Positions 1-64,000 of a DNA stretch of 64,000 nt are shown here, in pieces. The stretch lies in the NCBI RefSeq assembly GCF_030410135.1, contig NZ_JAUGQQ010000001.1, positions 124,001-188,000 of the forward strand, in the 5' to 3' direction. A program made the position numbers and the translations under genes. Under the pieces are notes generated by a model. It was not told where the DNA came from. It worked only from the letters and a program-made list of their open reading frames with translations, and did not search any database. Numbering within the stretch: the stretch's first letter is position 1; the number at the start of each line of letters is the position of its first letter. The stretch is from Aequorivita aurantiaca. Lineage in GTDB: Bacteria > Bacteroidota > Bacteroidia > Flavobacteriales > Flavobacteriaceae.

Positions 1-2
1 AC

Positions 3-818
3 TATTCCCGCGCGCGAAATTTGCACGCTACGGCAAAAATCGTTTCTGAAGAAATGAATGGTGCCTTTCCAAATAATTACAAAGATTTATTAAAGTTGAA
101 AGGCGTGGGCGATTATACCGCAAGTGCCATTGCCAGCATCTGCTTCAATCAACCTGAAGCAGTTGTGGACGGCAATGTGTACCGCACACTTTCACGCGTT
201 TTCGGAATTTCCACTCCTATTAATACACCTGCAGGGCAAAAGGAATTTAAACAAATGGCACAGCTGCTCATTGATAAAACCCAGCCCGGAACTTTCAATC
301 AAGCCATCATGGAATTTGGAGCAAGATATTGCGTACCACAAAACCCCGATTGCCCAAATTGCATTTTTAATGAAAACTGTAAAGCCTTTCAGCACAACAA
401 AGTTTCGGAACTGCCGGTAAAAATTAAGGCCAAACCCATAAAAAAAAGATATTTCAACTATTTGGTGGTGCTATCCGTAAAAGAAAAAACCGTACTGCGG
501 CAACGCACCGGCAAAGGAATTTGGCACAGATTATATGAATTTCCAATGATTGAAACTTCCGAGGATATAAATCTGCCAACCCTGGAAAAACTGCCGAAGT
601 TTCAAAGTTTTTCAGAAGAATTTCAAATTGAAAACATTTCGCTCTACAATGAAAAACCTGTTATCCACAAGCTTTCGCATCAACATTTAATCACCCGCTT
701 TTGGATAGTTGAAAGTCGGGAAAATTCCGAAGTTGCAATTCCCGTTTCCGAAATTGGCAACTATGCGGTGCCCGTACTGATCGAGAATTTTGTTTCAGAT
801 TTTTTTGGCAATTACTAA
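3..818 (+). CDS. mutY: A/G-specific adenine DNA glycosylase MutY, 5'-truncated by window edge
   Basis: Base-excision repair glycosylase that removes adenine mispaired with 8-oxoguanine. The open frame runs off the left edge; the first visible residues (YSRARNLHATA) match the middle of the MutY N-terminal domain, so an upstream start is missing and the first in-frame TTG at 21 is not the real start. Visible motifs: helix-hairpin-helix (LKGVGDYTASAIA), the catalytic-Asp segment VDGNVYR, and the iron-sulfur cysteines C-X6-C-X2-C-X5-C ending at NENC. The C-terminal half looks like the NUDIX-type 8-oxoG recognition domain (KGIWHRLYEFP). It sits upstream of ssb, gldE and gldD, an order I recall as common in flavobacteria. 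Function is confident; only the extent is limited. Confidence 0.94.
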   Translation, partial: YSRARNLHATAKIVSEEMNGAFPNNYKDLLKLKGVGDYTASAIASICFNQPEAVVDGNVYRTLSRVFGISTPINTPAGQKEFKQMAQLLIDKTQPGTFNQAIMEFGARYCVPQNPDCPNCIFNENCKAFQHNKVSELPVKIKAKPIKKRYFNYLVVLSVKEKTVLRQRTGKGIWHRLYEFPMIETSEDINLPTLEKLPKFQSFSEEFQIENISLYNEKPVIHKLSHQHLITRFWIVESRENSEVAIPVSEIGNYAVPVLIENFVSDFFGNY

Positions 819-893
819 TTGCACCTTACCTCCTTCCCCGTAAATGGATTCATATAAAAATTTAAAAAATCATTATATTTAAAATGCAAAATT

Positions 894-901
894 TACCTTT
901 G
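894..901 (+). promoter_or_regulatory. Putative -7 promoter element for ssb
   Basis: TACCTTTG matches the Bacteroidota -7 consensus TAnnTTTG and lies 23 bases before the ssb ATG. No clear TTTG -33 box is seen at the expected distance, so support comes from this element and its position only. Confidence 0.5.
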
Positions 902-924
902 CACAAATTGAAAAAGAAACTATT

Positions 925-1365
925 ATGAGCGGAACATTGAATAAGGTAATGCTTATTGGGCATACGGGTGATGATGTAAAAATGCATTATTTTGAAGGCG
1001 GTAGCAGCTTGGGTCGCTTTCCGATGGCCACCAATGAAACCTATACAAACAAAACCACTGGCGAGCGCGTCACAAATACCGAATGGCACAATATTGTGGT
1101 TCGGAACAAAGCTGCCGAAATCTGCGAAAAATACTTAAAAAAGGGCGATATGGTTTATATTGAAGGGCGCCTGAAAACCCGCAAATGGCAGGATGACAAA
1201 GGGTTGGATAGATATAGCACCGAAATACATTGTACAGATTTTACCTTTTTGTCCCCCAAAGGCGAAAGTGGTAATTCGGGACAAAATATGTCCAGTCAAC
1301 AAGCAACGTCTGCACCTCAAAATAGCAACATAAATTCTGGCGAAGAGGACGACTTACCTTTTTAA
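925..1365 (+). CDS. ssb: Single-stranded DNA-binding protein
   Basis: Binds single-stranded DNA in replication, repair and recombination. The 146-residue product has an OB-fold over about residues 1-110 (start MSGTLNKVMLIG, with TNTEWHNIVV and the KGDMVYIEGRL strand), a Gln/Ser/Asn-rich flexible linker, and the acidic C-terminal tip EEDDLPF that docks partner proteins. Length and tip are typical of bacterial SSB. The ATG follows a TAnnTTTG promoter element closely. Downstream gldE begins 21 bases after the stop, so the two are probably co-transcribed. Confidence 0.96.
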   Translation: MSGTLNKVMLIGHTGDDVKMHYFEGGSSLGRFPMATNETYTNKTTGERVTNTEWHNIVVRNKAAEICEKYLKKGDMVYIEGRLKTRKWQDDKGLDRYSTEIHCTDFTFLSPKGESGNSGQNMSSQQATSAPQNSNINSGEEDDLPF

Positions 1366-1386
1366 TTGTAAATTAAACCCATCACC

Positions 1387-2706
1387 TTGGACACGGAGCC
1401 CCCTGGTTTACTATTTTTTTCTGTTTTGGATTTTACCCAAATAACAAGTGGTGTTATGCTATTTGTTTTGTTAGCATGCTCTGCACTAATTTCTGGCGCC
1501 GAAGTGGCTTTCTTTTCGTTAACCCCAACCGATTTTGAAACAAACCAAGAAAAAGCTATTGCTAAAAAATTGGGTATTGCCCAACGATTACTAGCCAAGC
1601 CGAAAAAATTGCTGGCAACCATTTTGGTATCCAACAATTTCATAAACATCGCGATAGTCCTGCTTTTTGATTCCATGAGCGAAACACTTTTTTCCGGAAT
1701 CCAATCCAATTTCTATGGAATTGATGTGCGCTTTATCGTGGAAGTGGGCGTGGTCACATTCCTGATTTTGCTTTTCGGGGAAATTCTTCCTAAAATCTAT
1801 GCCAACCGCAACCGCATTTCTTTCGCCGTTTTTATGGCCCAACCGCTAAACATTTTGGACACGCTATTATCCCCCATCAGTTTGCCCATGCGTTCTGCCA
1901 CCACCTATCTTAACAACCGTTACGGCAAACAGAAGTCCAACATTAGTGTGGACCATCTTTCACAAGCGCTGGAACTTTCTAACAAGGATACAACTCACGA
2001 AGAGCAGAAGATTCTTCAAGGCATCGTTACCTTCGGCAACACCGATACCAAACAAGTAATGAAAAACCGAATGGATATTTTTGCCCTGAATGAGGAATTA
2101 ACTTTTAAGGAAATTTTGCCCGAAATTATTGAGCATGGATATTCGCGAATTCCCGTTTACAAAGACAGTATGGATAACATTACTGGCATTCTGTACGTAA
2201 AGGATTTAATTCCGTACACAGACCGTAAAACTCTGGATTGGAAAACCTTGAAACGAGAGGCCTATTTTGTTCCCGAAAACAAAAAGCTGGATGATTTGCT
2301 GAACGAATTCAAGGAAATGAAAATGCACCTTGCAATCGTAGTTGACGAATACGGCGGTACGAGTGGGCTTATTTCCTTGGAAGATATTATTGAGGAAATT
2401 GTGGGCGAGATCAGTGATGAGTTTGACGATGAGGATTTGATTTTCTCGAAACTGGACGACAATACTTTTATTTTTGAAGGAAAAACACCTTTGAAAGATT
2501 TCTATAAAGTAATAAAAGCAGAGGATCCGGAAATTTTTGAGGATGAAAAAGGCGAAGCGGAAACAGTGGCCGGCTTTTTGCTGGAAATCTCAAGAGGTTT
2601 TCCGAAGAAAAATGAAGTAATATCTTTTCACAAATATGCGTTTACCATTGAAGCGTTTGAGGGCAAGCGCATCAAACAAATAAAACTTACCATTGAAAAT
2701 CAATAA
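1387..2706 (+). CDS. gldE: Gliding motility-associated protein GldE (CNNM/CBS/CorC-type membrane protein)
   Basis: Inner-membrane protein with the DUF21-CBS-CorC_HlyC layout: several transmembrane helices in about residues 15-150, a CBS pair around 200-330 (including IPVYKDSMDNITGILYVKDL and VVDEYGGTSGLISLEDI), and a CorC/HlyC domain at the C terminus (VAGFLLEISRGFPKK). The family includes cation-transport-like proteins; GldE is known from Flavobacterium gliding genetics, but its biochemical role is unclear. The start is a TTG (leading to MDTEPPGLL), chosen because it precedes the first membrane segment; the next in-frame ATG falls within that segment. Adjacent gldD and the 14-base overlap with it support the assignment. 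Confidence 0.9.
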   Translation: MDTEPPGLLFFSVLDFTQITSGVMLFVLLACSALISGAEVAFFSLTPTDFETNQEKAIAKKLGIAQRLLAKPKKLLATILVSNNFINIAIVLLFDSMSETLFSGIQSNFYGIDVRFIVEVGVVTFLILLFGEILPKIYANRNRISFAVFMAQPLNILDTLLSPISLPMRSATTYLNNRYGKQKSNISVDHLSQALELSNKDTTHEEQKILQGIVTFGNTDTKQVMKNRMDIFALNEELTFKEILPEIIEHGYSRIPVYKDSMDNITGILYVKDLIPYTDRKTLDWKTLKREAYFVPENKKLDDLLNEFKEMKMHLAIVVDEYGGTSGLISLEDIIEEIVGEISDEFDDEDLIFSKLDDNTFIFEGKTPLKDFYKVIKAEDPEIFEDEKGEAETVAGFLLEISRGFPKKNEVISFHKYAFTIEAFEGKRIKQIKLTIENQ

Positions 2707-3256
2707 ATTTTTTCTCCTTATTTTCTCAAGCCTTTTCGTGCTTATTTCTTGCGAAGATGACGTTTTGGTAAAACCTTCGGCTATGCTTCGTCTGGAATAT
2801 CCATCTCCGGAATATAAAAGCATATCTACGGATTGTCCCTATTCATTCGAAATGAACGAAATCGCAAACTTGATAAAAAAGAAAAATTGCGGAATAAATA
2901 TAAATTACCCCAATATGAAGGCTACTTTATATTTGACGTATCAAAATGTGAGAAACAACAATCTGGACTCCCTATTGCAGGATGCGCAAAAACTTGCTTA
3001 CGATCACACTATAAAGGCAAACAGCATTCCGGAACAGCCATACATAAATCCTGACAAAAAAGTATATGGCATGTTTTATATGATTAATGGCAATGCCGCC
3101 AGTCAAACCCAATTTTACGTCACGGATAGCATTAACCATTTTGTGAACGGCGCACTCTATTTTGATGCAAAGCCAAACTTCGATTCCATATATCCAGCCG
3201 TTGTTTATCTCCGCGAAGACATGCGGAGATTGATGGAAACTATCACTTGGGAATAA
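2693..3256 (+). CDS. gldD: Gliding motility lipoprotein GldD
   Basis: A 187-residue lipoprotein with an N-terminal signal ending in a lipobox (FVLISC, Cys 20). The body (SAMLRLEYPSPEYK, PNMKATLYLTYQNV) looks like GldD, which is required for gliding and apparently for T9SS function in flavobacteria; its mechanism is not established. The start is a TTG that overlaps the 3' end of gldE by 14 bases, suggesting translational coupling. The first ATG is at residue 31, after the signal peptide, so TTG is needed to keep the lipobox. The ORF-length match and gene pair make the call firm. Confidence 0.9.
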   Translation: MKINKFFLLIFSSLFVLISCEDDVLVKPSAMLRLEYPSPEYKSISTDCPYSFEMNEIANLIKKKNCGININYPNMKATLYLTYQNVRNNNLDSLLQDAQKLAYDHTIKANSIPEQPYINPDKKVYGMFYMINGNAASQTQFYVTDSINHFVNGALYFDAKPNFDSIYPAVVYLREDMRRLMETITWE

Positions 3257-3346
3257 ACAGGTTAAGGTGCGGGGAAAAAAAGTTAACAATCCCTTTGCAA
3301 TTGGTTCGGCAAGTTTTTGTAACTTTTGGCTGTAAAACTAACAACT

Positions 3347-3802
3347 ATGTTTAAAGTATATTCTCGCTACGGTATTGGGATTGCAGTAGTTTTGATTGTT
3401 TATTTTCTTCTTCTGAAATTAATGGGCCTTCACCAATATCCAGTGTTAAGCGCTGTAAATGGCTTGATATACGGTGCCGGAATGTATCTGGGAATTAAAC
3501 ATTACAACTCCAGAAAAAATAAGCTGAAATATGAAAAAGGGTTTGAGGTCGGCCTTTTTTGCGGTGGTATAGCTACCGTAATTTTTGGCGCTTTCATGGC
3601 CCTTTATATGTACCAAATTGATACGGAATTTTCAGCAAATATTCTGGAATCATGGAATTTGGAATACGCCATGGGAACCTTAACCCTGCTAATTTCCATT
3701 TTGCTAATGGGTTTTGCCACTACCATTGTTTTGACCCTAACCTTCATGCAACTCCTCAAGAAATCTTGGAACACCCAAGACGGAAACCGAAATACGCTGT
3801 AA
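3347..3802 (+). CDS. DUF4199-like small integral membrane protein
   Basis: A 151-residue protein with about four transmembrane segments (near residues 8-25, 35-50, 67-90 and 107-135) and a central charged loop (HYNSRKNKLKYEKGFEVG). The pattern resembles DUF4199 proteins of Bacteroidota, whose function is unknown. I chose the ATG at 3347; an in-frame TTG at 3326 would add seven residues but overlaps a promoter-like stretch (TTTG at 3294, TAACTTTTG at 3320). It is followed by rplU with its own promoter. Coding status is strong; family assignment is moderate. Confidence 0.7.
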   Translation: MFKVYSRYGIGIAVVLIVYFLLLKLMGLHQYPVLSAVNGLIYGAGMYLGIKHYNSRKNKLKYEKGFEVGLFCGGIATVIFGAFMALYMYQIDTEFSANILESWNLEYAMGTLTLLISILLMGFATTIVLTLTFMQLLKKSWNTQDGNRNTL

Positions 3803-3818
3803 ATTAACTTCAAAAGCC

Positions 3819-3849
3819 TTTGCGTTTTACATTTTAAAAATTATATTTG
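3819..3849 (+). promoter_or_regulatory. Promoter for rplU-rpmA
   Basis: TTTG at 3819-3822 and TATATTTG at 3842-3849 are separated by 19 bases, matching the Bacteroidota sigma-ABfr consensus (TTTG, about 19, TAnnTTTG). The element lies 60 bases before the rplU ATG, leaving room for a leader of about 50 bases. Confidence 0.75.
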
Positions 3850-3908
3850 CACCCGCTTTTACCGGACGGTGAAAGCATTTTGTTTAACTAATTTATAAAC
3901 GATTCGCT

Positions 3909-4652
3909 ATGTACGCAATTGTAGAGATAGCAGGGCAGCAAGTAAAAGTTGCGAAAGACCAGAAGGTTTTTGTTCATCGTTTGCCAGTTGAAGAAGGTAA
4001 ATCAGTGTCTTTTGACAATGTACTTCTTATTGGTGACGGAGACAATATAACCATCGGCGCCCCGGCTATAGACGGCGCTCTAATAGGAGCTAAAGTCGTA
4101 AAACACCTAAAAGGTGACAAGGTTATTGTTTTCAAAAAGAAAAGAAGAAAAGGTTTCCGTAAGAAAAACGGTCACCGTCAGTATCTTTCTGAAATCGTAA
4201 TTGAAAGTATTGTTGCCTCAGGAGGCAAGAAAGAAAAGGAAGAAGCCAAAACAGCTGCTCCAAAAAAAGAAACTAAGCCAGCCGCAAAAGCTGAAACCCC
4301 AAAGGCAGAGCCAAAAGCTAAAGCCAAAAAAGAGGTTGAAGTTAGCGAAAACTTAATTTCACGTGCTGAAAACAGAGCTGCGGAAGCAAACATCGATATC
4401 AATATCGAAAAAGTACTTCACAGTATTGGAACTGCTCCAAAAGCAGATGCCGATGATCTTAAATTGATCAACGGGATTGGTCCTTCAAATGAGGAAAAAC
4501 TGAATGAATTGGGTATTTATACCTATGAGCAAATCAGCAAACTTAAAGCTGCAGATCGCGAAGAGCTTTCAAAAATTGCAGGTTTTACCCGTGAAAAGAT
4601 TGAAGCTGACGAATGGGTAAAGCAAGCTAAGGAATTGTTGAAAAACAAATAA
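3909..4652 (+). CDS. rplU: Ribosomal protein bL21 with C-terminal helix-hairpin-helix extension
   Basis: Large-subunit ribosomal protein. Residues 1 to about 103 are a normal bL21 (MYAIVEIAGQQVKV to KKRRKGFRKKNGHRQY). The product is 247 residues, more than twice the usual length. The extra part is a Lys/Ala/Glu-rich linker (about 108-150) followed by a folded domain at about 180-247 with a helix-hairpin-helix signature (LKLINGIGPSNEEKLNELGI and KIAGFTREKIE). Similar extensions are annotated in some Bacteroidota as a predicted flap-endonuclease-like 5' DNA nuclease domain, but no catalytic residues are apparent here. rpmA follows after 31 bases, the standard rplU-rpmA pair. Confidence 0.95.
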   Translation: MYAIVEIAGQQVKVAKDQKVFVHRLPVEEGKSVSFDNVLLIGDGDNITIGAPAIDGALIGAKVVKHLKGDKVIVFKKKRRKGFRKKNGHRQYLSEIVIESIVASGGKKEKEEAKTAAPKKETKPAAKAETPKAEPKAKAKKEVEVSENLISRAENRAAEANIDINIEKVLHSIGTAPKADADDLKLINGIGPSNEEKLNELGIYTYEQISKLKAADREELSKIAGFTREKIEADEWVKQAKELLKNK

Positions 4653-4683
4653 ACCGAAATCATTAATTAAAAAATTATAAACC

Positions 4684-4947
4684 ATGGCTCACAAAAAAGG
4701 AGTTGGTAGTTCCAAAAACGGTCGCGAATCAGAATCGAAACGTCTTGGCGTTAAGATTTTCGGTGGACAGGCTGCCATTGCAGGAAATATCATCGTAAGA
4801 CAAAGAGGATATACGCATCACCCAGGTGAGAACGTATACGGTGGTAAAGATCACACTTTGCACGCGCAAGTGGACGGTGTGGTAAAATTTACCAAAAAGA
4901 GAGATAACAAGAGCTACGTTTCCATCGTTCCAAACGCTGAGGCATAG
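4684..4947 (+). CDS. rpmA: Ribosomal protein bL27
   Basis: The 87-residue large-subunit protein begins [23 protein letters not shown] and contains [21 protein letters not shown], both typical of bL27. The N terminus reaches toward the peptidyl-transferase centre. There is no N-terminal extension needing cleavage, unlike in Firmicutes. It is the second gene of the rplU-rpmA operon and is followed by a strong hairpin terminator. Confidence 0.97.
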
Positions 4948-4971
4948 TCTAAACTTGTTATATAAAAGCAA

Positions 4972-5006
4972 AACCTTCACAACAATGTGAAGGTTTTTTT
5001 ATTTTT
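4972..5006. terminator. Bidirectional rho-independent terminator after rpmA
   Basis: AACCTTCAC (4972-4980) pairs perfectly with GTGAAGGTT (4987-4995) across a six-base loop and is followed by a T-rich tract. It lies between rpmA and the convergent transglutaminase gene. Confidence 0.85.
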
Positions 5007-5652
5007 TGGCGTGTTGTTGAAATTCTAAAAACGAAGTTGGATTTTTCAAAAGTGTCCATTTTTCATTTTCAGGGTAATGCGAAAGAATAAATTCCGCAGG
5101 TTTTACCAAATACCAAAAGCTGTCCGGATTCTTTGCAGTGCCGTGGCTAATGGCCCAAGTAATATCCAGCAAATGCCATTTTCCATTCAGTTTTACGGCA
5201 TTCCACGTATGTTCCGGCACTATTCGATTCTGTACTTTTCCTGAATATTTTTTTGTGAATCCGTGAATCACTTCCGAAGAAATGCTAACATCCGCGCACA
5301 ATTTCTTAAAGAGAAAAGCAAAACCACCGCAGAGTGCCATTCTTCGTTCCAAAACTTTTTTAATCACATTTTCTTCGGAAGTATAAAATTGCTTTTGAAG
5401 TTTTTTATTACGCATCAATTCGTGGTCGTATGAAATATTTTGGGTAATCCATTTGAAAATTTCCGCAGCCTTTTCAGCATCAGAAGTTGCATTTCTTGTA
5501 ATTGAAAATGCCAATTTGGAAGTTGAAAAGCGCTCTGTTTTTGTTGAATGATTCTTTTGTGGATAATTGTCATTCCCAATTACAGCCCCTATCTGCGCAA
5601 CACAATTTATTCCGAAGCCTAAAAAAAGTAATAAAATAAAACACGTTCGCAT
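4999..5652 (-). CDS. Secreted transglutaminase-like (cysteine protease fold) protein
   Basis: A 217-residue protein with a signal peptide (FILLLFLGFG, likely cleavage after CVAQ near residue 20). A transglutaminase-core fold is indicated by the triad Cys 108 (MALCGGFAF), His 148 (EHTWNAVKL) and Asp 163 (LLDITWA), together with the upstream helix AAEIFKWITQNISYD. Family members are periplasmic or surface proteases or cross-linking enzymes; the substrate is unknown. It resembles the short transglutaminase domain proteins seen in Bacteroidota. It is convergent with rpmA and lies 67 bases after the DUF1028 gene on the same strand. Confidence 0.82.
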   Translation of the reverse strand: MRTCFILLLFLGFGINCVAQIGAVIGNDNYPQKNHSTKTERFSTSKLAFSITRNATSDAEKAAEIFKWITQNISYDHELMRNKKLQKQFYTSEENVIKKVLERRMALCGGFAFLFKKLCADVSISSEVIHGFTKKYSGKVQNRIVPEHTWNAVKLNGKWHLLDITWAISHGTAKNPDSFWYLVKPAEFILSHYPENEKWTLLKNPTSFLEFQQHAKK

Positions 5653-5719
5653 AAACCTAATTCGATTTATGCCAAAACGTATTTAATAAATTTATATTGA
5701 AAGGAAAGGTGTTAAAACT

Positions 5720-6700
5720 TTATTTGGTGAGCTCCTTTAGGCTCTCTTCCGAAACATTCAACAAACCTACTTTTGGAAGTCGCTTCGTGAGCTCCCGCCA
5801 ATTTCCATCTGCCTCATAAATTGTTTGCAGCATTTCTGAAGCACCCTCCACTTGGCTTCCATTTGCCAATGTAATTGCCGTCCAATACTGCATTTCCAGA
5901 TTTTCCGGAAACATTTTCATGGCAGCGTTATACTCATTCATTGCGCTTTCCATTTCATTCCTTTCAACATATAAATCTCCTTGGTTCATATGCTCGTAAG
6001 CTCGAAATACTTTTAAAAGCCTATCGATTTCCATTATCGGATTTTCCGAATCATCAACCCGCAAATCCAAAACTTTATCATTCCACGGTTCCGAAGAAGC
6101 TTTCGCAGCATAAACCAGCAACGCAGCGGATTGTTTTCCGCGGATATCGCCTCCCGCATTTTCCGCAGCTTGCAGTACTGCAACCATTCTTTCTGCTAAT
6201 GGCATCCCAGAATTATCGTTCCACGTTTTTTCCATTGCCGGCACAACTTTATCATTTAACATCATATTTGCCTGTACCGAAAAATTATCTCCGTTGGCGT
6301 GGCCAGCAAAGTCAATACAACTTTGGCCCGTATGTGTTGCCACCCTGCCCTGTTTATCCAAAATTGCCACTTGACGGAAATCGCGGCCTTCATCGTCACT
6401 TAGCAAAATATCCATTGCTTCCTGCGGCGATTTTCCCTGTTTCAGCAAGGCGAGGCCGCGGAGGCCGAATGATTTATTGGTGAATGATTGCGTAGCCACA
6501 ACGCCAACCCCAGCTTCTCCCCAAGAAACTGCTGTTCCCACACTAAACCAATGGCTCTGTACCGCCACGGCCATTTCGCCTGTTTTGGCATCGCGCGCAA
6601 CAATGGAATAAGTGTGCGCTAATGGATCATTTGGTTTTTGGGATTGGGACATAATTTGAAAAGTTGTGAATATTCCTATTAAAAAAAGGATTGGCTTCAT
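5720..6700 (-). CDS. Secreted DUF1028 (Ntn-hydrolase-like) protein with C-terminal TPR-like helices
   Basis: A 326-residue exported protein: signal peptide in about 1-18, then the DUF1028 domain over about 25-235 (THTYSIVARDAKTGEMAVAVQS, GVGVVATQSFTN, GKQSAALLVYA). DUF1028 proteins have an Ntn-hydrolase-like fold, but their reaction is unknown. The C terminus (about 235-320, HMNQGDLYVERNEMESAMNEY) looks like a tetratricopeptide-type helical pair. The gene stands alone between the transglutaminase gene and the sdh operon terminator. Coding and family assignment are confident; function is not known. Confidence 0.85.
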   Translation of the reverse strand: MKPILFLIGIFTTFQIMSQSQKPNDPLAHTYSIVARDAKTGEMAVAVQSHWFSVGTAVSWGEAGVGVVATQSFTNKSFGLRGLALLKQGKSPQEAMDILLSDDEGRDFRQVAILDKQGRVATHTGQSCIDFAGHANGDNFSVQANMMLNDKVVPAMEKTWNDNSGMPLAERMVAVLQAAENAGGDIRGKQSAALLVYAAKASSEPWNDKVLDLRVDDSENPIMEIDRLLKVFRAYEHMNQGDLYVERNEMESAMNEYNAAMKMFPENLEMQYWTAITLANGSQVEGASEMLQTIYEADGNWRELTKRLPKVGLLNVSEESLKELTK

Positions 6701-6771
6701 AAGTAATTGTTTTATCCACTAAAGATAGAATTAATTTTAGCGGAATATAGCAATGTAAATTTTCATAAAAC

Positions 6772-6799
6772 AAAAAACCCTGCAAATGCAGGGTTTTTT
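6772..6799 (-). terminator. Terminator of the sdhCAB operon
   Basis: The palindrome AAAAAACCCTGCA / TGCAGGGTTTTTT (6772-6784 and 6787-6799) forms a GC-core hairpin with A and T tracts on the two sides, so it can act in both directions. It lies 18 bases after the sdhB stop on the minus strand. Confidence 0.85.
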
Positions 6800-6816
6800 A
6801 AAATGTAAAATATAAT

Positions 6817-7563
6817 TTATCCTTTAATGCTAGCCTTCAAATATTCGCGATTCATTCGGGCGATGTTTTCAAGTGAAATACCTTTTGGACACTCAATTTC
6901 GCAGGCGCCGGTGTTACTACAGTTTCCGAAACCTTCTTTGTCCATTTGAGCTACCATATTTAAAACTCGTTCTGTAGCCTCGATTCTTCCCTGGGGAAGC
7001 AAGGCAAATTGGCTAACCTTCGCGGAAGTGAACAACATTGCGCTAGCATTTTTGCACGCTGCCACGCACGCGCCGCATCCAATACATGTTGCGGAATTGA
7101 AAGATTCATCGGCATCATGTTTGTTTACGGGAATCGCGTTTGCATCAATCGTATTTCCGGAAGTATTCACCGAAATAAACCCACCCGCTTGCTGAATTCT
7201 ATCAAAAGAACTTCTGTCAACAACCAAATCCTTTATTACCGGAAATGCCTTCGCACGGAATGGCTCAATAACAATGGTGTCGCCATCGTTGAACATTCGC
7301 ATATGTAATTGACATGTTGTGATTAGTCTATCGGGGCCGTGAGGTTCACCGTTGATTTGCAGTGAGCAAGTACCGCAAATTCCCTCGCGGCAATCGTGGT
7401 CAAAAACTACGGGTTCCTCGCCTTTGTTTATTAAACCTTCGTTCAATACGTCAAGCATTTCCAAGAAAGACATATCTCCCTCTACTCCCTCAAGTGGATA
7501 GGTTTTAAATTCTCCCTTTGCTTTGCTATCTTTCTGTCTCCAGATTTTAAGTGTTAACTTCAT
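6817..7563 (-). CDS. sdhB: Succinate dehydrogenase/fumarate reductase iron-sulfur subunit
   Basis: Electron-transfer subunit of complex II, passing electrons from the flavoprotein to membrane quinone. The 248-residue product has the N-terminal [2Fe-2S] cysteine loop (CREGICGTC, then Cys in LITTC) and two C-terminal cysteine clusters ([11 protein letters not shown] and [13 protein letters not shown]) for the [4Fe-4S] and [3Fe-4S] centres. It lies downstream of sdhA but is separated from it by an inserted four-helix-bundle gene between inverted repeats. A terminator follows. The two-other-subunit layout (SdhC, SdhA, SdhB) fits the menaquinone-linked type B complex of Bacteroidota. Confidence 0.96.
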
Positions 7564-7572
7564 TATTTAAAA

Positions 7573-7612
7573 GTTACTTAGTTATTGTGTTACTGAGTTA
7601 TTCAGTTATTTT
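7573..7612 (+). repeat. Octamer tandem array, left end of inverted pair
   Basis: Five consecutive 8-base units of form GTTAYTNN (GTTACTTA, GTTATTGT, GTTACTGA, GTTATTCA, GTTATTTT). The reverse complement of a 23-base segment here (7580-7602) recurs at 8025-8047 with a single mismatch. The array ends nine bases before the sdhB start codon. Confidence 0.85.
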
Positions 7613-7627
7613 TATTCCTGCAAATAA

Positions 7628-8005
7628 TTATTGAATCTTCGCAGTTTGTAAATATTTAATATATCCATTCAAAATTAACAATGTTCTATCATGGATTTTT
7701 CTTAATTCATTTAACAGCTCTTCAGAAATATACTTTTCATCAAAAGCTATTATTCCATGATCCAACGTTTCATTCAAAGATCCTCTCGCCATTCTACAGA
7801 ACTGAATATTTTCTTGAAAATGAAATCTTCCAAATCCTTCTGCAATGTTATTTCCTACAGACCTTGAGGCTCTCCTTATCTGGGATGCCAAAGCAAATTT
7901 TTCAATCACTGGCAATTTTGAAATTATTTCATTCGCTACAAAGTTTCTAAGTACTCGGGCTTGTTTCCAGCATTCCAATTCTTCAAAAGACTGAAAACTT
8001 CCCAT
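7628..8005 (-). CDS. Four-helix-bundle protein, S23/23S rRNA intervening-sequence family
   Basis: A 125-residue protein with the family signature: an N-terminal FEELECWKQARVLRNFV helix, LPVIEKFALASQIRRASRSVGNNIAEGFGR, and an Arg/Glu helix region with ARGSLNETLDHGI. Proteins of this family (TIGR02436-like) form pentameric helical bundles and include relatives of the Avd accessory proteins of diversity-generating retroelements; no enzymatic function is known. The ATG at 8005 is preceded by little recognisable ribosome-binding sequence. It lies inside the sdh operon in the same direction, enclosed by inverted octamer arrays, and has no evident connection with succinate oxidation. No reverse transcriptase or variable-repeat region is nearby. 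Confidence 0.88.
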   Translation of the reverse strand: MGSFQSFEELECWKQARVLRNFVANEIISKLPVIEKFALASQIRRASRSVGNNIAEGFGRFHFQENIQFCRMARGSLNETLDHGIIAFDEKYISEELLNELRKIHDRTLLILNGYIKYLQTAKIQ

Positions 8006-8014
8006 AATCGCTTA

Positions 8015-8046
8015 AATAATAACCAATAACTCAGTAACCCAATAAC
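8015..8046 (-). repeat. Octamer tandem array, right end of inverted pair
   Basis: Read on the minus strand this is GTTATTGG, GTTACTGA, GTTATTG and GTTATTAT, the same unit as the array at 7573-7612 in opposite orientation. It starts immediately after the sdhA stop codon (8047-8049). Confidence 0.82.
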
Positions 8047-10050
8047 TTATTTATAACTCCTCGATTTAACCTCAATATTCTCATACTCCAATTCTTCCTT
8101 GTGAAGTATCGAATTTCCGGGATCTCCGGTGTATTCCCATGCAGCTACGTACATAAAGTTTTCATCGTCGCGTAACGCTTCCCCTTCCTCGGTTTGGTAT
8201 TCCTCACGGAAATGGCCACCGCAACTTTCGTTTCTGTGAAGTGCATCTTTTGCAAACAATTCACCCAATTCAAGGAAATCTGCAACGCGCGTTGCTTTTT
8301 CAAGCTCTGCGTTCATTTCGTACATTGTGCCGGGAATTTTTACGTCTTTCCAAAATTCTTCGCGAAGCGCTTTTATTTCTGACATTGCCGATTTTAAATC
8401 CTCGGCATTACGCGCCATACCGCATTTGTCCCACATTATATGTCCCAATTTTTTGTGGAAATAATCTACGGAATGCTTCCCGTTATTGTTCACTAATTTC
8501 TCCAAAAGTTGGCGGACGTTGTTCTCGGCTTCGTCAAATTCTTTTGAATCCGTTGGAATTTTCCCTGTTTTGATGTCTTTTGAAAGATAATCACCGATAG
8601 TGTATGGCAATACGAAATACCCATCTGCCAACCCTTGCATCAATGCCGAAGCCCCCAAACGGTTGGCGCCGTGGTCACTGAAATTGGCTTCTCCCGTAAC
8701 GTAACACCCCGGAATTGTGGACTCCAAATTATAATCCACCCAAACACCGCCCATAGTGTAATGAACCGCGGGGTAAATCATCATCGGGGTTTCGTATGGA
8801 TTTTCATCCACAATTTTTTCATACATCTGGAACAGGTTTCCGTATTTGTTTTCGATTACCTGTGTCCCCAATTTTTTTATTTCTTCAGCACTCGGATTGT
8901 GATTTCCGTGAATTGCCGCCTGTTCTTTTCCATAGCGCTGTATTGCCGAAGCAAAATCCAAGTACACGGCTTGGCCTGTTTTATTCACTCCAAAACCGGC
9001 ATCGCATCTTTCCTTTGCGGCACGAGAGGCCACATCACGCGGAACCAGATTTCCGTAGGATGGATACCTTCTTTCCAAATAGTAATCACGCTCGTCCGCC
9101 GAAAGGTCGTTCGGTTTTTTCTTTCCATTCCGAATTGCCTCCGCATCTTCCTTTTTCTTCGGAACCCAAATTCTTCCATCGTTTCTTAGCGATTCAGACA
9201 TCAAAGTCAATTTACTTTGGTGATCGCCGGAAACGGGAATACAGGTTGGGTGAATCTGTGTGTAGCAAGGATTTGCAAAATATGCGCCTCTTTTATGAAT
9301 TTTCCATGACGCGGTAACGTTGCTTCCCATAGCGTTTGTGGAAAGGAAGAAAACATTTCCATAACCGCCCGAAGCAATAACCACGGCGTGTGCGGAATGT
9401 CTTTCCAATTTTCCGGTAACCATATCGCGGGCAATAATTCCTCTTGCTTTTCCGTCAACGATTACCAAATCCAACATTTCGTGGCGGTTGTAAGGGGTTA
9501 TTTTTCCACGGTTAATCTGTCGATTCATTGCGGAATATGCACCTAAAAGCAATTGTTGCCCCGTTTGTCCCTTTGCATAAAATGTACGCGAAACCAAAAC
9601 CCCACCAAAAGAACGGTTATCCAAATAACCGCCGTATTCCCGGGCAAAGGGAACGCCCTGCGCCACGCATTGATCTATAATATTTGCGGAAACCTCAGCG
9701 AGACGGTACACATTCGCTTCGCGCGAACGATAATCGCCACCTTTTATGGTATCGTAAAATAATCTGTAGTTTGAATCGCCATCGCCTTGGTAGTTTTTCG
9801 CGGCGTTGATACCTCCCTGCGCGGCAATGGAGTGCGCGCGGCGTGGAGAATCTTGATAACAAAAAGTTTTTACGTTGTAACCTAACTCGGCAAGGGTTGC
9901 GGCGGCACTTCCGCCGGCAAGGCCCGTACCCACCATAATAACATCAATGTTACGTTTGTTGGCCGGGTTAACGAGGTTAATCTCGTTTTTATGTTTTGTC
10001 CACTTATCGGCTAAGGGTCCTTTTGGGATTTTGGAATCTAATTTCGACAT
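8047..10050 (-). CDS. sdhA: Succinate dehydrogenase/fumarate reductase flavoprotein subunit
   Basis: Catalytic subunit that oxidises succinate to fumarate with covalently bound FAD. The 667-residue product has the dinucleotide-binding motif [17 protein letters not shown] near residue 42, the flavinylation-site segment [16 protein letters not shown], the substrate-site segment [11 protein letters not shown] and the capping-domain/active-site motif [17 protein letters not shown]. Length is typical of the long Bacteroidota type B enzyme. It begins 11 bases after sdhC and is followed directly by an inverted-repeat array rather than by sdhB. Confidence 0.97.
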
Positions 10051-10061
10051 CGCTTTTTCTT

Positions 10062-10724
10062 TTAGTGGATTTGATTAAAGTGAAGGTAAATCGCAATAAA
10101 AATAAATCCGAGCGGGATGAATATTGCGTAGAATTGGGTAAAGGCCCGCAACCCTCTTGAATATTTGTTGCTCCAGCCCATACTTTGAAATGACGAGGAA
10201 AAGCCGTGCCAAAGATGAAGCGCTAACAATACGAAGGATAGGCAATACAAGCCGGTGCGAATTGGGCTCGCAAACTTGTGAACCAATTCTGGATAATATC
10301 GAACAGTATCCGTAGGGTTGCTCTCAATGTACTTGTACATTATTTCCGGAAACCAAAAATCGTAAAAGTGAAGGCCCAAAAAGGCTAAAATCACCGCGCC
10401 GCTAATAATCATATTTCTGGAAGCCCAAGTTGAATTTCTATTGCCTTTGAACGACTTGTATTTAATCTGCCGCGCATTGTTGTTTTTTATTTCAAGATAA
10501 ATTCCCATCACAAAATGGAATAATACCCCAAAAATCAAAATAGGTTGAAAAATAAATTGAACAATAGGATTGCCTCCCATAAAGTCGGACCAGGCATTGA
10601 ACGTATCGGGACCAAAAACCGCAGAGAAATTTATAATAAAATGCTGCGTAAGAAATACAATAAGAAACAAGCCGGAAAGTGCCATAGCAACTTTTCGTGC
10701 AATTGTAGAGGATAATATTGCCAT
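10062..10724 (-). CDS. sdhC: Succinate dehydrogenase cytochrome b subunit
   Basis: Membrane anchor of complex II that binds heme b and reduces quinone. The 220-residue protein has five predicted transmembrane helices (about 10-30, 55-75, 100-122, 155-178 and 195-215) with candidate heme-ligand histidines ([35 protein letters not shown]). This single-subunit five-helix form is the menaquinone-type (B) anchor. It is the first gene of the operon; a well-formed promoter lies 28 bases upstream. Confidence 0.95.
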
Positions 10725-10751
10725 TATGGTTTTATTTCAAGAATAGTGATA

Positions 10752-10783
10752 CAAAAATACGTTTCAACCAGCTTGTTGCCAAA
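10752..10783 (-). promoter_or_regulatory. Promoter of the sdhCAB operon
   Basis: On the minus strand, TTTG (10780-10783) and TATTTTTG (10752-10759) are separated by 20 bases, matching the Bacteroidota promoter form. The predicted transcript would start about 20 bases before sdhC. Confidence 0.7.
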
Positions 10784-10832
10784 CATTCTTGGTTGTTTGA
10801 AATCTATTTAGAATTGATTTAAATACATCGCA

Positions 10833-13673
10833 TTATTTTACTTCCAATTCAGAAATTGCCGCCTTTCCGTTCGCCGAAACTTTCACTATATATTTTCCTT
10901 TTGGAAGGTAAAATTTTCCGTTTTCTGCTTGCTTCACCTTAACATCATTTTTCTCCAAAAGCTTGCTTGATTTTTCTGAAATAGAAAGATCGTACTCAAC
11001 GGTATTAACTCCTTTTTCAGCATCAACAGTGATTTGGTGCAATTCCTTTCCATCTTCAGAATTAATAGTAATTATAGCTTTTTCAATTTGTGGGACGTAA
11101 AACTGGAATGTTGTTTTCGGTTCGTTCACTTCGCCCCATGTGCTCCATTTGCTGCCCCAACGCTGTGAAAAATTCACCGTATCCATTTCTGCGAGCACTA
11201 CTTCTTTCATCGTATGGGCAGTTAGTTTTTGAAGCAGGGAAATGTCCGCCACGTAAATTGATCTGCCGTGCGTGCCTAAAACCAAATCTTTGGCTTCCGG
11301 CTGGATCACCAAATCGTGCACGGCTACATTGGGCAATTCCTTCGAAAAAACTTCCCAACTTTCCCCTTTATTAAAGGAAATATATGCGCCGTTATCAGTT
11401 CCCAAATAGAGCAGATATTCATTTACGAGATCTTCCTTTATAACATTTACGGGCGAGGCTGATAAATTGCTGCTAATATCTTTCCAAGTTGCGCCATAAT
11501 TTTCGCTCACAAATACATAGGGTTTAAAATCATCCCAACGATAACCGTTCAACGTAACGTAAACACGTTCTTTTTTATGGGAAGAAGCAATCACGCGGCT
11601 CACCCAAAGATCTTTTGGGAAGCCGTCCGAAATCTTTGTCCAATTTCCACCTGCATTTTTTGAAACATACACCAAACCATCATCGCTTCCGGTATATAAC
11701 AATCCAAACTGAAAGGGCGACTCACTAATGGCCGACAGTGATCCATAAGCCACATTGCCCGGCTTTCCGCCCTGCGTTAAATCTTCGGAAATGGCTGTCC
11801 AATCATTGCCTTGGTTCATACTTCGCATCAATTTATTTCCCCCCAAATACAGAATATCCTGATTGTGCGAACTCAACAAAATTGGCGTTTGCCAGTTGAA
11901 ACGGTATGGACTTTCGCCCAATTCGTGTTTGGGTTGAATATAGACTTGTTCATCCGTGTTTCTATTTAAACGATAATAATTCCCAAATTGAAAGCCCGTG
12001 TAAACAACATTGCTATTTCGGTTGTCAATTTGGACTTGCATGCCGTCGCCGCCAAAAAGATTTTCGTACCCATATTTCCCTTCCTGCAGCCAGCCGGGGC
12101 TAGCCACATAATCATGCGGCCCGACCCAAACCCCATTGTCCTGCAAGCCACCGTACACATTGTAATTTTTAGCATTATCTACGTTAATTGCATAGAATTG
12201 CCCAACTGCGGGTGCGTTATTTTTTATCCACGTTTTGCCATCGTCGTAACTAATGTTTACGCCGCCGTCGTTGCCATCAATTAAGTGGCCGGGCATTTTG
12301 GGATTTATCCAGAGCGCGTGGTGATCTACGTGCACATTATCAGCATCAATGCTTTCAAAGGTTTTTCCGCCATCAGCAGATTTTAAAATGGGCACTCCGT
12401 AAATGTAAATTTTATTGGCATCATTCGGATCCACGTGAATTTTTCCGAAGTAATAACCGTAGGAATAATACAAATCATCCAAAAATCCTTCGTGGGTTTT
12501 TTTCCATGATTTGCCGCCATCGGTGCTTTTATAAACCTCGGCGCCTATAACGGGCGTATCGAAAAGGGCGCTGTTTGCATCCTCTAAATATTTCGCCAAA
12601 TCTTCAGGTTTTACGGTGCCAACACGAATTAATTGTTTCACATTTTGAGCGCGATACTTTTCCTGAAATCCATTGGTTTTTAAAAATTCGTTTAACTTTT
12701 TATCCTCCAAAGCAAGAAATGTGGCCACATCCATTTTTTTGAAATCGTCTTTGCTCAACCCATCTGACTTCTGTTTATTTGTATCCTTTTTTCTGTGGAA
12801 TTGGTTGTCAACAATAAGATAAACCGTATTGTCATCAACCACAGCAGTGCCCATTCTGCCCATTCCCTTTCCTATTGGCAAACCACTGTTTTCAGTTGAA
12901 ATTTTTTCCCAAGTACTGCCGGCGTCGGTGCTTTTGTAAATTCCGCTTCCTTCCCCACTGCCTTCAAAATGCCAAGCTTTTCGGTCCTTGTCCCAAGCGG
13001 CGGCGTACATTGTATCGAAATTTTTAGGGTTGCTTGAAATTTCAATAATGCCAGTTTGGTTGTTTATAAACAATGTTTTGCTCCAAGTTTTTCCGCCATC
13101 GGTAGTTTTAAAAACGCCCCTTTCATCATTTGTGGAATACAAATGCCCAACCGCGCCAACAATTACTTCGTCCGGATTTGCCGGATTTATAAGAATACTG
13201 CTAATGTGATGACTATCGGTAAGCCCTACAATTTGCCAGGTTTTCCCTTGGTCGTCGCTTTTCAGTAAACCAATTCCTGAATACGAAGAACGGGAGGCAT
13301 TTACTTCTCCCGTACCCACCCAAATAGTTCCGTTTTTCCAGTCTACCGCCACACAACCCACATTTTGCGTTAGGCTGCTGTCCATTACTGGCGTGAAAGA
13401 TGTGCCATTATTTTTTGTGTGCCAAAGTCCGCCGCTGGCGTAGCCCACATAAAATTCCGTTGGGTTGTTTGGGTTTACGGCAAAATCTACCACGCGACCG
13501 CTCATTATGGTTGGACCAATGTTTTTGAAAGCCAAATTTTTTACTGTGGAATTTTGCGTCAACTCAATTTTTTGCTGAAGGCCGGTTTGTACGGCAATAG
13601 AAGAAGTGGCGGGTTGTTGAGAAAAGGCCACTGCGGAAACAAGCCAGAGGGCGGAAAGAAAAAGTTTATTCAT
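10833..13673 (-). CDS. Secreted sortilin/VPS10-like BNR-repeat beta-propeller protein
   Basis: A 946-residue exported protein with a signal peptide (LFLSALWLVSAVAFSQ). It carries many BNR/Asp-box-type motifs (SDDQGKTWQI, TTDGGKTWSK, STDGGKSWKK, SKNAGGNWTK, SENYGATWKD, NKGESWEV), indicating two stacked beta-propellers as in VPS10/sortilin-type and exo-xyloglucanase-like proteins. Bacteroidota homologues are usually annotated as glycosyl hydrolases, but no catalytic residue is evident and the substrate is unknown. The C terminus (about 850-946) looks like a beta-sandwich; it is not a clear T9SS sorting domain. It is probably monocistronic. Confidence 0.85.
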   Translation of the reverse strand: MNKLFLSALWLVSAVAFSQQPATSSIAVQTGLQQKIELTQNSTVKNLAFKNIGPTIMSGRVVDFAVNPNNPTEFYVGYASGGLWHTKNNGTSFTPVMDSSLTQNVGCVAVDWKNGTIWVGTGEVNASRSSYSGIGLLKSDDQGKTWQIVGLTDSHHISSILINPANPDEVIVGAVGHLYSTNDERGVFKTTDGGKTWSKTLFINNQTGIIEISSNPKNFDTMYAAAWDKDRKAWHFEGSGEGSGIYKSTDAGSTWEKISTENSGLPIGKGMGRMGTAVVDDNTVYLIVDNQFHRKKDTNKQKSDGLSKDDFKKMDVATFLALEDKKLNEFLKTNGFQEKYRAQNVKQLIRVGTVKPEDLAKYLEDANSALFDTPVIGAEVYKSTDGGKSWKKTHEGFLDDLYYSYGYYFGKIHVDPNDANKIYIYGVPILKSADGGKTFESIDADNVHVDHHALWINPKMPGHLIDGNDGGVNISYDDGKTWIKNNAPAVGQFYAINVDNAKNYNVYGGLQDNGVWVGPHDYVASPGWLQEGKYGYENLFGGDGMQVQIDNRNSNVVYTGFQFGNYYRLNRNTDEQVYIQPKHELGESPYRFNWQTPILLSSHNQDILYLGGNKLMRSMNQGNDWTAISEDLTQGGKPGNVAYGSLSAISESPFQFGLLYTGSDDGLVYVSKNAGGNWTKISDGFPKDLWVSRVIASSHKKERVYVTLNGYRWDDFKPYVFVSENYGATWKDISSNLSASPVNVIKEDLVNEYLLYLGTDNGAYISFNKGESWEVFSKELPNVAVHDLVIQPEAKDLVLGTHGRSIYVADISLLQKLTAHTMKEVVLAEMDTVNFSQRWGSKWSTWGEVNEPKTTFQFYVPQIEKAIITINSEDGKELHQITVDAEKGVNTVEYDLSISEKSSKLLEKNDVKVKQAENGKFYLPKGKYIVKVSANGKAAISELEVK

Positions 13674-14231
13674 CTAATAAGTTTTAAAAATTGAAGGTAG
13701 GTAAATGAGATGGGGTTTGCAATTTCATTTTGGGATTTGGGATTCGGGATTCAAAATATGGAATTTGGAATTTGAAAATTCCGTATAAGCATATCCAAAA
13801 AAGTTATATGGGACGTGATTTGCTAGAATAAAAAATTTATATTTGGCACCTTCCCGTATTGAATTACTGACTGTTACGGTTTTCTATAATGGGAAAATTT
13901 TGCTTTAAATATATTTGAATCATTGAATAATTTGTGTGCATTTTCAGTATGGCAGAAAAAAAAATAAAAAAAAGCTTATCATTTTTGTGCGCCTTAATGA
14001 CAATGCGTTGTACATAAAAATTAAAGTACATTAACCTGAAGCATCTGCAATTATTATTTTAGATTTAACCGTATATCGTTTTGTTTTCGATGTGATTGGT
14101 TATTATTTGGCGGCAAAATTAGCCCCAAGCATTCAATAAACCACATTATAAGAATGGCATTATCGGTAAAGTTTTGAATATTTTAGGAAGTGCAATTTGG
14201 GAGAAAAACTTCACCTTAAAAATCAAAAATA
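13674..14231. other. 558-base intergenic stretch without a recognisable gene
   Basis: AT-rich DNA between the propeller gene and the DUF1801 gene. It holds a period-7 array (13732-13773), promoter-like TAnnTTTG motifs (TATATTTG at 13838 and 13910, expected to arise by chance in such DNA), and a short inverted pair TTGTAC / GTACA around 14009-14030. No ORF with coding character, tRNA or known RNA is seen. It may be insertion-scarred DNA at the edge of an accessory patch. Confidence 0.6.
13732..13773 (+). repeat. Period-7 degenerate tandem array
   Basis: GGGATTT, GGGATTC, GGGATTC, AAAATAT, GGAATTT, GGAATTT: six 7-base units in register, five of them of form GGRATTY. It lies at the left side of the three-gene accessory patch. 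Confidence 0.75.
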
Positions 14232-14642
14232 ATGGCAAAAATAAAATTGACAGATCAGGAATTGGTAACAAAACATATTGAGAGATTGCCAAAAGAAATT
14301 CAGCCAGCTATCGAGTATCTGCGACAATTAATGTTATCTATTGATAAAAATATTGCTGAACAAATAAAATGGAATGCGCCAGCATTTCACTACATTGGGA
14401 AAATGAAATCCTTTGACCCAAAGGAATATAAGCAAGATATTTTGGTAATGAATTTGCGAAAAAACAAAATAATGTGTGTGCTACCTACGGGCGCAACGTT
14501 GACAAAGAACACTAACATTTTGGAAGGCGATTATACGGATGGCAGACGACTTATTACTTTCAAGGATTTGGCCGACATAAAGGCGAAAGAAAATGACCTG
14601 AAAAAAGTAATCAAAGAATGGTTGAGTTTGGTAGAAAAATAA
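14232..14642 (+). CDS. DUF1801 (YdhG-like) protein
   Basis: A 136-residue cytoplasmic protein with features of the DUF1801/YdhG family: the N-terminal helix LPKEIQPAIEYLRQLMLSID, the EQIKWNAPAFHYIGKM segment and the C-terminal helix KVIKEWLSLVEK. The fold is known from the YdhG/Fra-like superfamily (iron-chaperone-like), but the function here is unknown. It starts a three-gene set of unrelated accessory genes in the same direction. The ATG has an A-rich upstream region, as usual in this phylum. Confidence 0.82.
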   Translation: MAKIKLTDQELVTKHIERLPKEIQPAIEYLRQLMLSIDKNIAEQIKWNAPAFHYIGKMKSFDPKEYKQDILVMNLRKNKIMCVLPTGATLTKNTNILEGDYTDGRRLITFKDLADIKAKENDLKKVIKEWLSLVEK

Positions 14643-14651
14643 AATAAAGAA

Positions 14652-15098
14652 ATGAAACACAGGCATAACGAAAACACTACATTGATTCTCAAACAAGGAG
14701 AAGGCAGAACATACAACTGTGGAACGATGACCGCCATTTTTAAAGCTGATGAAAGTGAGACAGCAAATAAATACAGTATTTCAGAGTGGTGGCTTGAGCC
14801 AAATTCGGGCGGGCCAGGGGCGCATCAACATGAAGAAAATGACGAGGTGTTTTACGGACTTGAAGGCACAACTTCCATACTCGTTGAAGATAAGTGGATA
14901 GACGTAGAAAAAGGAGCTTTTTTAAGAATTCCGGCCAAGACCATTCACGATTTCGCTAATAGAACAAATGAAAAATCAGGGTTACTTAATTTTTTTATTC
15001 CAGGCGGTTTTGAGAGAAATATGCCTTCAATTGTAATATGGTTTGAAGAAAACAAAGAAGATATACGGAATCATGGAGTAAACAAGGATGGACAGTAA
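14652..15098 (+). CDS. Cupin-domain protein
   Basis: A 148-residue single-cupin protein. Cupin motif 1 is visible as GAHQHEENDEVFYGLEG (two His, one Glu as metal ligands) and motif 2 as AFLRIPAKTIHDFAN (His). Such proteins are metal-binding dioxygenases, isomerases or sensors; the substrate cannot be inferred. It begins nine bases after the DUF1801 gene and probably shares its transcript. Confidence 0.85.
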   Translation: MKHRHNENTTLILKQGEGRTYNCGTMTAIFKADESETANKYSISEWWLEPNSGGPGAHQHEENDEVFYGLEGTTSILVEDKWIDVEKGAFLRIPAKTIHDFANRTNEKSGLLNFFIPGGFERNMPSIVIWFEENKEDIRNHGVNKDGQ

Positions 15099-15177
15099 TT
15101 GAAATGAATATAATCCATAATACCATAAGTTGAAAAAATATTGAGAATTTAAATATTAAATAAAAAATCCTTTACAA

Positions 15178-15567
15178 ATGTTTACTCTAACTCAAATAAA
15201 ATCCGCCCACAACAAAGTAAAATCAGGCGCCGACTTTCCTGCCTATATCCAAGAACTTAAAAAACTTGGGATTACCTCTTATGAAACCTTTGTTGCCGAT
15301 GGACACACGGTTTATTATGGCGCCAATGACCATACAGCAATCTCAGCATCCAAATATGAGACGTTACAGATTTCGGAAACTTCGTATAAAGAAAAGTTTA
15401 TAACCGACCTAAAAGCTCACCAAGCTGCCAAAACCGATTATCCTACTTTCTGTAGCGATGCAGCCAAAGCGGGCGTCGAGAAATGGGCGGTGTACATGGA
15501 GGCTATGACTTGTACTTATTTTGATGGGGATGGGGAGGTGATGTTGGTTGAGCAGATTCCGCAATAA
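15178..15567 (+). CDS. DUF1398 family protein
   Basis: A 129-residue protein matching the DUF1398 pattern (start MFTLTQIKSAHNKVKSGADFP, then LGITSYETFVADGHTVYYG, and the C-terminal KWAVYMEAMTCTYFDGDG). Family members are sometimes labelled phage envelope protein, but no function is established. It is the last gene of the accessory patch and is followed by a period-7 repeat tract. Confidence 0.82.
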   Translation: MFTLTQIKSAHNKVKSGADFPAYIQELKKLGITSYETFVADGHTVYYGANDHTAISASKYETLQISETSYKEKFITDLKAHQAAKTDYPTFCSDAAKAGVEKWAVYMEAMTCTYFDGDGEVMLVEQIPQ

Positions 15568-15593
15568 TCTAGATTTATTGTTTTGTTTTGTTT

Positions 15594-15628
15594 TGTGGTT
15601 TGTGGTTTGTGGTTTGTGGTTTGTGGTT
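15594..15628 (+). repeat. Perfect heptamer tandem array (TGTGGTT, five copies)
   Basis: Five exact copies of TGTGGTT in a row, preceded by a TTTTG pentamer run from about 15578. It lies at the right edge of the DUF1801-cupin-DUF1398 patch, mirroring the period-7 array at 13732-13773 on the left. Confidence 0.9.
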
Positions 15629-15644
15629 GTTTATTAAAATTAAA

Positions 15645-15677
15645 AAAGCGGTCCGGGTTTTACGCTGCAACCGCTTT
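15645..15677 (-). terminator. Terminator of the propeller/T9SS gene
   Basis: AAAGCGGT (15645-15652) pairs with ACCGCTTT (15670-15677). On the minus strand the hairpin is followed by a run of T, placing it 26 bases after the stop of the gene ending at 15703. Confidence 0.75.
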
Positions 15678-15702
15678 AAATTAGTATAAAGTAGGCGGAT
15701 TT

Positions 15703-17982
15703 CTAACCTTTTATAAGCTTTATAGTTCTACTGTAGTTGTTGGAGGATAGTTTACAGAAGTAAATTCCCGGTGCCTGTTGCGATAAATTTAAATTGAAAC
15801 TGTTTTTGCCAATTGAAATTTCATCTACTTTAAAAGCTTTCACACTTCTTCCCAAAATATCAAATACCTCAACGGAAACTGGGTTTGCAACTTCGGCGTA
15901 AAACAGCACGGTAGTGGATTCCTTAAAAGGATTGGGATAGCTCAGGCCATCCATATTTGAATCAAAAACCAAATCGCTTACGCTGAGGGTTCTTTCCAAA
16001 GTTCTATCAATGCAATCAAAACCATCAATGCCATTAGGGTTATAAATGCTGAAGCCTTCGCTTTGGGTAAGTGTCCAAATATTTCCGAAGGAATCCACTG
16101 CTATATCCTCCACCTGTTTATGGGCGAGCGGGGAACTTCCATCCATAAAGGTAGTAAAGGTGTTGCCCGTGCCATCAAAATAAGAGAAGCCTCCGTAATA
16201 GGGAAAATTGAAAGTGTTGTGGGCACTTATATAAATATTATTGGCGGTATCAAAATCTATTGCAGTTACATAATTGGCCGCAATGTTGCTGTTGCTTTCG
16301 TTCCAATTGGTCCAGGTGGTGCCGTCAAATCTATATAAACCTGAGGTGGAGCTTCCCAGCCACATATTATCATTGGCATCAAATTTTATACAGTTCACGT
16401 GCTCAATCCCCTGTGGTGCCAAATCTATCGCAGTCCAGGTTCCATTGTCATAAACATCCAAACCTTGGTAATGGCCCACATACATTTTTCCATCGGGGCC
16501 GCGACCCAAAGCGGTGGCATTGCCCGTTAAGCCATTGCCATTGGCCCATCGCGTCCAGGAATTTGCGGTTTTATCATACATAAACACACTGCCATTATAA
16601 ATCCTTATAAAAACTTTGTCGGTGGAAGTTGCCACTACTTCTTCCGCAGACTGAAAACTTGGGTGCGAATTTTCTATATGCCAAATGATCCACGAGGCAT
16701 AATCCTTATAATTGCCATCGGGGATTTGGATTGCGTACCCCGAAGTGCCATCATATGTAAACCAAATATCGCCGTCGGCATCTTCGGTTATTGAAGTTCC
16801 AATAGTAGTTTGATATAACGGTTGGGGATTGGGAAATAAACCTCCATTATCTGGACCATAAACCTCCCAATTTGGGCAATCAAAAACCTGGATGCCGCCG
16901 TTGCCATTGGCAAACCACCGTCGGCCTTGGCTATCAATAAATATATCATCATTAAAATTAGTAGGCAGTCCGGTATTGTTTTGGGTATAACGAATCCAGC
17001 CTGTGCCGTCGTTCTTGGCAACCACACCATAGCCAGAGATCCAATAAGTACCGTTGGCATCTATGTAAGAATCATAAATATTTAAACTCATATATTCCGA
17101 AGTCCATGTGCTGCCATCAAATAGCAATACCCGAGAACCATTACCTTCCGCAATAATCACCTGATCGCCGTGAAGCGCCAAGGAGCGCGCTTGTACCCCG
17201 GAAATAGGCCAATCACTCTCATTAATCTGCGTCCAAGCGCTACCGTCAAAAATATCTACCGCATTGCCTACCAAAGCCCAAACCCTGTTTTGGTTATCTA
17301 TGGCCACTTCCCACACATTATCGTCGGAAAGACCGCTATTGGCACTGGTATAATGTTGCCAATTGGTACCGTCAAAAGAAATTAACCCAATATCGAAAGC
17401 AATCCATTTCACATCATTGGCATCAACAGCAATATCCCTCAATTCAGCGCCCGCTGGCAGGCCCGAAGTGTTGGATGTGAAATAATTCCAAACAGTTCCG
17501 TCAAAATAGCCTACGCCTCCCAAAGATGGATCGCTGTTGGTGTTCACGGTCCAGACACTATTGCCGGCACCTATTGCAACACTTTCAACAACCGGAGTTA
17601 AAAAAGGAGTATTGCTCATGTTATAGTGGGTCCATATAAGGCCATCGCCGGAAGTAGTGATGCCCGCCTCGGAGCCCACCCAAATAATACCTGTGCTGTC
17701 AAAAGCGATGTCGTAAATCAACCCGTTGGGCAAATATTCTTCCGAATACGTGGACCAATTGGTGTAAATGGTGTCTGTGGCAATGCGCACGAGGCTTCCC
17801 TCAGATGAAGATTCATAGCCACCGGTCCAAATGTTGCCAAAGGCATCACCTTGTACGACATAATGAAGGGACCCACCAATGCCGGTATTTTCCCTGCGCA
17901 GATACTCCCAATTGGGGTCCTGAGCGAAGATTTGTAAAGTACAGGAGAGTAAAATTAGACTGAGAAGTAGTTTTGTTTTCAT
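15703..17982 (-). CDS. Secreted beta-propeller protein with T9SS type A sorting domain
   Basis: A 759-residue exported protein: signal peptide (LLLSLILLSCTLQIFAQ), then at least a dozen repeated propeller strands of the two-component-regulator/Reg_prop kind (GNIWTGGYES, GIIWVGSEAG, NRVWALVGN, GRRWFANGNG, NNMWLGSSTSGLYRFDG, GNIWTLTQSEG), and a C-terminal type A sorting domain of about 80 residues (YPNPFKESTTVLFY, VEVFDILGRSV, PGIYFCKLSSN, ending TIKLIKG). It should therefore cross the outer membrane by the type IX system. There is no histidine-kinase part. The ATG at 17982 is preferred over an in-frame TTG at 18006 because it starts the signal peptide directly. Confidence 0.88.
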   Translation of the reverse strand: MKTKLLLSLILLSCTLQIFAQDPNWEYLRRENTGIGGSLHYVVQGDAFGNIWTGGYESSSEGSLVRIATDTIYTNWSTYSEEYLPNGLIYDIAFDSTGIIWVGSEAGITTSGDGLIWTHYNMSNTPFLTPVVESVAIGAGNSVWTVNTNSDPSLGGVGYFDGTVWNYFTSNTSGLPAGAELRDIAVDANDVKWIAFDIGLISFDGTNWQHYTSANSGLSDDNVWEVAIDNQNRVWALVGNAVDIFDGSAWTQINESDWPISGVQARSLALHGDQVIIAEGNGSRVLLFDGSTWTSEYMSLNIYDSYIDANGTYWISGYGVVAKNDGTGWIRYTQNNTGLPTNFNDDIFIDSQGRRWFANGNGGIQVFDCPNWEVYGPDNGGLFPNPQPLYQTTIGTSITEDADGDIWFTYDGTSGYAIQIPDGNYKDYASWIIWHIENSHPSFQSAEEVVATSTDKVFIRIYNGSVFMYDKTANSWTRWANGNGLTGNATALGRGPDGKMYVGHYQGLDVYDNGTWTAIDLAPQGIEHVNCIKFDANDNMWLGSSTSGLYRFDGTTWTNWNESNSNIAANYVTAIDFDTANNIYISAHNTFNFPYYGGFSYFDGTGNTFTTFMDGSSPLAHKQVEDIAVDSFGNIWTLTQSEGFSIYNPNGIDGFDCIDRTLERTLSVSDLVFDSNMDGLSYPNPFKESTTVLFYAEVANPVSVEVFDILGRSVKAFKVDEISIGKNSFNLNLSQQAPGIYFCKLSSNNYSRTIKLIKG

Positions 17983-18135
17983 AGTAAATCTTTTTAAGAA
18001 CAACAATCGGTGTATAGAAAACCCTATCTAATTTACCAATTTTTTATTTCACTATAAGTTCGTTATGTGTCTAATTTTGCGCTCAATTAAATTCATTTTA
18101 TTCGTTACGGATACTTATTCTAATTTGGAAATAAG

Positions 18136-18143
18136 TAATTTTG
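18136..18143 (+). promoter_or_regulatory. Possible -7 promoter element for the aminopeptidase gene
   Basis: TAATTTTG matches TAnnTTTG about 105 bases upstream of the ATG at 18247. No -33 partner is seen, and such motifs are frequent in AT-rich DNA. Confidence 0.3.
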
Positions 18144-18246
18144 GGGAAATTCAGAATAGAATGAAATGAAATTGGCCATCCAGAATTCTTTTGGAAAGTT
18201 CTGTGGCGAAATTCCATTTTACAATTAAATCAAATAAATACCACAA

Positions 18247-19539
18247 ATGAAATACGATCAAATAAACAGCAAACTCTTTATAAAAAACCGCAAAAACTTT
18301 ATGGCACAGATGAAGCCGAAAAGTGTTGCGGTCTTTAACAGCAATGATATCTATCCCATTAGCGCCGATAGCACAATGCCCTTTCAGCAGGCTCGTGATA
18401 TTTTCTATTTAAGTGGGGCCGATCAAGAAGAGACCATTTTGGTGCTTTTCCCAGATGCGCCAAATAAGGAGCATCGCGAAATGCTCTTTGTACGCGAAAC
18501 CAATGATCACATTGCCGTGTGGGAAGGCGAAAAGCTAACCAAAGAAAAAGCCACCGAAGTGAGCGGGATAAAATCCATTTTCTGGCTGAAGGAATTCGAC
18601 AAGATTTTTTTTGAGGTAATGACACAGGCCGAACGCATTTATTTCAACACCAACGAGCATTACCGCCAAAGTGTGGAAACGGAAACCCGTGAGGATCGTT
18701 TCATTAAAACCACTAAAGAAAAATTTCCCGCACACAGTTGGGAGCGCAGTAACCCTATTTTGCAACGCTTGCGTTCCGTAAAGGATAAAATTGAAATAGA
18801 TTTAATTCAAACTGCCTGCGATATTACAGAGAAAGGTTTTAGAAGAATTCTGGATTTCGTAAAACCCGGAGTATGGGAATACGAAATTGAAGCTGAATTT
18901 ATGCACGAATTCCTAAGAAACCGTTCGCGCGGATTTGCATATACCCCAATTGTAGGTAGCGGCAACAATGCCAACGTACTTCACTATATTGTGAACAACC
19001 AACAATGCAAAAAAGGCGATCTTTTGCTTTTGGATGTAGGTGCGGAATATGCAAATTATTCAAGCGATATGACTCGAACCATTCCCGTTAGCGGAAAATT
19101 CAGCAAACGCCAGCGCGAAGTGTATAATGCAGTAAAGAAGGTAAAAGATGATGCTACAAAAATGCTGGTTCCCGGAAATTACTGGAAAGAATATCACGAA
19201 GAAGTGGGCAATTTAATGACAAAAGCTCTTCTTGATTTAAAACTTTTGGACAAAGCAGATGTAAAAAACCAAGACCCAAATTGGCCAGCATATAAAAAAT
19301 ATTTTATGCACGGCACCAGCCATCACATGGGGTTAGATACGCACGATTACGGAATTCTTTGGGAAAAGATGACCGAAAATATGGTATTCACGGTTGAACC
19401 TGGAATCTATATTCCGGCTGAAGGTTTCGGTGTGCGTTTGGAAGACGATGTTGTAATTCAGAAAAAAGGGGAGCCATTTAATTTAATGCGAAATATTCCT
19501 ATTGAGGCGGAGGAAATCGAGGAAATAATGAATAAATAG
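18247..19539 (+). CDS. pepP: Xaa-Pro aminopeptidase (aminopeptidase P, M24B)
   Basis: Metallopeptidase that releases N-terminal residues preceding proline. The 430-residue product has an N-terminal aminopeptidase-P domain (about 5-160) and a pita-bread catalytic domain (about 175-425). All five metal ligands of the family are visible: Asp 263 and Asp 274 (LLDVGAEY and SSDMTRT), His 359 (GTSHHMGLD), Glu 384 (TVEPGIY) and Glu 399 (VRLEDDVV). It lacks a signal peptide and is cytoplasmic. The gene is followed after 75 bases by a hydrolase gene on the same strand. Confidence 0.93.
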   Translation: MKYDQINSKLFIKNRKNFMAQMKPKSVAVFNSNDIYPISADSTMPFQQARDIFYLSGADQEETILVLFPDAPNKEHREMLFVRETNDHIAVWEGEKLTKEKATEVSGIKSIFWLKEFDKIFFEVMTQAERIYFNTNEHYRQSVETETREDRFIKTTKEKFPAHSWERSNPILQRLRSVKDKIEIDLIQTACDITEKGFRRILDFVKPGVWEYEIEAEFMHEFLRNRSRGFAYTPIVGSGNNANVLHYIVNNQQCKKGDLLLLDVGAEYANYSSDMTRTIPVSGKFSKRQREVYNAVKKVKDDATKMLVPGNYWKEYHEEVGNLMTKALLDLKLLDKADVKNQDPNWPAYKKYFMHGTSHHMGLDTHDYGILWEKMTENMVFTVEPGIYIPAEGFGVRLEDDVVIQKKGEPFNLMRNIPIEAEEIEEIMNK

Positions 19540-19614
19540 AATTAAGAGCCAAGAACCACAACATTTAGAATTAACCTTTCAAGTTTGAGAAATCTGCCAG
19601 GTCTTTAACTAGTA

Positions 19615-20385
19615 ATGACATTTCCATATAAAAATTCAGCAATATTTTATGAAACTTTTGGAACGGGTTCGGCGATCGTCCTTTTGCACGGATTTTTGGA
19701 AAGTTCCACTATGTGGAAACCTTTGATTCCGCAGTTATCCGAGAAAAATTTTGTAATCACTTTAGATTTTCCGGGTCACGGAAAGAGCGGGATTTTATCC
19801 GAAACCCATTCCATGGAATTGATGGCGGAAGTTGTGGAGACAATACTTCAACATTTGCAAATTTCCTCAGCAACTTTTATCGGCCACTCGATGGGCGGTT
19901 ATGTTACCCTGGCCTACGCCGAATTGTTTTCTGAAAAAGTTGAAAAAATAATTCTGTTAAACTCCACTCCCGCCGCCGATTCAGAAGAGAGAAAGGAAAA
20001 CCGCAACCGCTCCATTGATATTGTGGGCAAGGTTCCGGAAGCGTATATCAGCATGGCAATCGGGAATCTGTTCTCGGAAAGCAGTCGGGAAAAATTTGTT
20101 TTGGAAATAGAGGCATTAAAACAGGAAGCCTTTTTATTTCCCGTGGACGGAATTCTGGCAGCCATAAAAGGTATGCGCGATCGAAGGGATAGAACCGAAG
20201 TGTTGAGGAATTTTAAAAAGGAAAAATATATGATCTTGGCGGAAGAAGATCCTATTTTGCCCGTTTCGGAAGCGGTTAAATTGGCGGAGTACTGTGGGTG
20301 TATCGTAAAAAGAATTGACGGCGGCCACATGAGTTTGATTGAAAATGTTGGAGCAGTTAAAGATTATCTACTTTTTATCGGTTAA
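19615..20385 (+). CDS. Alpha/beta-hydrolase fold protein
   Basis: A 256-residue cytoplasmic hydrolase. The alpha/beta-hydrolase pattern is complete: oxyanion-hole segment VLLHGFLESS, nucleophile elbow GHSMGGYV (Ser), acid AEEDPILPVS (Asp) and catalytic His in DGGHMSLIEN. The DFPGHGKS segment after strand 4 is typical of the MhpC/BioH-like branch. Substrate is not predictable; an esterase or C-C hydrolase is possible. The neighbouring aminopeptidase gene may be co-transcribed. Confidence 0.88.
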   Translation: MTFPYKNSAIFYETFGTGSAIVLLHGFLESSTMWKPLIPQLSEKNFVITLDFPGHGKSGILSETHSMELMAEVVETILQHLQISSATFIGHSMGGYVTLAYAELFSEKVEKIILLNSTPAADSEERKENRNRSIDIVGKVPEAYISMAIGNLFSESSREKFVLEIEALKQEAFLFPVDGILAAIKGMRDRRDRTEVLRNFKKEKYMILAEEDPILPVSEAVKLAEYCGCIVKRIDGGHMSLIENVGAVKDYLLFIG

Positions 20386-20448
20386 TATTTGCACTTTACC
20401 CAATTATTTGTTAATATTGGTTAACCAACCCAATTAATTTTAACACAG

Positions 20449-20694
20449 ATGGATAAAGTTATGCCCCAAAACAGACCTCCAATCCTAAGCCTTATTTGCA
20501 CCGCCTTTGGCCACGACTACATCGTTACCCGAAAAATCACGGACCATATTAGTGAATATAAATGTGCGTGTTGCGGAAAGGAAGTTTCCAACAGCTATTC
20601 CGGAAAGTTTGAATTGCTCACCCGTAAGCAACGCGAAATAAACGAGTGTCTATCCTTGTTTTTTATTAAAAAGAACAGACTATCCGTTCACTAA
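20449..20694 (+). CDS. Small conserved Cys-containing protein of unknown function
   Basis: An 81-residue basic protein with a CACC motif (YKCACCGKEVSN) plus an earlier Cys (LICTAFGHDYI), which could form a small zinc-binding site. The pattern resembles short flavobacterial proteins annotated as hypothetical. It is followed by a good terminator, supporting that it is expressed. No function can be assigned. Confidence 0.65.
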   Translation: MDKVMPQNRPPILSLICTAFGHDYIVTRKITDHISEYKCACCGKEVSNSYSGKFELLTRKQREINECLSLFFIKKNRLSVH

Positions 20695-20708
20695 AAAGGA
20701 TCTATTCT

Positions 20709-20757
20709 ATAAGTTTCTTCCCTTATAATTAAGGGTGAAGCTTATTTTTTTCTTTTT
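20709..20757 (+). terminator. Terminator after the small Cys-containing gene
   Basis: ATAAGTTTCTTCCCTTA (from 20709) pairs, with one or two mismatches, with TAAGGGTGAAGCTTAT (ending about 20745), followed by a T-rich tract. It also lies between this gene and the convergent thiL. Confidence 0.7.
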
Positions 20758-20765
20758 AAAAAAAT

Positions 20766-21821
20766 TTACTCCTCATTCTTCAACGCATTCCAGCCTCGGG
20801 CTACCATGGGTATTTTTGTTCCCCCACGGGTAATTAAGTGTATGCCTTCCTTTTCATTTGTAATATGACCAATTACGGTTAAGTGAGGATTGGCTTTGAT
20901 TTTTGGATAATCGTCCGTACTGATCGTGAAAAGCAGCTCATAATCTTCCCCTCCGCTTAAGGCTATCGTGGTACTGTCCAAATTAAATTCTTCACACGCG
21001 GAAATAACCTGCGGATCGAGCGGTATTTTTTCCTCATATAAACTGCAGCCAACCTTTGAATTTTTACAGATATGAATTATTTCCGAAGAAAGTCCGTCGC
21101 TAATGTCGATCATCGCAGTAGATTTTACTTCTAGCTCAGCCAATAATCTTGAAATATCCTTTCGCGCTTCCGGTTTTAATTGCCGTTCCACCAAATAGGA
21201 ATACGGCTCTAAATCTGGCTGTGAATTGGGGTTCACCTTGAATACTTCCTTTTCCCGTTCCAAAACCTGCAGCCCCATATATGCCGCGCCCAAATCGCCG
21301 GTCACGACCAATAAATCATTTTCCTTGGCGCCACTTCTGTATACGGCTTCTCCCTTGTTCACTCTTCCAACCGCGGTAACGCTTATCAACAACCCAGTGG
21401 TTGAGGAGGTAGTGTCTCCCCCAATCAAATCGACCTTATAGATTTCAGCGGCAGCACGAATTCCCTCATACAGCTCTTCCAAAGCTTCCACGGGAAATCT
21501 GTTCGAAACCGCAATGGACACTGTAATTTGCGTAGGCTCGGCGCTCATAGCATAAACATCCGAAAGATTTACGATTATTGACTTATAGCCCAAATGCTTT
21601 AGCGGCATATAGCTTAAATCGAAATGGACGCCTTCCAAGAGAAAGTCGGTAGTAATAACAAGTTCCTGATTGGAATCGCAGGAAATTACCGCGGCATCGT
21701 CGCCAATGCCTTTGATGGTAGAGTTCTGTTTTATTTTGAAATTTTTGGTGAGGTGGTCAATGAGGCCGAACTCACCCATACTTCCAATACTTGTAGTGGA
21801 ATCATTTTTGTTTTCGAACAT
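20766..21821 (-). CDS. thiL: Thiamine-monophosphate kinase
   Basis: Phosphorylates thiamine phosphate to thiamine diphosphate with ATP, the last step of vitamin B1 cofactor synthesis. The 351-residue protein has PurM/ThiL-type features: GEFGLIDHLT near the N terminus, GIGDDAAVI (metal/ATP), DLIGGDTTSSTTGLLISV, a DISDGLSSEI segment and the C-terminal SGGEDYELLFT. It stands alone, convergent with the small Cys gene and divergent from the secreted-protein operon. Confidence 0.95.
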   Translation of the reverse strand: MFENKNDSTTSIGSMGEFGLIDHLTKNFKIKQNSTIKGIGDDAAVISCDSNQELVITTDFLLEGVHFDLSYMPLKHLGYKSIIVNLSDVYAMSAEPTQITVSIAVSNRFPVEALEELYEGIRAAAEIYKVDLIGGDTTSSTTGLLISVTAVGRVNKGEAVYRSGAKENDLLVVTGDLGAAYMGLQVLEREKEVFKVNPNSQPDLEPYSYLVERQLKPEARKDISRLLAELEVKSTAMIDISDGLSSEIIHICKNSKVGCSLYEEKIPLDPQVISACEEFNLDSTTIALSGGEDYELLFTISTDDYPKIKANPHLTVIGHITNEKEGIHLITRGGTKIPMVARGWNALKNEE

Positions 21822-21942
21822 GAATTTATTGCTTGTAGATTGGTTGGCAAATTTACAGCTTCACTTGGACATACCGAAACGTACCTTTTCAAAACTACGC
21901 TCATAAATTACAGGGAAGCACACTAATATTTAACCTTTTACG

Positions 21943-21975
21943 TTTGTTTCTTAAGTTGTAAAATAGTTACATTTG
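21943..21975 (+). promoter_or_regulatory. Promoter of the MbnP/MbnH operon
   Basis: TTTG (21943-21946) and TACATTTG (21968-21975) are separated by 21 bases and lie 28 bases upstream of the first gene's ATG, fitting the Bacteroidota promoter form. Confidence 0.6.
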
Positions 21976-22003
21976 GCATCCTTTTAACATAATTCACTTC
22001 GCA

Positions 22004-23413
22004 ATGAAAAGATTTTTACCTCTAGTTACTTTATTTATTAGTTCTTTCGTTTTCGCCCAAACACCCTGTATTAATGGTACGGCAGGGCAATATCCCTGTG
22101 AAGGGTTGGACCTTATGTCGCGTATCACATTAAACACCTTTGGCTCTGATAGAGGGAATGACTCTTGGGGCTGGACAGATCCGCAGGATGGCAAAGAATA
22201 TGCTATTATGGGGTTGGGCAACGGAACCGCATTTGTTGATATTACTGACCCCGTAAACCCAATTTATCTTGGCAAACTACCTACCCATACCGATTCCAGT
22301 ACGTGGAGAGACATTAAAGTTTATAACAATTATGCCTTTATTGTAAGTGAGGCCAGTGGTCACGGAATGCAAGTTTTCGACCTAACGCGTTTGCGATCTG
22401 TTAGCAACGCCCCCGAAACGTTCACCGAAGATGCGCATTACAATGGCTTTGGGCATTGCCATAATTTAGTAATCAATGAAGAAACAGGCTTTGCATATGC
22501 CGTAGGCACCAGTACCTTTGGCGGCGGGCCTCACTTTGTGAATATTCAAAATCCGTTAAGCCCTACGGCGGCTGGGGGCTTTGGCTCAGACAACTATTGC
22601 CATGACGCCCAAGTTGTAATTTATGATGGACCCGACGCGGACTACGCCGGTCGCGAAATATTTTTCGGTAGCAATGAGGATCGTGTATCCATTGTTGATG
22701 TAACCGACAAAAATAACCCCATCGGCATCTCCAACGGATTTTACGGAAGTATAGAATATACCCACCAAGGATGGCTTACCGAAGATAAGCGCTACTTTAT
22801 AATTGGTGACGAATTGGATGAATCAGCCTTCGGGTTTAACACACGAACCATCATTTTTGACGTAAGCGATCTTGACAATCCAGTGGTTCATTTTGAATAC
22901 GAAGCCGACCAGGAAGCAATCGACCATAACGGTTATGTGCTTGGGAATGACTTCTATCTTTCCAGCTACCGCGCTGGTCTAAGAATTCTTGACATAAGCG
23001 ATATTGAAAATGGAAACATGGCGGAAACTAAATATTTTGACACCTATCCTGGAAGCGATTCCGCTAATTTTGACGGTGCCTGGAGTGTTTATCCATTTTT
23101 CGCAAGCGGAAACATCGTGATCAGCGATATTAACAGAGGCTTGTTTATAGTTCGCGACGCTCTTTTAGGCTTAAACGAGGCTACTGTTTCAAGTTTTGCT
23201 TTGTATCCAAATCCTGCTAAAAATATAGTTACAGTTAGTTCTAAAATAGATCCTTTGGAAAAGATAGAAGTGTTTAATGTTCTTGGCCAAAAGGTGATGG
23301 ATTTGAATTTTGTCAATACCCTTTCAGAAAATATTGATATTTCCAAACTTCAAACGGGAATGTATGTACTAAAAATCAATGCTTCAACAACCAAACGTTT
23401 GTTAGTAGATTAA
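22004..23413 (+). CDS. Secreted LVIVD/choice-of-anchor-B beta-propeller protein with T9SS type A sorting domain
   Basis: A 469-residue exported protein with a signal peptide ending near FVFAQ, LVIVD-like propeller repeats (GTAFVDITDPVNPIYLG, MQVFDLTRLR, HFVNIQNPLSP, VSIVDVTDKNNP, TIIFDVSDLDNP, LRILDISDIENG), and a C-terminal type A sorting domain (about 395-469: LYPNPAKNIVTVSS, VFNVLGQKVMD, GMYVLKINASTTKRLLVD). The choice-of-anchor-B signature includes recurrent His-containing motifs (FGHCHNLVI, YCHDAQVV, YTHQGW, AIDHNGYV), which could be metal-binding, though this is unproven. It starts the four-gene operon with the propeller lipoprotein, MbnP and MbnH genes; the gap to the next gene is 19 bases. 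Confidence 0.85.
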   Translation: MKRFLPLVTLFISSFVFAQTPCINGTAGQYPCEGLDLMSRITLNTFGSDRGNDSWGWTDPQDGKEYAIMGLGNGTAFVDITDPVNPIYLGKLPTHTDSSTWRDIKVYNNYAFIVSEASGHGMQVFDLTRLRSVSNAPETFTEDAHYNGFGHCHNLVINEETGFAYAVGTSTFGGGPHFVNIQNPLSPTAAGGFGSDNYCHDAQVVIYDGPDADYAGREIFFGSNEDRVSIVDVTDKNNPIGISNGFYGSIEYTHQGWLTEDKRYFIIGDELDESAFGFNTRTIIFDVSDLDNPVVHFEYEADQEAIDHNGYVLGNDFYLSSYRAGLRILDISDIENGNMAETKYFDTYPGSDSANFDGAWSVYPFFASGNIVISDINRGLFIVRDALLGLNEATVSSFALYPNPAKNIVTVSSKIDPLEKIEVFNVLGQKVMDLNFVNTLSENIDISKLQTGMYVLKINASTTKRLLVD

Positions 23414-23432
23414 TATAAATAATTTATCCTGT

Positions 23433-24818
23433 ATGCAATTTTTAATGTCCCCAAAAACAAAGGTATTTTCACTCCTACTATCCTTCTCATTCCTTCTTTT
23501 TTCCTGTGGAAAAGATGATAGCCCAACACCAGAGGAAGAGGAAGAAGAAATTCTGGGCACTTTGGAAACGGTGAAAACGTATGGTGGAAGCGGGATAGAC
23601 GAAGCCATTTCAGTTGTGGAAGCGGCGGATGGCAATTATATGGTTTTCGGAACAACCCGAAGTATGGATGGAGACCTCGCCGGAAGAAGCGGCAATGACA
23701 GTGACTATTGGTTGCTCAAAGTTTCCAAGACAGGAGAAATAATTTGGAACAAAACCTATGGCGGCACCGATGATGAAAGCGCTTCACGAATTACTGCAAC
23801 AAATGATGGTGGTTACCTGCTAAGCGGCTACACTACCAGTAACGACGGCGATGTTTCAGGAAATGAAGGATTTCAGGATTATTGGATAGTGAAAATTAAT
23901 GCTTCCGGAAATATACAATGGGACAAAAATTTCGGCTTTGCCGGGAGTGACCAAGCATACAAAGCATTCCAAACTTCGGATGGCGGCTACTTTATTACCG
24001 GATTTTTCGACGTATCCGCCAGCGGTGGTGCCGGAAATGATGCCCACACCCAAACGGGGAACGAATTTCAACGAGGCACGCTCCATGGTGTTGGGGAGTT
24101 TTGGGGCATAAAGCTGGATGCAAACGGCTCCAAACAATGGAGGCGCTATTTTGGAGGCAGCAATAACGACAGAAGCTATGATGCCCACGAAACGGCTGAC
24201 GGAGGGTTTTTAATGACCGGCACCTCAGAGAGTATAGATTTCGATAAAACAGATCCCAAAGGAAGCTATGATTATTGGGTCGTAAGGCTCACTTCTACGG
24301 GAGAATTGGTTTGGACCAAATCCTTTGGTGGCGCAGAGATAGATAATTCATACGCCTCAATTATCGCAAACGATGGAAATTACATTATGGTGGGCGACTC
24401 GCGAAGCGCGGATCAAGATGTTACCGATCCCCGCGGAAATGCTGATGCCTGGCTGGTAAAATTTGATGACAATGGCAACAAAATATGGCAAAAATCCTTC
24501 GGCGGATCGCAGTTTGATACGGCCCACAGCATAGTCCAGCGCAACAATGGCGACTTTATCCTTTCTGGCCACAGCCGTAGTAATGACGGGGATTTACAAA
24601 GTAATAACGGCTATAACGATGCGTGGATATTTGTTGTTGATGCAAACGCGAATTTAAAATTTCAGAAAAGTGTTGGTGGCAGCGGCCTGGATTTTGTTTC
24701 CGAAGCAATCGAAACCTCCGACAATAAAATTATAGCCGTCGGCAATAGTGAAAGTAATGATCTGGATATTCCCACCAATAGGGGATCAAAGGATTTTTTG
24801 TTTATTAAAATAAAATAA
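23433..24818 (+). CDS. Seven-bladed beta-propeller lipoprotein
   Basis: A 461-residue lipoprotein (lipobox FLLFSC, Cys 25; acidic EEEEEE linker after it). The rest consists of seven repeats of about 50-70 residues, each starting with a TYGG/YFGG/SFGG-like strand and ending with a W-K-type strand (GEIIWNK, GNIQWDK, GSKQWRR, GELVWTK, GNKIWQK), which strongly suggests a single seven-bladed propeller. The ATG at 23433 is given, but ATG 23445 (MSPKTK) would start a more usual signal peptide. It is probably on the outer surface, although lipoprotein export signals cannot be read from sequence alone. Function is unknown; operon context links it to MbnP/MbnH. Confidence 0.82.
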   Translation: MQFLMSPKTKVFSLLLSFSFLLFSCGKDDSPTPEEEEEEILGTLETVKTYGGSGIDEAISVVEAADGNYMVFGTTRSMDGDLAGRSGNDSDYWLLKVSKTGEIIWNKTYGGTDDESASRITATNDGGYLLSGYTTSNDGDVSGNEGFQDYWIVKINASGNIQWDKNFGFAGSDQAYKAFQTSDGGYFITGFFDVSASGGAGNDAHTQTGNEFQRGTLHGVGEFWGIKLDANGSKQWRRYFGGSNNDRSYDAHETADGGFLMTGTSESIDFDKTDPKGSYDYWVVRLTSTGELVWTKSFGGAEIDNSYASIIANDGNYIMVGDSRSADQDVTDPRGNADAWLVKFDDNGNKIWQKSFGGSQFDTAHSIVQRNNGDFILSGHSRSNDGDLQSNNGYNDAWIFVVDANANLKFQKSVGGSGLDFVSEAIETSDNKIIAVGNSESNDLDIPTNRGSKDFLFIKIK

Positions 24819-24840
24819 AAATTTAACCCCCTTAATTTAT

Positions 24841-25677
24841 ATGAAAAAATTAGCTCTATTGTTTGCTATGGCAGTGATCATAATTTCCTGCGGCAATGAT
24901 GATGATGCGCAACCAGAAGTTCTGGGCTGTACGGATGCAACCTCCATTAATTATAATCCATCGGCCACAATAGATGATGGATCATGCGTTTACAATAAAA
25001 ACATCACCTTTAATTTCAGCCAAAATTGGGATGGCCAATCCGTGAGCGTGGCAGATTTTAACAATACTTTATATACCAATGAATTCGGAAACAAATTGAA
25101 TATTTCCAAACTACGGTATTTAATTTCCAGAATTTCTCTTAAAAGAGCTGACGGCACCACCGTTGACTTTGAAGAATATAACCTTATTGATGTTGAAGAT
25201 TCCACTACGGTATTTTTAGCGCCGGCAATGATGGCAACAACTGGGGACTATACTGGCATTTCTTTCATTTATGGTTTTAATGAAGAAGATAATATAAGTG
25301 GTGAATATCCGGATCTGAATGCTGCTAATTGGAATTGGCCCGATATGCTCGGAGGGGGTTATCACTTCCTGCAAATGGAAGGCAGCTATGATGATGTTAA
25401 TAATATGCCGCAACCCTATGCATACCATAACGGCACTGCCCGCGTGAGCGAAGGTGTTTTTGAACAAACTTACATTACCTTCAATTTCAATCAAAACTTC
25501 ACCATCACCGAAGATGCAAACATTGAAATTAAAATGAACATCGCAGAATGGTACAAAAATCCCTACACTTGGGATTTAAATGATCTCGATACCGATTTAA
25601 TGATGAATTACGAAGCGCAAATGCATATGTACGAAAATGGACCCACTGTTTTTAGCATAGGTTCAATTACGCAATAA
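24841..25677 (+). CDS. MbnP family copper-binding-type lipoprotein
   Basis: A 278-residue lipoprotein (lipobox IIISC, Cys 17) with a short GCTD...NYNPSATIDDGSC motif (about 29-49) common in Bacteroidota surface proteins, followed by the MbnP-like domain (ITFNFSQNWDGQ, LRYLISRISL, YGFNEE, LNAANWNWPDMLGGGYHFLQMEG, TITEDANIEIKMNIAEW). In methanotroph MbnP, a Trp is converted to kynurenine by the partner MbnH and the protein then binds Cu(I). Trp 164 and Trp 166 in the NWNWPDM segment are candidate sites here, but this is inference. The MbnH-like gene starts ten bases later, so the pair is conserved. Confidence 0.88.
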   Translation: MKKLALLFAMAVIIISCGNDDDAQPEVLGCTDATSINYNPSATIDDGSCVYNKNITFNFSQNWDGQSVSVADFNNTLYTNEFGNKLNISKLRYLISRISLKRADGTTVDFEEYNLIDVEDSTTVFLAPAMMATTGDYTGISFIYGFNEEDNISGEYPDLNAANWNWPDMLGGGYHFLQMEGSYDDVNNMPQPYAYHNGTARVSEGVFEQTYITFNFNQNFTITEDANIEIKMNIAEWYKNPYTWDLNDLDTDLMMNYEAQMHMYENGPTVFSIGSITQ

Positions 25678-25687
25678 CACCGCTATA

Positions 25688-26800
25688 ATGAAGAAATGGT
25701 CAGAGAATATAACAAGAACCTGCATAGTAGGATTGGCAATCGGCTTTATGGCTGCCTGTTCTTCCAATGATTCCGATCCTGTTGAACCAATTGGGGAAAA
25801 TGAGGAATATATTCCTACCCCAAAAGCTTTGACCATTCCTCCCATTTTTCAACAATTATTGCCGCCACCCTACATTCCGGCGGATAATCCACAAACTGTG
25901 GAAGGTGTAGCCTTGGGAAGGAAATTATTTTACGATCCCATCCTCTCCGGTGATGGAACACAGGCTTGTGCCTCTTGCCATCAACCCGCAAATTCCTTTT
26001 CAGATTCCAGAAAGCTAAGCATAGGTATTGACGGATTTGAAGGCATCCGCAACTCAATGCCAATTTATAATATGGCTTGGAATACCAATGAAAAATTCTT
26101 TTGGGACGGCCGAGCTGTTGGTTTAGAATTACAATCATTAGATCCTGTTACAAATCCCGTAGAAATGCACAATACCTGGGAAAACGCCGTAGCGAGTCTT
26201 CAAGGCGATACTGCCTATCCCGAACTTTACCTAAAGGCATTCGGCACCAGCATAATTACGAAGGAATTAACGGCAAAAGCAATTGCTCAGTTTGAACGTA
26301 CCTTTATCTCCGCCAATTCTCCTTTTGACCGCTACTTGATGGGAGAAAACACCCTCACCCAACAAGAAATTAATGGGTTTGCCATTTTTATGGATGAAGC
26401 TCGTGGCGACTGTTTCCACTGCCACGGCAATGAATTTAACCCATTATGGACGGATAACGCCTTTCACAACAACGGTCTGGACGCGATCATTACTGACAAA
26501 GGATTGGGCAATGTTTCCGGCGACCCAAATGATGATGGAAAATTTAAATCGCCTTCTCTACGCAATCTAGCCTATACCGCGCCATATATGCACGACGGAC
26601 GTTTCGCAACTTTAGATGATGTAATAAACCACTATAGTGAAGGTCTTGTATATTCCCGAACCATTGACCCCTTAATGAAGGCAGTATCACGAGGAGGCGT
26701 GCAATTAACGGAATCGGACAAGTCAGATTTGAAGGCTTTCCTTCTTTCGCTGTCGGATTCTTCGTTTATTACAAATCCAGATTTACAGGATCCCAATTAA
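25688..26800 (+). CDS. MbnH-like di-heme cytochrome c peroxidase family lipoprotein
   Basis: A 370-residue lipoprotein (Cys 24 in MAACSSND) of the bacterial di-heme cytochrome c peroxidase superfamily. Two heme c sites are visible: CASCHQ (Cys 94, Cys 97, His 98) and CFHCHG (Cys 242, Cys 245, His 246). The LRNLAYTAPYMHDGRFATLDDVI segment near the C terminus is typical. MbnH members use the two hemes to oxidise Trp on MbnP; classic members reduce peroxide. Here the preceding MbnP gene favours the MbnH role. It is the last gene of the operon. Confidence 0.9.
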   Translation: MKKWSENITRTCIVGLAIGFMAACSSNDSDPVEPIGENEEYIPTPKALTIPPIFQQLLPPPYIPADNPQTVEGVALGRKLFYDPILSGDGTQACASCHQPANSFSDSRKLSIGIDGFEGIRNSMPIYNMAWNTNEKFFWDGRAVGLELQSLDPVTNPVEMHNTWENAVASLQGDTAYPELYLKAFGTSIITKELTAKAIAQFERTFISANSPFDRYLMGENTLTQQEINGFAIFMDEARGDCFHCHGNEFNPLWTDNAFHNNGLDAIITDKGLGNVSGDPNDDGKFKSPSLRNLAYTAPYMHDGRFATLDDVINHYSEGLVYSRTIDPLMKAVSRGGVQLTESDKSDLKAFLLSLSDSSFITNPDLQDPN

Positions 26801-26923
26801 TCTGCAACCGTTTTTCTAACTACTTTCCTTTTCTCAAAAACCGGTGCTGTTAATTATTTTCTAAAACCAAAATCCTATTGGTTTAAAGTCCCGCTTTGCT
26901 ATGGTTAAAAATTCTATTTGATG

Positions 26924-26931
26924 TATCTTTG
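26924..26931 (+). promoter_or_regulatory. Putative -7 promoter element of the SUF operon
   Basis: TATCTTTG matches TAnnTTTG and lies 27 bases before the sufA ATG. A TTTG box exists at 26895, but at 25 bases it is further than usual. Confidence 0.5.
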
Positions 26932-26957
26932 CCGTCTAATTTAGAATTAATCTATAT

Positions 26958-27287
26958 ATGATTAAAGTAAGTGAAAACGCAAAAACCAAAATAGCGCAAC
27001 TTATGGCTGAAGAAGGCTATAATATTGCTGTTGATTATGTTCGCGTAGGCGTAAAAAGTGGCGGATGTTCCGGTTTAAGTTATGAACTTAAATTTGATCA
27101 CAGCCTGGGCGAAAATGATAAACTATTTGAAGAAGAAACCGTAAAAATTGCCGTGGACAAAAAAAGCTTTCTTTATTTGATAGGGACTACCCTCGAATAC
27201 AGCGGAGGCCTAAACGGAAAGGGATTTGTTTTCAACAATCCCAATGCAAACCGCACCTGTGGCTGCGGGGAATCTTTTTCACTTTAA
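26958..27287 (+). CDS. sufA: HesB/IscA-type iron-sulfur assembly protein
   Basis: A-type Fe-S carrier that receives clusters from the SufBCD scaffold and passes them to target proteins. The 109-residue product has the three conserved cysteines, Cys 37 (SGGCSGLSY), Cys 101 and Cys 103 (CGCGESF), at the expected spacing. It is the first gene of the SUF operon and ends six bases before sufB. IscA or ErpA would be alternative names for the same family; operon position favours sufA. Confidence 0.92.
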   Translation: MIKVSENAKTKIAQLMAEEGYNIAVDYVRVGVKSGGCSGLSYELKFDHSLGENDKLFEEETVKIAVDKKSFLYLIGTTLEYSGGLNGKGFVFNNPNANRTCGCGESFSL

Positions 27288-27293
27288 ATATTA

Positions 27294-28748
27294 ATGACGA
27301 TGAGTAAGTACACAGAGGATGATTTAAAAAAAGAATTGGAAACCAAGGAGTACGAATATGGTTTCTATACAGATATAGAGTCCGAAACCTTTCCGGCCGG
27401 ATTGAATGAGGACGTTGTTCGCGCTATTTCCAAAAAAAAGGAAGAGCCCGAATGGATGACTGAATGGCGTTTGGAATCTTTTAGATATTGGCTGGAAATG
27501 ATTGAGCCAGATTGGGCAAATGTGCATTACACAAAACCCAATTTTCAGGACATTTCCTATTATTCCGCTCCCAACAAAAAACCGAAATATGACAGTATTG
27601 ATGAGGTAGACCCGGAACTATTGGACACCTTCAAAAGACTGGGAATCTCGTTGGACGAACAAAAAAAACTTGCCGGAGTGGCTGTGGATATTGTGATGGA
27701 CTCAGTTTCGGTAGCCACGACTTTCCAAAAAACTTTAGCCGAAAAGGGAATTATATTCTGCTCCATTTCCGAAGCAATCAAGAAACATCCCGAATTGGTA
27801 AAAAAGTATCTGGGCACCGTTGTACCACAACGCGATAACTTTTATGCGGCGCTTAACAGCGCGGTATTCAGTGATGGTTCCTTCTGCTACATTCCAAAAG
27901 GCGTTCGATGCCCGATGGAACTTTCCACTTATTTCAGAATAAACCAAGGTGGAACCGGACAGTTTGAAAGAACCTTGGTGATTGCTGACGAGGGAAGCTA
28001 CGTAAGCTATCTAGAGGGATGCACCGCCCCAAGCCGTGACGAAAACCAATTGCATGCCGCAGTGGTGGAACTGATTGCCTTGGACAATGCAGAAATTAAA
28101 TACTCTACAGTACAAAACTGGTACCCCGGCGATAAAGAAGGCCGTGGCGGGGTATATAATTTTGTTACAAAAAGGGGCGTCTGCGAAAAGAATGCAAAAA
28201 TTTCATGGACGCAAGTAGAAACCGGAAGCGCGGTAACTTGGAAATATCCAAGCTGTGTACTGAAAGGCGATAATTCCATAGGCGAATTTTATTCAATTGC
28301 GGTAACCAATGATTATCAGCAGGCCGATACGGGCACAAAAATGATCCACATAGGCAAAAACACCCGTAGCACCATTATTTCCAAAGGAATATCTGCGGGA
28401 AAATCGCAAAATAGTTATCGAGGTTTGGTGAAAATTATGCCGAATGCAGACAACGCGCGAAACTTTTCACAATGTGATTCCTTATTGATGGGCAACAATT
28501 GTGGCGCCCACACTTTTCCATATATTGAAGCGAAAAACAAGACCGCCCAAATAGAACACGAAGCCACCACAAGCAAAATTGGCGAAGACCAGATTTTCTA
28601 TTGCAACCAAAGGGGCATAGATACCGAGAAGGCAATTGCCCTGATAGTGAACGGTTTTAGCAAGGAAGTTTTAAATAAATTGCCGATGGAATTCGCAGTA
28701 GAAGCCCAAAAATTATTGGAAATAAGTCTGGAAGGATCGGTAGGTTAA
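27294..28748 (+). CDS. sufB: Fe-S cluster assembly protein SufB
   Basis: Core scaffold subunit of the SufBC2D complex. The 484-residue protein contains SufB signature segments ([20 protein letters not shown] at the N terminus, [51 protein letters not shown] and [22 protein letters not shown] near the C terminus). It shows the usual length. Two ATG codons (27294 and 27300) are possible starts and differ by two residues. It is translated just after sufA; a small lipoprotein gene separates it from sufC. Confidence 0.97.
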
Positions 28749-28793
28749 CACTTTGGAACTAACAAATCTCAATTATAATCTTAATAGCATTTT

Positions 28794-29201
28794 ATGAAAA
28801 AAATCATTTTGTTGTTTATGCTTTCAGCAGCAATTTTTTCCTGTAAAAATTCAGAGGATAAAAACAAGGAAACCCAAGAAGTAACTTCGGAAATTACAGA
28901 AAAATCAAGGGCCTACAAAGGAGAATTCCTGAATGCCGATGGTGCAATGGTGTTTATGGGTCCAAATTTTATATATGCCGTAAAAAGGGATATAATGTCT
29001 GAAGGTCTCTCAAAACAGGTTGCCCCCATTAAAAAGAATGAACAGGATATGGTGGGTGTAATAATTAAAGGAACTATAAGCAAAAACACCGAGAAAGAGA
29101 GCGAATGGGAAGAGATGATAACCATCACCGAAATAATGAGGGTAGATGATAAGCCATCTGAAGTAGACATAAAATTAAACGAATCAGAAAAGAAGAATTA
29201 A
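28794..29201 (+). CDS. Small lipoprotein of unknown function inside the SUF operon
   Basis: A 135-residue lipoprotein with a lipobox ending at Cys 17 (AAIFSC), a charged Lys/Glu/Asn-rich linker (about 18-38), and a compact domain (GEFLNADGAMVFMGPNFIYAVKRD, VGVIIKGTISKNTE, MITITEIMRVDD) that might be an OB-like fold similar to the C-terminal domain of NlpE-type lipoproteins; that resemblance is weak. It ends one base before the sufC start, so it is in the operon, but a link with iron-sulfur assembly is not evident. Coding is well supported by frame and signal peptide. Confidence 0.72.
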   Translation: MKKIILLFMLSAAIFSCKNSEDKNKETQEVTSEITEKSRAYKGEFLNADGAMVFMGPNFIYAVKRDIMSEGLSKQVAPIKKNEQDMVGVIIKGTISKNTEKESEWEEMITITEIMRVDDKPSEVDIKLNESEKKN

Positions 29202-29202
29202 A

Positions 29203-29952
29203 ATGTTAAAAATTAAAGATTTATACGCAGGACGCGAAGGAAAAGATATTCTTCAAGGCATTAATCTTGAAGTAAAAGCAGGCGAAGTCCACGCAATAAT
29301 GGGTCCGAACGGCTCCGGAAAAAGCACCTTGGCATCAGTGGTGGCAGGCAAAGAAGAGTATGAAGTGAGCCGTGGCTATATTACTTTTGAAAATCAAGAC
29401 ATATCTGAACTAGATCCAGAGGAAAGAGCCCACAAAGGCATTTTTCTCTCGTTCCAATATCCGGTAGAAATACCCGGAGTATCAGTGACGAACTTCATTA
29501 AAACGGCTATTAATGAAACCCGTAAGGCCCATAAAATGGATGATATGCCCGCCACCGATATGCTCAAAATGATAAAAGAAAAGGCAGATATGCTTGAAAT
29601 AGACCGCAAATTTCTTTCCCGTTCGCTAAATGAAGGGTTTTCCGGCGGCGAGAAAAAACGAAACGAAATTTTCCAAATGGCAATGTTGGAACCCAAATTG
29701 GCCATTTTGGATGAAACCGATTCCGGTCTTGACATTGATGCCCTTAAGGTTGTGGCCAATGGCGTCAATAAATTAAGAAGTGCGGACAATGCCGTGGTTG
29801 TTATAACCCACTACCAGCGACTTCTAGATTACATAGTCCCGGATTTTGTCCACGTTTTGATGAACGGAAAAATAGTAAAGTCCGGAGGCAAGGAATTGGC
29901 CTATGAACTCGAAGAAAAGGGTTACGACTGGATTAAGGAAGAATTGGTTTAA
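29203..29952 (+). CDS. sufC: Fe-S cluster assembly ATPase SufC
   Basis: ABC-type ATPase of the SufBC2D scaffold complex, cytoplasmic. The 249-residue protein has Walker A (GPNGSGKST), the ABC signature (FSGGEKKRNE), Walker B (LAILDETDSGLD) and the His switch (VITHYQRLL). Length and sequence match SufC. Its stop is followed after one base by inverted period-7 arrays that fill the gap to sufD. Confidence 0.97.
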   Translation: MLKIKDLYAGREGKDILQGINLEVKAGEVHAIMGPNGSGKSTLASVVAGKEEYEVSRGYITFENQDISELDPEERAHKGIFLSFQYPVEIPGVSVTNFIKTAINETRKAHKMDDMPATDMLKMIKEKADMLEIDRKFLSRSLNEGFSGGEKKRNEIFQMAMLEPKLAILDETDSGLDIDALKVVANGVNKLRSADNAVVVITHYQRLLDYIVPDFVHVLMNGKIVKSGGKELAYELEEKGYDWIKEELV

Positions 29953-29953
29953 A

Positions 29954-30024
29954 CAATTCAAAATTCAAAATTTAAATTTCGAGGTAAGCTTGAATTCTGA
30001 ATTTTGAATTCTGAATTCTGAATT
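29954..30024. repeat. Inverted period-7 arrays between sufC and sufD
   Basis: Left part (29954-29980): AAAATTC-type heptamers (CAATTCA, AAATTCA, AAATTTA). Right part (29992-30024): GAATTCT, GAATTTT, GAATTCT, GAATTCT, GAATT. The left arm read in reverse complement is the same GAATTNT unit, so the two arms are inverted around about 11 bases. The unit starts one base after the sufC stop and ends seven bases before the sufD ATG, with no gene inside. In RNA it could fold into a long AU-rich hairpin. Confidence 0.8.
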
Positions 30025-30031
30025 GAAAAAA

Positions 30032-31345
30032 ATGAGTTTTAAAGACAAATTATTATCATCATATATTGCCCTCGAAGATTACTTGGAGTTTGATTCGCCA
30101 TTGCATGATGTCCGAAACAATGCCATCAAAATTTTTGAGGAAAAAGGATTTCCAACAAAAAAGGAAGAAGCCTGGAAATACACATCGCTGAATTCCTTGT
30201 TGAAAACGGATTACAGCATCCTCTCAAACAAGGAACGAAATGTTGAACTTAAAAACGTACGAAAATATTTCCTTCAGGAAATTGACACTTACAAACTGGT
30301 TTTTGTAGACGGAGTTTACAACTCATTTCTTTCCGAAACCACCCACGATTCGCTGGATGTTTGCCTAATGTCCGCCGCATTGAACAAAAGCAAGTACAAA
30401 CAAATTATTGAAACCTATTTCAATAAAGCCGCAAAGAGTGATAGTCTGACCGCCCTAAATACCGCATTTACGAAGGAAGGTGCCTACATCCACATTCCAG
30501 CGCACAAGGAGGTGGAAAAGCCAATTGAGATTATCAATTTTTCCACCGGAAATGAGGCCGCGATGTTTCTTCAGCCCCGAAATTTAATTGTTGTGGGCGA
30601 AAATGCACACGTACAAATTATTGAGCGCCACCAAAGTTTATCGAGCAATGAGGTTTTAACCAATTCGGTGACAGAGATTTTTGCGGAAAAAAGAGCCTAT
30701 GTTGATTACTATAAAATCCAAACCGATGAAGCAACCGCTTCGTTGATTGACAACACCTATATTTCGCAGCAACGCGATACTGTTTGTCGGGTACATACCT
30801 TTTCCTTTGGTGGAAACTTGGTTCGCAACAACCTCAACTTCTATCAAAATGGGGAAAATTGCGATTCTACTCTAAAAGGAATTACCATTTTGGAAGGAAA
30901 ACAGCACGTGGACCATAACACGTTGGTGCACCACATTGCGCCAAATTGCGAAAGCCACCAAGATTACAAAGGTCTGTTTGCCGAATCATCCACAGGGGTC
31001 TTCAACGGCAAAATTGTTGTTGAGAAAGATGCCCAAAAAACTGATGCCTTTCAACAAAACAATAATATTCTAATTGACGATAAAGCTACAATCAACGCCA
31101 AACCACAGTTGGAGATTTTTGCTGACGACGTAAAATGTTCCCACGGTTGTACTATTGGCCAGTTTGATGAAGATGCACTGTTTTATTTGCGAAGCCGCGG
31201 AATTGGTTTGAAGGAAGCACGCGCTTTATTGATGTACGCCTTTGCAAACACCGTTTTAGAAAGCGTGAAAATTCCAGAATTGAAAGTGCGCATCAACAAA
31301 TTAATTGCCAATAAAATTGGGGTTAGTCTGGGTTTTGAGCTTTAA
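30032..31345 (+). CDS. sufD: Fe-S cluster assembly protein SufD
   Basis: Scaffold partner of SufB and SufC. The 437-residue protein has SufD-like features (FPTKKEEAWKYTSLNSLL near the N terminus; VDHNTLVHHIAPNCESHQDYKG; QKTDAFQQNNNILIDDKATINAKPQLEI; FADDVKCSHGCTIGQFDEDALFYLRSRG). The ATG at 30032 is used. An in-frame TTG at 30023 adds three residues but lies in the tail of the heptamer array and lacks a better ribosome-binding context. Confidence 0.95.
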   Translation: MSFKDKLLSSYIALEDYLEFDSPLHDVRNNAIKIFEEKGFPTKKEEAWKYTSLNSLLKTDYSILSNKERNVELKNVRKYFLQEIDTYKLVFVDGVYNSFLSETTHDSLDVCLMSAALNKSKYKQIIETYFNKAAKSDSLTALNTAFTKEGAYIHIPAHKEVEKPIEIINFSTGNEAAMFLQPRNLIVVGENAHVQIIERHQSLSSNEVLTNSVTEIFAEKRAYVDYYKIQTDEATASLIDNTYISQQRDTVCRVHTFSFGGNLVRNNLNFYQNGENCDSTLKGITILEGKQHVDHNTLVHHIAPNCESHQDYKGLFAESSTGVFNGKIVVEKDAQKTDAFQQNNNILIDDKATINAKPQLEIFADDVKCSHGCTIGQFDEDALFYLRSRGIGLKEARALLMYAFANTVLESVKIPELKVRINKLIANKIGVSLGFEL

Positions 31346-31424
31346 AAAGCTATCAAGAATTCAACAATAATTCGATTATTCGTAGTATAAACTAAACTCG
31401 AATTTCAAATCTATATATTTAAAA

Positions 31425-32642
31425 ATGTCCCTCAACATCCAAAAAATACGTAACGATTTCCCAATCCTTTCCCGAAAGGTAAATGGCCATCCGTTGGTGT
31501 ATTTGGACAATGCCGCAACTTCGCAAAAACCGCAACAGGTTATTGATTGTATTGTGGATTATTACAGCAATTACAACGCAAACATTCACCGTGGTGTACA
31601 TACTCTTTCGCAAGAAGCCACGGATGCATATGAAGCTGCGCGAAAAAAAATACAAACTCACTTCAACGCGAAGCAGTCCTATGAAATTATTTTTACCGCA
31701 GGCACAACCCACGGAATAAATTTGGTAGCGAACGGATTTTCGGGAATTTTAAAAAAAGACGATGAAATTCTGGTTTCGGCAATGGAGCACCACAGTAATA
31801 TCGTGCCATGGCAAATGCTTTGTGAACGTTCGGGTGCCATTTTAAAAGTGATTCCGATGAACGAGGAAGGCATATTGGTTTTTTCGGAATATGAGAAATT
31901 GCTTTCGGAAAAAACGAAATTGGTTTTCGTTAATCATATTTCCAACGCATTGGGCACCATAAACCCTATCGCAGAAATTATAGACAAAGCACACAAAGTA
32001 GGAGCGGCCGTACTTATTGACGGCGCACAGGCTTGTTCGCACATTAAACCAGATTTTCAAAAGTTGGATGTAGATTTCTACGTAACCTCTGCCCACAAAA
32101 TGTGCGGGCCAACGGGCGTGGGCATTCTATATATGAAAGAGGATTGGGGCAACCTGCTTCCACCCTACCAAGGCGGCGGCGAAATGATTGCCGAAGTAAC
32201 TTTCGAAAAAACAACTTATGCAACCCTACCGCATAAATTTGAGGCCGGCACCCCAAATATTTGTGGCGGCATTGCCTTTGGTGCCGCAATTGATTATTTA
32301 AATGCAATTGGTTTTGAAGCAATTGAGGCATACGAAAATGAACTTTTGAAATATGCTACTGAAAAACTATTGGAAATTGAAGGCCTTAAAATTTACGGTA
32401 CGGGCCCCGATAAAACTTCGGTTGTTTCCTTTAATATTGAAGGAATTCACCCGTATGATATTGGAACAATTGTGGATAAACTCGGCATTGCCGTTCGCAC
32501 AGGACATCATTGTGCCCAACCCATAATGGATTTTTACAAAATTCCGGGCACGGTACGCGCATCCTTCGCTTTTTACAACACCTTGGAAGAAGTGGATGCT
32601 TTGGTGAATGCTGTCAAAAAAGCTAAAATGATGTTAAGCTGA
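31425..32642 (+). CDS. sufS: Cysteine desulfurase SufS
   Basis: PLP enzyme that takes sulfur from cysteine for SufE and SufBCD. The 405-residue protein has the PLP-binding Lys 225 (TSAHKMCGPTG), the persulfide Cys 363 (RTGHHCAQPIM), and group II desulfurase motifs (ETAT-like YLDNAATSQKP, EHHSNIVPWQ, VNHISNALGTINP). It belongs to the type II (SufS/CsdA) branch. It is in the SUF operon after sufD, with an 79-base gap, and is followed by the META-domain lipoprotein gene. Confidence 0.96.
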   Translation: MSLNIQKIRNDFPILSRKVNGHPLVYLDNAATSQKPQQVIDCIVDYYSNYNANIHRGVHTLSQEATDAYEAARKKIQTHFNAKQSYEIIFTAGTTHGINLVANGFSGILKKDDEILVSAMEHHSNIVPWQMLCERSGAILKVIPMNEEGILVFSEYEKLLSEKTKLVFVNHISNALGTINPIAEIIDKAHKVGAAVLIDGAQACSHIKPDFQKLDVDFYVTSAHKMCGPTGVGILYMKEDWGNLLPPYQGGGEMIAEVTFEKTTYATLPHKFEAGTPNICGGIAFGAAIDYLNAIGFEAIEAYENELLKYATEKLLEIEGLKIYGTGPDKTSVVSFNIEGIHPYDIGTIVDKLGIAVRTGHHCAQPIMDFYKIPGTVRASFAFYNTLEEVDALVNAVKKAKMMLS

Positions 32643-32699
32643 ACCCACTCGTTCACCTAAAATTTGAACTTTGAAGAAATTAATTCTAAATAAAACACA

Positions 32700-33140
32700 A
32701 TGAAATTACTGGCCACATTATCTATTCTCATTTTCAGTATAATTTTCACAAGTTGTGACGAAACCAAAAAAGTGATTGACGTTGCAGGAAACGTTCAGCT
32801 AACCGGCAATTACACAGTTACCGCAATGAATGGTAAAAAATTAGACATTAAAAAAAATCCGACCTTTTCACTATCCGCCATCGATAATTCTTTCAAAGGA
32901 ACCACAGGATGCAACAGCATTTTCGGCAATTATACCTTGGATTTATATGCCATTAATTTTGAAAAGCTGGCCGTAACCGAAATGTATTGTGAAGAAAAAG
33001 AAATTATGAAAACGGAACGAGATTTTTTAGACGCCCTGAACAACACTGGTTCGTATGCTTTGGAGAACAATGTCCTTACCCTTTATTCGAAGAACGACCG
33101 AAGCGTGTTGCTGAGCGCAAAAAAGGAGGCGGGTAATTAA
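32700..33140 (+). CDS. META/HslJ-domain lipoprotein
   Basis: A 146-residue lipoprotein (lipobox IIFTSC, Cys 19) with a META-domain signature: TGNYTVTAMNGKKLD, the central GTTGCNSIFGNYTLD and LAVTEMYCEEKEIMKTERDFLDALN. Members such as HslJ occur in stress-related or periplasmic roles, but their activity is unknown. It lies between sufS and sufE in the operon, so it is likely co-expressed; whether it takes part in Fe-S assembly is unknown. Confidence 0.88.
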   Translation: MKLLATLSILIFSIIFTSCDETKKVIDVAGNVQLTGNYTVTAMNGKKLDIKKNPTFSLSAIDNSFKGTTGCNSIFGNYTLDLYAINFEKLAVTEMYCEEKEIMKTERDFLDALNNTGSYALENNVLTLYSKNDRSVLLSAKKEAGN

Positions 33141-33150
33141 AAAACCAAAT

Positions 33151-33570
33151 ATGTCAATTGAAGTAATACAAGAAGAGTTGATTGATGAATTCTCCATGTT
33201 CGACGACTGGATGCAGCGGTACGAATATATGATAGAGCTCGGCAAATCACTTCCCTTGATTGATCAAAATTTAAAAACCGATGATAAGCTCATAAAAGGC
33301 TGCCAGAGCAAGGTGTGGCTACATTCTGAAATGAGGGATGGGAAAATAGTGTATACGGCGGACAGTGACGCTATCATCACCAAAGGTATAGTTGCAATTT
33401 TGGTACGAGCATTTTCAAACCAAAAACCACAGGCCATACTCAATGCGAAAACAGATTTTATTGATGAAATTGGCCTGAAGGAACACCTCTCGCCCACCCG
33501 CGCAAACGGATTGGTTTCAATGATAAAGCAAATGAAATTATATGCCTTGGCATACCAAACACAACTTTAA
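33151..33570 (+). CDS. sufE: Sulfur acceptor protein SufE
   Basis: Accepts persulfide sulfur from SufS and delivers it to SufBCD. The 139-residue protein has the active-site Cys 51 (DKLIKGCQSKVWL) and the typical N-terminal helix region (FSMFDDWMQRYEYMIELGKSLP). It begins ten bases after the META-lipoprotein stop and is followed after 12 bases by the sufT-like gene. Confidence 0.95.
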   Translation: MSIEVIQEELIDEFSMFDDWMQRYEYMIELGKSLPLIDQNLKTDDKLIKGCQSKVWLHSEMRDGKIVYTADSDAIITKGIVAILVRAFSNQKPQAILNAKTDFIDEIGLKEHLSPTRANGLVSMIKQMKLYALAYQTQL

Positions 33571-33582
33571 AAAACAATAAAA

Positions 33583-33912
33583 ATGGAAGCAGAAACCGAA
33601 ATAGACATGGCCGAACTTGGCGAAAAAATAATAGAGGTAATAAAAACCATTTATGATCCGGAAATTCCCGTAGATATTTACGAGCTCGGACTTATATATG
33701 ATGTATTTATTAACGAAGATCGCGAGGTGAAAATATTGATGACCCTAACAACACCGAATTGCCCCGTTGCCGAAAGTTTGCCACTGGAAGTTGAGGAAAA
33801 GGTGAAATCAATGAAAATGGTTACGGATGCCGAAGTGGAAATAACCTTCGATCCGCCGTGGAGCCAAGATTTAATGAGCGATGCAGCCAAGCTGGAATTG
33901 GGGATGCTTTAA
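33583..33912 (+). CDS. sufT: DUF59/MIP18-family Fe-S assembly protein (SufT-like)
   Basis: A 109-residue DUF59 protein with the family signature IKTIYDPEIPVDIYELGLIYDV and the PNCPVAESLP motif, whose cysteine is typical of SufT/MIP18 proteins that help mature Fe-S proteins. Its position after sufE supports the assignment. The name SufT is used here for this operon class; the short length indicates the domain alone, without a fused ATPase. Confidence 0.9.
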   Translation: MEAETEIDMAELGEKIIEVIKTIYDPEIPVDIYELGLIYDVFINEDREVKILMTLTTPNCPVAESLPLEVEEKVKSMKMVTDAEVEITFDPPWSQDLMSDAAKLELGML

Positions 33913-34015
33913 GAGGGAAACCAATTGCTGTGGGTTTCAATCTTAAAGCAAAACTTGAATACTACCTAACTCTCAACACCTAAGTCCTAATTTTAAAAAA
34001 CAACCCAAAAAACAA

Positions 34016-34522
34016 GTGTCCGAAGAAATTATAAATCGCGTAGCGAACAGTAAATTGATGACCTTCGATTTGGAGCAGATTTATCCCAAAGGCGAAAGGA
34101 TTTTCTTTGACATTTCGCAATGGCTGTTGGAAGGCATTGTGCTACGGGAAAAGGATTTTCGTGAAAACGCCGTTGCGCACGATTGGCGTCAGTATGAAGA
34201 TAAATTTGTTGCGCTCCATTGCAGTACCGATGCCATTGTTCCGGGGTGGGCATATTTACTTTTATCGCTCCATTTAGCACCTTTCGCAAAAAAAGTGACC
34301 GTTGGTACTTTGGAAGAATTGGAAAGCGTTCTTTTTGCTGAATTGCTTCAGAATTTGGACCTTTCAGAATTTGAAAATAAACCGGTTATTATAAAAGGTT
34401 GTGCCCACAAACCCATTCCGCAGAATGCTTATGTACTTTTGGCGCAAAAACTACAGCCCCTTGCAAAAAGCATAATGTATGGCGAGGCCTGTTCCTCGGT
34501 GCCACTGTACAAAAAAAGATGA
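34016..34522 (+). CDS. DUF2480 family protein
   Basis: A 168-residue cytoplasmic protein conserved in Bacteroidota SUF operons. It begins MSEEIINRVANSKLMTFDLE with a GTG start at 34016 and contains FFDISQWLLEGIVLREKDF, CSTDAIVPGWAYLLLSLHL and the C-terminal KGCAHKPIPQNAYVLLAQKL. Its function is unknown; repeated linkage to suf genes suggests a role in Fe-S biology. The 103-base gap from sufT holds no clear promoter, so it probably remains within the operon. Confidence 0.88.
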   Translation: MSEEIINRVANSKLMTFDLEQIYPKGERIFFDISQWLLEGIVLREKDFRENAVAHDWRQYEDKFVALHCSTDAIVPGWAYLLLSLHLAPFAKKVTVGTLEELESVLFAELLQNLDLSEFENKPVIIKGCAHKPIPQNAYVLLAQKLQPLAKSIMYGEACSSVPLYKKR

Positions 34523-34618
34523 TTGGTAAGACATTATTACAAGCATTGATTTTGGCGAAATCCATCCATTTAATTGAAATACTACCTATTTTTGATAAAA
34601 ACTAATCCCGTTTAAAAA

Positions 34619-35545
34619 ATGAAAAAACTTCTACTTCTTGCAGTACTTTTCGCTGCACCGATGCTAATTTCAGCCCAGGAAGAAACTCCAAAAGATTCTA
34701 TCCAAAATGGTTGGACACGAAGCGGAAACATTTCGTTGTTGTTCAACCAAGCTGCCTTTAACCACGAATGGACCGGTGGCGGCACTTCAAACTATTCGGG
34801 AAACCTTTCACTTTCTTATGATTTCAACTATCGGCGCGATAAAATTTCATGGGACAACCGATTGATCGGGGAATATGGAATAACAAAAAATAGGGATGAT
34901 AAATATTCCCGCAAGACCAACGACCGGCTGGAGTTCAATTCAATTTTGGGAAGACAAATAAAAGAAAGCAACTGGTACGCATCCTTATTTTTAAACTTTA
35001 AAACCCAATTTGCGCCGGGTTACGAATTCAATGAAGATCTAACTCCGAATGATGAAGGTTATCGTACTGAAACAACTCATTTTCTTTCACCTGCATATAT
35101 TCAGTTTGGACCGGGTCTTCTGTGGAAAAAGAATGATAATCTGTACGTGAATATCTCACCCGCAACGGCAAAATTTATTCTTGTAGATAAGGAATTTACG
35201 GCTGTTGACGAAACCGTTCCCGGAGCTTTGGACGCTTACAACAAAAACAAATATTTTGGGGTTGATGCCAACAAAACCAGCCGTTTTGAGTTTGGTGCTT
35301 CCGTTTCGGCCTATGCCAAATTCAATATCATGGCCAACATATCCGCAGAGAATATTTTAAATCTATATTCCAACTATTTAGAGGATCCTCAAAATGTTGA
35401 TATTGACTATACTTTTAATCTGGTAATGAACGTGAATAAATATATAACCACCAATGTAACCTTTCAGGCTATCTATGATGACAATGCCGTACAGGGATTC
35501 CAAATTCGGGAAGCTTTGGGCGTGGGCTTGACATACGGATTCTAA
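34619..35545 (+). CDS. DUF3078 outer-membrane beta-barrel-like protein
   Basis: A 308-residue exported protein (signal peptide LLLLAVLFAAPMLISAQ) with alternating beta-strands and a C-terminal GVGLTYGF typical of outer-membrane barrels. It matches DUF3078 (SGNISLLFNQAAFNHEWTGGG, SNYSGNLSLSYDFNYRRDK, SWDNRLIGEYGITK). Family function is not known. It is at the end of the SUF gene set, followed by a terminator; a TATTTTTG motif at 34587-34594 could give it its own promoter. Confidence 0.85.
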   Translation: MKKLLLLAVLFAAPMLISAQEETPKDSIQNGWTRSGNISLLFNQAAFNHEWTGGGTSNYSGNLSLSYDFNYRRDKISWDNRLIGEYGITKNRDDKYSRKTNDRLEFNSILGRQIKESNWYASLFLNFKTQFAPGYEFNEDLTPNDEGYRTETTHFLSPAYIQFGPGLLWKKNDNLYVNISPATAKFILVDKEFTAVDETVPGALDAYNKNKYFGVDANKTSRFEFGASVSAYAKFNIMANISAENILNLYSNYLEDPQNVDIDYTFNLVMNVNKYITTNVTFQAIYDDNAVQGFQIREALGVGLTYGF

Positions 35546-35568
35546 AATAATAATCTAAAAATTTAAAG

Positions 35569-35601
35569 ACCTGTGAGATTTTTTAAATCACAGGTTTTTT
35601 T
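35569..35601 (+). terminator. Terminator of the SUF/DUF3078 transcript
   Basis: ACCTGTGA (35569-35576) pairs with TCACAGGT (35588-35595) and is followed by seven T residues, about 23 bases after the DUF3078 stop. Confidence 0.85.
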
Positions 35602-35633
35602 ATGGTATATATAATAGTTGCGATTAATTCACG

Positions 35634-35765
35634 GTGATCCTGAATTTAAGCGCAAGCGCGCCACCGCTCTCGAGTGACTATGTCAATTGTACAGGCCTTT
35701 ATAATTATGTCTTTGGGAATTGCTTTGGAACGCCACTCAAGTTTTATGCGGAGGGATTAAAATAG
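35634..35765 (+). pseudogene. Possible gene remnant resembling a MORN-type repeat
   Basis: A 43-codon open frame starting at GTG 35634 and ending with TAG at 35763-35765. Its second half (NCTGLYNYVFGNCFGTPLKFY) vaguely follows the MORN pattern (GxYxYxxG), but it is too short for a gene and has no recognisable start signal. The DNA here is richer in GC than the adjacent spacers. It may be chance or the tail of a decayed gene. Confidence 0.25.
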
Positions 35766-35766
35766 A

Positions 35767-36978
35767 TTAGTCCTCGTCAGTATATTCGTCGTACAGGAAA
35801 TTGTTGTACGGAAATCGGGTAGTATGTATTTCCCGAACTTTGTCGTAAACCAACTTTCGGAATTCATTAAAATTTTCCCTATTCAGCGCAGAAATGAAAA
35901 TAGCATCGCCGTTAAGTTTAGCCATCCATGTTTGTTTCCATTCCTCTAAGGTGTAATGGGCCTTGGTTTTTTCAGTCATCAAATCATCCTCTTCAATTTC
36001 TTCTGGTTGGTAAGCGTCAATTTTATTGAAAACCATAACAGTCGGTTTGTCCGCACTGCCAATTTCCTCTAGGATTTTATCAACAGAATCAATATGGTGT
36101 TCAAAGGATGGATGACTAATATCCACTACGTGTAATAATAAATCTGCTTCCCGAACTTCATCCAAAGTGCTTTTAAATGATTCCACCAATTGAGTGGGTA
36201 ATTTTCGAATAAACCCTACTGTGTCCGTCAATAAAAAGGGAAGATTTCCAATAACTACCTTACGTACGGTAGTATCAAGGGTAGCAAACAATTTATTTTC
36301 CGCAAAAACATCACTTTTGCTTATTACATTCATCAATGTAGATTTTCCCACGTTTGTATACCCAACGAGAGCCACCCGAACTAGTGCGCCCCGATTGCCT
36401 CGCTGAACCTCCATTTGCCGATCAATTTTTTTCAATTTATCCTTGAGCAGTGCAATTCGGTCGCGTACAATACGTCTATCTGTTTCAATTTCGGTTTCCC
36501 CAGGGCCACGCATACCAATACCCCCACGCTGACGTTCCAAGTGGGTCCACATTCCAGCAAGTCGGGGAAGTAAATATTGGTACTGTGCAAGTTCTACCTG
36601 AGTTCGGGCGTAACTGGTTTGGGCGCGCTGAGCAAATATATCCAGAATTAAGTTAGTGCGGTCCAACACTTTGCATTCCAATTCACGTTGAATATTTTTC
36701 TGTTGCGCGGGCGAAAGTTCATCATCAAAAATTACGACCCCCACGCCATGTTCTTCAACATAATTTTTTACATCTTCGAGTTTTCCGGTGCCAATGAAGG
36801 TTTTTGGATTTGGAACATCCATTTTTTGGGTGAAGCGTTTCAGTACCTCTCCGCCAGCGGTGTATGCCAAAAATTCGAGCTCATCAAGGTATTCTTCCGA
36901 CTTTTCCTCATCTTGGAATTTTGTGACCAACCCAACCAGTATTGTTTTTTCGTATGAAATGTCCGTTTGCTCTATCAT
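35767..36978 (-). CDS. hflX: GTPase HflX
   Basis: Ribosome-associated GTPase that rescues or splits stalled ribosomes. The 403-residue protein has the HflX N-terminal domain (NPKTFIGTGKLEDVKNYV, FDDELSPAQQKNIQ), the glycine-rich linker (RGGIGMRGPGETEIETDRR), and GTPase motifs G1 (GYTNVGKST), G3 (DTVGFIRKLP) and G4 (NKID). The start is the ATG at 36978; an alternative at 37041 adds 21 residues unlike the family and would overlap a promoter-like TACATTTG at 36995-37002. Confidence 0.95.
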   Translation of the reverse strand: MIEQTDISYEKTILVGLVTKFQDEEKSEEYLDELEFLAYTAGGEVLKRFTQKMDVPNPKTFIGTGKLEDVKNYVEEHGVGVVIFDDELSPAQQKNIQRELECKVLDRTNLILDIFAQRAQTSYARTQVELAQYQYLLPRLAGMWTHLERQRGGIGMRGPGETEIETDRRIVRDRIALLKDKLKKIDRQMEVQRGNRGALVRVALVGYTNVGKSTLMNVISKSDVFAENKLFATLDTTVRKVVIGNLPFLLTDTVGFIRKLPTQLVESFKSTLDEVREADLLLHVVDISHPSFEHHIDSVDKILEEIGSADKPTVMVFNKIDAYQPEEIEEDDLMTEKTKAHYTLEEWKQTWMAKLNGDAIFISALNRENFNEFRKLVYDKVREIHTTRFPYNNFLYDEYTDED

Positions 36979-37275
36979 ATGTATAGTTAAGTCACAAATG
37001 TACAAAACACAATGAAAGCTATTTTTGAAGTTTACATGCAATTAACAAACTTTCGACTTTAAAATACCGTGGAAAATATAGGGCACTGCATTATTTATTT
37101 ATAAGTATGTACCCGCCAACGTTTCAATCTATTATCCCATAACATTCGCTAAAATATGCGATTTCAAAAAAGGTTAATCGTTTTTGATTTTGGAACATAT
37201 CGCTGAAATTTTATATATTTCGATGTTAATTAAAAGTTAACGCAGCTATTTTAGATAACCATCAACAAAAACTTT
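36979..37275. other. Intergenic region between hflX and the adhesin gene
   Basis: 297 bases with divergent promoter elements: on the minus strand TACATTTG (36995-37002) for hflX; on the plus strand TTTG (37189-37192) with TATATTTC (37214-37221), 21 bases apart, a weak match for the adhesin gene. No ORF or RNA gene is recognisable. Confidence 0.5.
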
Positions 37276-39996
37276 ATGAATAAAAAATTACCCCTCTATT
37301 TACAAAGTTGTCACCATTTTTTAAAACGCAACTTTAAACAGCACGCCTTCACCTTTCTAACTTTTTTGCTTCTTTCATTTTCCGCATTTGCGCAGGGCCC
37401 TGGATGTCCAAACGTAAATGCCGGGACCGATGTTGAATTGGATTGTGAACCATGTACAAACCTTACAGCTTCCTTTCTCAATACTGGTGAAACTACCAGC
37501 TATGCCGTTTCTTCTATACCTTATGATCCGCCTTTTCCCTTTACGGGAGGAACGCCGGTTTCTGTAAATATAGACGACCGCTGGTCTGATGCCATACAAC
37601 TGCCTTTTGAATTTTGCTTTTTTGGCGAAACCTATTCACAAATGGTTATAGGCTCAAACGCAGTTGTTTCTTTTGATTTGGCGAACAATATCCCAAATAC
37701 TTCATGCGAATGGGACTTTAGTGAATCCATTCCAAATCCCAATTTATTTTTCACAACTATTTTTGGGCCATATATGGATGTAGATCCTTCCATTGGTGGT
37801 TCGGGACAAATTAATTGGACTGTATTTGGAGAATCACCCTGTAGAACAATGGTGGTTAATTTTCCCGATATTCCATATTTTGATTGTAATAATCTTTCCT
37901 TAACCTCCCAAGTGGTTATTTACGAAACTACCAATGTGGTTGAGGTTTACGTTCAAGACAGGCCTAATGGTTGCTCATGGAATGACGGCAATGCCGTGCT
38001 GGGTATCCAAAACCAAAACGGAACTTTGGGATACACCGCTCCAGGAAGAAATACTGGAGATTGGAGTGCCTCCAACGAAGCTTGGCGGTTTACTCCCAAC
38101 GGCGTTTCCAACGTTGCCTTTTCCTGGCTGGATGCCTCCGGAACAGTAATTGGAACCGATCCCACAATTAACGTATGCCCTACAGACCAATCAACAACAT
38201 ATACAGCACAGGCTGTTTATACAAATTGTAATGGCGATGTCGTTACCGAAACCGATGAGGTTACCGTAACGCAAATAGGTTCATTTACAGTGGACTTGGG
38301 CGACGACCAAGAACTTTGTGAGACCGAAAGCTATGATATTACTGCCGAAATTATTGATGGAAACCCAGCAGAAGCAACTTTTTTATGGAACACGGGCGAA
38401 ACTACACAAACCATAACCGTCTCCACTTCGGGAACGTATACTGTTGAAGTTACCATTGGCACCTGTACCATTATTGCTTCGGTGGTTATCAACTTTAACG
38501 AACTTCCTTTGATAGATTTGGGAGCAAATGTTGAAACCTGTTTTTATGAACCCTTTGTTTTGGATGCCTCTCCTTCAAATTATAATCCTGCCGACGCAAC
38601 TTATGAATGGAGTTTGGACGGCATTATTCTGGCCGGAGAAACGTCCCCAACTCTTAACGCGACCCAATACGGAATTTATAGTGTATCGGTTTCCGTAGGT
38701 GGATGTTTGGGTACGGATGAAGTAACTATTTCGCAGGAACAGATACAAGTTTCTTTGGGAGATGATATTACTACTTGCTTTGTTGAGCCGGTAATTCTAA
38801 CGGCTGAAGCAACCGATTACGACCCAAACCTTGCTTCGTATGAATGGAGCTTGGACGGCGTTGTACTTGCAGGGGAGACCAATCAAACCCTTACCGCTAC
38901 AGAGTTCGGTGTCTATAAAGTAAATGTGAGCGTGGGCAGCTGTATTGCCACGGATGAAGCATCCATCGCTCCAAATGATCTTCAAGTTTCTCTGGGCGAT
39001 GATTTTACATCCTGCTTCGAGATGACCGAAATCCTTACTGCAGAAGCTATAGATTATGATCCAACAATAGCGACCTACCAATGGAAATTAAACGGAGCGA
39101 TTATAGCAGATGAAACAAACCCAACTTTGGATATCAGCCAGCCAGGCACCTATGTGGTAGAAGTTACTGTAAATTCCTGCACAACAACGGATAGCATTAT
39201 TGTGGGGCTGGGTAATATTAACGTTAGCGTGAACGAAGATTTCCAAACCTGTTTTGATTCAGAAGTTATTTTAGAGGCAACTCTTGGCAATCCCAATTCC
39301 GAAGCAATATACCAGTGGAGCCTTGATGGAAATATTATTGCTGGGGAAACCAATTCCACATTAATAATTACAGAAATAGGAACTTATTCGGTAACCGCAA
39401 CTGTGGGCAGCTGTACGGCAACGGATAGCGTAACGGTAAATTATAGAGACGATTTAGAAGTAACCTTGGGCGATGATTTTCTAACCTGCGCAAACGAACC
39501 GCAAATCCTTACTGCAACAACAATAGAGGAAGGTGCCACCTATCAATGGTTTTTGAACGGAACCATTTTGAATGGAGAAACCGATAGCACCCTGAATTTT
39601 ATGATACAACCGGGCACCATGGGAACGCAGACCTACACAGTTGTTATCGCTATTGGCGGGTGTTCCGGTACGGATTCAGTTGACATCAATTTATATGCTG
39701 TCGGAAATTGTGTAATTTCCGAAGGACTTTCTCCAAACGGGGACGGCTTTAATGATACTTTGGATCTTTCCTTTCTTCATGACAGAACGGGAATCAATAA
39801 ACTTCAAATTTTCAATAGACTGGGCACACAGGTTTATGAAGCGAACAATTACACCAACCAATGGAGTGGGCAAACCAGTGATGGAAACGAGCTGCCCACA
39901 GGAACCTATTTTTATGTAATTGATCTTGCAGGGAATGATACCGTTTATGGCGCTCAGGCCACGGGTTGGATTTATCTTAACCAGAAAGCAAACTAA
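37276..39996 (+). CDS. Large surface adhesin-like protein with T9SS type B (CHU_C) sorting domain
   Basis: A 906-residue exported protein. After a long signal region (FLTFLLLSFSAFAQ) comes a nidogen-like/Ser-Asp-rich domain (about 60-280), then at least six Ig- or PKD-like repeats of about 75 residues (about 330-815), each with a CxxP-like Cys, ATY.W..DG, GET..TL and GxY.V.V..C..TD segments, and the CHU_C domain (about 818-906: ISEGLSPNGDGFNDTLDL, IFNRLGTQVYEANNY, TGTYFYVIDL). Type B domains are secreted by the T9SS. Such proteins mediate adhesion or gliding; the target is unknown. A SprF-like gene and an OmpA-like gene follow in the same direction. Confidence 0.88.
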   Translation: MNKKLPLYLQSCHHFLKRNFKQHAFTFLTFLLLSFSAFAQGPGCPNVNAGTDVELDCEPCTNLTASFLNTGETTSYAVSSIPYDPPFPFTGGTPVSVNIDDRWSDAIQLPFEFCFFGETYSQMVIGSNAVVSFDLANNIPNTSCEWDFSESIPNPNLFFTTIFGPYMDVDPSIGGSGQINWTVFGESPCRTMVVNFPDIPYFDCNNLSLTSQVVIYETTNVVEVYVQDRPNGCSWNDGNAVLGIQNQNGTLGYTAPGRNTGDWSASNEAWRFTPNGVSNVAFSWLDASGTVIGTDPTINVCPTDQSTTYTAQAVYTNCNGDVVTETDEVTVTQIGSFTVDLGDDQELCETESYDITAEIIDGNPAEATFLWNTGETTQTITVSTSGTYTVEVTIGTCTIIASVVINFNELPLIDLGANVETCFYEPFVLDASPSNYNPADATYEWSLDGIILAGETSPTLNATQYGIYSVSVSVGGCLGTDEVTISQEQIQVSLGDDITTCFVEPVILTAEATDYDPNLASYEWSLDGVVLAGETNQTLTATEFGVYKVNVSVGSCIATDEASIAPNDLQVSLGDDFTSCFEMTEILTAEAIDYDPTIATYQWKLNGAIIADETNPTLDISQPGTYVVEVTVNSCTTTDSIIVGLGNINVSVNEDFQTCFDSEVILEATLGNPNSEAIYQWSLDGNIIAGETNSTLIITEIGTYSVTATVGSCTATDSVTVNYRDDLEVTLGDDFLTCANEPQILTATTIEEGATYQWFLNGTILNGETDSTLNFMIQPGTMGTQTYTVVIAIGGCSGTDSVDINLYAVGNCVISEGLSPNGDGFNDTLDLSFLHDRTGINKLQIFNRLGTQVYEANNYTNQWSGQTSDGNELPTGTYFYVIDLAGNDTVYGAQATGWIYLNQKAN
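38281..39708 (+). repeat. Ig/PKD-like repeat region inside the adhesin gene
   Basis: Six tandem protein-level repeats of about 72-79 residues are readable (starting with VDLGDDQELC, IDLGANVETC, VSLGDDITTC, VSLGDDFTSC, VSVNEDFQTC and VTLGDDFLTC). They differ at both DNA and protein level, so they are old duplications rather than recent ones. Confidence 0.85.
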
Positions 39997-40107
39997 ACCC
40001 ATTAAATACTTTTTATCAAAATGAAATATCCAAATTCAGTTTACCGATTTAGCGAAAATGAATTACCCGGACATTCCATTTTCAACTCTATAAAATATCA
40101 TATACAG

Positions 40108-41025
40108 ATGAAAAAACATATATATAGCTTATTAGTATTGATGGCAGTGCTGTTCTTTCAGGAAACCCACGCGCAACAAGACCCGCAGTACACCCAATAC
40201 ATGTACAATATGAACGTAATTAACCCCGCCTATGCGGGATCTAAGGAGAGTTTGTCATTAACGGCACTCTATAGAAACCAATGGTCTGGGATGGAGGGCA
40301 ACCCGATAACCTTCACTTTTTCGGCAGATTCACCCATTACTGATAAAATAGGTTTGGGCCTTTCTGCAATCAAGGATGAATTGGGCCCCGTGAGTGAAAC
40401 CAACGTTTATGCAGATTTCTCATACACCCTTCAATTGGGAGGCACAACAAAACTTGCATTGGGTTTGAAAGCCGGCGCCACCTTTCACGAAGTAGGCCTC
40501 GCAAATTTGGACTTGCAAGACCCCAACGACCCATTTTTCTCAGAAAATATAAATAATACCTATCCAAATATTGGTGCGGGTGCATTTCTTTACGGCGAAA
40601 AATTCTATGTGGGACTATCGGTTCCAAATATGTTGCAATCAGTTCATTTGGATGAAAACGGAATCAAATACGGCTCGGAAACAAACCACTATTTCGCAAC
40701 AGCGGGCTACGTTTTCCAAGTTTCCGAAAGCTTTAAACTGAAACCTTCCGCAATGGTGAAATCGGCCTTTGATGCCCCGGTATCTTTTGACGTAAACTTA
40801 AATGCATTAATGTATGACAGGTTTGAACTGGGCGCATCGTACAGATTGGATGATTCCTTCAGCGGTTTGGTTGGGTTTCAAATTACCCCGAATATCCGCG
40901 TGGGCTATGCTTATGACCACGTAACCTCCGACCTAAAAACGGTAGGGCCAGCGTCACACGAAGTAGTGCTCACGTTTGATGTGTTCTTCAAACCACGCGT
41001 TTTACGCTCGCCAAGATTCTTCTAA
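40108..41025 (+). CDS. SprF/PorP-family type IX secretion-associated outer-membrane protein
   Basis: A 305-residue exported barrel (signal peptide LLVLMAVLFFQETHAQ; start at ATG 40108, since upstream codons add an unlikely N terminus). It matches the PorP/SprF family: QDPQYTQYMYNMNVINPAYAGS, LSLTALYRNQWSGMEGNP and a closing FDVFFKP. SprF-like proteins are needed for secretion or surface attachment of type B T9SS substrates such as SprB. It lies directly after the type B adhesin gene, so it probably serves it. Confidence 0.92.
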   Translation: MKKHIYSLLVLMAVLFFQETHAQQDPQYTQYMYNMNVINPAYAGSKESLSLTALYRNQWSGMEGNPITFTFSADSPITDKIGLGLSAIKDELGPVSETNVYADFSYTLQLGGTTKLALGLKAGATFHEVGLANLDLQDPNDPFFSENINNTYPNIGAGAFLYGEKFYVGLSVPNMLQSVHLDENGIKYGSETNHYFATAGYVFQVSESFKLKPSAMVKSAFDAPVSFDVNLNALMYDRFELGASYRLDDSFSGLVGFQITPNIRVGYAYDHVTSDLKTVGPASHEVVLTFDVFFKPRVLRSPRFF

Positions 41026-41048
41026 TAACCAACCTAATTTCATTTAAG

Positions 41049-42941
41049 ATGAACAAGATATATACATTCCTTTTACTCATAGCGGTCAGCACCACCATGG
41101 TTACCGCACAAAACAGTAAAACCAAAAAGGCCGATCAATATTACGACCGTCTTCAATATACCGATGCCGCCGAGGCATATCAAAAACTGCTCAAAAAAGG
41201 TGAAGGCAGCACGTATGTTTTCGAACGTTTGGGAAACAGTTATTACTTTATTAATGACACTAAAAAGGCCGAAACCTATTATAAAAGAGTGGTTAAAAGC
41301 AAAAACGTGAATCCGGAAACGGTTTACAATTTTGCCCAATCCTTAAAGGCGAACGGCAAATTTGAAGAATACAATACATATATGAAACAGTTTGCGGAAA
41401 TGGCGCCAACAGATTCACGAGCCGTAGCATTTATGGAGAACCCAGATTATCTTCCTAAAATTATCGATGAAAATGCGCAGCAATATACTGCCACAAACCT
41501 AGATGCCCTAAATTCCAAATATTCAGATTTCGGAGGAACGGTTATGGGCAATGAGTTCTATTTTACTTCCGCCAGAAATACAACCCGTAAAAAATACGGC
41601 TGGAACGAAGAACCGTTTTTGGATATATATAAAGCTTCAATAATTGGCGGAGTAGAAAAAAATGAAGTACTGCTGAAGGGTGACGTGAATACTAAATATC
41701 ACGAAAGTACTGTGGCAATAACCGCAGACGGCAAACGTATGTATTTTGACAGAAATGATTTCTTCAACGGAAAATATAAAAAGAGCGAAGAAGGCATCAA
41801 CGAACTGAATATATATTACGCAGAAAATGTAAATGGGGAATGGGTTAATATTCAACCAGTGCCTTTCAATGATCATCAATATTCCACCAGCCACCCTGCT
41901 TTAAGCCCGGACGGAAACACGCTTTATTTCACAAGCGATCGTCCCGGTGGCATAGGAAAGGCTGACATTTATAAAGTTTCCATTTCAAAAGACGGAACTT
42001 TTGGAACGCCGGTAAATTTAGGCGACAAAATAAACACCGAAGGAAAGGAAGGATTTCCATACGTTGATGCCAATGGCACCCTATATTTCTGTAGCGATGC
42101 ACATTTAGGAATGGGCGGTTTGGACGTTTTTGCGGCGGAAGCCAACGCCGACGGTTTCGGAGCGGTAAAAAACCTCGGGTTGGGCGTAAACAGCAGCGAA
42201 GATGATTTTGCATTTTCCTATAATCCGGTGACAATGGAAGGATACGTTTCCTCAAACCGAAAAGGTGGAATGGGCAGTGATGATATTTACAAAATCAGAA
42301 AAATTGATATTTGTGATGTCACTATAAACGTGATAGTTGTGGATACAACCAATGACGAACCGATACCCAGTGCAAGATTGGACCTTTTTGATGCGCTTGA
42401 AAACAAGTTAAAAAGCCAAACCACAAGTACCAACGGCATAGGCTCAATTACAGCGGCCTGTAACCAAGATCACGTAGTTCAAGCCTTTAAAGAGGGTTAT
42501 GAAAGCAATGCCGAAACGGTCGATTCTTTTAAGGAAGGTCAAAAAAGTATCCGAATCGCACTTAGACCGATTGATGCTATCGTAGATGGGAATTTGGTAA
42601 AATTAAATCCAATTCTTTTCGATTTTGATAAACATAATATCAAGCCGCAAGCAGCATTTGAGCTTGATAAATTGGTGGAATTGATGAAGAAAAACCCAGA
42701 GATGGAAATAAAAGTTGAAGGCCATACGGACAATCGAGGCACTGACGCATATAATATGGATCTTTCAGAAAGACGTGCAAAAAGTACCGTGCAATATGTT
42801 ATTTCAAAAGGAATTGCGAAGGACAGAATTAGCGGGGAAGGTTTCGGCGAAAGCAGACCATCCGTGACTTGTGGTGAAAACTGTTCGGAAGCGCAGCATC
42901 AACAAAACAGACGTTCAGACTTTATCGTAGTGAAAAAATAA
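41049..42941 (+). CDS. TPR-PD40-OmpA outer-membrane protein
   Basis: A 630-residue protein with a signal peptide (FLLLIAVSTTMVTAQ), N-terminal TPR-like helices (about 20-130: YYDRLQYTDAAEAYQKLLKKG), a WD40/PD40 propeller (about 185-440: STSHPALSPDGNTLYFTSDRPGG, EGFPYVDANGTLYFCSD), a small carboxypeptidase-regulatory-like domain (about 450-510) and the C-terminal OmpA peptidoglycan-binding domain (about 520-630: LNPILFDFDKHNIKPQA, EGHTDNRGTDAYNMDLSERRA). It resembles T9SS-linked PorE/SprE-associated OmpA proteins. It follows the SprF-like gene after 23 bases, and a terminator closes the unit. Confidence 0.92.
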   Translation: MNKIYTFLLLIAVSTTMVTAQNSKTKKADQYYDRLQYTDAAEAYQKLLKKGEGSTYVFERLGNSYYFINDTKKAETYYKRVVKSKNVNPETVYNFAQSLKANGKFEEYNTYMKQFAEMAPTDSRAVAFMENPDYLPKIIDENAQQYTATNLDALNSKYSDFGGTVMGNEFYFTSARNTTRKKYGWNEEPFLDIYKASIIGGVEKNEVLLKGDVNTKYHESTVAITADGKRMYFDRNDFFNGKYKKSEEGINELNIYYAENVNGEWVNIQPVPFNDHQYSTSHPALSPDGNTLYFTSDRPGGIGKADIYKVSISKDGTFGTPVNLGDKINTEGKEGFPYVDANGTLYFCSDAHLGMGGLDVFAAEANADGFGAVKNLGLGVNSSEDDFAFSYNPVTMEGYVSSNRKGGMGSDDIYKIRKIDICDVTINVIVVDTTNDEPIPSARLDLFDALENKLKSQTTSTNGIGSITAACNQDHVVQAFKEGYESNAETVDSFKEGQKSIRIALRPIDAIVDGNLVKLNPILFDFDKHNIKPQAAFELDKLVELMKKNPEMEIKVEGHTDNRGTDAYNMDLSERRAKSTVQYVISKGIAKDRISGEGFGESRPSVTCGENCSEAQHQQNRRSDFIVVKK

Positions 42942-42974
42942 AGGTTATAACTGGAGAACCAACCAGCGAAAAGG

Positions 42975-43017
42975 CCCTTGCATTTTTGAGCAATCAAAAT
43001 TTGTGAGGGTTTTTTTA
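42975..43017 (+). terminator. Terminator after the OmpA-like gene
   Basis: CCCTTGCATTTTTGA (from 42975) and TCAAAATTTGTGAGGG form an imperfect hairpin, followed by seven T residues. It lies also just after the convergent GNAT gene. Confidence 0.6.
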
Positions 43018-43021
43018 TTCA

Positions 43022-43510
43022 TTATAATTTCATTTTATAATTGGCCGCGGGCAATCCAAAATAATCGCCGTCAGAATCCCAATGAAACCCCTGTTTTTCA
43101 AGAATTCGTTGGGAAGCCTGATTTTCGGGATCAATAATCGCGATCAAAGTTGCTATTTCAGAAATTTTCCTCGCACGCAGAATTAGAGTTTTGGCAATTT
43201 CTTCGCCAAAACCTTTTCTCCAAAATTCTGGCATTAGCACATAGCCAATTTCGGCTTCGTTTTTTTCGGTCATTACCAGTTTGGAATGTCCCACAAAAGC
43301 ACCATTCTCTCGAATACTTACTTTATAATGGCCAAGGTTTACATTTTCACGATTCACTTCCATCATTTTATCGAACCGTTCACGGGTTTCACCTTCGGTT
43401 AGTGGCCGGCCCGTAATCATTTTCATGACATCGGCGCTGCTCACCAATTTAAAATAATCATTAAAATCTTCCGTGGCATAATGCCGAAAACTTAATCTTT
43501 CAGAAAACAT
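43022..43510 (-). CDS. GNAT-family N-acetyltransferase (RimJ/RimL type)
   Basis: A 162-residue acetyltransferase with the acetyl-CoA binding region (GYVLMPEFWRKGFGEEIAKTL; the Q/RxxGxG-like signature is RKGFGEEI) and the family ending SQRILEKQGFHWDSDG. Substrates may be a protein N terminus, an amino acid or an antibiotic; none can be inferred. It is convergent with the OmpA gene and upstream of the DUF5689 gene's terminator. Confidence 0.85.
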   Translation of the reverse strand: MFSERLSFRHYATEDFNDYFKLVSSADVMKMITGRPLTEGETRERFDKMMEVNRENVNLGHYKVSIRENGAFVGHSKLVMTEKNEAEIGYVLMPEFWRKGFGEEIAKTLILRARKISEIATLIAIIDPENQASQRILEKQGFHWDSDGDYFGLPAANYKMKL

Positions 43511-43552
43511 ATAGAGTGGTAGTTTCAGTTAAAAAATTAAAGGTAAAGTAAT

Positions 43553-43581
43553 AAAAAAACCGCCTCCAAAATGGAAGCGGT
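43553..43581 (-). terminator. Terminator of the DUF5689 gene
   Basis: ACCGCCTCC (43559-43567) pairs with GGAAGCGGT (43573-43581); on the minus strand it is followed by a T run (43553-43558). It lies 26 bases after the stop of the gene ending at 43607. Confidence 0.75.
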
Positions 43582-43606
43582 CTATCTAAAATTTTAAATT
43601 TCCAAA

Positions 43607-44980
43607 TTATTCAACTACTGAAACATTATCAATTTGGTAAGTAGTAGTTGTTCCGTTTGAACCGCCTAAATATTGATAGGCAATATAAACAACCTGCCCG
43701 GCATAGGCCGAAAGGTCCACATTTCCGGATGGGGTAAACTCATCGCCATAGCCACTAGTATTTCCGCTGGAGATAGTTGCATTAAGATTTGTCCACGTTG
43801 CAGCATTAACATCGCCCGTAAAGTTTGTAGAAATTTTCACGGTCAAGGCGGTTCCGTTGTTAAATCCGTCGTTTGTTTCAAAGGTTAGGGTTGGGGAGGA
43901 ACCGTTTGGCAAAATTAATCCGGGAGTAACTAGCCAAACCTCATAAGGGTTTTCATTACTATTGAAAGCTGAGGTTTGTGCATATTTATTGTTATCGAAC
44001 TCACGAACTTCCCAAAGACGGGTGCCGGCGTTTACGTTTACGTTTGTCCAGCCCTCAATATTCACACTCATTCCTGTACCTGCAGATTGGCCTTCAAAAT
44101 TTTGGGAAAAAGGAAGTTCAACTGCATCGCCTGGACCACCGTTACTACAGCGTTCGCCATTCATATCAACATCAGTTACATCGCGAATGAATAACTGAAC
44201 GTCACTGTTAAAAATGCTCAAAACCGCAGTCAGTGAGCCATTGCCCTCTGGAAGCGTAAGGTTTTTGAAATCTGCGAATCCACTTGTTCTTAAAATGACG
44301 GTTTGACCTTCGCAATTTTCTACACTTCTATTTACACCAAATGTATTGTTTAGATTTCCGTAGTGCTCAATTCCTGCAAGACCTGTTGGAAACTGTACGT
44401 TTTCAAATTTTACCAAGGTATTTAATCTAGCTGGGTTATTTGCCTCAGGAATGGAAATAACGGTGGGAACCAAATCAACACTTTCAAGTGAACGCAGAAT
44501 TCTATCATCAAATTCAAGGGCATCAATTCTACCTACCTCATCGCCATCCTGCACTCCTATGGTTGGTAGCCCGGCGTATTCACCTATAAATAGGCCGCTT
44601 ACTTTGAAATATATCTTGCGCCCCGGCTCAAACTTTGTGTATAAATCAGTGGAATTAGTAGAGATAGCAACCCCAGCGGTTGGATTCTCGGGTGCATCTT
44701 GAATTACCAATGATTTGTAAAAGTTGCCGGTTTCATCACTGGAAACCACGTAGCCTTCTATCCAAAGTTCTCTTTCGGAACCGTCGCCGGCCTCAATTTC
44801 CACCGGTTCAAAACCATTATACATTGCTTTAACCGTGGCGATGTCCGTATTCACGTCAACATTTGGTTCTTGGGCGTTTATTTCTGGCACGTTGTAATCA
44901 TCATCCTGAACGCAGGATGTTACCATTATTCCTAAAAAGAATAGGAAACTTAGAAGCTTAATGTTTTTATATTTTTTCAT
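43607..44980 (-). CDS. DUF5689-domain lipoprotein
   Basis: A 457-residue lipoprotein (lipobox GIMVTSC, Cys 23) with the DUF5689 domain (about 40-280: LWIEGYVVSSDETGNFYKSLVIQDAPENPTAG, KIYFKVSGLFIGEYAGLPTIGVQ), a possible OB-like fold related to the nucleic-acid-binding OB domains of YhcR-type nucleases, and a C-terminal choice-of-anchor-J-like lectin domain (about 290-457). It lies downstream of the TonB-receptor gene (29-base gap), and an EEP nuclease is divergent, so a role in binding nucleic acid or phosphoester at the surface is inferred. Confidence 0.82.
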   Translation of the reverse strand: MKKYKNIKLLSFLFFLGIMVTSCVQDDDYNVPEINAQEPNVDVNTDIATVKAMYNGFEPVEIEAGDGSERELWIEGYVVSSDETGNFYKSLVIQDAPENPTAGVAISTNSTDLYTKFEPGRKIYFKVSGLFIGEYAGLPTIGVQDGDEVGRIDALEFDDRILRSLESVDLVPTVISIPEANNPARLNTLVKFENVQFPTGLAGIEHYGNLNNTFGVNRSVENCEGQTVILRTSGFADFKNLTLPEGNGSLTAVLSIFNSDVQLFIRDVTDVDMNGERCSNGGPGDAVELPFSQNFEGQSAGTGMSVNIEGWTNVNVNAGTRLWEVREFDNNKYAQTSAFNSNENPYEVWLVTPGLILPNGSSPTLTFETNDGFNNGTALTVKISTNFTGDVNAATWTNLNATISSGNTSGYGDEFTPSGNVDLSAYAGQVVYIAYQYLGGSNGTTTTYQIDNVSVVE

Positions 44981-45009
44981 CTGTATTAAATTTAATGCTT
45001 TTTACTTAA

Positions 45010-47808
45010 TTAAAATCGAACGTAAAGGTTTAGATAGTAGGTGGTGCCGTATCCGTACCAATATTTTGGCGCGAACACTGGCGTGTCATTTGCGGCGTCA
45101 TCGGAAAGTGCTCTGTAGTTACCATTTCTTCCCTGCTCATAACCACCGGTTTTGTATTCTTGATCTAAAATGTTGTTGATGGTTGCGAAGAAACCTACGT
45201 AGTAATCTTTGATTTTCCAAGATTTCCCGCCTACCACGTTTACTAACATATAGTCATCAAACTTTTCTTGCTTCAACAATTCTCTCGCGACAGCTGGGTC
45301 GTAATCATTAAAGGGCATTCCGTCGCTTGGGTCCGTATAAAAGTTGGCCGTACGGGTTATGGGCGACACGTCTATATAGGCATTATTAAAATAATTGGTT
45401 GTTGCGCCCACCCACCAAAAATCTGGATCGCGGTATTCAAAACCAATTTGGTAAGCCTGTTGCGGGCCACCGGCTACTTTATAATCTTTTAAATAGGAAG
45501 GGCCGTAATATTCGTAATCGCTTAAAAAATCGTCTGAAGTTAAATATAGTTCTGGATTATTGTCATACGTATTTTGGCCGTATGCCGCAGCTCCCTTCAA
45601 TTTGATAGTTGGGGTTATTTGTGCTTCAATGCCTAATTCGGCACCCAAATTCTTTTTATTTACTCCGGTAAGAATTTCCTGTACAAAGGCATTGTCGCTC
45701 CCATCATTTTGGGTTCCACCCTGAGCATATACCCCATCCAAATAGTAAAAGGAAATTTCCGTAGCATCTTGCATCATGGTGTAATACCCAGTTAAGCGTG
45801 CCTTAACAATAGGCGATCGGAAAATGTAGCTTCCGTCCACGCTTATGTTTTTTTCCTCTTGCAATAAATCATTGCTTATACCGAGGGAATTCACGGTAAA
45901 GTTATTTTGCCGCGAATTTGAGAACGAATTCCGTAAGGTGGGTGCATCCGTGAAATAAGCCGTATTGACTTCAAAAGCATGTCTTCCAGAAAGTTTATAA
46001 GTTGCTCCAGCTTTTCCGCCAAAGGTTGTAAAATCTAGTTTTTCACTCTTTCCGAAAGATTCATTTCCTTCTCCAAAAGAACCATTTCTATACAATCCAT
46101 TTCTTTGGTAGCTAGTTTGGCCCACTTTTCCGGCAACATATAAATCTACTTTTGAATAGGAAAATTGCGCCTGGGCAAAACCACTGTAGTCGCTCGCATC
46201 CAATTCATAGTTATATTTAAAGATGTCGTCCTGGCCCACAACTCGGTTTGGATTGTTTAAATCGCTTTGGGAGGCATCCCCAAAATTAAAACTGTCAACA
46301 TCCAAATAGCCATTGCCGCCCAACAAATCAATCATATTCGCAAAATTATGGGAGTTTAGGTTTCGGTAATTCAAAGATGCCGTAATTCCTATATTGTCCG
46401 TTATTTGTGAGGTCAATATTGTGTTTGCAGAAAGCTGTTTGTCATCATTCCTATCATCATATAAATAATAACGCGAAGTACCGCCATAAAAAATATTGGT
46501 TTCGTAAATGTCTAACCAATCAATCTGGCCATCATTTTTGAACTCCTCATAAGCTTGGTAAGCACCGCCATAGTTAGGTCCATTTGGATCGGCCAAAAAG
46601 TAGCTTGGCATGTTTTGGTAATAACTTGGGTCTGGATTTGGGGCATTGTCATATCCCAAACGGCTGTTTCCAGTTTTGCCAAACTGATATCCAATATTGG
46701 TATTAAGATGGGTTTTTTCAGAAATATCCCAATAATGGTTTAACATTACAACCGGCTCATTGACTTCCTTAATTCGGGAATTTCGTTTCTCGCCATCTTG
46801 GTCTCCCCAATAACTGTTGTATCGAATTCCTTTTAAATCATACACTTCCTGTGTATTTGCCGAAGATTTACCTCTGCGGTTGGGGGTGTAAAAGGCGGTA
46901 AGGTTTAAACTGTGTTGGTCGTTCAATTTTCTTTCCACCGAAGCAAAGAACGAGTTTGCATCGTAAAGACTTCCGTCCACAAAACCTTCATCACCAAAAC
47001 GACGCGCCAAAAGAACTGAATAAGCCCAGCCACTTGGCAGCAGTCCACTATTATAGGACCCCATTACGCGGCCACGGTAACTTCTGTTGCTTGTGGCATA
47101 GGAAACACGACCGCCTTTTCTGTATTGCGAGGCGCGCATAATAATGTTGGTGGTTCCGGCAAGATGGCCAAAATTATATTCATTGGCAGACATTCCCATA
47201 GAAAACATTTGGTTGCGCTGCACATCGTTCAAGCCGCCCCAGTTGGACCATTGAGGCCTTCCGTTATAGAGCTTGTTCATTTCCAAACCATTGATCAGCA
47301 CTTTTCCGTCTTCAGAATCATATCCTCTGGGACGAAAAAAGGTGGCGCTAAAATCGTAGGAAGCTGCATTCAAAAATACATCCTTCGAGGCTTGAAGCAA
47401 TCCAGACACATTGAAGGAGGTACCTTCGTCCTCATCAAGTTGTTCGTCCGAAAGGCTGATGATGCCTATTTGCTCTTCTACTTCCAATAAATCAACCGAC
47501 AAAAGAATTGGTTTTAAATTAACCGGATTGTCATTTTGGATAGTAACTGGAATTTTCAGGCTGGTGTAGCCCAATTTTGAAATTTCCAAAACCTGCTCGC
47601 CCTGTGGCAGGGTTTCCTGTGAAAAGGAAAAAACTCCGTTAGCATCGGTAAGGGTTTGGAAAATACTGTTCTGAATCCTTACCTGAACATCTGGAATTGG
47701 TTCGCTAGAGTTGGTATCAAGTACCTTACCCATTACTACAGGATTTTGGGCAAATAATGAAGTAGATGCCAACAAAACCGTGTAAATTGTAAAAATGAAT
47801 TTGTTCAT
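45010..47808 (-). CDS. TonB-dependent outer-membrane receptor with CarboxypepD-like N-terminal domain
   Basis: A 932-residue receptor: signal peptide ending near LFAQ, carboxypeptidase-regulatory-like domain (about 22-110: VVMGKVLDTNSSEPIPDVQVRI), a plug domain (FRPRGYDSEDGKVLINGLEMNKLYNGRPQWSNWGG) and a barrel with the terminal YLNLYVRF. Such receptors import large or scarce compounds with energy from TonB-ExbBD. Cargo is not evident from sequence; adjacent DUF5689 and EEP genes suggest a nucleic-acid-derived or phosphorylated substrate. Confidence 0.9.
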   Translation of the reverse strand: MNKFIFTIYTVLLASTSLFAQNPVVMGKVLDTNSSEPIPDVQVRIQNSIFQTLTDANGVFSFSQETLPQGEQVLEISKLGYTSLKIPVTIQNDNPVNLKPILLSVDLLEVEEQIGIISLSDEQLDEDEGTSFNVSGLLQASKDVFLNAASYDFSATFFRPRGYDSEDGKVLINGLEMNKLYNGRPQWSNWGGLNDVQRNQMFSMGMSANEYNFGHLAGTTNIIMRASQYRKGGRVSYATSNRSYRGRVMGSYNSGLLPSGWAYSVLLARRFGDEGFVDGSLYDANSFFASVERKLNDQHSLNLTAFYTPNRRGKSSANTQEVYDLKGIRYNSYWGDQDGEKRNSRIKEVNEPVVMLNHYWDISEKTHLNTNIGYQFGKTGNSRLGYDNAPNPDPSYYQNMPSYFLADPNGPNYGGAYQAYEEFKNDGQIDWLDIYETNIFYGGTSRYYLYDDRNDDKQLSANTILTSQITDNIGITASLNYRNLNSHNFANMIDLLGGNGYLDVDSFNFGDASQSDLNNPNRVVGQDDIFKYNYELDASDYSGFAQAQFSYSKVDLYVAGKVGQTSYQRNGLYRNGSFGEGNESFGKSEKLDFTTFGGKAGATYKLSGRHAFEVNTAYFTDAPTLRNSFSNSRQNNFTVNSLGISNDLLQEEKNISVDGSYIFRSPIVKARLTGYYTMMQDATEISFYYLDGVYAQGGTQNDGSDNAFVQEILTGVNKKNLGAELGIEAQITPTIKLKGAAAYGQNTYDNNPELYLTSDDFLSDYEYYGPSYLKDYKVAGGPQQAYQIGFEYRDPDFWWVGATTNYFNNAYIDVSPITRTANFYTDPSDGMPFNDYDPAVARELLKQEKFDDYMLVNVVGGKSWKIKDYYVGFFATINNILDQEYKTGGYEQGRNGNYRALSDDAANDTPVFAPKYWYGYGTTYYLNLYVRF

Positions 47809-47855
47809 TCTAAATAATAAAGTTTAGTAAATTTTTGTTTTAAAATGCGGGAGCA

Positions 47856-47889
47856 AAACTACATTTTTTAAATGAAATACCTACTTTTG
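47856..47889. promoter_or_regulatory. Divergent promoter elements between TonB receptor and nuclease genes
   Basis: On the minus strand TAGTTTTG (47856-47863) and on the plus strand TACTTTTG (47882-47889) match TAnnTTTG. Both lie about 50 bases from the respective starts. The closeness suggests shared regulation, though no operator is recognised. Confidence 0.5.
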
Positions 47890-47938
47890 AAACCTCTTAA
47901 TGTTAAAGATAACTTAAAATAAAATCATTGTCTTTCTT

Positions 47939-48997
47939 ATGAAAATTCCCATTTATTTTCTCAGTATTTATTTTCTTTTCACTGCAGCAATTCTGGCCCA
48001 AAGTGAAAAACAGTATAAAGTAAATACCGTAGCCTTTTACAACGTTGAAAATCTATTTGATTATGAAGACGACCCCCTGATTTTTGATGAGGACCGAACG
48101 CCCGAAGGCAAAGATCATTGGACCCAAGAAATCTATGAAGCTAAACTTGCAAATATGGCCAAAGTGATATCTGAAATCGGTGCCGATGTTACGGGAACAG
48201 CTCCTGCAATAATGGGTGTTTGTGAGGTTGAAAATCTTCGTGTGCTAGAGGATCTTGTTAACCAAGAGCCATTGGTAAATAAAGAATATGGAATAGTGCA
48301 TTTTGACAGCCCTGATCGGCGTGGAATTGATGTGGCACTGCTATATCAAAAAAAAATATTTACTCCCACACACTACACCAATTATGAATTAGAAATTTAC
48401 GATGACCAAGATCGAAGCAAACGTATTTACACCCGCGACCAACTTTTAGTGAGTGGCATGCTGGATGGTGAAAAAATAAGCATCATTGTAAATCACTGGC
48501 CTTCCCGAAGCGGTGGGGAAGAACGAAGCCGGCCAAAAAGGATTAAAGCAGCGGAATTGAACAAACATATAATGGATTCATTATTGAGCGAAGATCCATA
48601 TGCAAAAATTATTACAATGGGCGATTTTAATGACGACCCCATAAGCCCAAGTGTAAAAGATATTCTTAAAACAAAGGGAGAAAGAGACAACATGAAAATG
48701 AAGGAATTATACAACCCAATGGAGGATATGTACAAAAAAGGAATGGGCACCCTGGCCTATCGAGATGCCTGGAACCTTTTTGACCAAATAATTCTTTCCT
48801 CAGAATTGACAAAGAAAGATTATTCCTCCTATCGTTATTATAAAGCCGGCATTTTTAATAAAAATTATCTTGCCACCCCTCGAGGGCAATATAAGGGATA
48901 TCCTTTCCGAAGTTTTGTGAACGGGTATACCGGCGGGTATAGCGACCATTTTCCTGTTTATGTTTATTTAATAAAAGAGAAGGATTCCGAAAATTGA
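47939..48997 (+). CDS. Exported endonuclease/exonuclease/phosphatase family protein
   Basis: A 352-residue protein with a signal peptide (LSIYFLFTAAILAQ) and the EEP fold: FYNVENLFDYEDDP, IMGVCEVENLRVL, VNHWPSRSGGEERSRPKR, TMGDFNDDPISP and GYSDHFPVYVYL carry the expected metal- and phosphate-binding residues. Members cleave nucleic acids, inositol phosphates or phospholipids. It is divergent from the TonB receptor/DUF5689 pair, with paired promoters, and is probably secreted or periplasmic. The exact substrate is unresolved. Confidence 0.87.
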   Translation: MKIPIYFLSIYFLFTAAILAQSEKQYKVNTVAFYNVENLFDYEDDPLIFDEDRTPEGKDHWTQEIYEAKLANMAKVISEIGADVTGTAPAIMGVCEVENLRVLEDLVNQEPLVNKEYGIVHFDSPDRRGIDVALLYQKKIFTPTHYTNYELEIYDDQDRSKRIYTRDQLLVSGMLDGEKISIIVNHWPSRSGGEERSRPKRIKAAELNKHIMDSLLSEDPYAKIITMGDFNDDPISPSVKDILKTKGERDNMKMKELYNPMEDMYKKGMGTLAYRDAWNLFDQIILSSELTKKDYSSYRYYKAGIFNKNYLATPRGQYKGYPFRSFVNGYTGGYSDHFPVYVYLIKEKDSEN

Positions 48998-49016
48998 TAA
49001 ACTCTAAGCATAAAAA

Positions 49017-49044
49017 AAATGCGCACAATAACCTGGTGCGCATT
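49017..49044. terminator. Bidirectional terminator between nuclease and membrane-protein genes
   Basis: AATGCGCAC (49018-49026) pairs with GTGCGCATT (49036-49044) across a nine-base loop, flanked by A-rich DNA on one side and T-rich on the other. It lies between the two convergent genes. Confidence 0.75.
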
Positions 49045-49068
49045 TCTTATTTAATATCGGGTTTCGGT

Positions 49069-49509
49069 CTAAAACCATTGGTTCCAAGGAATTCGGCTTA
49101 ACATTAAAACCAAGGCGATGGTATAAAAGATCGCCAAAGTTTTAAACTTGCCGTGCGACAATAATTTCTTTTTATGTTTTGAATAACCAATGGTAATAAA
49201 AATTACCGTCAAAAGCATCACGAATGGATGTTCAACAGCATAAAGCCTGAATTCTGAATTCTTCATTACTTCACCCATTCCAATATTCCTAATGTTTGAA
49301 AGGCCCAAAGGCGAAACAAAATAAAGTATAAGCCCGATGAGCAATTGAATATGGGTTACAATAAGGGCGAATAGCGATATTCTAAAATCCTTCGCGGCAT
49401 ATTCCCTTTTTGAAAAAAAGCCTGCGAGTGCATTGAATGTTGCCAACAACAAAATAAGAAGAACCAAGTAGGCCCAATAGGAATGGATGAATTGAACGGA
49501 AGTAACCAT
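49069..49509 (-). CDS. Four-helix integral membrane protein, possibly cytochrome-b-like
   Basis: A 146-residue protein with four predicted transmembrane segments (about 10-30, 45-65, 90-110 and 120-140). Several membrane-placed histidines (FIHSYWAY, LIVTHIQLLIG, VEHPFVML, SKHKKKLLSHG) might bind heme in a cytochrome b561-like way, but this is uncertain. Homologues in Bacteroidota have been given misleading ribosomal-protein names. It stands between a nuclease and a TonB-receptor gene; a terminator lies beyond its 3' end. Confidence 0.62.
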   Translation of the reverse strand: MVTSVQFIHSYWAYLVLLILLLATFNALAGFFSKREYAAKDFRISLFALIVTHIQLLIGLILYFVSPLGLSNIRNIGMGEVMKNSEFRLYAVEHPFVMLLTVIFITIGYSKHKKKLLSHGKFKTLAIFYTIALVLMLSRIPWNQWF

Positions 49510-49556
49510 AGTAATTATTTTTAAAGAATTCCAAAGATAAGCTTTATTGACAAAAA

Positions 49557-49582
49557 AAATGCCCCAATAAATCGGGGCATTT
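49557..49582 (-). terminator. Terminator of the second TonB-receptor gene
   Basis: AAATGCCCC (49557-49565) pairs with GGGGCATTT (49574-49582); on the minus strand the hairpin is followed by T-rich DNA, 19 bases after the stop of the gene ending at 49602. Confidence 0.75.
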
Positions 49583-49601
49583 TACAAAAACTAGATGTCT
49601 A

Positions 49602-52235
49602 CTAGAAATCGTATCGAAGACTTGCATTCCAAGTTCTTCCGTTTCCATAGAAATAGCCAAATGAATCCTTTTGGCTCAAATACATTTCATTCGTTGCGTT
49701 GTAGCAATTCGCACGGAATGTAAAATCATTGCCGCCAAAATCAAATTTATAAGTAATTCCCGCATCAAGCACACTGTATGCTGGCAAGCGTTCAGCTTGA
49801 TAGACTACTCCCGCTTGGGCTGCATCCACAACATCTTCCGCATCCACAAAACCGTAAAGATCTGTATAGATGTTATAGTCCGCATCTACGGACAAGCCGC
49901 CAAAAATATTGTACTTAAATCCGAATCCGAAAGAAGTTTGCGGTGCGTTGCCCACCTTTGTACCGGTAAGGTTTACATTGCCTTCTTCCAATAAAGCGTT
50001 GGTTTCGTCCTCCCTTGTTTGGAACGGCGTTTCACCATCATATTTCCAGTTACCGATGCTTCCGAAAGCTCTCAACATAAAAACACTTGAGTATCTATAT
50101 TTTCCTTCAAACTCAAATCCTTTGTGAACTTGTGTAATGTCAGTAAATCTTTGGTAACGGTCCACTTGCTCCACTGGATTTGAAGAAGTTGGATCTGCAT
50201 CAATTGTTCCTCCAGAAAGGAATCTGTTACCCCAAGTGGTGTAATATCCGTTCAAATCTAAGCTGAAAGCGCCGGCACGGAATCTGTAACCTACTTCAAT
50301 TCCGAGGATTTCTTCATTGTCTATTTCGTTATCACCCTCAAGGATGTAATTTGAGTTTCTGATATCTGAAAAAATATTATCCAAATAAGGTTGTCTTGAA
50401 TAATAACCTGCATTTGCAAAAAGAGTGCTGTTCTCTAGGAATGAATATCCCATTCCTCCTTTTATATTATAGCCCATTTTATTGACCTTTTCAGATTTTC
50501 CAAGCCCATTCACGCCTTCGATTTCAGAGCCTTCAGCACGGCCATCCCTTTGGTAACTTTGGGTTGAAACTGCTCCCTGTACAAAGGCTGAGAAACTTTC
50601 AATTTTGTATTCTGCCTGTCCGAAACCACCTATGTAATTGATGTTTTCTGAATAGTCATAATTAAAGCGTTGCCCTTCATCGGCCGAGCTGAAAAGAGCT
50701 GCCCATGGGTTGGCTTCGAATGTTTCGTTGATTACGTAGTCACTATCTCTGGCATCGCCATAACCGCGGTTGTCCGCATAGCCTTGCAATCCTAAAAGAT
50801 CATTCATTTGGTACCAATGGCTTCCTTTGTAGAAACGCGTATCAACACCAATATTTACAGCAAAATTATCACTCACGGAACTTTCCAAATTTGAAAGGAA
50901 CCCATACCAGTTGTGGTTGTTTACGGACATTCTTCGAACTAATGACCCTTGGCCAAAGCTTCCAATTCCGTTTTCAGCGCCGGCGATATTATTCTCTTCG
51001 ATGGTGTCAAAATCTATTTCGCCATGGCTGTCTCGAATTATATTGCTGGAACTTCCTGCAGGTCCTGTTCCGCCGCCACGCCCCCAAGAAGCGTAAAGCA
51101 CGGAGGATAGGTTTGTTCTGTCGCTAATATTCCAATCCCAGTTAAGGTTGGCAATTGGTTTGTGGTAATAATTTCTTCTTACGGTATAGCGCTCGCCGTT
51201 ATAAAATCCAGAATTTGCATTATAGCGCTTACCATAAAGATCATAATCTTCCAAAGAATCGGAAAAATTCTGGTCGTGCCATTGTGGGGCTCCGGTCAAT
51301 AGAAAGTTGAAGGAATGGGTGTCATTTGGTACGTAGCCTATTCCCACGAAATAATTTTGGCCTTGGCCGGCTGTCCCGTCTGAATATTTTCTGTGTGCTT
51401 GCCAGTGGTCCAGCATGAAACTGTATGCCCATTTCCCCTTTAGCCCGGAATCATAACTAACAGTTCCTTTGAAATAGCTGTCATTACCTGTCATAAAACG
51501 AGCAAAACCGCCTTCCTTTCTTCCAGCTGCGCGCGATACGATATTTACCGTACCACCTACTGATGAAATAGCCAATTTTGAAGAACCTAATCCACGTTGA
51601 ACCTGTACTGCATTTGCAACATCCGACATTCCGGACCAGTTGGACCAGTAAATTCTTCCGTCTTCCATGCCATTAATGGGTTGCCCGTTCAACAGGAACG
51701 CCGTGTTTGTCTGGTCGAAACCGCGCAAAAACATTTCTGAATCACCAAAACCTCCCGCTTGGTTAGAAACATACACACTGGGTGTACTTTTAATAGCTTC
51801 CGGAAATTCAACGTTTCCGATGGCCTTAGCCTGAATTTCGGCAGCACTTATGGTTGAAACCGCGATAGGGGTTTGACGGTCCTTTGCTAAATCTATAATT
51901 CCCTTCCCTACTATAACAACTTCCTCAAGTGCGTCAGAATCCACCGTAATTTTTACGGTGCCCAAGTTTGCGGTGCCGTTCATTATTCGAAATGGGACTT
52001 TCTCAATGGTGTACCCAATGTATGAAATGGTAAGTGTACCTGATGTTGAAGTGGTTTCCAAAGTAAAGTTTCCATCAAAATCAGTAATGGCACCGTTTGT
52101 TGTGCCAGTCTCGACCACGTTAGCTCCTGCCAATGGATCGTTATTTTCAGAGTCGATTACCGTTCCCGTAACCGTAGTTTGCGAAAAAGCGGCAAGACCG
52201 CCCAGAAAAAAAACAATTAGTAATAGTTTTTTCAT
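49602..52235 (-). CDS. TonB-dependent outer-membrane receptor with CarboxypepD-like N-terminal domain
   Basis: An 877-residue receptor starting at ATG 52235 (MKKLLLIVFFLGGLAAFSQ), with the CarboxypepD-like domain (TTVTGTVIDSENNDPLAGANVV, FDGNFTLETTS), a plug (PEAIKSTPSVYVSNQAGGFGDSEMFLRGFDQTNTAFLLNG and GMEDGRIYWSNWSG) and a barrel ending WNASLRYDF. It is similar in plan to the receptor at 45010-47808 but encoded separately. No partner lipoprotein (SusD) lies next to it, so the substrate class cannot be assigned. Confidence 0.9.
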   Translation of the reverse strand: MKKLLLIVFFLGGLAAFSQTTVTGTVIDSENNDPLAGANVVETGTTNGAITDFDGNFTLETTSTSGTLTISYIGYTIEKVPFRIMNGTANLGTVKITVDSDALEEVVIVGKGIIDLAKDRQTPIAVSTISAAEIQAKAIGNVEFPEAIKSTPSVYVSNQAGGFGDSEMFLRGFDQTNTAFLLNGQPINGMEDGRIYWSNWSGMSDVANAVQVQRGLGSSKLAISSVGGTVNIVSRAAGRKEGGFARFMTGNDSYFKGTVSYDSGLKGKWAYSFMLDHWQAHRKYSDGTAGQGQNYFVGIGYVPNDTHSFNFLLTGAPQWHDQNFSDSLEDYDLYGKRYNANSGFYNGERYTVRRNYYHKPIANLNWDWNISDRTNLSSVLYASWGRGGGTGPAGSSSNIIRDSHGEIDFDTIEENNIAGAENGIGSFGQGSLVRRMSVNNHNWYGFLSNLESSVSDNFAVNIGVDTRFYKGSHWYQMNDLLGLQGYADNRGYGDARDSDYVINETFEANPWAALFSSADEGQRFNYDYSENINYIGGFGQAEYKIESFSAFVQGAVSTQSYQRDGRAEGSEIEGVNGLGKSEKVNKMGYNIKGGMGYSFLENSTLFANAGYYSRQPYLDNIFSDIRNSNYILEGDNEIDNEEILGIEVGYRFRAGAFSLDLNGYYTTWGNRFLSGGTIDADPTSSNPVEQVDRYQRFTDITQVHKGFEFEGKYRYSSVFMLRAFGSIGNWKYDGETPFQTREDETNALLEEGNVNLTGTKVGNAPQTSFGFGFKYNIFGGLSVDADYNIYTDLYGFVDAEDVVDAAQAGVVYQAERLPAYSVLDAGITYKFDFGGNDFTFRANCYNATNEMYLSQKDSFGYFYGNGRTWNASLRYDF

Positions 52236-52423
52236 GAAATTAAATTTTAGGTTTAAAAATTTCGGCAAAAATACAACCTTAGATAGGTTATACCCAATAA
52301 AAACGATTAAGAAATCATTACTAAAAACAATCTCAATTAAAGATAGAATTTATAGCTTAAAGGGTTGAAAAATTGGTGGTTAGTTAATAACAAGTTTATT
52401 AACATGGCCGAAGCCGGTTAAAA

Positions 52424-53647
52424 TTAAAAGGAAATGCAATCCAAAATTTCCTTCATTGGAAGCATATTTGCGGAATATTGTTGGTGCAATTCCTTAGGAA
52501 GTGGTTGGGAAAATGGCATATCTTCCTTAAAGGGATCTACTTCTTTTCCATTTTTCCAAAATCGATAACAAACGTGGGGACCACTGGTATTTCCTGTCAT
52601 TCCAATCCACCCGATTATATCGCCTTGACTCACGTGTTGGCCCACTTTTACTTTACGGGCCTTCATATGGAGGTATTGGGTTTCATAAGTTCCGTTGTGT
52701 TGGATTTTTACATAATTTCCATTACCTCCGCGATATTCAGATTTGGTAACTACGCCATCGGCCGTTGCAAGAATGGGTGTTCCAACTGGTGCTGCAAAAT
52801 CCGTCCCCCTGTGTGGCCGTAGTTTGAAACCGTAGTATTTAATGCGCCTGTTTAAGTTGTAACGAGAAGAAATTCGGCTGAATTGTACGGGAGCTTTTAA
52901 AAATGCCCGCTTTAAATTATTGGCCTGTTCGTCATAATAACCTGAAATTTTTCCAAGGGAATCGGAAGTAAATTTAAAGGCATAAAGCGGTTTGCCCCGA
53001 TGTTCAAAATAGGCTGCCTTAATTTCTTTTAAACCACCGGGAATAGTATCATCAATAAACTTTTCAGTATATATTACCTTGAAGCGGTCGCCGGGCTGTA
53101 GCTTGAAAAAGTTTATTGTCCAGGCATAAATGTTTGCCAATTGGTCGGTCATGTATGGGCTAAGATTCTGTTCTTCCATGGTGGCAGAAAGCGAACTGGT
53201 TATAACGCCCGATGCCTCTCTATCCTCATATCGAACGGGTTTTTGGCTGTTATAGATAGTTAGGGTTTCTCTAAAATCCACTACTGCGAAGTCAACATTA
53301 TTGGATTCATAAATGAAAACCTGGGTTTTGTTCAGAGAGTCTTTGGAATTAAGAAGAACATAGGGTTTCCCCACACCTATTTTCCGCACATCAAAACTGT
53401 CGCGGAATTTTGTGGCAACCTCCATTATCTGTTCTTGCGGAACGCCATTTGCAAACAGAATATCTCCAAATGTATCACCTTTTCGAATAGTGTCGCGGAT
53501 TACGTTGAAATCATTCAAGATATACCCATATTGTTCAATTATGGGTTCCGCAACCACGGTAGGGGTTTCGGCCAAATCTTCATTTTTGTTTTCACAGGCG
53601 GCTGTAAGCAGAATAAGGGGTAAAAGGAATAAAATTAAATTCTTCAA
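52424..53647 (-). CDS. M23-type peptidoglycan metallopeptidase lipoprotein with altered HxH motif
   Basis: A 407-residue lipoprotein (Cys 18, LLTAACEN) with an OapA/LysM-like segment (about 50-100) and a C-terminal M23 (LytM-like) domain. The first zinc motif is intact, HRGTD (His 279, Asp 283), and the catalytic-type His 327 (QYLHMK) is present. The usual final HxH reads GPHVCYRF: His 358, then Cys 360 in place of the second His that serves as zinc ligand in LytM. The substitution may keep zinc binding (Cys ligand), or alter activity. It is followed by DUF3108 on the upstream side of the same strand. Confidence 0.85.
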   Translation of the reverse strand: MKNLILFLLPLILLTAACENKNEDLAETPTVVAEPIIEQYGYILNDFNVIRDTIRKGDTFGDILFANGVPQEQIMEVATKFRDSFDVRKIGVGKPYVLLNSKDSLNKTQVFIYESNNVDFAVVDFRETLTIYNSQKPVRYEDREASGVITSSLSATMEEQNLSPYMTDQLANIYAWTINFFKLQPGDRFKVIYTEKFIDDTIPGGLKEIKAAYFEHRGKPLYAFKFTSDSLGKISGYYDEQANNLKRAFLKAPVQFSRISSRYNLNRRIKYYGFKLRPHRGTDFAAPVGTPILATADGVVTKSEYRGGNGNYVKIQHNGTYETQYLHMKARKVKVGQHVSQGDIIGWIGMTGNTSGPHVCYRFWKNGKEVDPFKEDMPFSQPLPKELHQQYSANMLPMKEILDCISF

Positions 53648-53672
53648 TGCTGGGAGTTTTCGGGTATTATTT

Positions 53673-54449
53673 TTATTGGTTTGCCAAAATTTTAAAAGAA
53701 TGTTGTAATCCCTTAAATTCGGTTAATGTTGCTTTTAAGGATCCTACGGCCAGATCTGCTTTTACGAGCAGTGGGATTTTATTTTTATCATCACTGATCC
53801 AGACTGTTAGGCTTTCTTTTTCCTTAAAAACACGACCGGATTGCACGTAGGGTCTGAAAATTAAAGTGCGAACGCGGCCAAAATTAGTATCTAAAACTTC
53901 TTTTCCAAGAAATTTTAACCTGAATTTGTAATTTTCTTTGTCAAAAAACATATTCATTTCCACAACATCACCTTCTTTTATATTTTCTGTGTCCAATTTA
54001 TTGCGGAGGTAATAAAAGGCCGATATCATATCCTGTGTTTCCTTCGGAAAAGAAAATACAGTTGTTTCGTTATGCTTTTTATCGTTAACGGTTGCCTTAT
54101 TGGTAGAGTGGTTGAAGTCAATTTGAACATCTTTGGTATAACCGCCTTCGTCTATTTTTCGGATAAAACGATAGGGAATGTCTTTTTCTTTATCGATGTA
54201 GGATTGGTAATCATCCTTAACCCTGAAGAACCATTTTGACACACCCACAGTTTCACCGAAACCCCGCACGTGGTATACGTCCTTTCCCTTTATTTTCGCA
54301 TCGTTCACTTTAAGGGTAGCATAACCCGCAGTAACGAAACCGTAATGTACCCGGAATTTAAAAAATTCGCCATCGCCATAGGCTCTTTCTTGGGCAGAAA
54401 TGTTAATGATGTTTCCAAAAAGAAATAAAAGCGCAAGTAGCTTTTTCAT
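53673..54449 (-). CDS. DUF3108 family exported protein
   Basis: A 258-residue protein with a signal peptide (LLALLFLFGNIINISAQ) and the DUF3108 pattern (GEFFKFRVHYGFVTAGYATLKV, YHVRGFGETVGVSKWFFRV, SAFYYLRNKL, VLDTNFGRVRTLIFRPYV). The family is periplasmic and of unknown function. It lies 25 bases upstream of the M23 peptidase gene and is likely co-transcribed, so a link to the cell envelope is plausible. Confidence 0.85.
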   Translation of the reverse strand: MKKLLALLFLFGNIINISAQERAYGDGEFFKFRVHYGFVTAGYATLKVNDAKIKGKDVYHVRGFGETVGVSKWFFRVKDDYQSYIDKEKDIPYRFIRKIDEGGYTKDVQIDFNHSTNKATVNDKKHNETTVFSFPKETQDMISAFYYLRNKLDTENIKEGDVVEMNMFFDKENYKFRLKFLGKEVLDTNFGRVRTLIFRPYVQSGRVFKEKESLTVWISDDKNKIPLLVKADLAVGSLKATLTEFKGLQHSFKILANQ

Positions 54450-54507
54450 AAGTTGAGACTATGGGGGTTTTGTGTTTTTAAAATTACAACTACCGTTCCA
54501 AAAATAT

Positions 54508-54538
54508 AAAACCCCACCTCTTTATGACGATGGGGTTT
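54508..54538 (-). terminator. Terminator of hppD-hmgA unit
   Basis: AAAACCCCA (54508-54516) pairs with TGGGGTTT (54531-54538); on the minus strand the hairpin is followed by T-rich DNA. It sits 17 bases after the hppD stop. Confidence 0.75.
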
Positions 54539-54554
54539 AAGTAATGTTACAGGA

Positions 54555-55715
54555 TTACAAAGTCCCTCTTTGCTCCTGCTCGCGCTCTATGGACTCAAAC
54601 AATGCTTTGAAATTTCCGGCTCCAAAACCCTTGGCACCCATGCGCTGTATTATTTCAAAAAATAATGTAGGTCGATCCTCTACTGGTTTTGTAAATATTT
54701 GCAGCAGATAACCTTCCTCGTCGGCATCAATCATAATTGAAAGTTTTTTCAACTCGTTTATATCTTCCTTCATCATTTTCATATGATCGCCCAAACGGCG
54801 CGGAATATCATCATAATACGCTTGCGGTGGTGGCGGTAAAAATTCAATTCCCCGTTCCTTCAACTGGCTTACGGTTTTAATAATATCATCCGTTGCAACT
54901 GCTAAATGTTGTACTCCTGAATCCTCATAAAAATCCAAATACTCTTCAATTTGGGATTTTTTTATACCCTTTGCTGGTTCGTTTATAGGAAACTTTATGC
55001 GCCCGTTGCCGTTGCTCATTACTTTGCTCATAAGCGCGGAATATTCGGTGTGAATTTGCTTATCATCAAAGGAAAGGAAATTCACGAAGCCCATTACGTC
55101 CTCATACCATTTTACCCATTTGTCCATTTGGCCCCAGCCTACGTTGCCCACCATGTGGTCAATATATTTTAAGCCTGTGGGGGTAGGATTATAATCACTT
55201 TTCCATTCACGGAAACCGGGAAGAAAAGTTCCGTTATAGTTCTTTCTTTCCACAAACATATGCACAGTTTCGCCATAAGTGTAAATTCCGCTCCGCACTA
55301 CCTCGCCGTGCTCGTCTTTTTCGGTGGTTGGCTCCAAATATGGTTTTGCTCCGCGCTTGGTTGTTTCCTCAAAAGCGCTTACGGCGTCATCCACCCATAA
55401 AGCAATTACCTTTACGCCATCCCCGTGTTTTACAATGTGGTCGTTAATTGGGGATTTGCTGTTTAAGGGCGTGGTTAGAACCAATCGGATTTTGTCCTGT
55501 TTCAATACATAACTTACCGAATCACGCGAACCGGTTTCCAAACCTTTGTATGCATAGGATTGAAATCCGAATGCGGTTTTGTAAAAATGTGCGGACTGCT
55601 TTGCATTGCCCACATAGAATTCTACATAATCTGTTCCCAGCAATGGCAGAAAATCTTCTGCGCCCTCGAATATTTTTTCCAGCCCGTAATCGACTGACTT
55701 TACTTCTTTGCTCAT
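54555..55715 (-). CDS. hppD: 4-Hydroxyphenylpyruvate dioxygenase
   Basis: Fe(II) enzyme that converts 4-hydroxyphenylpyruvate to homogentisate in tyrosine catabolism. The 386-residue protein has the metal ligands His 187 (YIDHMVGNV), His 270 (GVQHLAVATDD) and Glu 354 (LFFEIIQRMG), the expected C-terminal GAKGFGAGNFKALFESIEREQ helix, and typical length. It lies 18 bases downstream of hmgA and both are in one probable operon ending in a terminator. Confidence 0.97.
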   Translation of the reverse strand: MSKEVKSVDYGLEKIFEGAEDFLPLLGTDYVEFYVGNAKQSAHFYKTAFGFQSYAYKGLETGSRDSVSYVLKQDKIRLVLTTPLNSKSPINDHIVKHGDGVKVIALWVDDAVSAFEETTKRGAKPYLEPTTEKDEHGEVVRSGIYTYGETVHMFVERKNYNGTFLPGFREWKSDYNPTPTGLKYIDHMVGNVGWGQMDKWVKWYEDVMGFVNFLSFDDKQIHTEYSALMSKVMSNGNGRIKFPINEPAKGIKKSQIEEYLDFYEDSGVQHLAVATDDIIKTVSQLKERGIEFLPPPPQAYYDDIPRRLGDHMKMMKEDINELKKLSIMIDADEEGYLLQIFTKPVEDRPTLFFEIIQRMGAKGFGAGNFKALFESIEREQEQRGTL

Positions 55716-55733
55716 AATGTTATATTCAAATTT

Positions 55734-56894
55734 TTAATGATCCAACCAACTTTGATAATATGTGTCATCAGCGATTTTCATTGCATCTTCAGTTACCTGC
55801 AAAGGTTTAAATGTATCCACCATTACTGCAAGCTCATCCGTTTTTGTTTTGCCGATGCTTCTTTCGGCAGCGCCCGGATGCGGCCCGTGCGGAATTCCCG
55901 CGGGATGCAAGGAAATGTGCCCGGCAGCTACATCATTTCTGCTCATAAAATCGCCATCCACATAATATAACACCTCATCGCTATCAATATTGCTGTGGTT
56001 GTATGGCGCGGGAATGCTGAGCGGATGGTAATCATACAACCTCGGCACAAAGCTGCAAACCACAAAAGCGTCGGTTTCAAAGGTTTGGTGCACGGGCGGC
56101 GGTTGATGTATTCTTCCGGTTATGGGCTCAAAATCGTGAATTGAAAAAGCATACGGAAAATTGTAACCGTCATAACCCACCACATCAAAGGGATGGGTGG
56201 CATACACCATTTCAAAAATATCATCCCCTTTTTTCACCTTTATCAAAAATTCTCCTTTCTCGTCGTAAGTCTCTAATTCTTCGGGTTTGCGAATGTCGCG
56301 TTCACAATAGGGCGAATGTTCCAACAATTGACCGAACCAATTTCTATAGCGCTTCGGGGTATAAATGGGCCGTTTTGATTCCACTATAAAAAGCCGATTA
56401 TCCTCAGTATCAAATTCCATTTTATAAATTATTCCTCGTGGAATCAACAAATAATCGCCGTATTTAAAATCGAGATTTCCCAAAAAGGTGCGGAGTTTTC
56501 CGGTGCCTTTGTGTATGAAAATAAGTTCGTCGGCATTTGTGTTTTTATAGAAATAATCCTTTTGAGATTCCTGCGGAGCAGCCAGGATAATGCTGCAATC
56601 GCTGTTGGTGAGCACGGTTTTTCTGCTATCCAAATAATCTTTTTCGGGCTTTACCTCAAACCCTTTGAAGCGGAAGGATTGTATGTTGTTTTGCTTCGAA
56701 ATCTTTGGCGCAACGTTGTATTGTTTTTTTATTTCCTTTACCTGCGTCGGCCTGTTTTCGTGATAAATATTGCTGTACATTCCGTCAAAACCAATGGTTC
56801 CAAAAAGTTGTTCGGAATACAGACTTCCATCCGGTTTCCGAAATTGGGTGTGGCGCTTGGGTGGAATTTTTCCCAGTTTATGATAGAAAGGCAT
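55734..56894 (-). CDS. hmgA: Homogentisate 1,2-dioxygenase
   Basis: Ring-cleaving Fe(II) dioxygenase that follows HppD in tyrosine breakdown. The 386-residue protein starts at ATG 56894 (MPFYHKLGKIPPKRHTQF); an upstream TTG would add ten residues and is rejected. Metal ligands are visible in HSNIDSDEVLYY (His and Glu) and HGPHPG (His), near EVLYYVDGDF and GHISLHPAGIPHG. The pair hmgA-hppD is the standard arrangement; fumarylacetoacetate hydrolase is not in this window. Confidence 0.95.
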   Translation of the reverse strand: MPFYHKLGKIPPKRHTQFRKPDGSLYSEQLFGTIGFDGMYSNIYHENRPTQVKEIKKQYNVAPKISKQNNIQSFRFKGFEVKPEKDYLDSRKTVLTNSDCSIILAAPQESQKDYFYKNTNADELIFIHKGTGKLRTFLGNLDFKYGDYLLIPRGIIYKMEFDTEDNRLFIVESKRPIYTPKRYRNWFGQLLEHSPYCERDIRKPEELETYDEKGEFLIKVKKGDDIFEMVYATHPFDVVGYDGYNFPYAFSIHDFEPITGRIHQPPPVHQTFETDAFVVCSFVPRLYDYHPLSIPAPYNHSNIDSDEVLYYVDGDFMSRNDVAAGHISLHPAGIPHGPHPGAAERSIGKTKTDELAVMVDTFKPLQVTEDAMKIADDTYYQSWLDH

Positions 56895-57005
56895 AACTGC
56901 TAATTTTTGATTTTGGTGAAACAATATCGATTTGATTTCGATGTTGTTTTCGAATTAATTCCTCAAATATCGGAAAAATATTAGAGGGAAGCGTGTAAGA
57001 TTTTG

Positions 57006-59240
57006 CTAAAACCGATAACCCAATGCCACATACCATTCGCTTTGGTCCCGTTCTGGGGAATAGGAATATTTAATCTCCATCGGCCCCAAAACAGTTTCCA
57101 AACCATAACCCAATGAATAGCCGGAATAATTAATTCTATCTATCCACTTCCCGGTTTCAAAAAGATCATTGCCCACGTTGGCAATATTGGCGGAAATGTT
57201 TATATGGTTTCTTCGGAAAATTTCGTAGTCGAATGTAAGAGATGATTTTAAATAAGTATTCCCCCGAAGCGAAATGGGATCATAGCCCATAAAGGGAATA
57301 ATATTGTTCATTTCCTTAAAACCATAGCCTCCCAAGGCAAAGTCCAATGATGTGGTTTCTGCACCACCCCATTTAAAACCGCCCTCAGTTGTTATGTTTA
57401 CGGAAATTGTTTCGAAAAAAGTATGTGCATAGCCCAGTTTTGCCTTAGCCAAAGAGAACGGCTCAAAATTTTTGTTTCGCCCGTTTGCCAAAAGATACCA
57501 GTGAAAGTCGCCCGAAAAATAAGCTCCGCTCTTCGGGAAGAAACTATTATCGTAGGTATCATATTTTAGAAATCCGAAGGCGCTGTAATAATTGGTGCTT
57601 TCAAAAATTGTTCGCGGAAGGTTATTTTCGTCCGTGCCAATAGTTTCGGAAAGGTACCGCAAGTATTTATGCTCGCCGCCAAGGCCCAACATAAAGGTTC
57701 GTCGGAAAAGGGTTTCAAAGTAAAGCTGGTTGGTAAAATCGCTGTAATTAATGGTAAGGCTGTTGATGGGCAAAGTAAATTCAGCATCAATGTCTGCCCC
57801 AATGAAACTTAAGGGAACCTCGGTTTCGAAAAAATGGTATTTTGAATTGAACCCTACGCTCCAATAAAAACCTTTATCAATATAATATTCAAAATTATAG
57901 CGCAAATTGTCGCCCGCAATAAGGTCCAACGAGGCAATATCATTATTGGTTAAAAGTCGTTTTCGGGTTACATTAACCAATGCCGCAGTTCTAAACAGAT
58001 CGTCGTAATGTGCCGCAAAGCGTAGCATCATGGACGATGGACTTTCCCGCAATTGCAATAGCAATGTATTTTGGTTGTTTTCGTCCTCAATAAATCTATA
58101 ATTTATATCCTGAAAATTTCCCGTGGCTGAAAGATTGTTGATGCCCTCACCAAAATCCTTATATGTTATTTTATCGGGGGTTCGGAATTTGAGTTTACCC
58201 AACACATAGCTGCGCGTATATTTTTCATTGCCCTCTATTTTTACATCTTTAATAAAAATGGTATCGTTGGCCTTGAAAATGACTTTTTCACGCTCTATCT
58301 TTTTTTGCCTCATCGCAATATTCTCAAGTGCTTCACGGTTCAATTCCGCAGCAGCAACGCCCGATGCTACAATGTTTTTGCCATCATCAAAAGAAACTAC
58401 TGAAAAATCTTTTATGTTCGGGTGAATGTAAACGTCGGTTTTTTTACGCTTTTCAATCATATCCTTAATGGTGCGGTAGTTATTAATCTGTACCAAAACA
58501 TCAAAAGCCGAACGGAGATTGTCACGGTTTTTTAAACTGTCCTGCACGTCCACCCCAATAATAATGTCCATTCCCTTCGCGCGAACTTCACTTACGGGAT
58601 AATTATTGACTACGCCTCCATCAATTAGTACTTTTCCGTCAATTACCACCGGACTAAAAAGTGATGGAAGCGCACCACTGGCAGTAACCGCACGGGGAAG
58701 ATAGCCACGATCCAAGATTACCTCTTGTCCATTTTCAACATTGGTTGCCACACAGAAAAAGGGGATGGGAAGCTCCTCAAAATTAGAAATGTGGCTCACA
58801 TGGCTCGTTAATTTTGAAAGGAGATTGTACACGTTTTGTCCTTTGGAAAGCCCTGATGGGAACCCAATTTTAAAACCATCAAAAGGAAGTACTAAAGCAT
58901 ATTTGTCAGATTCCTTTTTTTCATAAAAAGTTTTTGCGCTTCGGGGAATGTCATCCTGAATTAGAGTGCTAAAGTTTGTTTGCCTGAAAATACTGTCCAA
59001 AGCATTAGCGGAATATCCCGAGGCATATAGTGCCCCAATAATTGCGCCCATGCTTGTGCCCCCAATATAATCTATGCGAACACCCGATTCTTCAATTACC
59101 TTTAGTGCGCCAATATGCGCAAGTCCTTTGGCCCCTCCGCCACTTAAAACCAATCCCACCTTTACATCCTCGCCCTGCTTTTCCTGTGAAAAGGAAAAGA
59201 ATGTATTCAACATGAATAAAATGAGGAGTATTTTCTTCAT
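57006..59240 (-). CDS. Patatin-like phospholipase fused to BamA/Omp85-type barrel
   Basis: A 744-residue exported protein (signal peptide LILFMLNTFFSFSQ). N-terminal patatin domain (about 28-300): oxyanion GGGAKG (34-39), nucleophile GTSMG (61-65, Ser 63) and catalytic DGG (Asp 207). It is followed by a POTRA-like segment (about 325-375) and a C-terminal Omp85-type barrel (about 400-744, ending YVALGYRF). This is the PlpD-like architecture, in which the barrel may translocate or anchor the lipase. The uvrC gene lies next to it on the same strand, without apparent functional link. Confidence 0.9.
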   Translation of the reverse strand: MKKILLILFMLNTFFSFSQEKQGEDVKVGLVLSGGGAKGLAHIGALKVIEESGVRIDYIGGTSMGAIIGALYASGYSANALDSIFRQTNFSTLIQDDIPRSAKTFYEKKESDKYALVLPFDGFKIGFPSGLSKGQNVYNLLSKLTSHVSHISNFEELPIPFFCVATNVENGQEVILDRGYLPRAVTASGALPSLFSPVVIDGKVLIDGGVVNNYPVSEVRAKGMDIIIGVDVQDSLKNRDNLRSAFDVLVQINNYRTIKDMIEKRKKTDVYIHPNIKDFSVVSFDDGKNIVASGVAAAELNREALENIAMRQKKIEREKVIFKANDTIFIKDVKIEGNEKYTRSYVLGKLKFRTPDKITYKDFGEGINNLSATGNFQDINYRFIEDENNQNTLLLQLRESPSSMMLRFAAHYDDLFRTAALVNVTRKRLLTNNDIASLDLIAGDNLRYNFEYYIDKGFYWSVGFNSKYHFFETEVPLSFIGADIDAEFTLPINSLTINYSDFTNQLYFETLFRRTFMLGLGGEHKYLRYLSETIGTDENNLPRTIFESTNYYSAFGFLKYDTYDNSFFPKSGAYFSGDFHWYLLANGRNKNFEPFSLAKAKLGYAHTFFETISVNITTEGGFKWGGAETTSLDFALGGYGFKEMNNIIPFMGYDPISLRGNTYLKSSLTFDYEIFRRNHINISANIANVGNDLFETGKWIDRINYSGYSLGYGLETVLGPMEIKYSYSPERDQSEWYVALGYRF

Positions 59241-59304
59241 TTATTAATTTGGGATGTTACTACTTGGGTTTAAATGGATGTTGGTAATTATCAAATCCAT
59301 TTAT

Positions 59305-61101
59305 TTAATTTTTATTGTTGAAATGCGAAATCAATTTATTTGCCCTGTTGCTTCCAACTATTTTGGAAAGTTCATCATAGCTGGCGTTGGCAATCCGTTT
59401 GGTGCTTTTAAAATGCTTTAGCAATTCCAACACCGTTTTTTCGCCTATTCCGGGAATAGTTTCAAGCTCTGTGTCCAGCGCTTGCTTGCTGCGTTTAGTA
59501 CGGTGAAAGGTAATGCCAAAACGGTGTGCCTCATTACGCAACTGCTGAATTATTTTTAAGGTTTCGCTCTTTTTGTCTAAATATAGCGGAATAGGATCAT
59601 TGGGATAAAATAATTCTTCCAAGCGTTTTGCTATTCCTATTATAGCAATTTTTCCGCGCAATTCCAATTTATCCAAGCTTTTTAAGGCCGAGGAAAGCTG
59701 CCCTTTTCCCCCATCTATGATGATAAGTTGCGGCAATGGTTGCTCTTCTTCCAACAATCTTTTGTAGCGCCTGTAAACAACTTCTTCCATAGATGCAAAA
59801 TCATCCGGACCTTCCACGGTTTTTATATTGAATTTTCGATAATCTTTTTTACTGGGTTTTCCATTTTTGAAAACCACACAGGCTGCCACTGGATTGGTTC
59901 CTTGAATGTTACTGTTGTCAAAACATTCAATGTGCCTTGGTTCCTCCTTTAGCCGAAGATCCTTTTTCATTTGCGCCATTATTCGCTTTTCGTGGCGGTC
60001 GGGATCAACAATTTTGGCCTGCTTAAAACGCTCCATTCTATAATATTTTGCGTTTCTTTCGGAAAGTTCGAGAATTGCCTTTTTATCCCCAAGTTTGGGA
60101 ACGTGTACCTTTATTTCCTCGCCTACCTCAACTTCGAAGGGCACATAAATTTCCCTTGACTGCGAATTGAAACGCTGGCGGATTTCAATTATGGCTAGCT
60201 GCAACAGCTCTTCATCGGTTTCGTCAAGTTTCTTTTTTATTTCCAGTGTGTGCGACCGGATTATGGAGCCGTGGGAAAGTTGCAGAAAATTTACATAGCC
60301 ATAACTTTCGTCCGAGATGATTGAAAAAACATCCACATTATTAATCTTTGGATTTACAACGGTGGATTTTGATTGATAATTCTCCAAAATATCAATTTTC
60401 TCCTTTACCCGCTGGGCTTGCTCAAACTTTAAATCCGCCGCCAATGCTTTCATTTGGGTCTTGAACCGATGCAGGGAATCTTTGAAATTTCCCTTTATTA
60501 TATTCCGAATCGCTTCAATATTGTCGTGATATTCCTTTTCGGAATATAGCCCTTCACACGGTCCGGCGCAGTTTCCCAAATGATATTCCAAACATACTTT
60601 ATATTTTTGAGCTCTTATTTTTTCTTCCGATAGGTCATAATTGCAAGTGCGCAATGGGTACAGCCCCTTTATGAGCTCCAGCAAGGTGTGCACAGTTTTC
60701 ATACTGGTGTATGGCCCGTAATATTCGGATCCGTCGCGTATTAACCTGCGGGTCGGGAAAACTCTCGGAAAGCGCTCGTTTTTGATGCAGATCCAGGGAT
60801 AGCTTTTATCGTCCTTCAGCATCACATTGTAGCGTGGCTGATATTTTTTTATCAAATTATTTTCAAGCAGCAAGGCGTCAGTTTCGGTTTTTACCACAAT
60901 GTGCCGAATGGTATCGATTTTTCTAACCAATACCTTGGTTTTGCCATTTCCCTGCAATTTGTTGAAGTAGGACGAAACTCTTTTTTTTATATTTTTCGCC
61001 TTGCCAACATAGAGTAATTTCCCATCTTTATCGTAGTATTGATAAACGCCGGGTGAATCGGGAAGTGTTGCTATTTGAAGTGATACCGAAGCGTTGGCCA
61101 T
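59305..61101 (-). CDS. uvrC: Excinuclease ABC subunit C
   Basis: Nucleotide-excision repair nuclease making the two incisions after UvrAB damage recognition. The 598-residue protein has the GIY-YIG domain (PGVYQYYDKDGKLLYVGKAKNIKKRV), the UVR motif (AADLKFEQAQRVKEKIDILENY), the RNase H-like second nuclease domain (HIECFDNSNIQGTNPVAACVVF, LIIIDGGKGQLSSA) and C-terminal tandem helix-hairpin-helix (IPGIGEKTVLELLKHF). The length is typical. It starts at ATG 61101, 165 bases from the divergent TonB receptor. Confidence 0.97.
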   Translation of the reverse strand: MANASVSLQIATLPDSPGVYQYYDKDGKLLYVGKAKNIKKRVSSYFNKLQGNGKTKVLVRKIDTIRHIVVKTETDALLLENNLIKKYQPRYNVMLKDDKSYPWICIKNERFPRVFPTRRLIRDGSEYYGPYTSMKTVHTLLELIKGLYPLRTCNYDLSEEKIRAQKYKVCLEYHLGNCAGPCEGLYSEKEYHDNIEAIRNIIKGNFKDSLHRFKTQMKALAADLKFEQAQRVKEKIDILENYQSKSTVVNPKINNVDVFSIISDESYGYVNFLQLSHGSIIRSHTLEIKKKLDETDEELLQLAIIEIRQRFNSQSREIYVPFEVEVGEEIKVHVPKLGDKKAILELSERNAKYYRMERFKQAKIVDPDRHEKRIMAQMKKDLRLKEEPRHIECFDNSNIQGTNPVAACVVFKNGKPSKKDYRKFNIKTVEGPDDFASMEEVVYRRYKRLLEEEQPLPQLIIIDGGKGQLSSALKSLDKLELRGKIAIIGIAKRLEELFYPNDPIPLYLDKKSETLKIIQQLRNEAHRFGITFHRTKRSKQALDTELETIPGIGEKTVLELLKHFKSTKRIANASYDELSKIVGSNRANKLISHFNNKN

Positions 61102-61266
61102 GGACTCAAAGATACTGGATGTTTTGTTTTTTCAACAGCAAAAATACTAAGGAAAGCTTTAATGGGAAGTAATAAAAATTCATGATTAAGAAACATTCCG
61201 TATTTATCAGTATGAAATAAAAAAAGATAAAACCAAAATATAGTTCTTACCAACCAATTAATAAAA

Positions 61267-63489
61267 ATGAAGAATATACTGCTGTGTACACTACTGTTTT
61301 GCTTTGGAATTGCGCAATCGCAAGCTTTAAAAGGAAAGGTTACAGACCCAAATAACATCCCCCTTGAAGGAGTAGCAATTTTTGATCGGAACTCTGGCAA
61401 GCATACCCATACTGATTCCTCGGGAAATTTCCTGCTCGAGGCTGTTACTGAAAATGATGTCATTAGCTTTTCCATATTAGGATTTGCGCCGTTTGATTAT
61501 GCGGTAACAACGACAAGCTTTTCGCAACCGCTAAACATTGTTTTGGAACAAGCTGCGGTTTCCTTGGAACAGGTTACCATCACGCCCGAAGTGAACACCC
61601 TTAGCCAAATTGTTGCCGTAGATTTAAAAACCGCGCCAGTAAATTCCTCGCAAGAAATTCTACGGAAAGTACCGGGACTGATAATTGGCCAACACGCGGG
61701 TGGCGGCAAAGCAGAACAAATATTTTTGCGCGGTTTTGACATTGACCATGGCACCGATATTAGCCTCTCGGTGGACGGCTTGCCCGTGAATATGGTTTCG
61801 CACGCACATGGGCAGGGCTATAGTGATTTGCACTTTTTGATTCCTGAAACCATTGATGCAATAGCTTTCGGAAAAGGCCCATATAATGTGGCTTATGGCG
61901 ATTTTGCGACAGCTGGGTTTGTAAATTTCAAAACTTTGGAAAAGTTGGACCAAAGTTCCGTTTCTGTAGAATATGGGCAGTTTGATGCTTTCCGAATGGT
62001 GGGACTTTTTAATCTTTTGGAATCCAAAAATAGCAACGCTTATTTGGCAGCTTCACTCAACACGTTCAACGGACCTTTTGAATCTCCACAGAATTTTAAC
62101 CGTTTCAATATGATGGCTAAATACAATTTGGTTTTGCCCGACAATCAGAAGTTAAATTTAATGGTTTCGCATTTCCAAAGCAAATGGGATGCTTCCGGAC
62201 AAATACCACAGCGTGCGGTTGATGAAGGATTAATTTCCCGTTTTGGCGCTATTGACGATACGGAGGGTGGAAATACAAGTCGCACGGATTTGTTGGTCAA
62301 TCATTCAAAAGTTCTTTCAGAAAATACAAAACTGGAAACCAAGGCCTACTATTCCCATTATGATTTTGAGCTATTTTCAAACTTCACATTTTATTTGGAA
62401 GATCCTGTGAACGGAGATCAAATTGCACAACGCGAGAACAGGAATATTATGGGTTTTCAGACTGTGTTTTCAGAAAAAATGAAAATAGACAAATTGGATT
62501 TCTCATATTCCGCAGGAATTGGTTTCCGGTATGATGACGTTAACAATAACGAGCTATCGCACACTAAAAACCGATACGAAATCCTAAACCGGTTGGCCTT
62601 GGGAAATGTGGACCAACTAAACAGCTTCGCATTTTTGAACACAGAATTCGGCCTTGGCGATCTGCAAATAAACCCAGCCGTAAGATTAGATTATTATAAG
62701 TTCGATTATGAAAATAAATTAACCCCAACCTATAATAACAAAAGTGAGAACAAACTTTTTGCCAGTCCAAAGTTGAACTTCATTTACAGTCCAAATCGGG
62801 CCCTCCAAATGTTTTTGAAAACAGGAATCGGTTTCCATTCCAATGATGCGCGCGTGGTGGTGGCAAATAATGGTGACGAAATTCTGCCCGCTGCTTATGG
62901 CGCCGACATTGGAGCAATTTATAAACTGGCCGATAATCTTATTCTGAACACGGCCTTGTGGACCCTTTTCTTAGAACAGGAATTTGTATATGTGGGTGAT
63001 GCCGCTATTGTTGAGCCCAGTGGCAAAACTCGAAGAATGGGTGTAGATTTTGGACTTCGATATGAACCTTTGGAATGGCTATATTTTTATGGGGATATAA
63101 ACTATACATACGCCCGAAGCACGGAAGAACCAATTGGTGAAAACTATATTCCACTCGCGCCGGACTTAACCTCAACCGGTGGAATTGCTGTTGAAAATTT
63201 TTCAAACTTTTCCGGCGGTTTGAGCTACCGTTATATAAAGGATAGGCCCGCAAATGAGAACAACAGCATTATTGCAGAAGGTTATTTCGTTACTGATTTC
63301 AACATAAATTATACCTACCGTAATTTTGTTTTTGGAATTATAATTGAAAATCTTTTTGATACCGAATGGAACGAAACCCAATTTGCCACAGAAAGCAGAC
63401 TTTTCGATGAGCCCGAGCCTGTTGAAGAAATAAATTTTACTCCCGGAACTCCCTTTTTTCTAAGAGGAAAGGTAACCGTTAATTTTTAA
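61267..63489 (+). CDS. TonB-dependent outer-membrane receptor
   Basis: A 740-residue receptor: signal peptide (CTLLFCFGIAQSQA), carboxypeptidase-regulatory-like domain (about 20-100: LKGKVTDPNNIPLEGVAIFD), plug (about 120-230: AEQIFLRGFDIDHGTDISLSVDG, NMVSHAHGQGYSDLHFLIPETID) and a barrel ending FFLRGKVTVNF. The His-bearing plug segment HAHGQGY is a recognisable subfamily trait; cargo is unknown. It is divergent from uvrC and is followed after 57 bases by a rimK-like gene in the same direction. Confidence 0.9.
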   Translation: MKNILLCTLLFCFGIAQSQALKGKVTDPNNIPLEGVAIFDRNSGKHTHTDSSGNFLLEAVTENDVISFSILGFAPFDYAVTTTSFSQPLNIVLEQAAVSLEQVTITPEVNTLSQIVAVDLKTAPVNSSQEILRKVPGLIIGQHAGGGKAEQIFLRGFDIDHGTDISLSVDGLPVNMVSHAHGQGYSDLHFLIPETIDAIAFGKGPYNVAYGDFATAGFVNFKTLEKLDQSSVSVEYGQFDAFRMVGLFNLLESKNSNAYLAASLNTFNGPFESPQNFNRFNMMAKYNLVLPDNQKLNLMVSHFQSKWDASGQIPQRAVDEGLISRFGAIDDTEGGNTSRTDLLVNHSKVLSENTKLETKAYYSHYDFELFSNFTFYLEDPVNGDQIAQRENRNIMGFQTVFSEKMKIDKLDFSYSAGIGFRYDDVNNNELSHTKNRYEILNRLALGNVDQLNSFAFLNTEFGLGDLQINPAVRLDYYKFDYENKLTPTYNNKSENKLFASPKLNFIYSPNRALQMFLKTGIGFHSNDARVVVANNGDEILPAAYGADIGAIYKLADNLILNTALWTLFLEQEFVYVGDAAIVEPSGKTRRMGVDFGLRYEPLEWLYFYGDINYTYARSTEEPIGENYIPLAPDLTSTGGIAVENFSNFSGGLSYRYIKDRPANENNSIIAEGYFVTDFNINYTYRNFVFGIIIENLFDTEWNETQFATESRLFDEPEPVEEINFTPGTPFFLRGKVTVNF

Positions 63490-63546
63490 CTAATGATTTT
63501 ATTGGCGAAGTTCTTTTTGGTTAAATTGCACGCACAATAAGCAACT

Positions 63547-64000
63547 ATGAACATTGCCATTTTATCGCGTGGGGAGGCATTATATTCCACCAAAAGTCTT
63601 TTAAATGCTGGAAAGGCACGAAATCACAAAATGGAAGTTTTGGATCCATCCTATTGCAATCTTGCCGTAGAAAACGGAAAAGCAGTGCTCTATTTCGAGA
63701 ACGAATTGGTTAATGATGTTCACGCCATAATTCCTCGAATTGGCGCCTCCAATACTTACTTCGGAACCAATGTTGTCCGCCATTTTGAGGCGATGGGCAT
63801 ATTCACTGTGGTTTCGTCCGCTGGTATAACAAACAGTCGCGACAAATGGACGTGTTTCCAAATTTTGTCACAGCACAAAATTCCGGTGCCAAGAACGCTG
63901 TATGCTTCCTATTTCGAATTTGAGGAACAAGTCAAAACCTTTGGCAGCAAACCTATTATAATTAAACTATTGGAAGGGACCCATGGTGAAGGCGTCATAC
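63547..64000 (+). CDS. rimK: RimK-like ATP-grasp ligase, 3'-truncated by window edge
   Basis: The frame from ATG 63547 stays open to the window end (151 codons visible). It begins MNIAILSRGEALYSTKSLL and has IPRIGASNTYFGTNVVRHFE, SRDKWTCFQILSQHKIPVPRT and KPIIIKLLEGTHGEGVI, the ATP-grasp N-terminal and central (GTHG) segments of RimK, which adds glutamate to ribosomal protein uS6 or related peptides. RimK-like proteins of other specificity exist, so the substrate is not sure. The C-terminal catalytic half is outside the window. Confidence 0.85.
   Translation, partial: MNIAILSRGEALYSTKSLLNAGKARNHKMEVLDPSYCNLAVENGKAVLYFENELVNDVHAIIPRIGASNTYFGTNVVRHFEAMGIFTVVSSAGITNSRDKWTCFQILSQHKIPVPRTLYASYFEFEEQVKTFGSKPIIIKLLEGTHGEGVI

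Follow-up and report, generated by a model that had tools for sequence, protein, structure and literature searches.

The window analyzed here is a stretch of 64,000 nt of the Aequorivita aurantiaca genome (contig NZ_JAUGQQ010000001.1, positions 124,001 to 188,000 of the forward strand). Between sdhA and sdhB, it holds a small gene that encodes a four-helix-bundle (FHB) protein and is enclosed by two arrays of short words in inverted orientation to each other. A second locus in the window, between sufC and sufD, has inverted arrays and no such gene. The features are the following:

6817..7563, minus strand: sdhB, the downstream host gene, with orthologs in 27/28 congeners.
7573..7612, plus strand: downstream arm, five GTTAYTNN octamers, inverted with respect to the upstream arm.
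7628..8005, minus strand: FHB gene, 125 aa, assigned to PF05635 / TIGR02436 by profile matches, with PDB relative 2gsc.
8015..8046, minus strand: upstream arm of the FHB gene, degenerate 7-8 nt words GTTATTGG/GTTACTGA, directly 3' of the sdhA stop codon.
8047..10050, minus strand: sdhA, the upstream host gene, assigned from its own sequence and from its neighbors, sdhB and a cytochrome-b-like subunit.
29953..30031, plus strand: solo form between sufC and sufD, with inverted heptamer arrays AATTCAA / GAATTCT and no FHB gene.

The FHB open reading frame belongs to PF05635 (E value of 1.2e-28) and also matched TIGR02436; it lies on the same strand (minus) as both flanking genes and is read along with the host operon. 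Together, the arrays and the gene span from the sdhA stop codon to 9 nt before the sdhB ATG, and the gene coordinates confirm the exact fit that had been noted from the sequence. The best inverted pair at the locus is 23 nt long with 96% complementarity, its two halves lying 422 nt apart. The array at 8015-8046 is less regular than that at 7573-7612, with one spacing of 7 nt and the others of 8 nt, and the word TAACTGA is present in the downstream arm. A three-unit GTTAYTNN pattern has 10 matches in the 3.09-Mb genome, four of them at this locus, compared with three for the reversed control.

Flank-to-flank inverted scores were compared with a null made of flanks from different junctions, for which the 95th percentile is 30 and the 99th percentile is 40. 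The FHB gene scored 53, the highest of the 49 genes in the window and above the 99th percentile. The original prediction of five GTTAYTNN units at 7573-7612, inverted units at 8015-8046, and one gene inside is confirmed. The 95th percentile was exceeded by 5/49 window genes, two of which border an array, namely the FHB gene itself and sufD, beside the solo array. Among the 38 intergenic regions of the 64-kb window, one contains a solo inverted pair. A direct, non-inverted TTTGTGG array of ∼5 perfect copies is also present at 15587-15628, in the intergenic region that follows an ORF at 15178-15567.

A protein search identified eight FHB genes in the host genome, for which the PF05635 profile gave twelve matches. 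Each of the eight is located between protein genes, and almost every one has inverted, degenerate tandem words on both sides, mostly locus-specific: GTTAYTNN, GTTGATG, TTGGATTG, CGTGAATC, GGCATTAG, GGAATAT, and GGTTGTCG, with one locus (L005) being weak. GTTAYTNN was considered as a signature of the element; the genome search did reveal further FHB genes with arrays, as anticipated, but each has its own word, and the signature is abandoned in favor of locus-specific words. Across the genus, PF05635 matches number 5 to 21 per genome in all 28 genomes. Flanks were readable for 136 FHB genes; 96 of these score above the 95th percentile of the mismatched-flank null, and 45 score above its 99th percentile. 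The arms have a period of 7 nt, with a match of 0.50 at lag 7 and 0.46 at lag 14 (0.31 when shuffled); an 8-nt period is found in a minority of arms, including those of the window copy, which are mainly 8 nt. They are polar, with more G than C in the upstream arm of 123/132 elements (67 versus 3 groups), and they usually start within a few bases of the stop codon of the upstream gene.

No conserved end sequence common to the copies was seen, the word differing at each locus, nor was a target-site duplication. No known RNA family was matched: a hit to IMES-1 had an E value of 0.06, far below the cut-off for that family. A strict common word grammar was considered and rejected, given that the words share only a weak bias across elements, roughly RNNNTKA (2.90 versus 2.63, sd 0.10, for letter-permuted words). 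A noticeable share of the PF05635 FHB genes contain internal stop codons, as expected of elements that are gained and then decay. At four loci (L134, L147, L184, and L073), near-perfect word runs occur on one side only (e.g., CCTGCAA more than 10 times), which suggests recent slippage in one arm.

The layout of an FHB gene within inverted arrays is seen across Bacteroidota (90/118 genomes with PF05635) and in several cyanobacterial plasmid loci (scores of 66 for L255, 59 for L257, and 34 for L256; L252 and L254 are without it). It was also found in a set of 80 named genomes that includes Clostridia, Atribacterota, Omnitrophota, Verrucomicrobia, Desulfobacterota, and Chlorobiota, with 44/78 above the 95th percentile and a match of 0.48 at lag 7. 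On a Nostoc plasmid, both flanking genes lie on the strand opposite to that of the FHB gene with its arms. The pattern around this conserved family is real and broad, and it points to a little-recognized class of mobile element.

The FHB protein is under strong purifying selection, with a median dN/dS of 0.08 over 138 same-junction pairs. Residues Q42, S49, N53, E56, and E79 (window numbering) are 98 to 100% conserved, and R45, G57, R60, and S76 are 83 to 91% conserved. By sequence, the only natural PDB relative is 2gsc, described as a ring of five four-helix bundles in a passage of PMC4990558 that cites the structure.

The nearest known kind of element is the 23S rRNA intervening sequence. 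In Coxiella and Leptospira, these sequences carry an S23p/IVP reading frame within stem-forming terminal inverted repeats, and they are sporadic and horizontally transferred (PMC4990558). The window element likewise encodes a protein of the PF05635 (S23p/IVP) family and has its reading frame between complementary ends. However, it is situated between sdhA and sdhB, two protein genes, and not inside an rRNA helix; its arms are short-word arrays that change from copy to copy, and solo forms consisting of arms alone exist. Because it lacks the defining rRNA location, we do not file it as an intervening sequence, although it is built like one.

Cyanobacteria, Beggiatoaceae, and Bacteroidetes contain scattered heptamer repeats that were recognized decades ago. 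PMC4679880 describes tandem 7-nt words, including TAACTGA, that are mostly intergenic and occur in Cyanobacteria (STRR), Beggiatoaceae, and a few Bacteroidetes. The arrays described here have the tandem 7-nt unit in common with them as a family, the window copy being mainly 8 nt. Unlike those repeats, which consist of one or two fixed words, the eight host FHB loci mostly have a different word each, and the arrays form an inverted pair around an FHB gene, whereas the searched text of the heptamer reports connects those words with no protein gene. The P6b stem of Nostoc trnL closely parallels the solo hairpins: it is formed by complementary heptamers of two word classes and keeps its structure when the class switches (PMC4476775). 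REP/RAYT and MITE elements are also short intergenic palindromic units, but in contrast to REP/RAYT and IS200/IS605-derived MITE, the units described here have no conserved terminal sequence, and no Y1 transposase was detected in the host genome. Within the open-access papers searched, we found no report linking PF05635 genes to inverted heptamer arrays.

The contents of the junctions vary between congeners. At sdhA-sdhB, 8/27 congener genomes are empty, with 6 to 8 nt between the two genes; the proposed comparison with relatives thus recovered true empty sites, in agreement with the prediction of a small unit that enters operon junctions and leaves the genes intact. In the other congeners, the junction is filled by an FHB gene that is either related (GTTATTG, GTTAAG, or GTTAATT words) or unrelated (AGCGAAG words), by gene-free arrays, by an inverted-repeat insert of 92-93 nt, or by FHB genes that have decayed. 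The 92-93 nt insert (L031, L033, L041, and L042) has the inverted ends ATGAAATGCCC / GGGCATTTCAT and is unlike the word arrays. At sufC-sufD, congeners have a short remnant, solo inverted arrays, or an FHB gene with GTTTCTG arrays. At fadB-fadA, an inverted-repeat hairpin of at least 70 nt is present in 26/26 readable genomes in at least eight sequence types, and about half of these hairpins hold an FHB gene, from four lineages. On a 27-genome tree built from six flanking genes, in which several forks are unresolved and to which junction states were assigned by eye, the minimum numbers of state changes for the three junctions are 14, 12, and 21.

Four fadB-fadA loci (L220, L222, L228, and L230) have a GC-rich hairpin of ∼110 nt, CCTCCCC...GGGGGAG, in place of the word arrays, and this form too has been exchanged between species. 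Elsewhere in Bacteroidota, in other genera or families, FHB genes also occupy a junction that resembles fadB-fadA (L157, L167, and the J0 loci), and such a junction may be a long-lived hot spot.

Several same-junction pairs combine a low synonymous divergence of the element with a high divergence of the genes on either side. With dS calculated by NG86, for which values above 1 are saturated and mean only 'large', the element had a dS of 0.08 versus 3.19 and 1.30 for the flanks at fad (G027/G008), of 0.05 versus 1.13 and 1.55 (G002/G019) and 0.10 versus 1.01 and 1.78 (G002/G026) at suf, and of 0.18 versus 1.77 and 1.12 at sdh (G023/G019). The FHB gene has a lower dS than its upstream flank in 6/7, 12/21, and 25/39 same-junction pairs, and no gap was present in many others, so that both descent and transfer occur. 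The window copy has no close partner, the nearest being G026 with an FHB dS of 2.28 versus 1.38/2.00 for the flanks (all saturated); low element and high flank divergence was observed at related loci and not for the window copy itself. Over the 485 nt of the junction, L193 and L197 have 99% identity, and synonymous differences set in from about a dozen bases before the stop codon on one side and in the first codons of the next gene on the other. The limits of the exchanged tracts fall within conserved coding sequence, at distances of a few to ∼50 nt from the junction. Judged by these sequence comparisons, the unit is mobile in the sense of being polymorphic and horizontally exchanged.

Hairpins that lack an FHB gene have been exchanged in the same way: a solo hairpin at fad is 99% identical between species with a flank dS of about 1, and the 92-93 nt insert at sdh is up to 96% identical with a flank dS above 3 (saturated). 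Same-junction exchange therefore does not need the FHB protein, and exchange alone is no proof that the FHB unit is a mobile element. The protein had been predicted to help movement; for this step it is dispensable, and protein-driven homing as the sole cause of same-site transfer is weakened by the transfer of FHB-free hairpins. Most simply, same-junction exchange is host homologous recombination.

The same process could be extended to account for the whole pattern, with junction alleles, FHB-containing or not, being swapped by homologous recombination in the conserved flanking genes and with the FHB gene as a passenger that does not transpose. This would be a case of horizontal regulatory transfer, in which non-homologous intergenic alleles are swapped among relatives and the flanks are unaffected. 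The term itself is used in PMC5890482. At related loci, the intergenic allele is indeed less diverged than both flanks, and the swapping of FHB-free hairpins, the ends of the exchanged tracts within conserved coding sequence, and the largely junction-specific FHB lineages all speak for this account. However, the alleles described here carry a selected gene, and one architecture extends over unrelated junctions and phyla. Recombination leaves unexplained the FHB genes with arms in dozens of unrelated junctions, the presence at a single junction of at least two mutually unrelated FHB lineages, and the words common to sister FHBs at different junctions, and we consider it rather unlikely to be the full explanation.

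The FHB phylogeny mostly tracks the junction, which indicates that ectopic moves are uncommon, and no very recent jump to a new junction was caught among the junctions compared. We infer that such moves have taken place because two or more unrelated FHB lineages are found in one junction, because sister FHB lineages at fadB-fadA and paaA-paaB (∼72% identical) have the same word GTATTGAG, and because the similarity of arms across junctions is tied to FHB identity. Over all different-junction pairs, arm similarity is seen only at FHB identities of at least 65%, with a mean of 33.5 (n = 48 pairs) versus 21 to 24. Several of these 48 pairs come from neighbors within a single operon, such as fadB-fadA and the junction after it, or possibly from a junction that clustering divided in two (J7/J21). 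We lean toward the reading that the window unit is one copy of a widespread hairpin-armed element, mostly subject to allelic exchange, that occasionally jumps together with its arms. By inference, the unit is likely to be a self-moving element.

We propose that the gene and its arms have occasionally moved together to a new operon junction. Insertion next to a stop codon would leave the genes there unharmed. After arrival, the unit would spread among relatives mainly via host homologous recombination in the conserved flanking genes, and loss of the FHB gene would leave solo hairpins. Both arms change in step, as would be expected if they were rewritten through slippage of the 7-nt unit and arm-to-arm copying within the hairpin, a process for which quasipalindrome mutation is the background. 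In the most speculative step of this proposal, the ring-shaped FHB protein would bind the periodic arms of its own element, as DNA or as RNA.

A second alternative is selection on the arrays at the mRNA level: they would form a hairpin that determines how stable the operon transcript is or how it is processed, for example as an RNase III site, with the FHB gene located in the loop and possibly regulating the hairpin. The hairpin of at least 70 nt at all 26 readable fadB-fadA junctions, kept despite many sequence replacements, would be expected under such selection, and RNase III cleaves the rRNA intervening sequences that encode the same protein (PMC4990558). However, eight congeners have no hairpin at sdhA-sdhB, and the FHB gene and arms of the Nostoc plasmid run opposite to both neighbors. 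Selection on an mRNA stem was also looked for as an excess of G-U pairs, which was not found: G-U did not exceed A-C mismatches on the transcript strand (134 versus 166), a weak test given that the arrays align in several registers and that register slippage limits it. We regard this explanation as unlikely.

An ordinary operon gene, passed on vertically and only incidentally accompanied by simple repeats, would be in keeping with the strong purifying selection and the junction-specific FHB lineages. Empty sites, unrelated replacements, and element-limited transfer stand against it, as does the finding that inverted arrays are far more common around FHB genes than around other window genes. 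The original prediction had named, as evidence against itself, a fixed operon member with the same gene and arrays in all relatives; congeners instead are empty or differently filled at sdhA-sdhB, and a fixed operon gene is rejected. Vertical inheritance is refuted at this junction by the congener states and is very improbable as a general account.

Least probable, and largely refuted, is a kinship with diversity-generating retroelements, in which the unit would itself be a retroelement and its FHB protein would play the part of Avd alongside a reverse transcriptase: PF05635 structurally resembles Avd (PMC10053308) and the arms are hypervariable, but RVT_1 has no match in the host genome (99.96% complete) or in 18 further congeners, giving 19/28 genomes searched without it, and all 28 carry FHB genes. 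A Y1 transposase was likewise not detected in the host genome (G000) or in G006, the latter with 17 FHB matches. Neither of these two types, the ones looked for, is therefore required for maintenance, which agrees with the original prediction in that neither need be present; mobility in trans through either enzyme is not supported.

Read as a mobile, hairpin-armed element, the window unit is a case in which mobility without conserved end sequences can be tested. PF05635 genes are common and conserved, and their inverted, polar, 7-nt-periodic arms, in which the sequence can vary freely, are a concrete handle on their role. The architecture may also explain orphan heptamer repeats in several phyla. 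It is possible, and we suggest it tentatively, that a single class takes in the heptamer repeats of Cyanobacteria, Beggiatoaceae, and Bacteroidetes, the heptamer stems of trnL P6b, and the intervening sequences of rRNA, whether as arms, as remnants, or as full members. This class would be defined by an FHB gene traveling in a hairpin whose heptamer word rewrites itself, and it would lack both a transposase and fixed ends.

In a Picosynechococcus plasmid (L256, 1492-1848), an FHB gene with inverted GGAGATA-type arrays lies between cas10 and cmr3 of a type III-B CRISPR operon. Insertions of this kind may explain the appearance of PF05635 as a partner in CRISPR or immunity operons.
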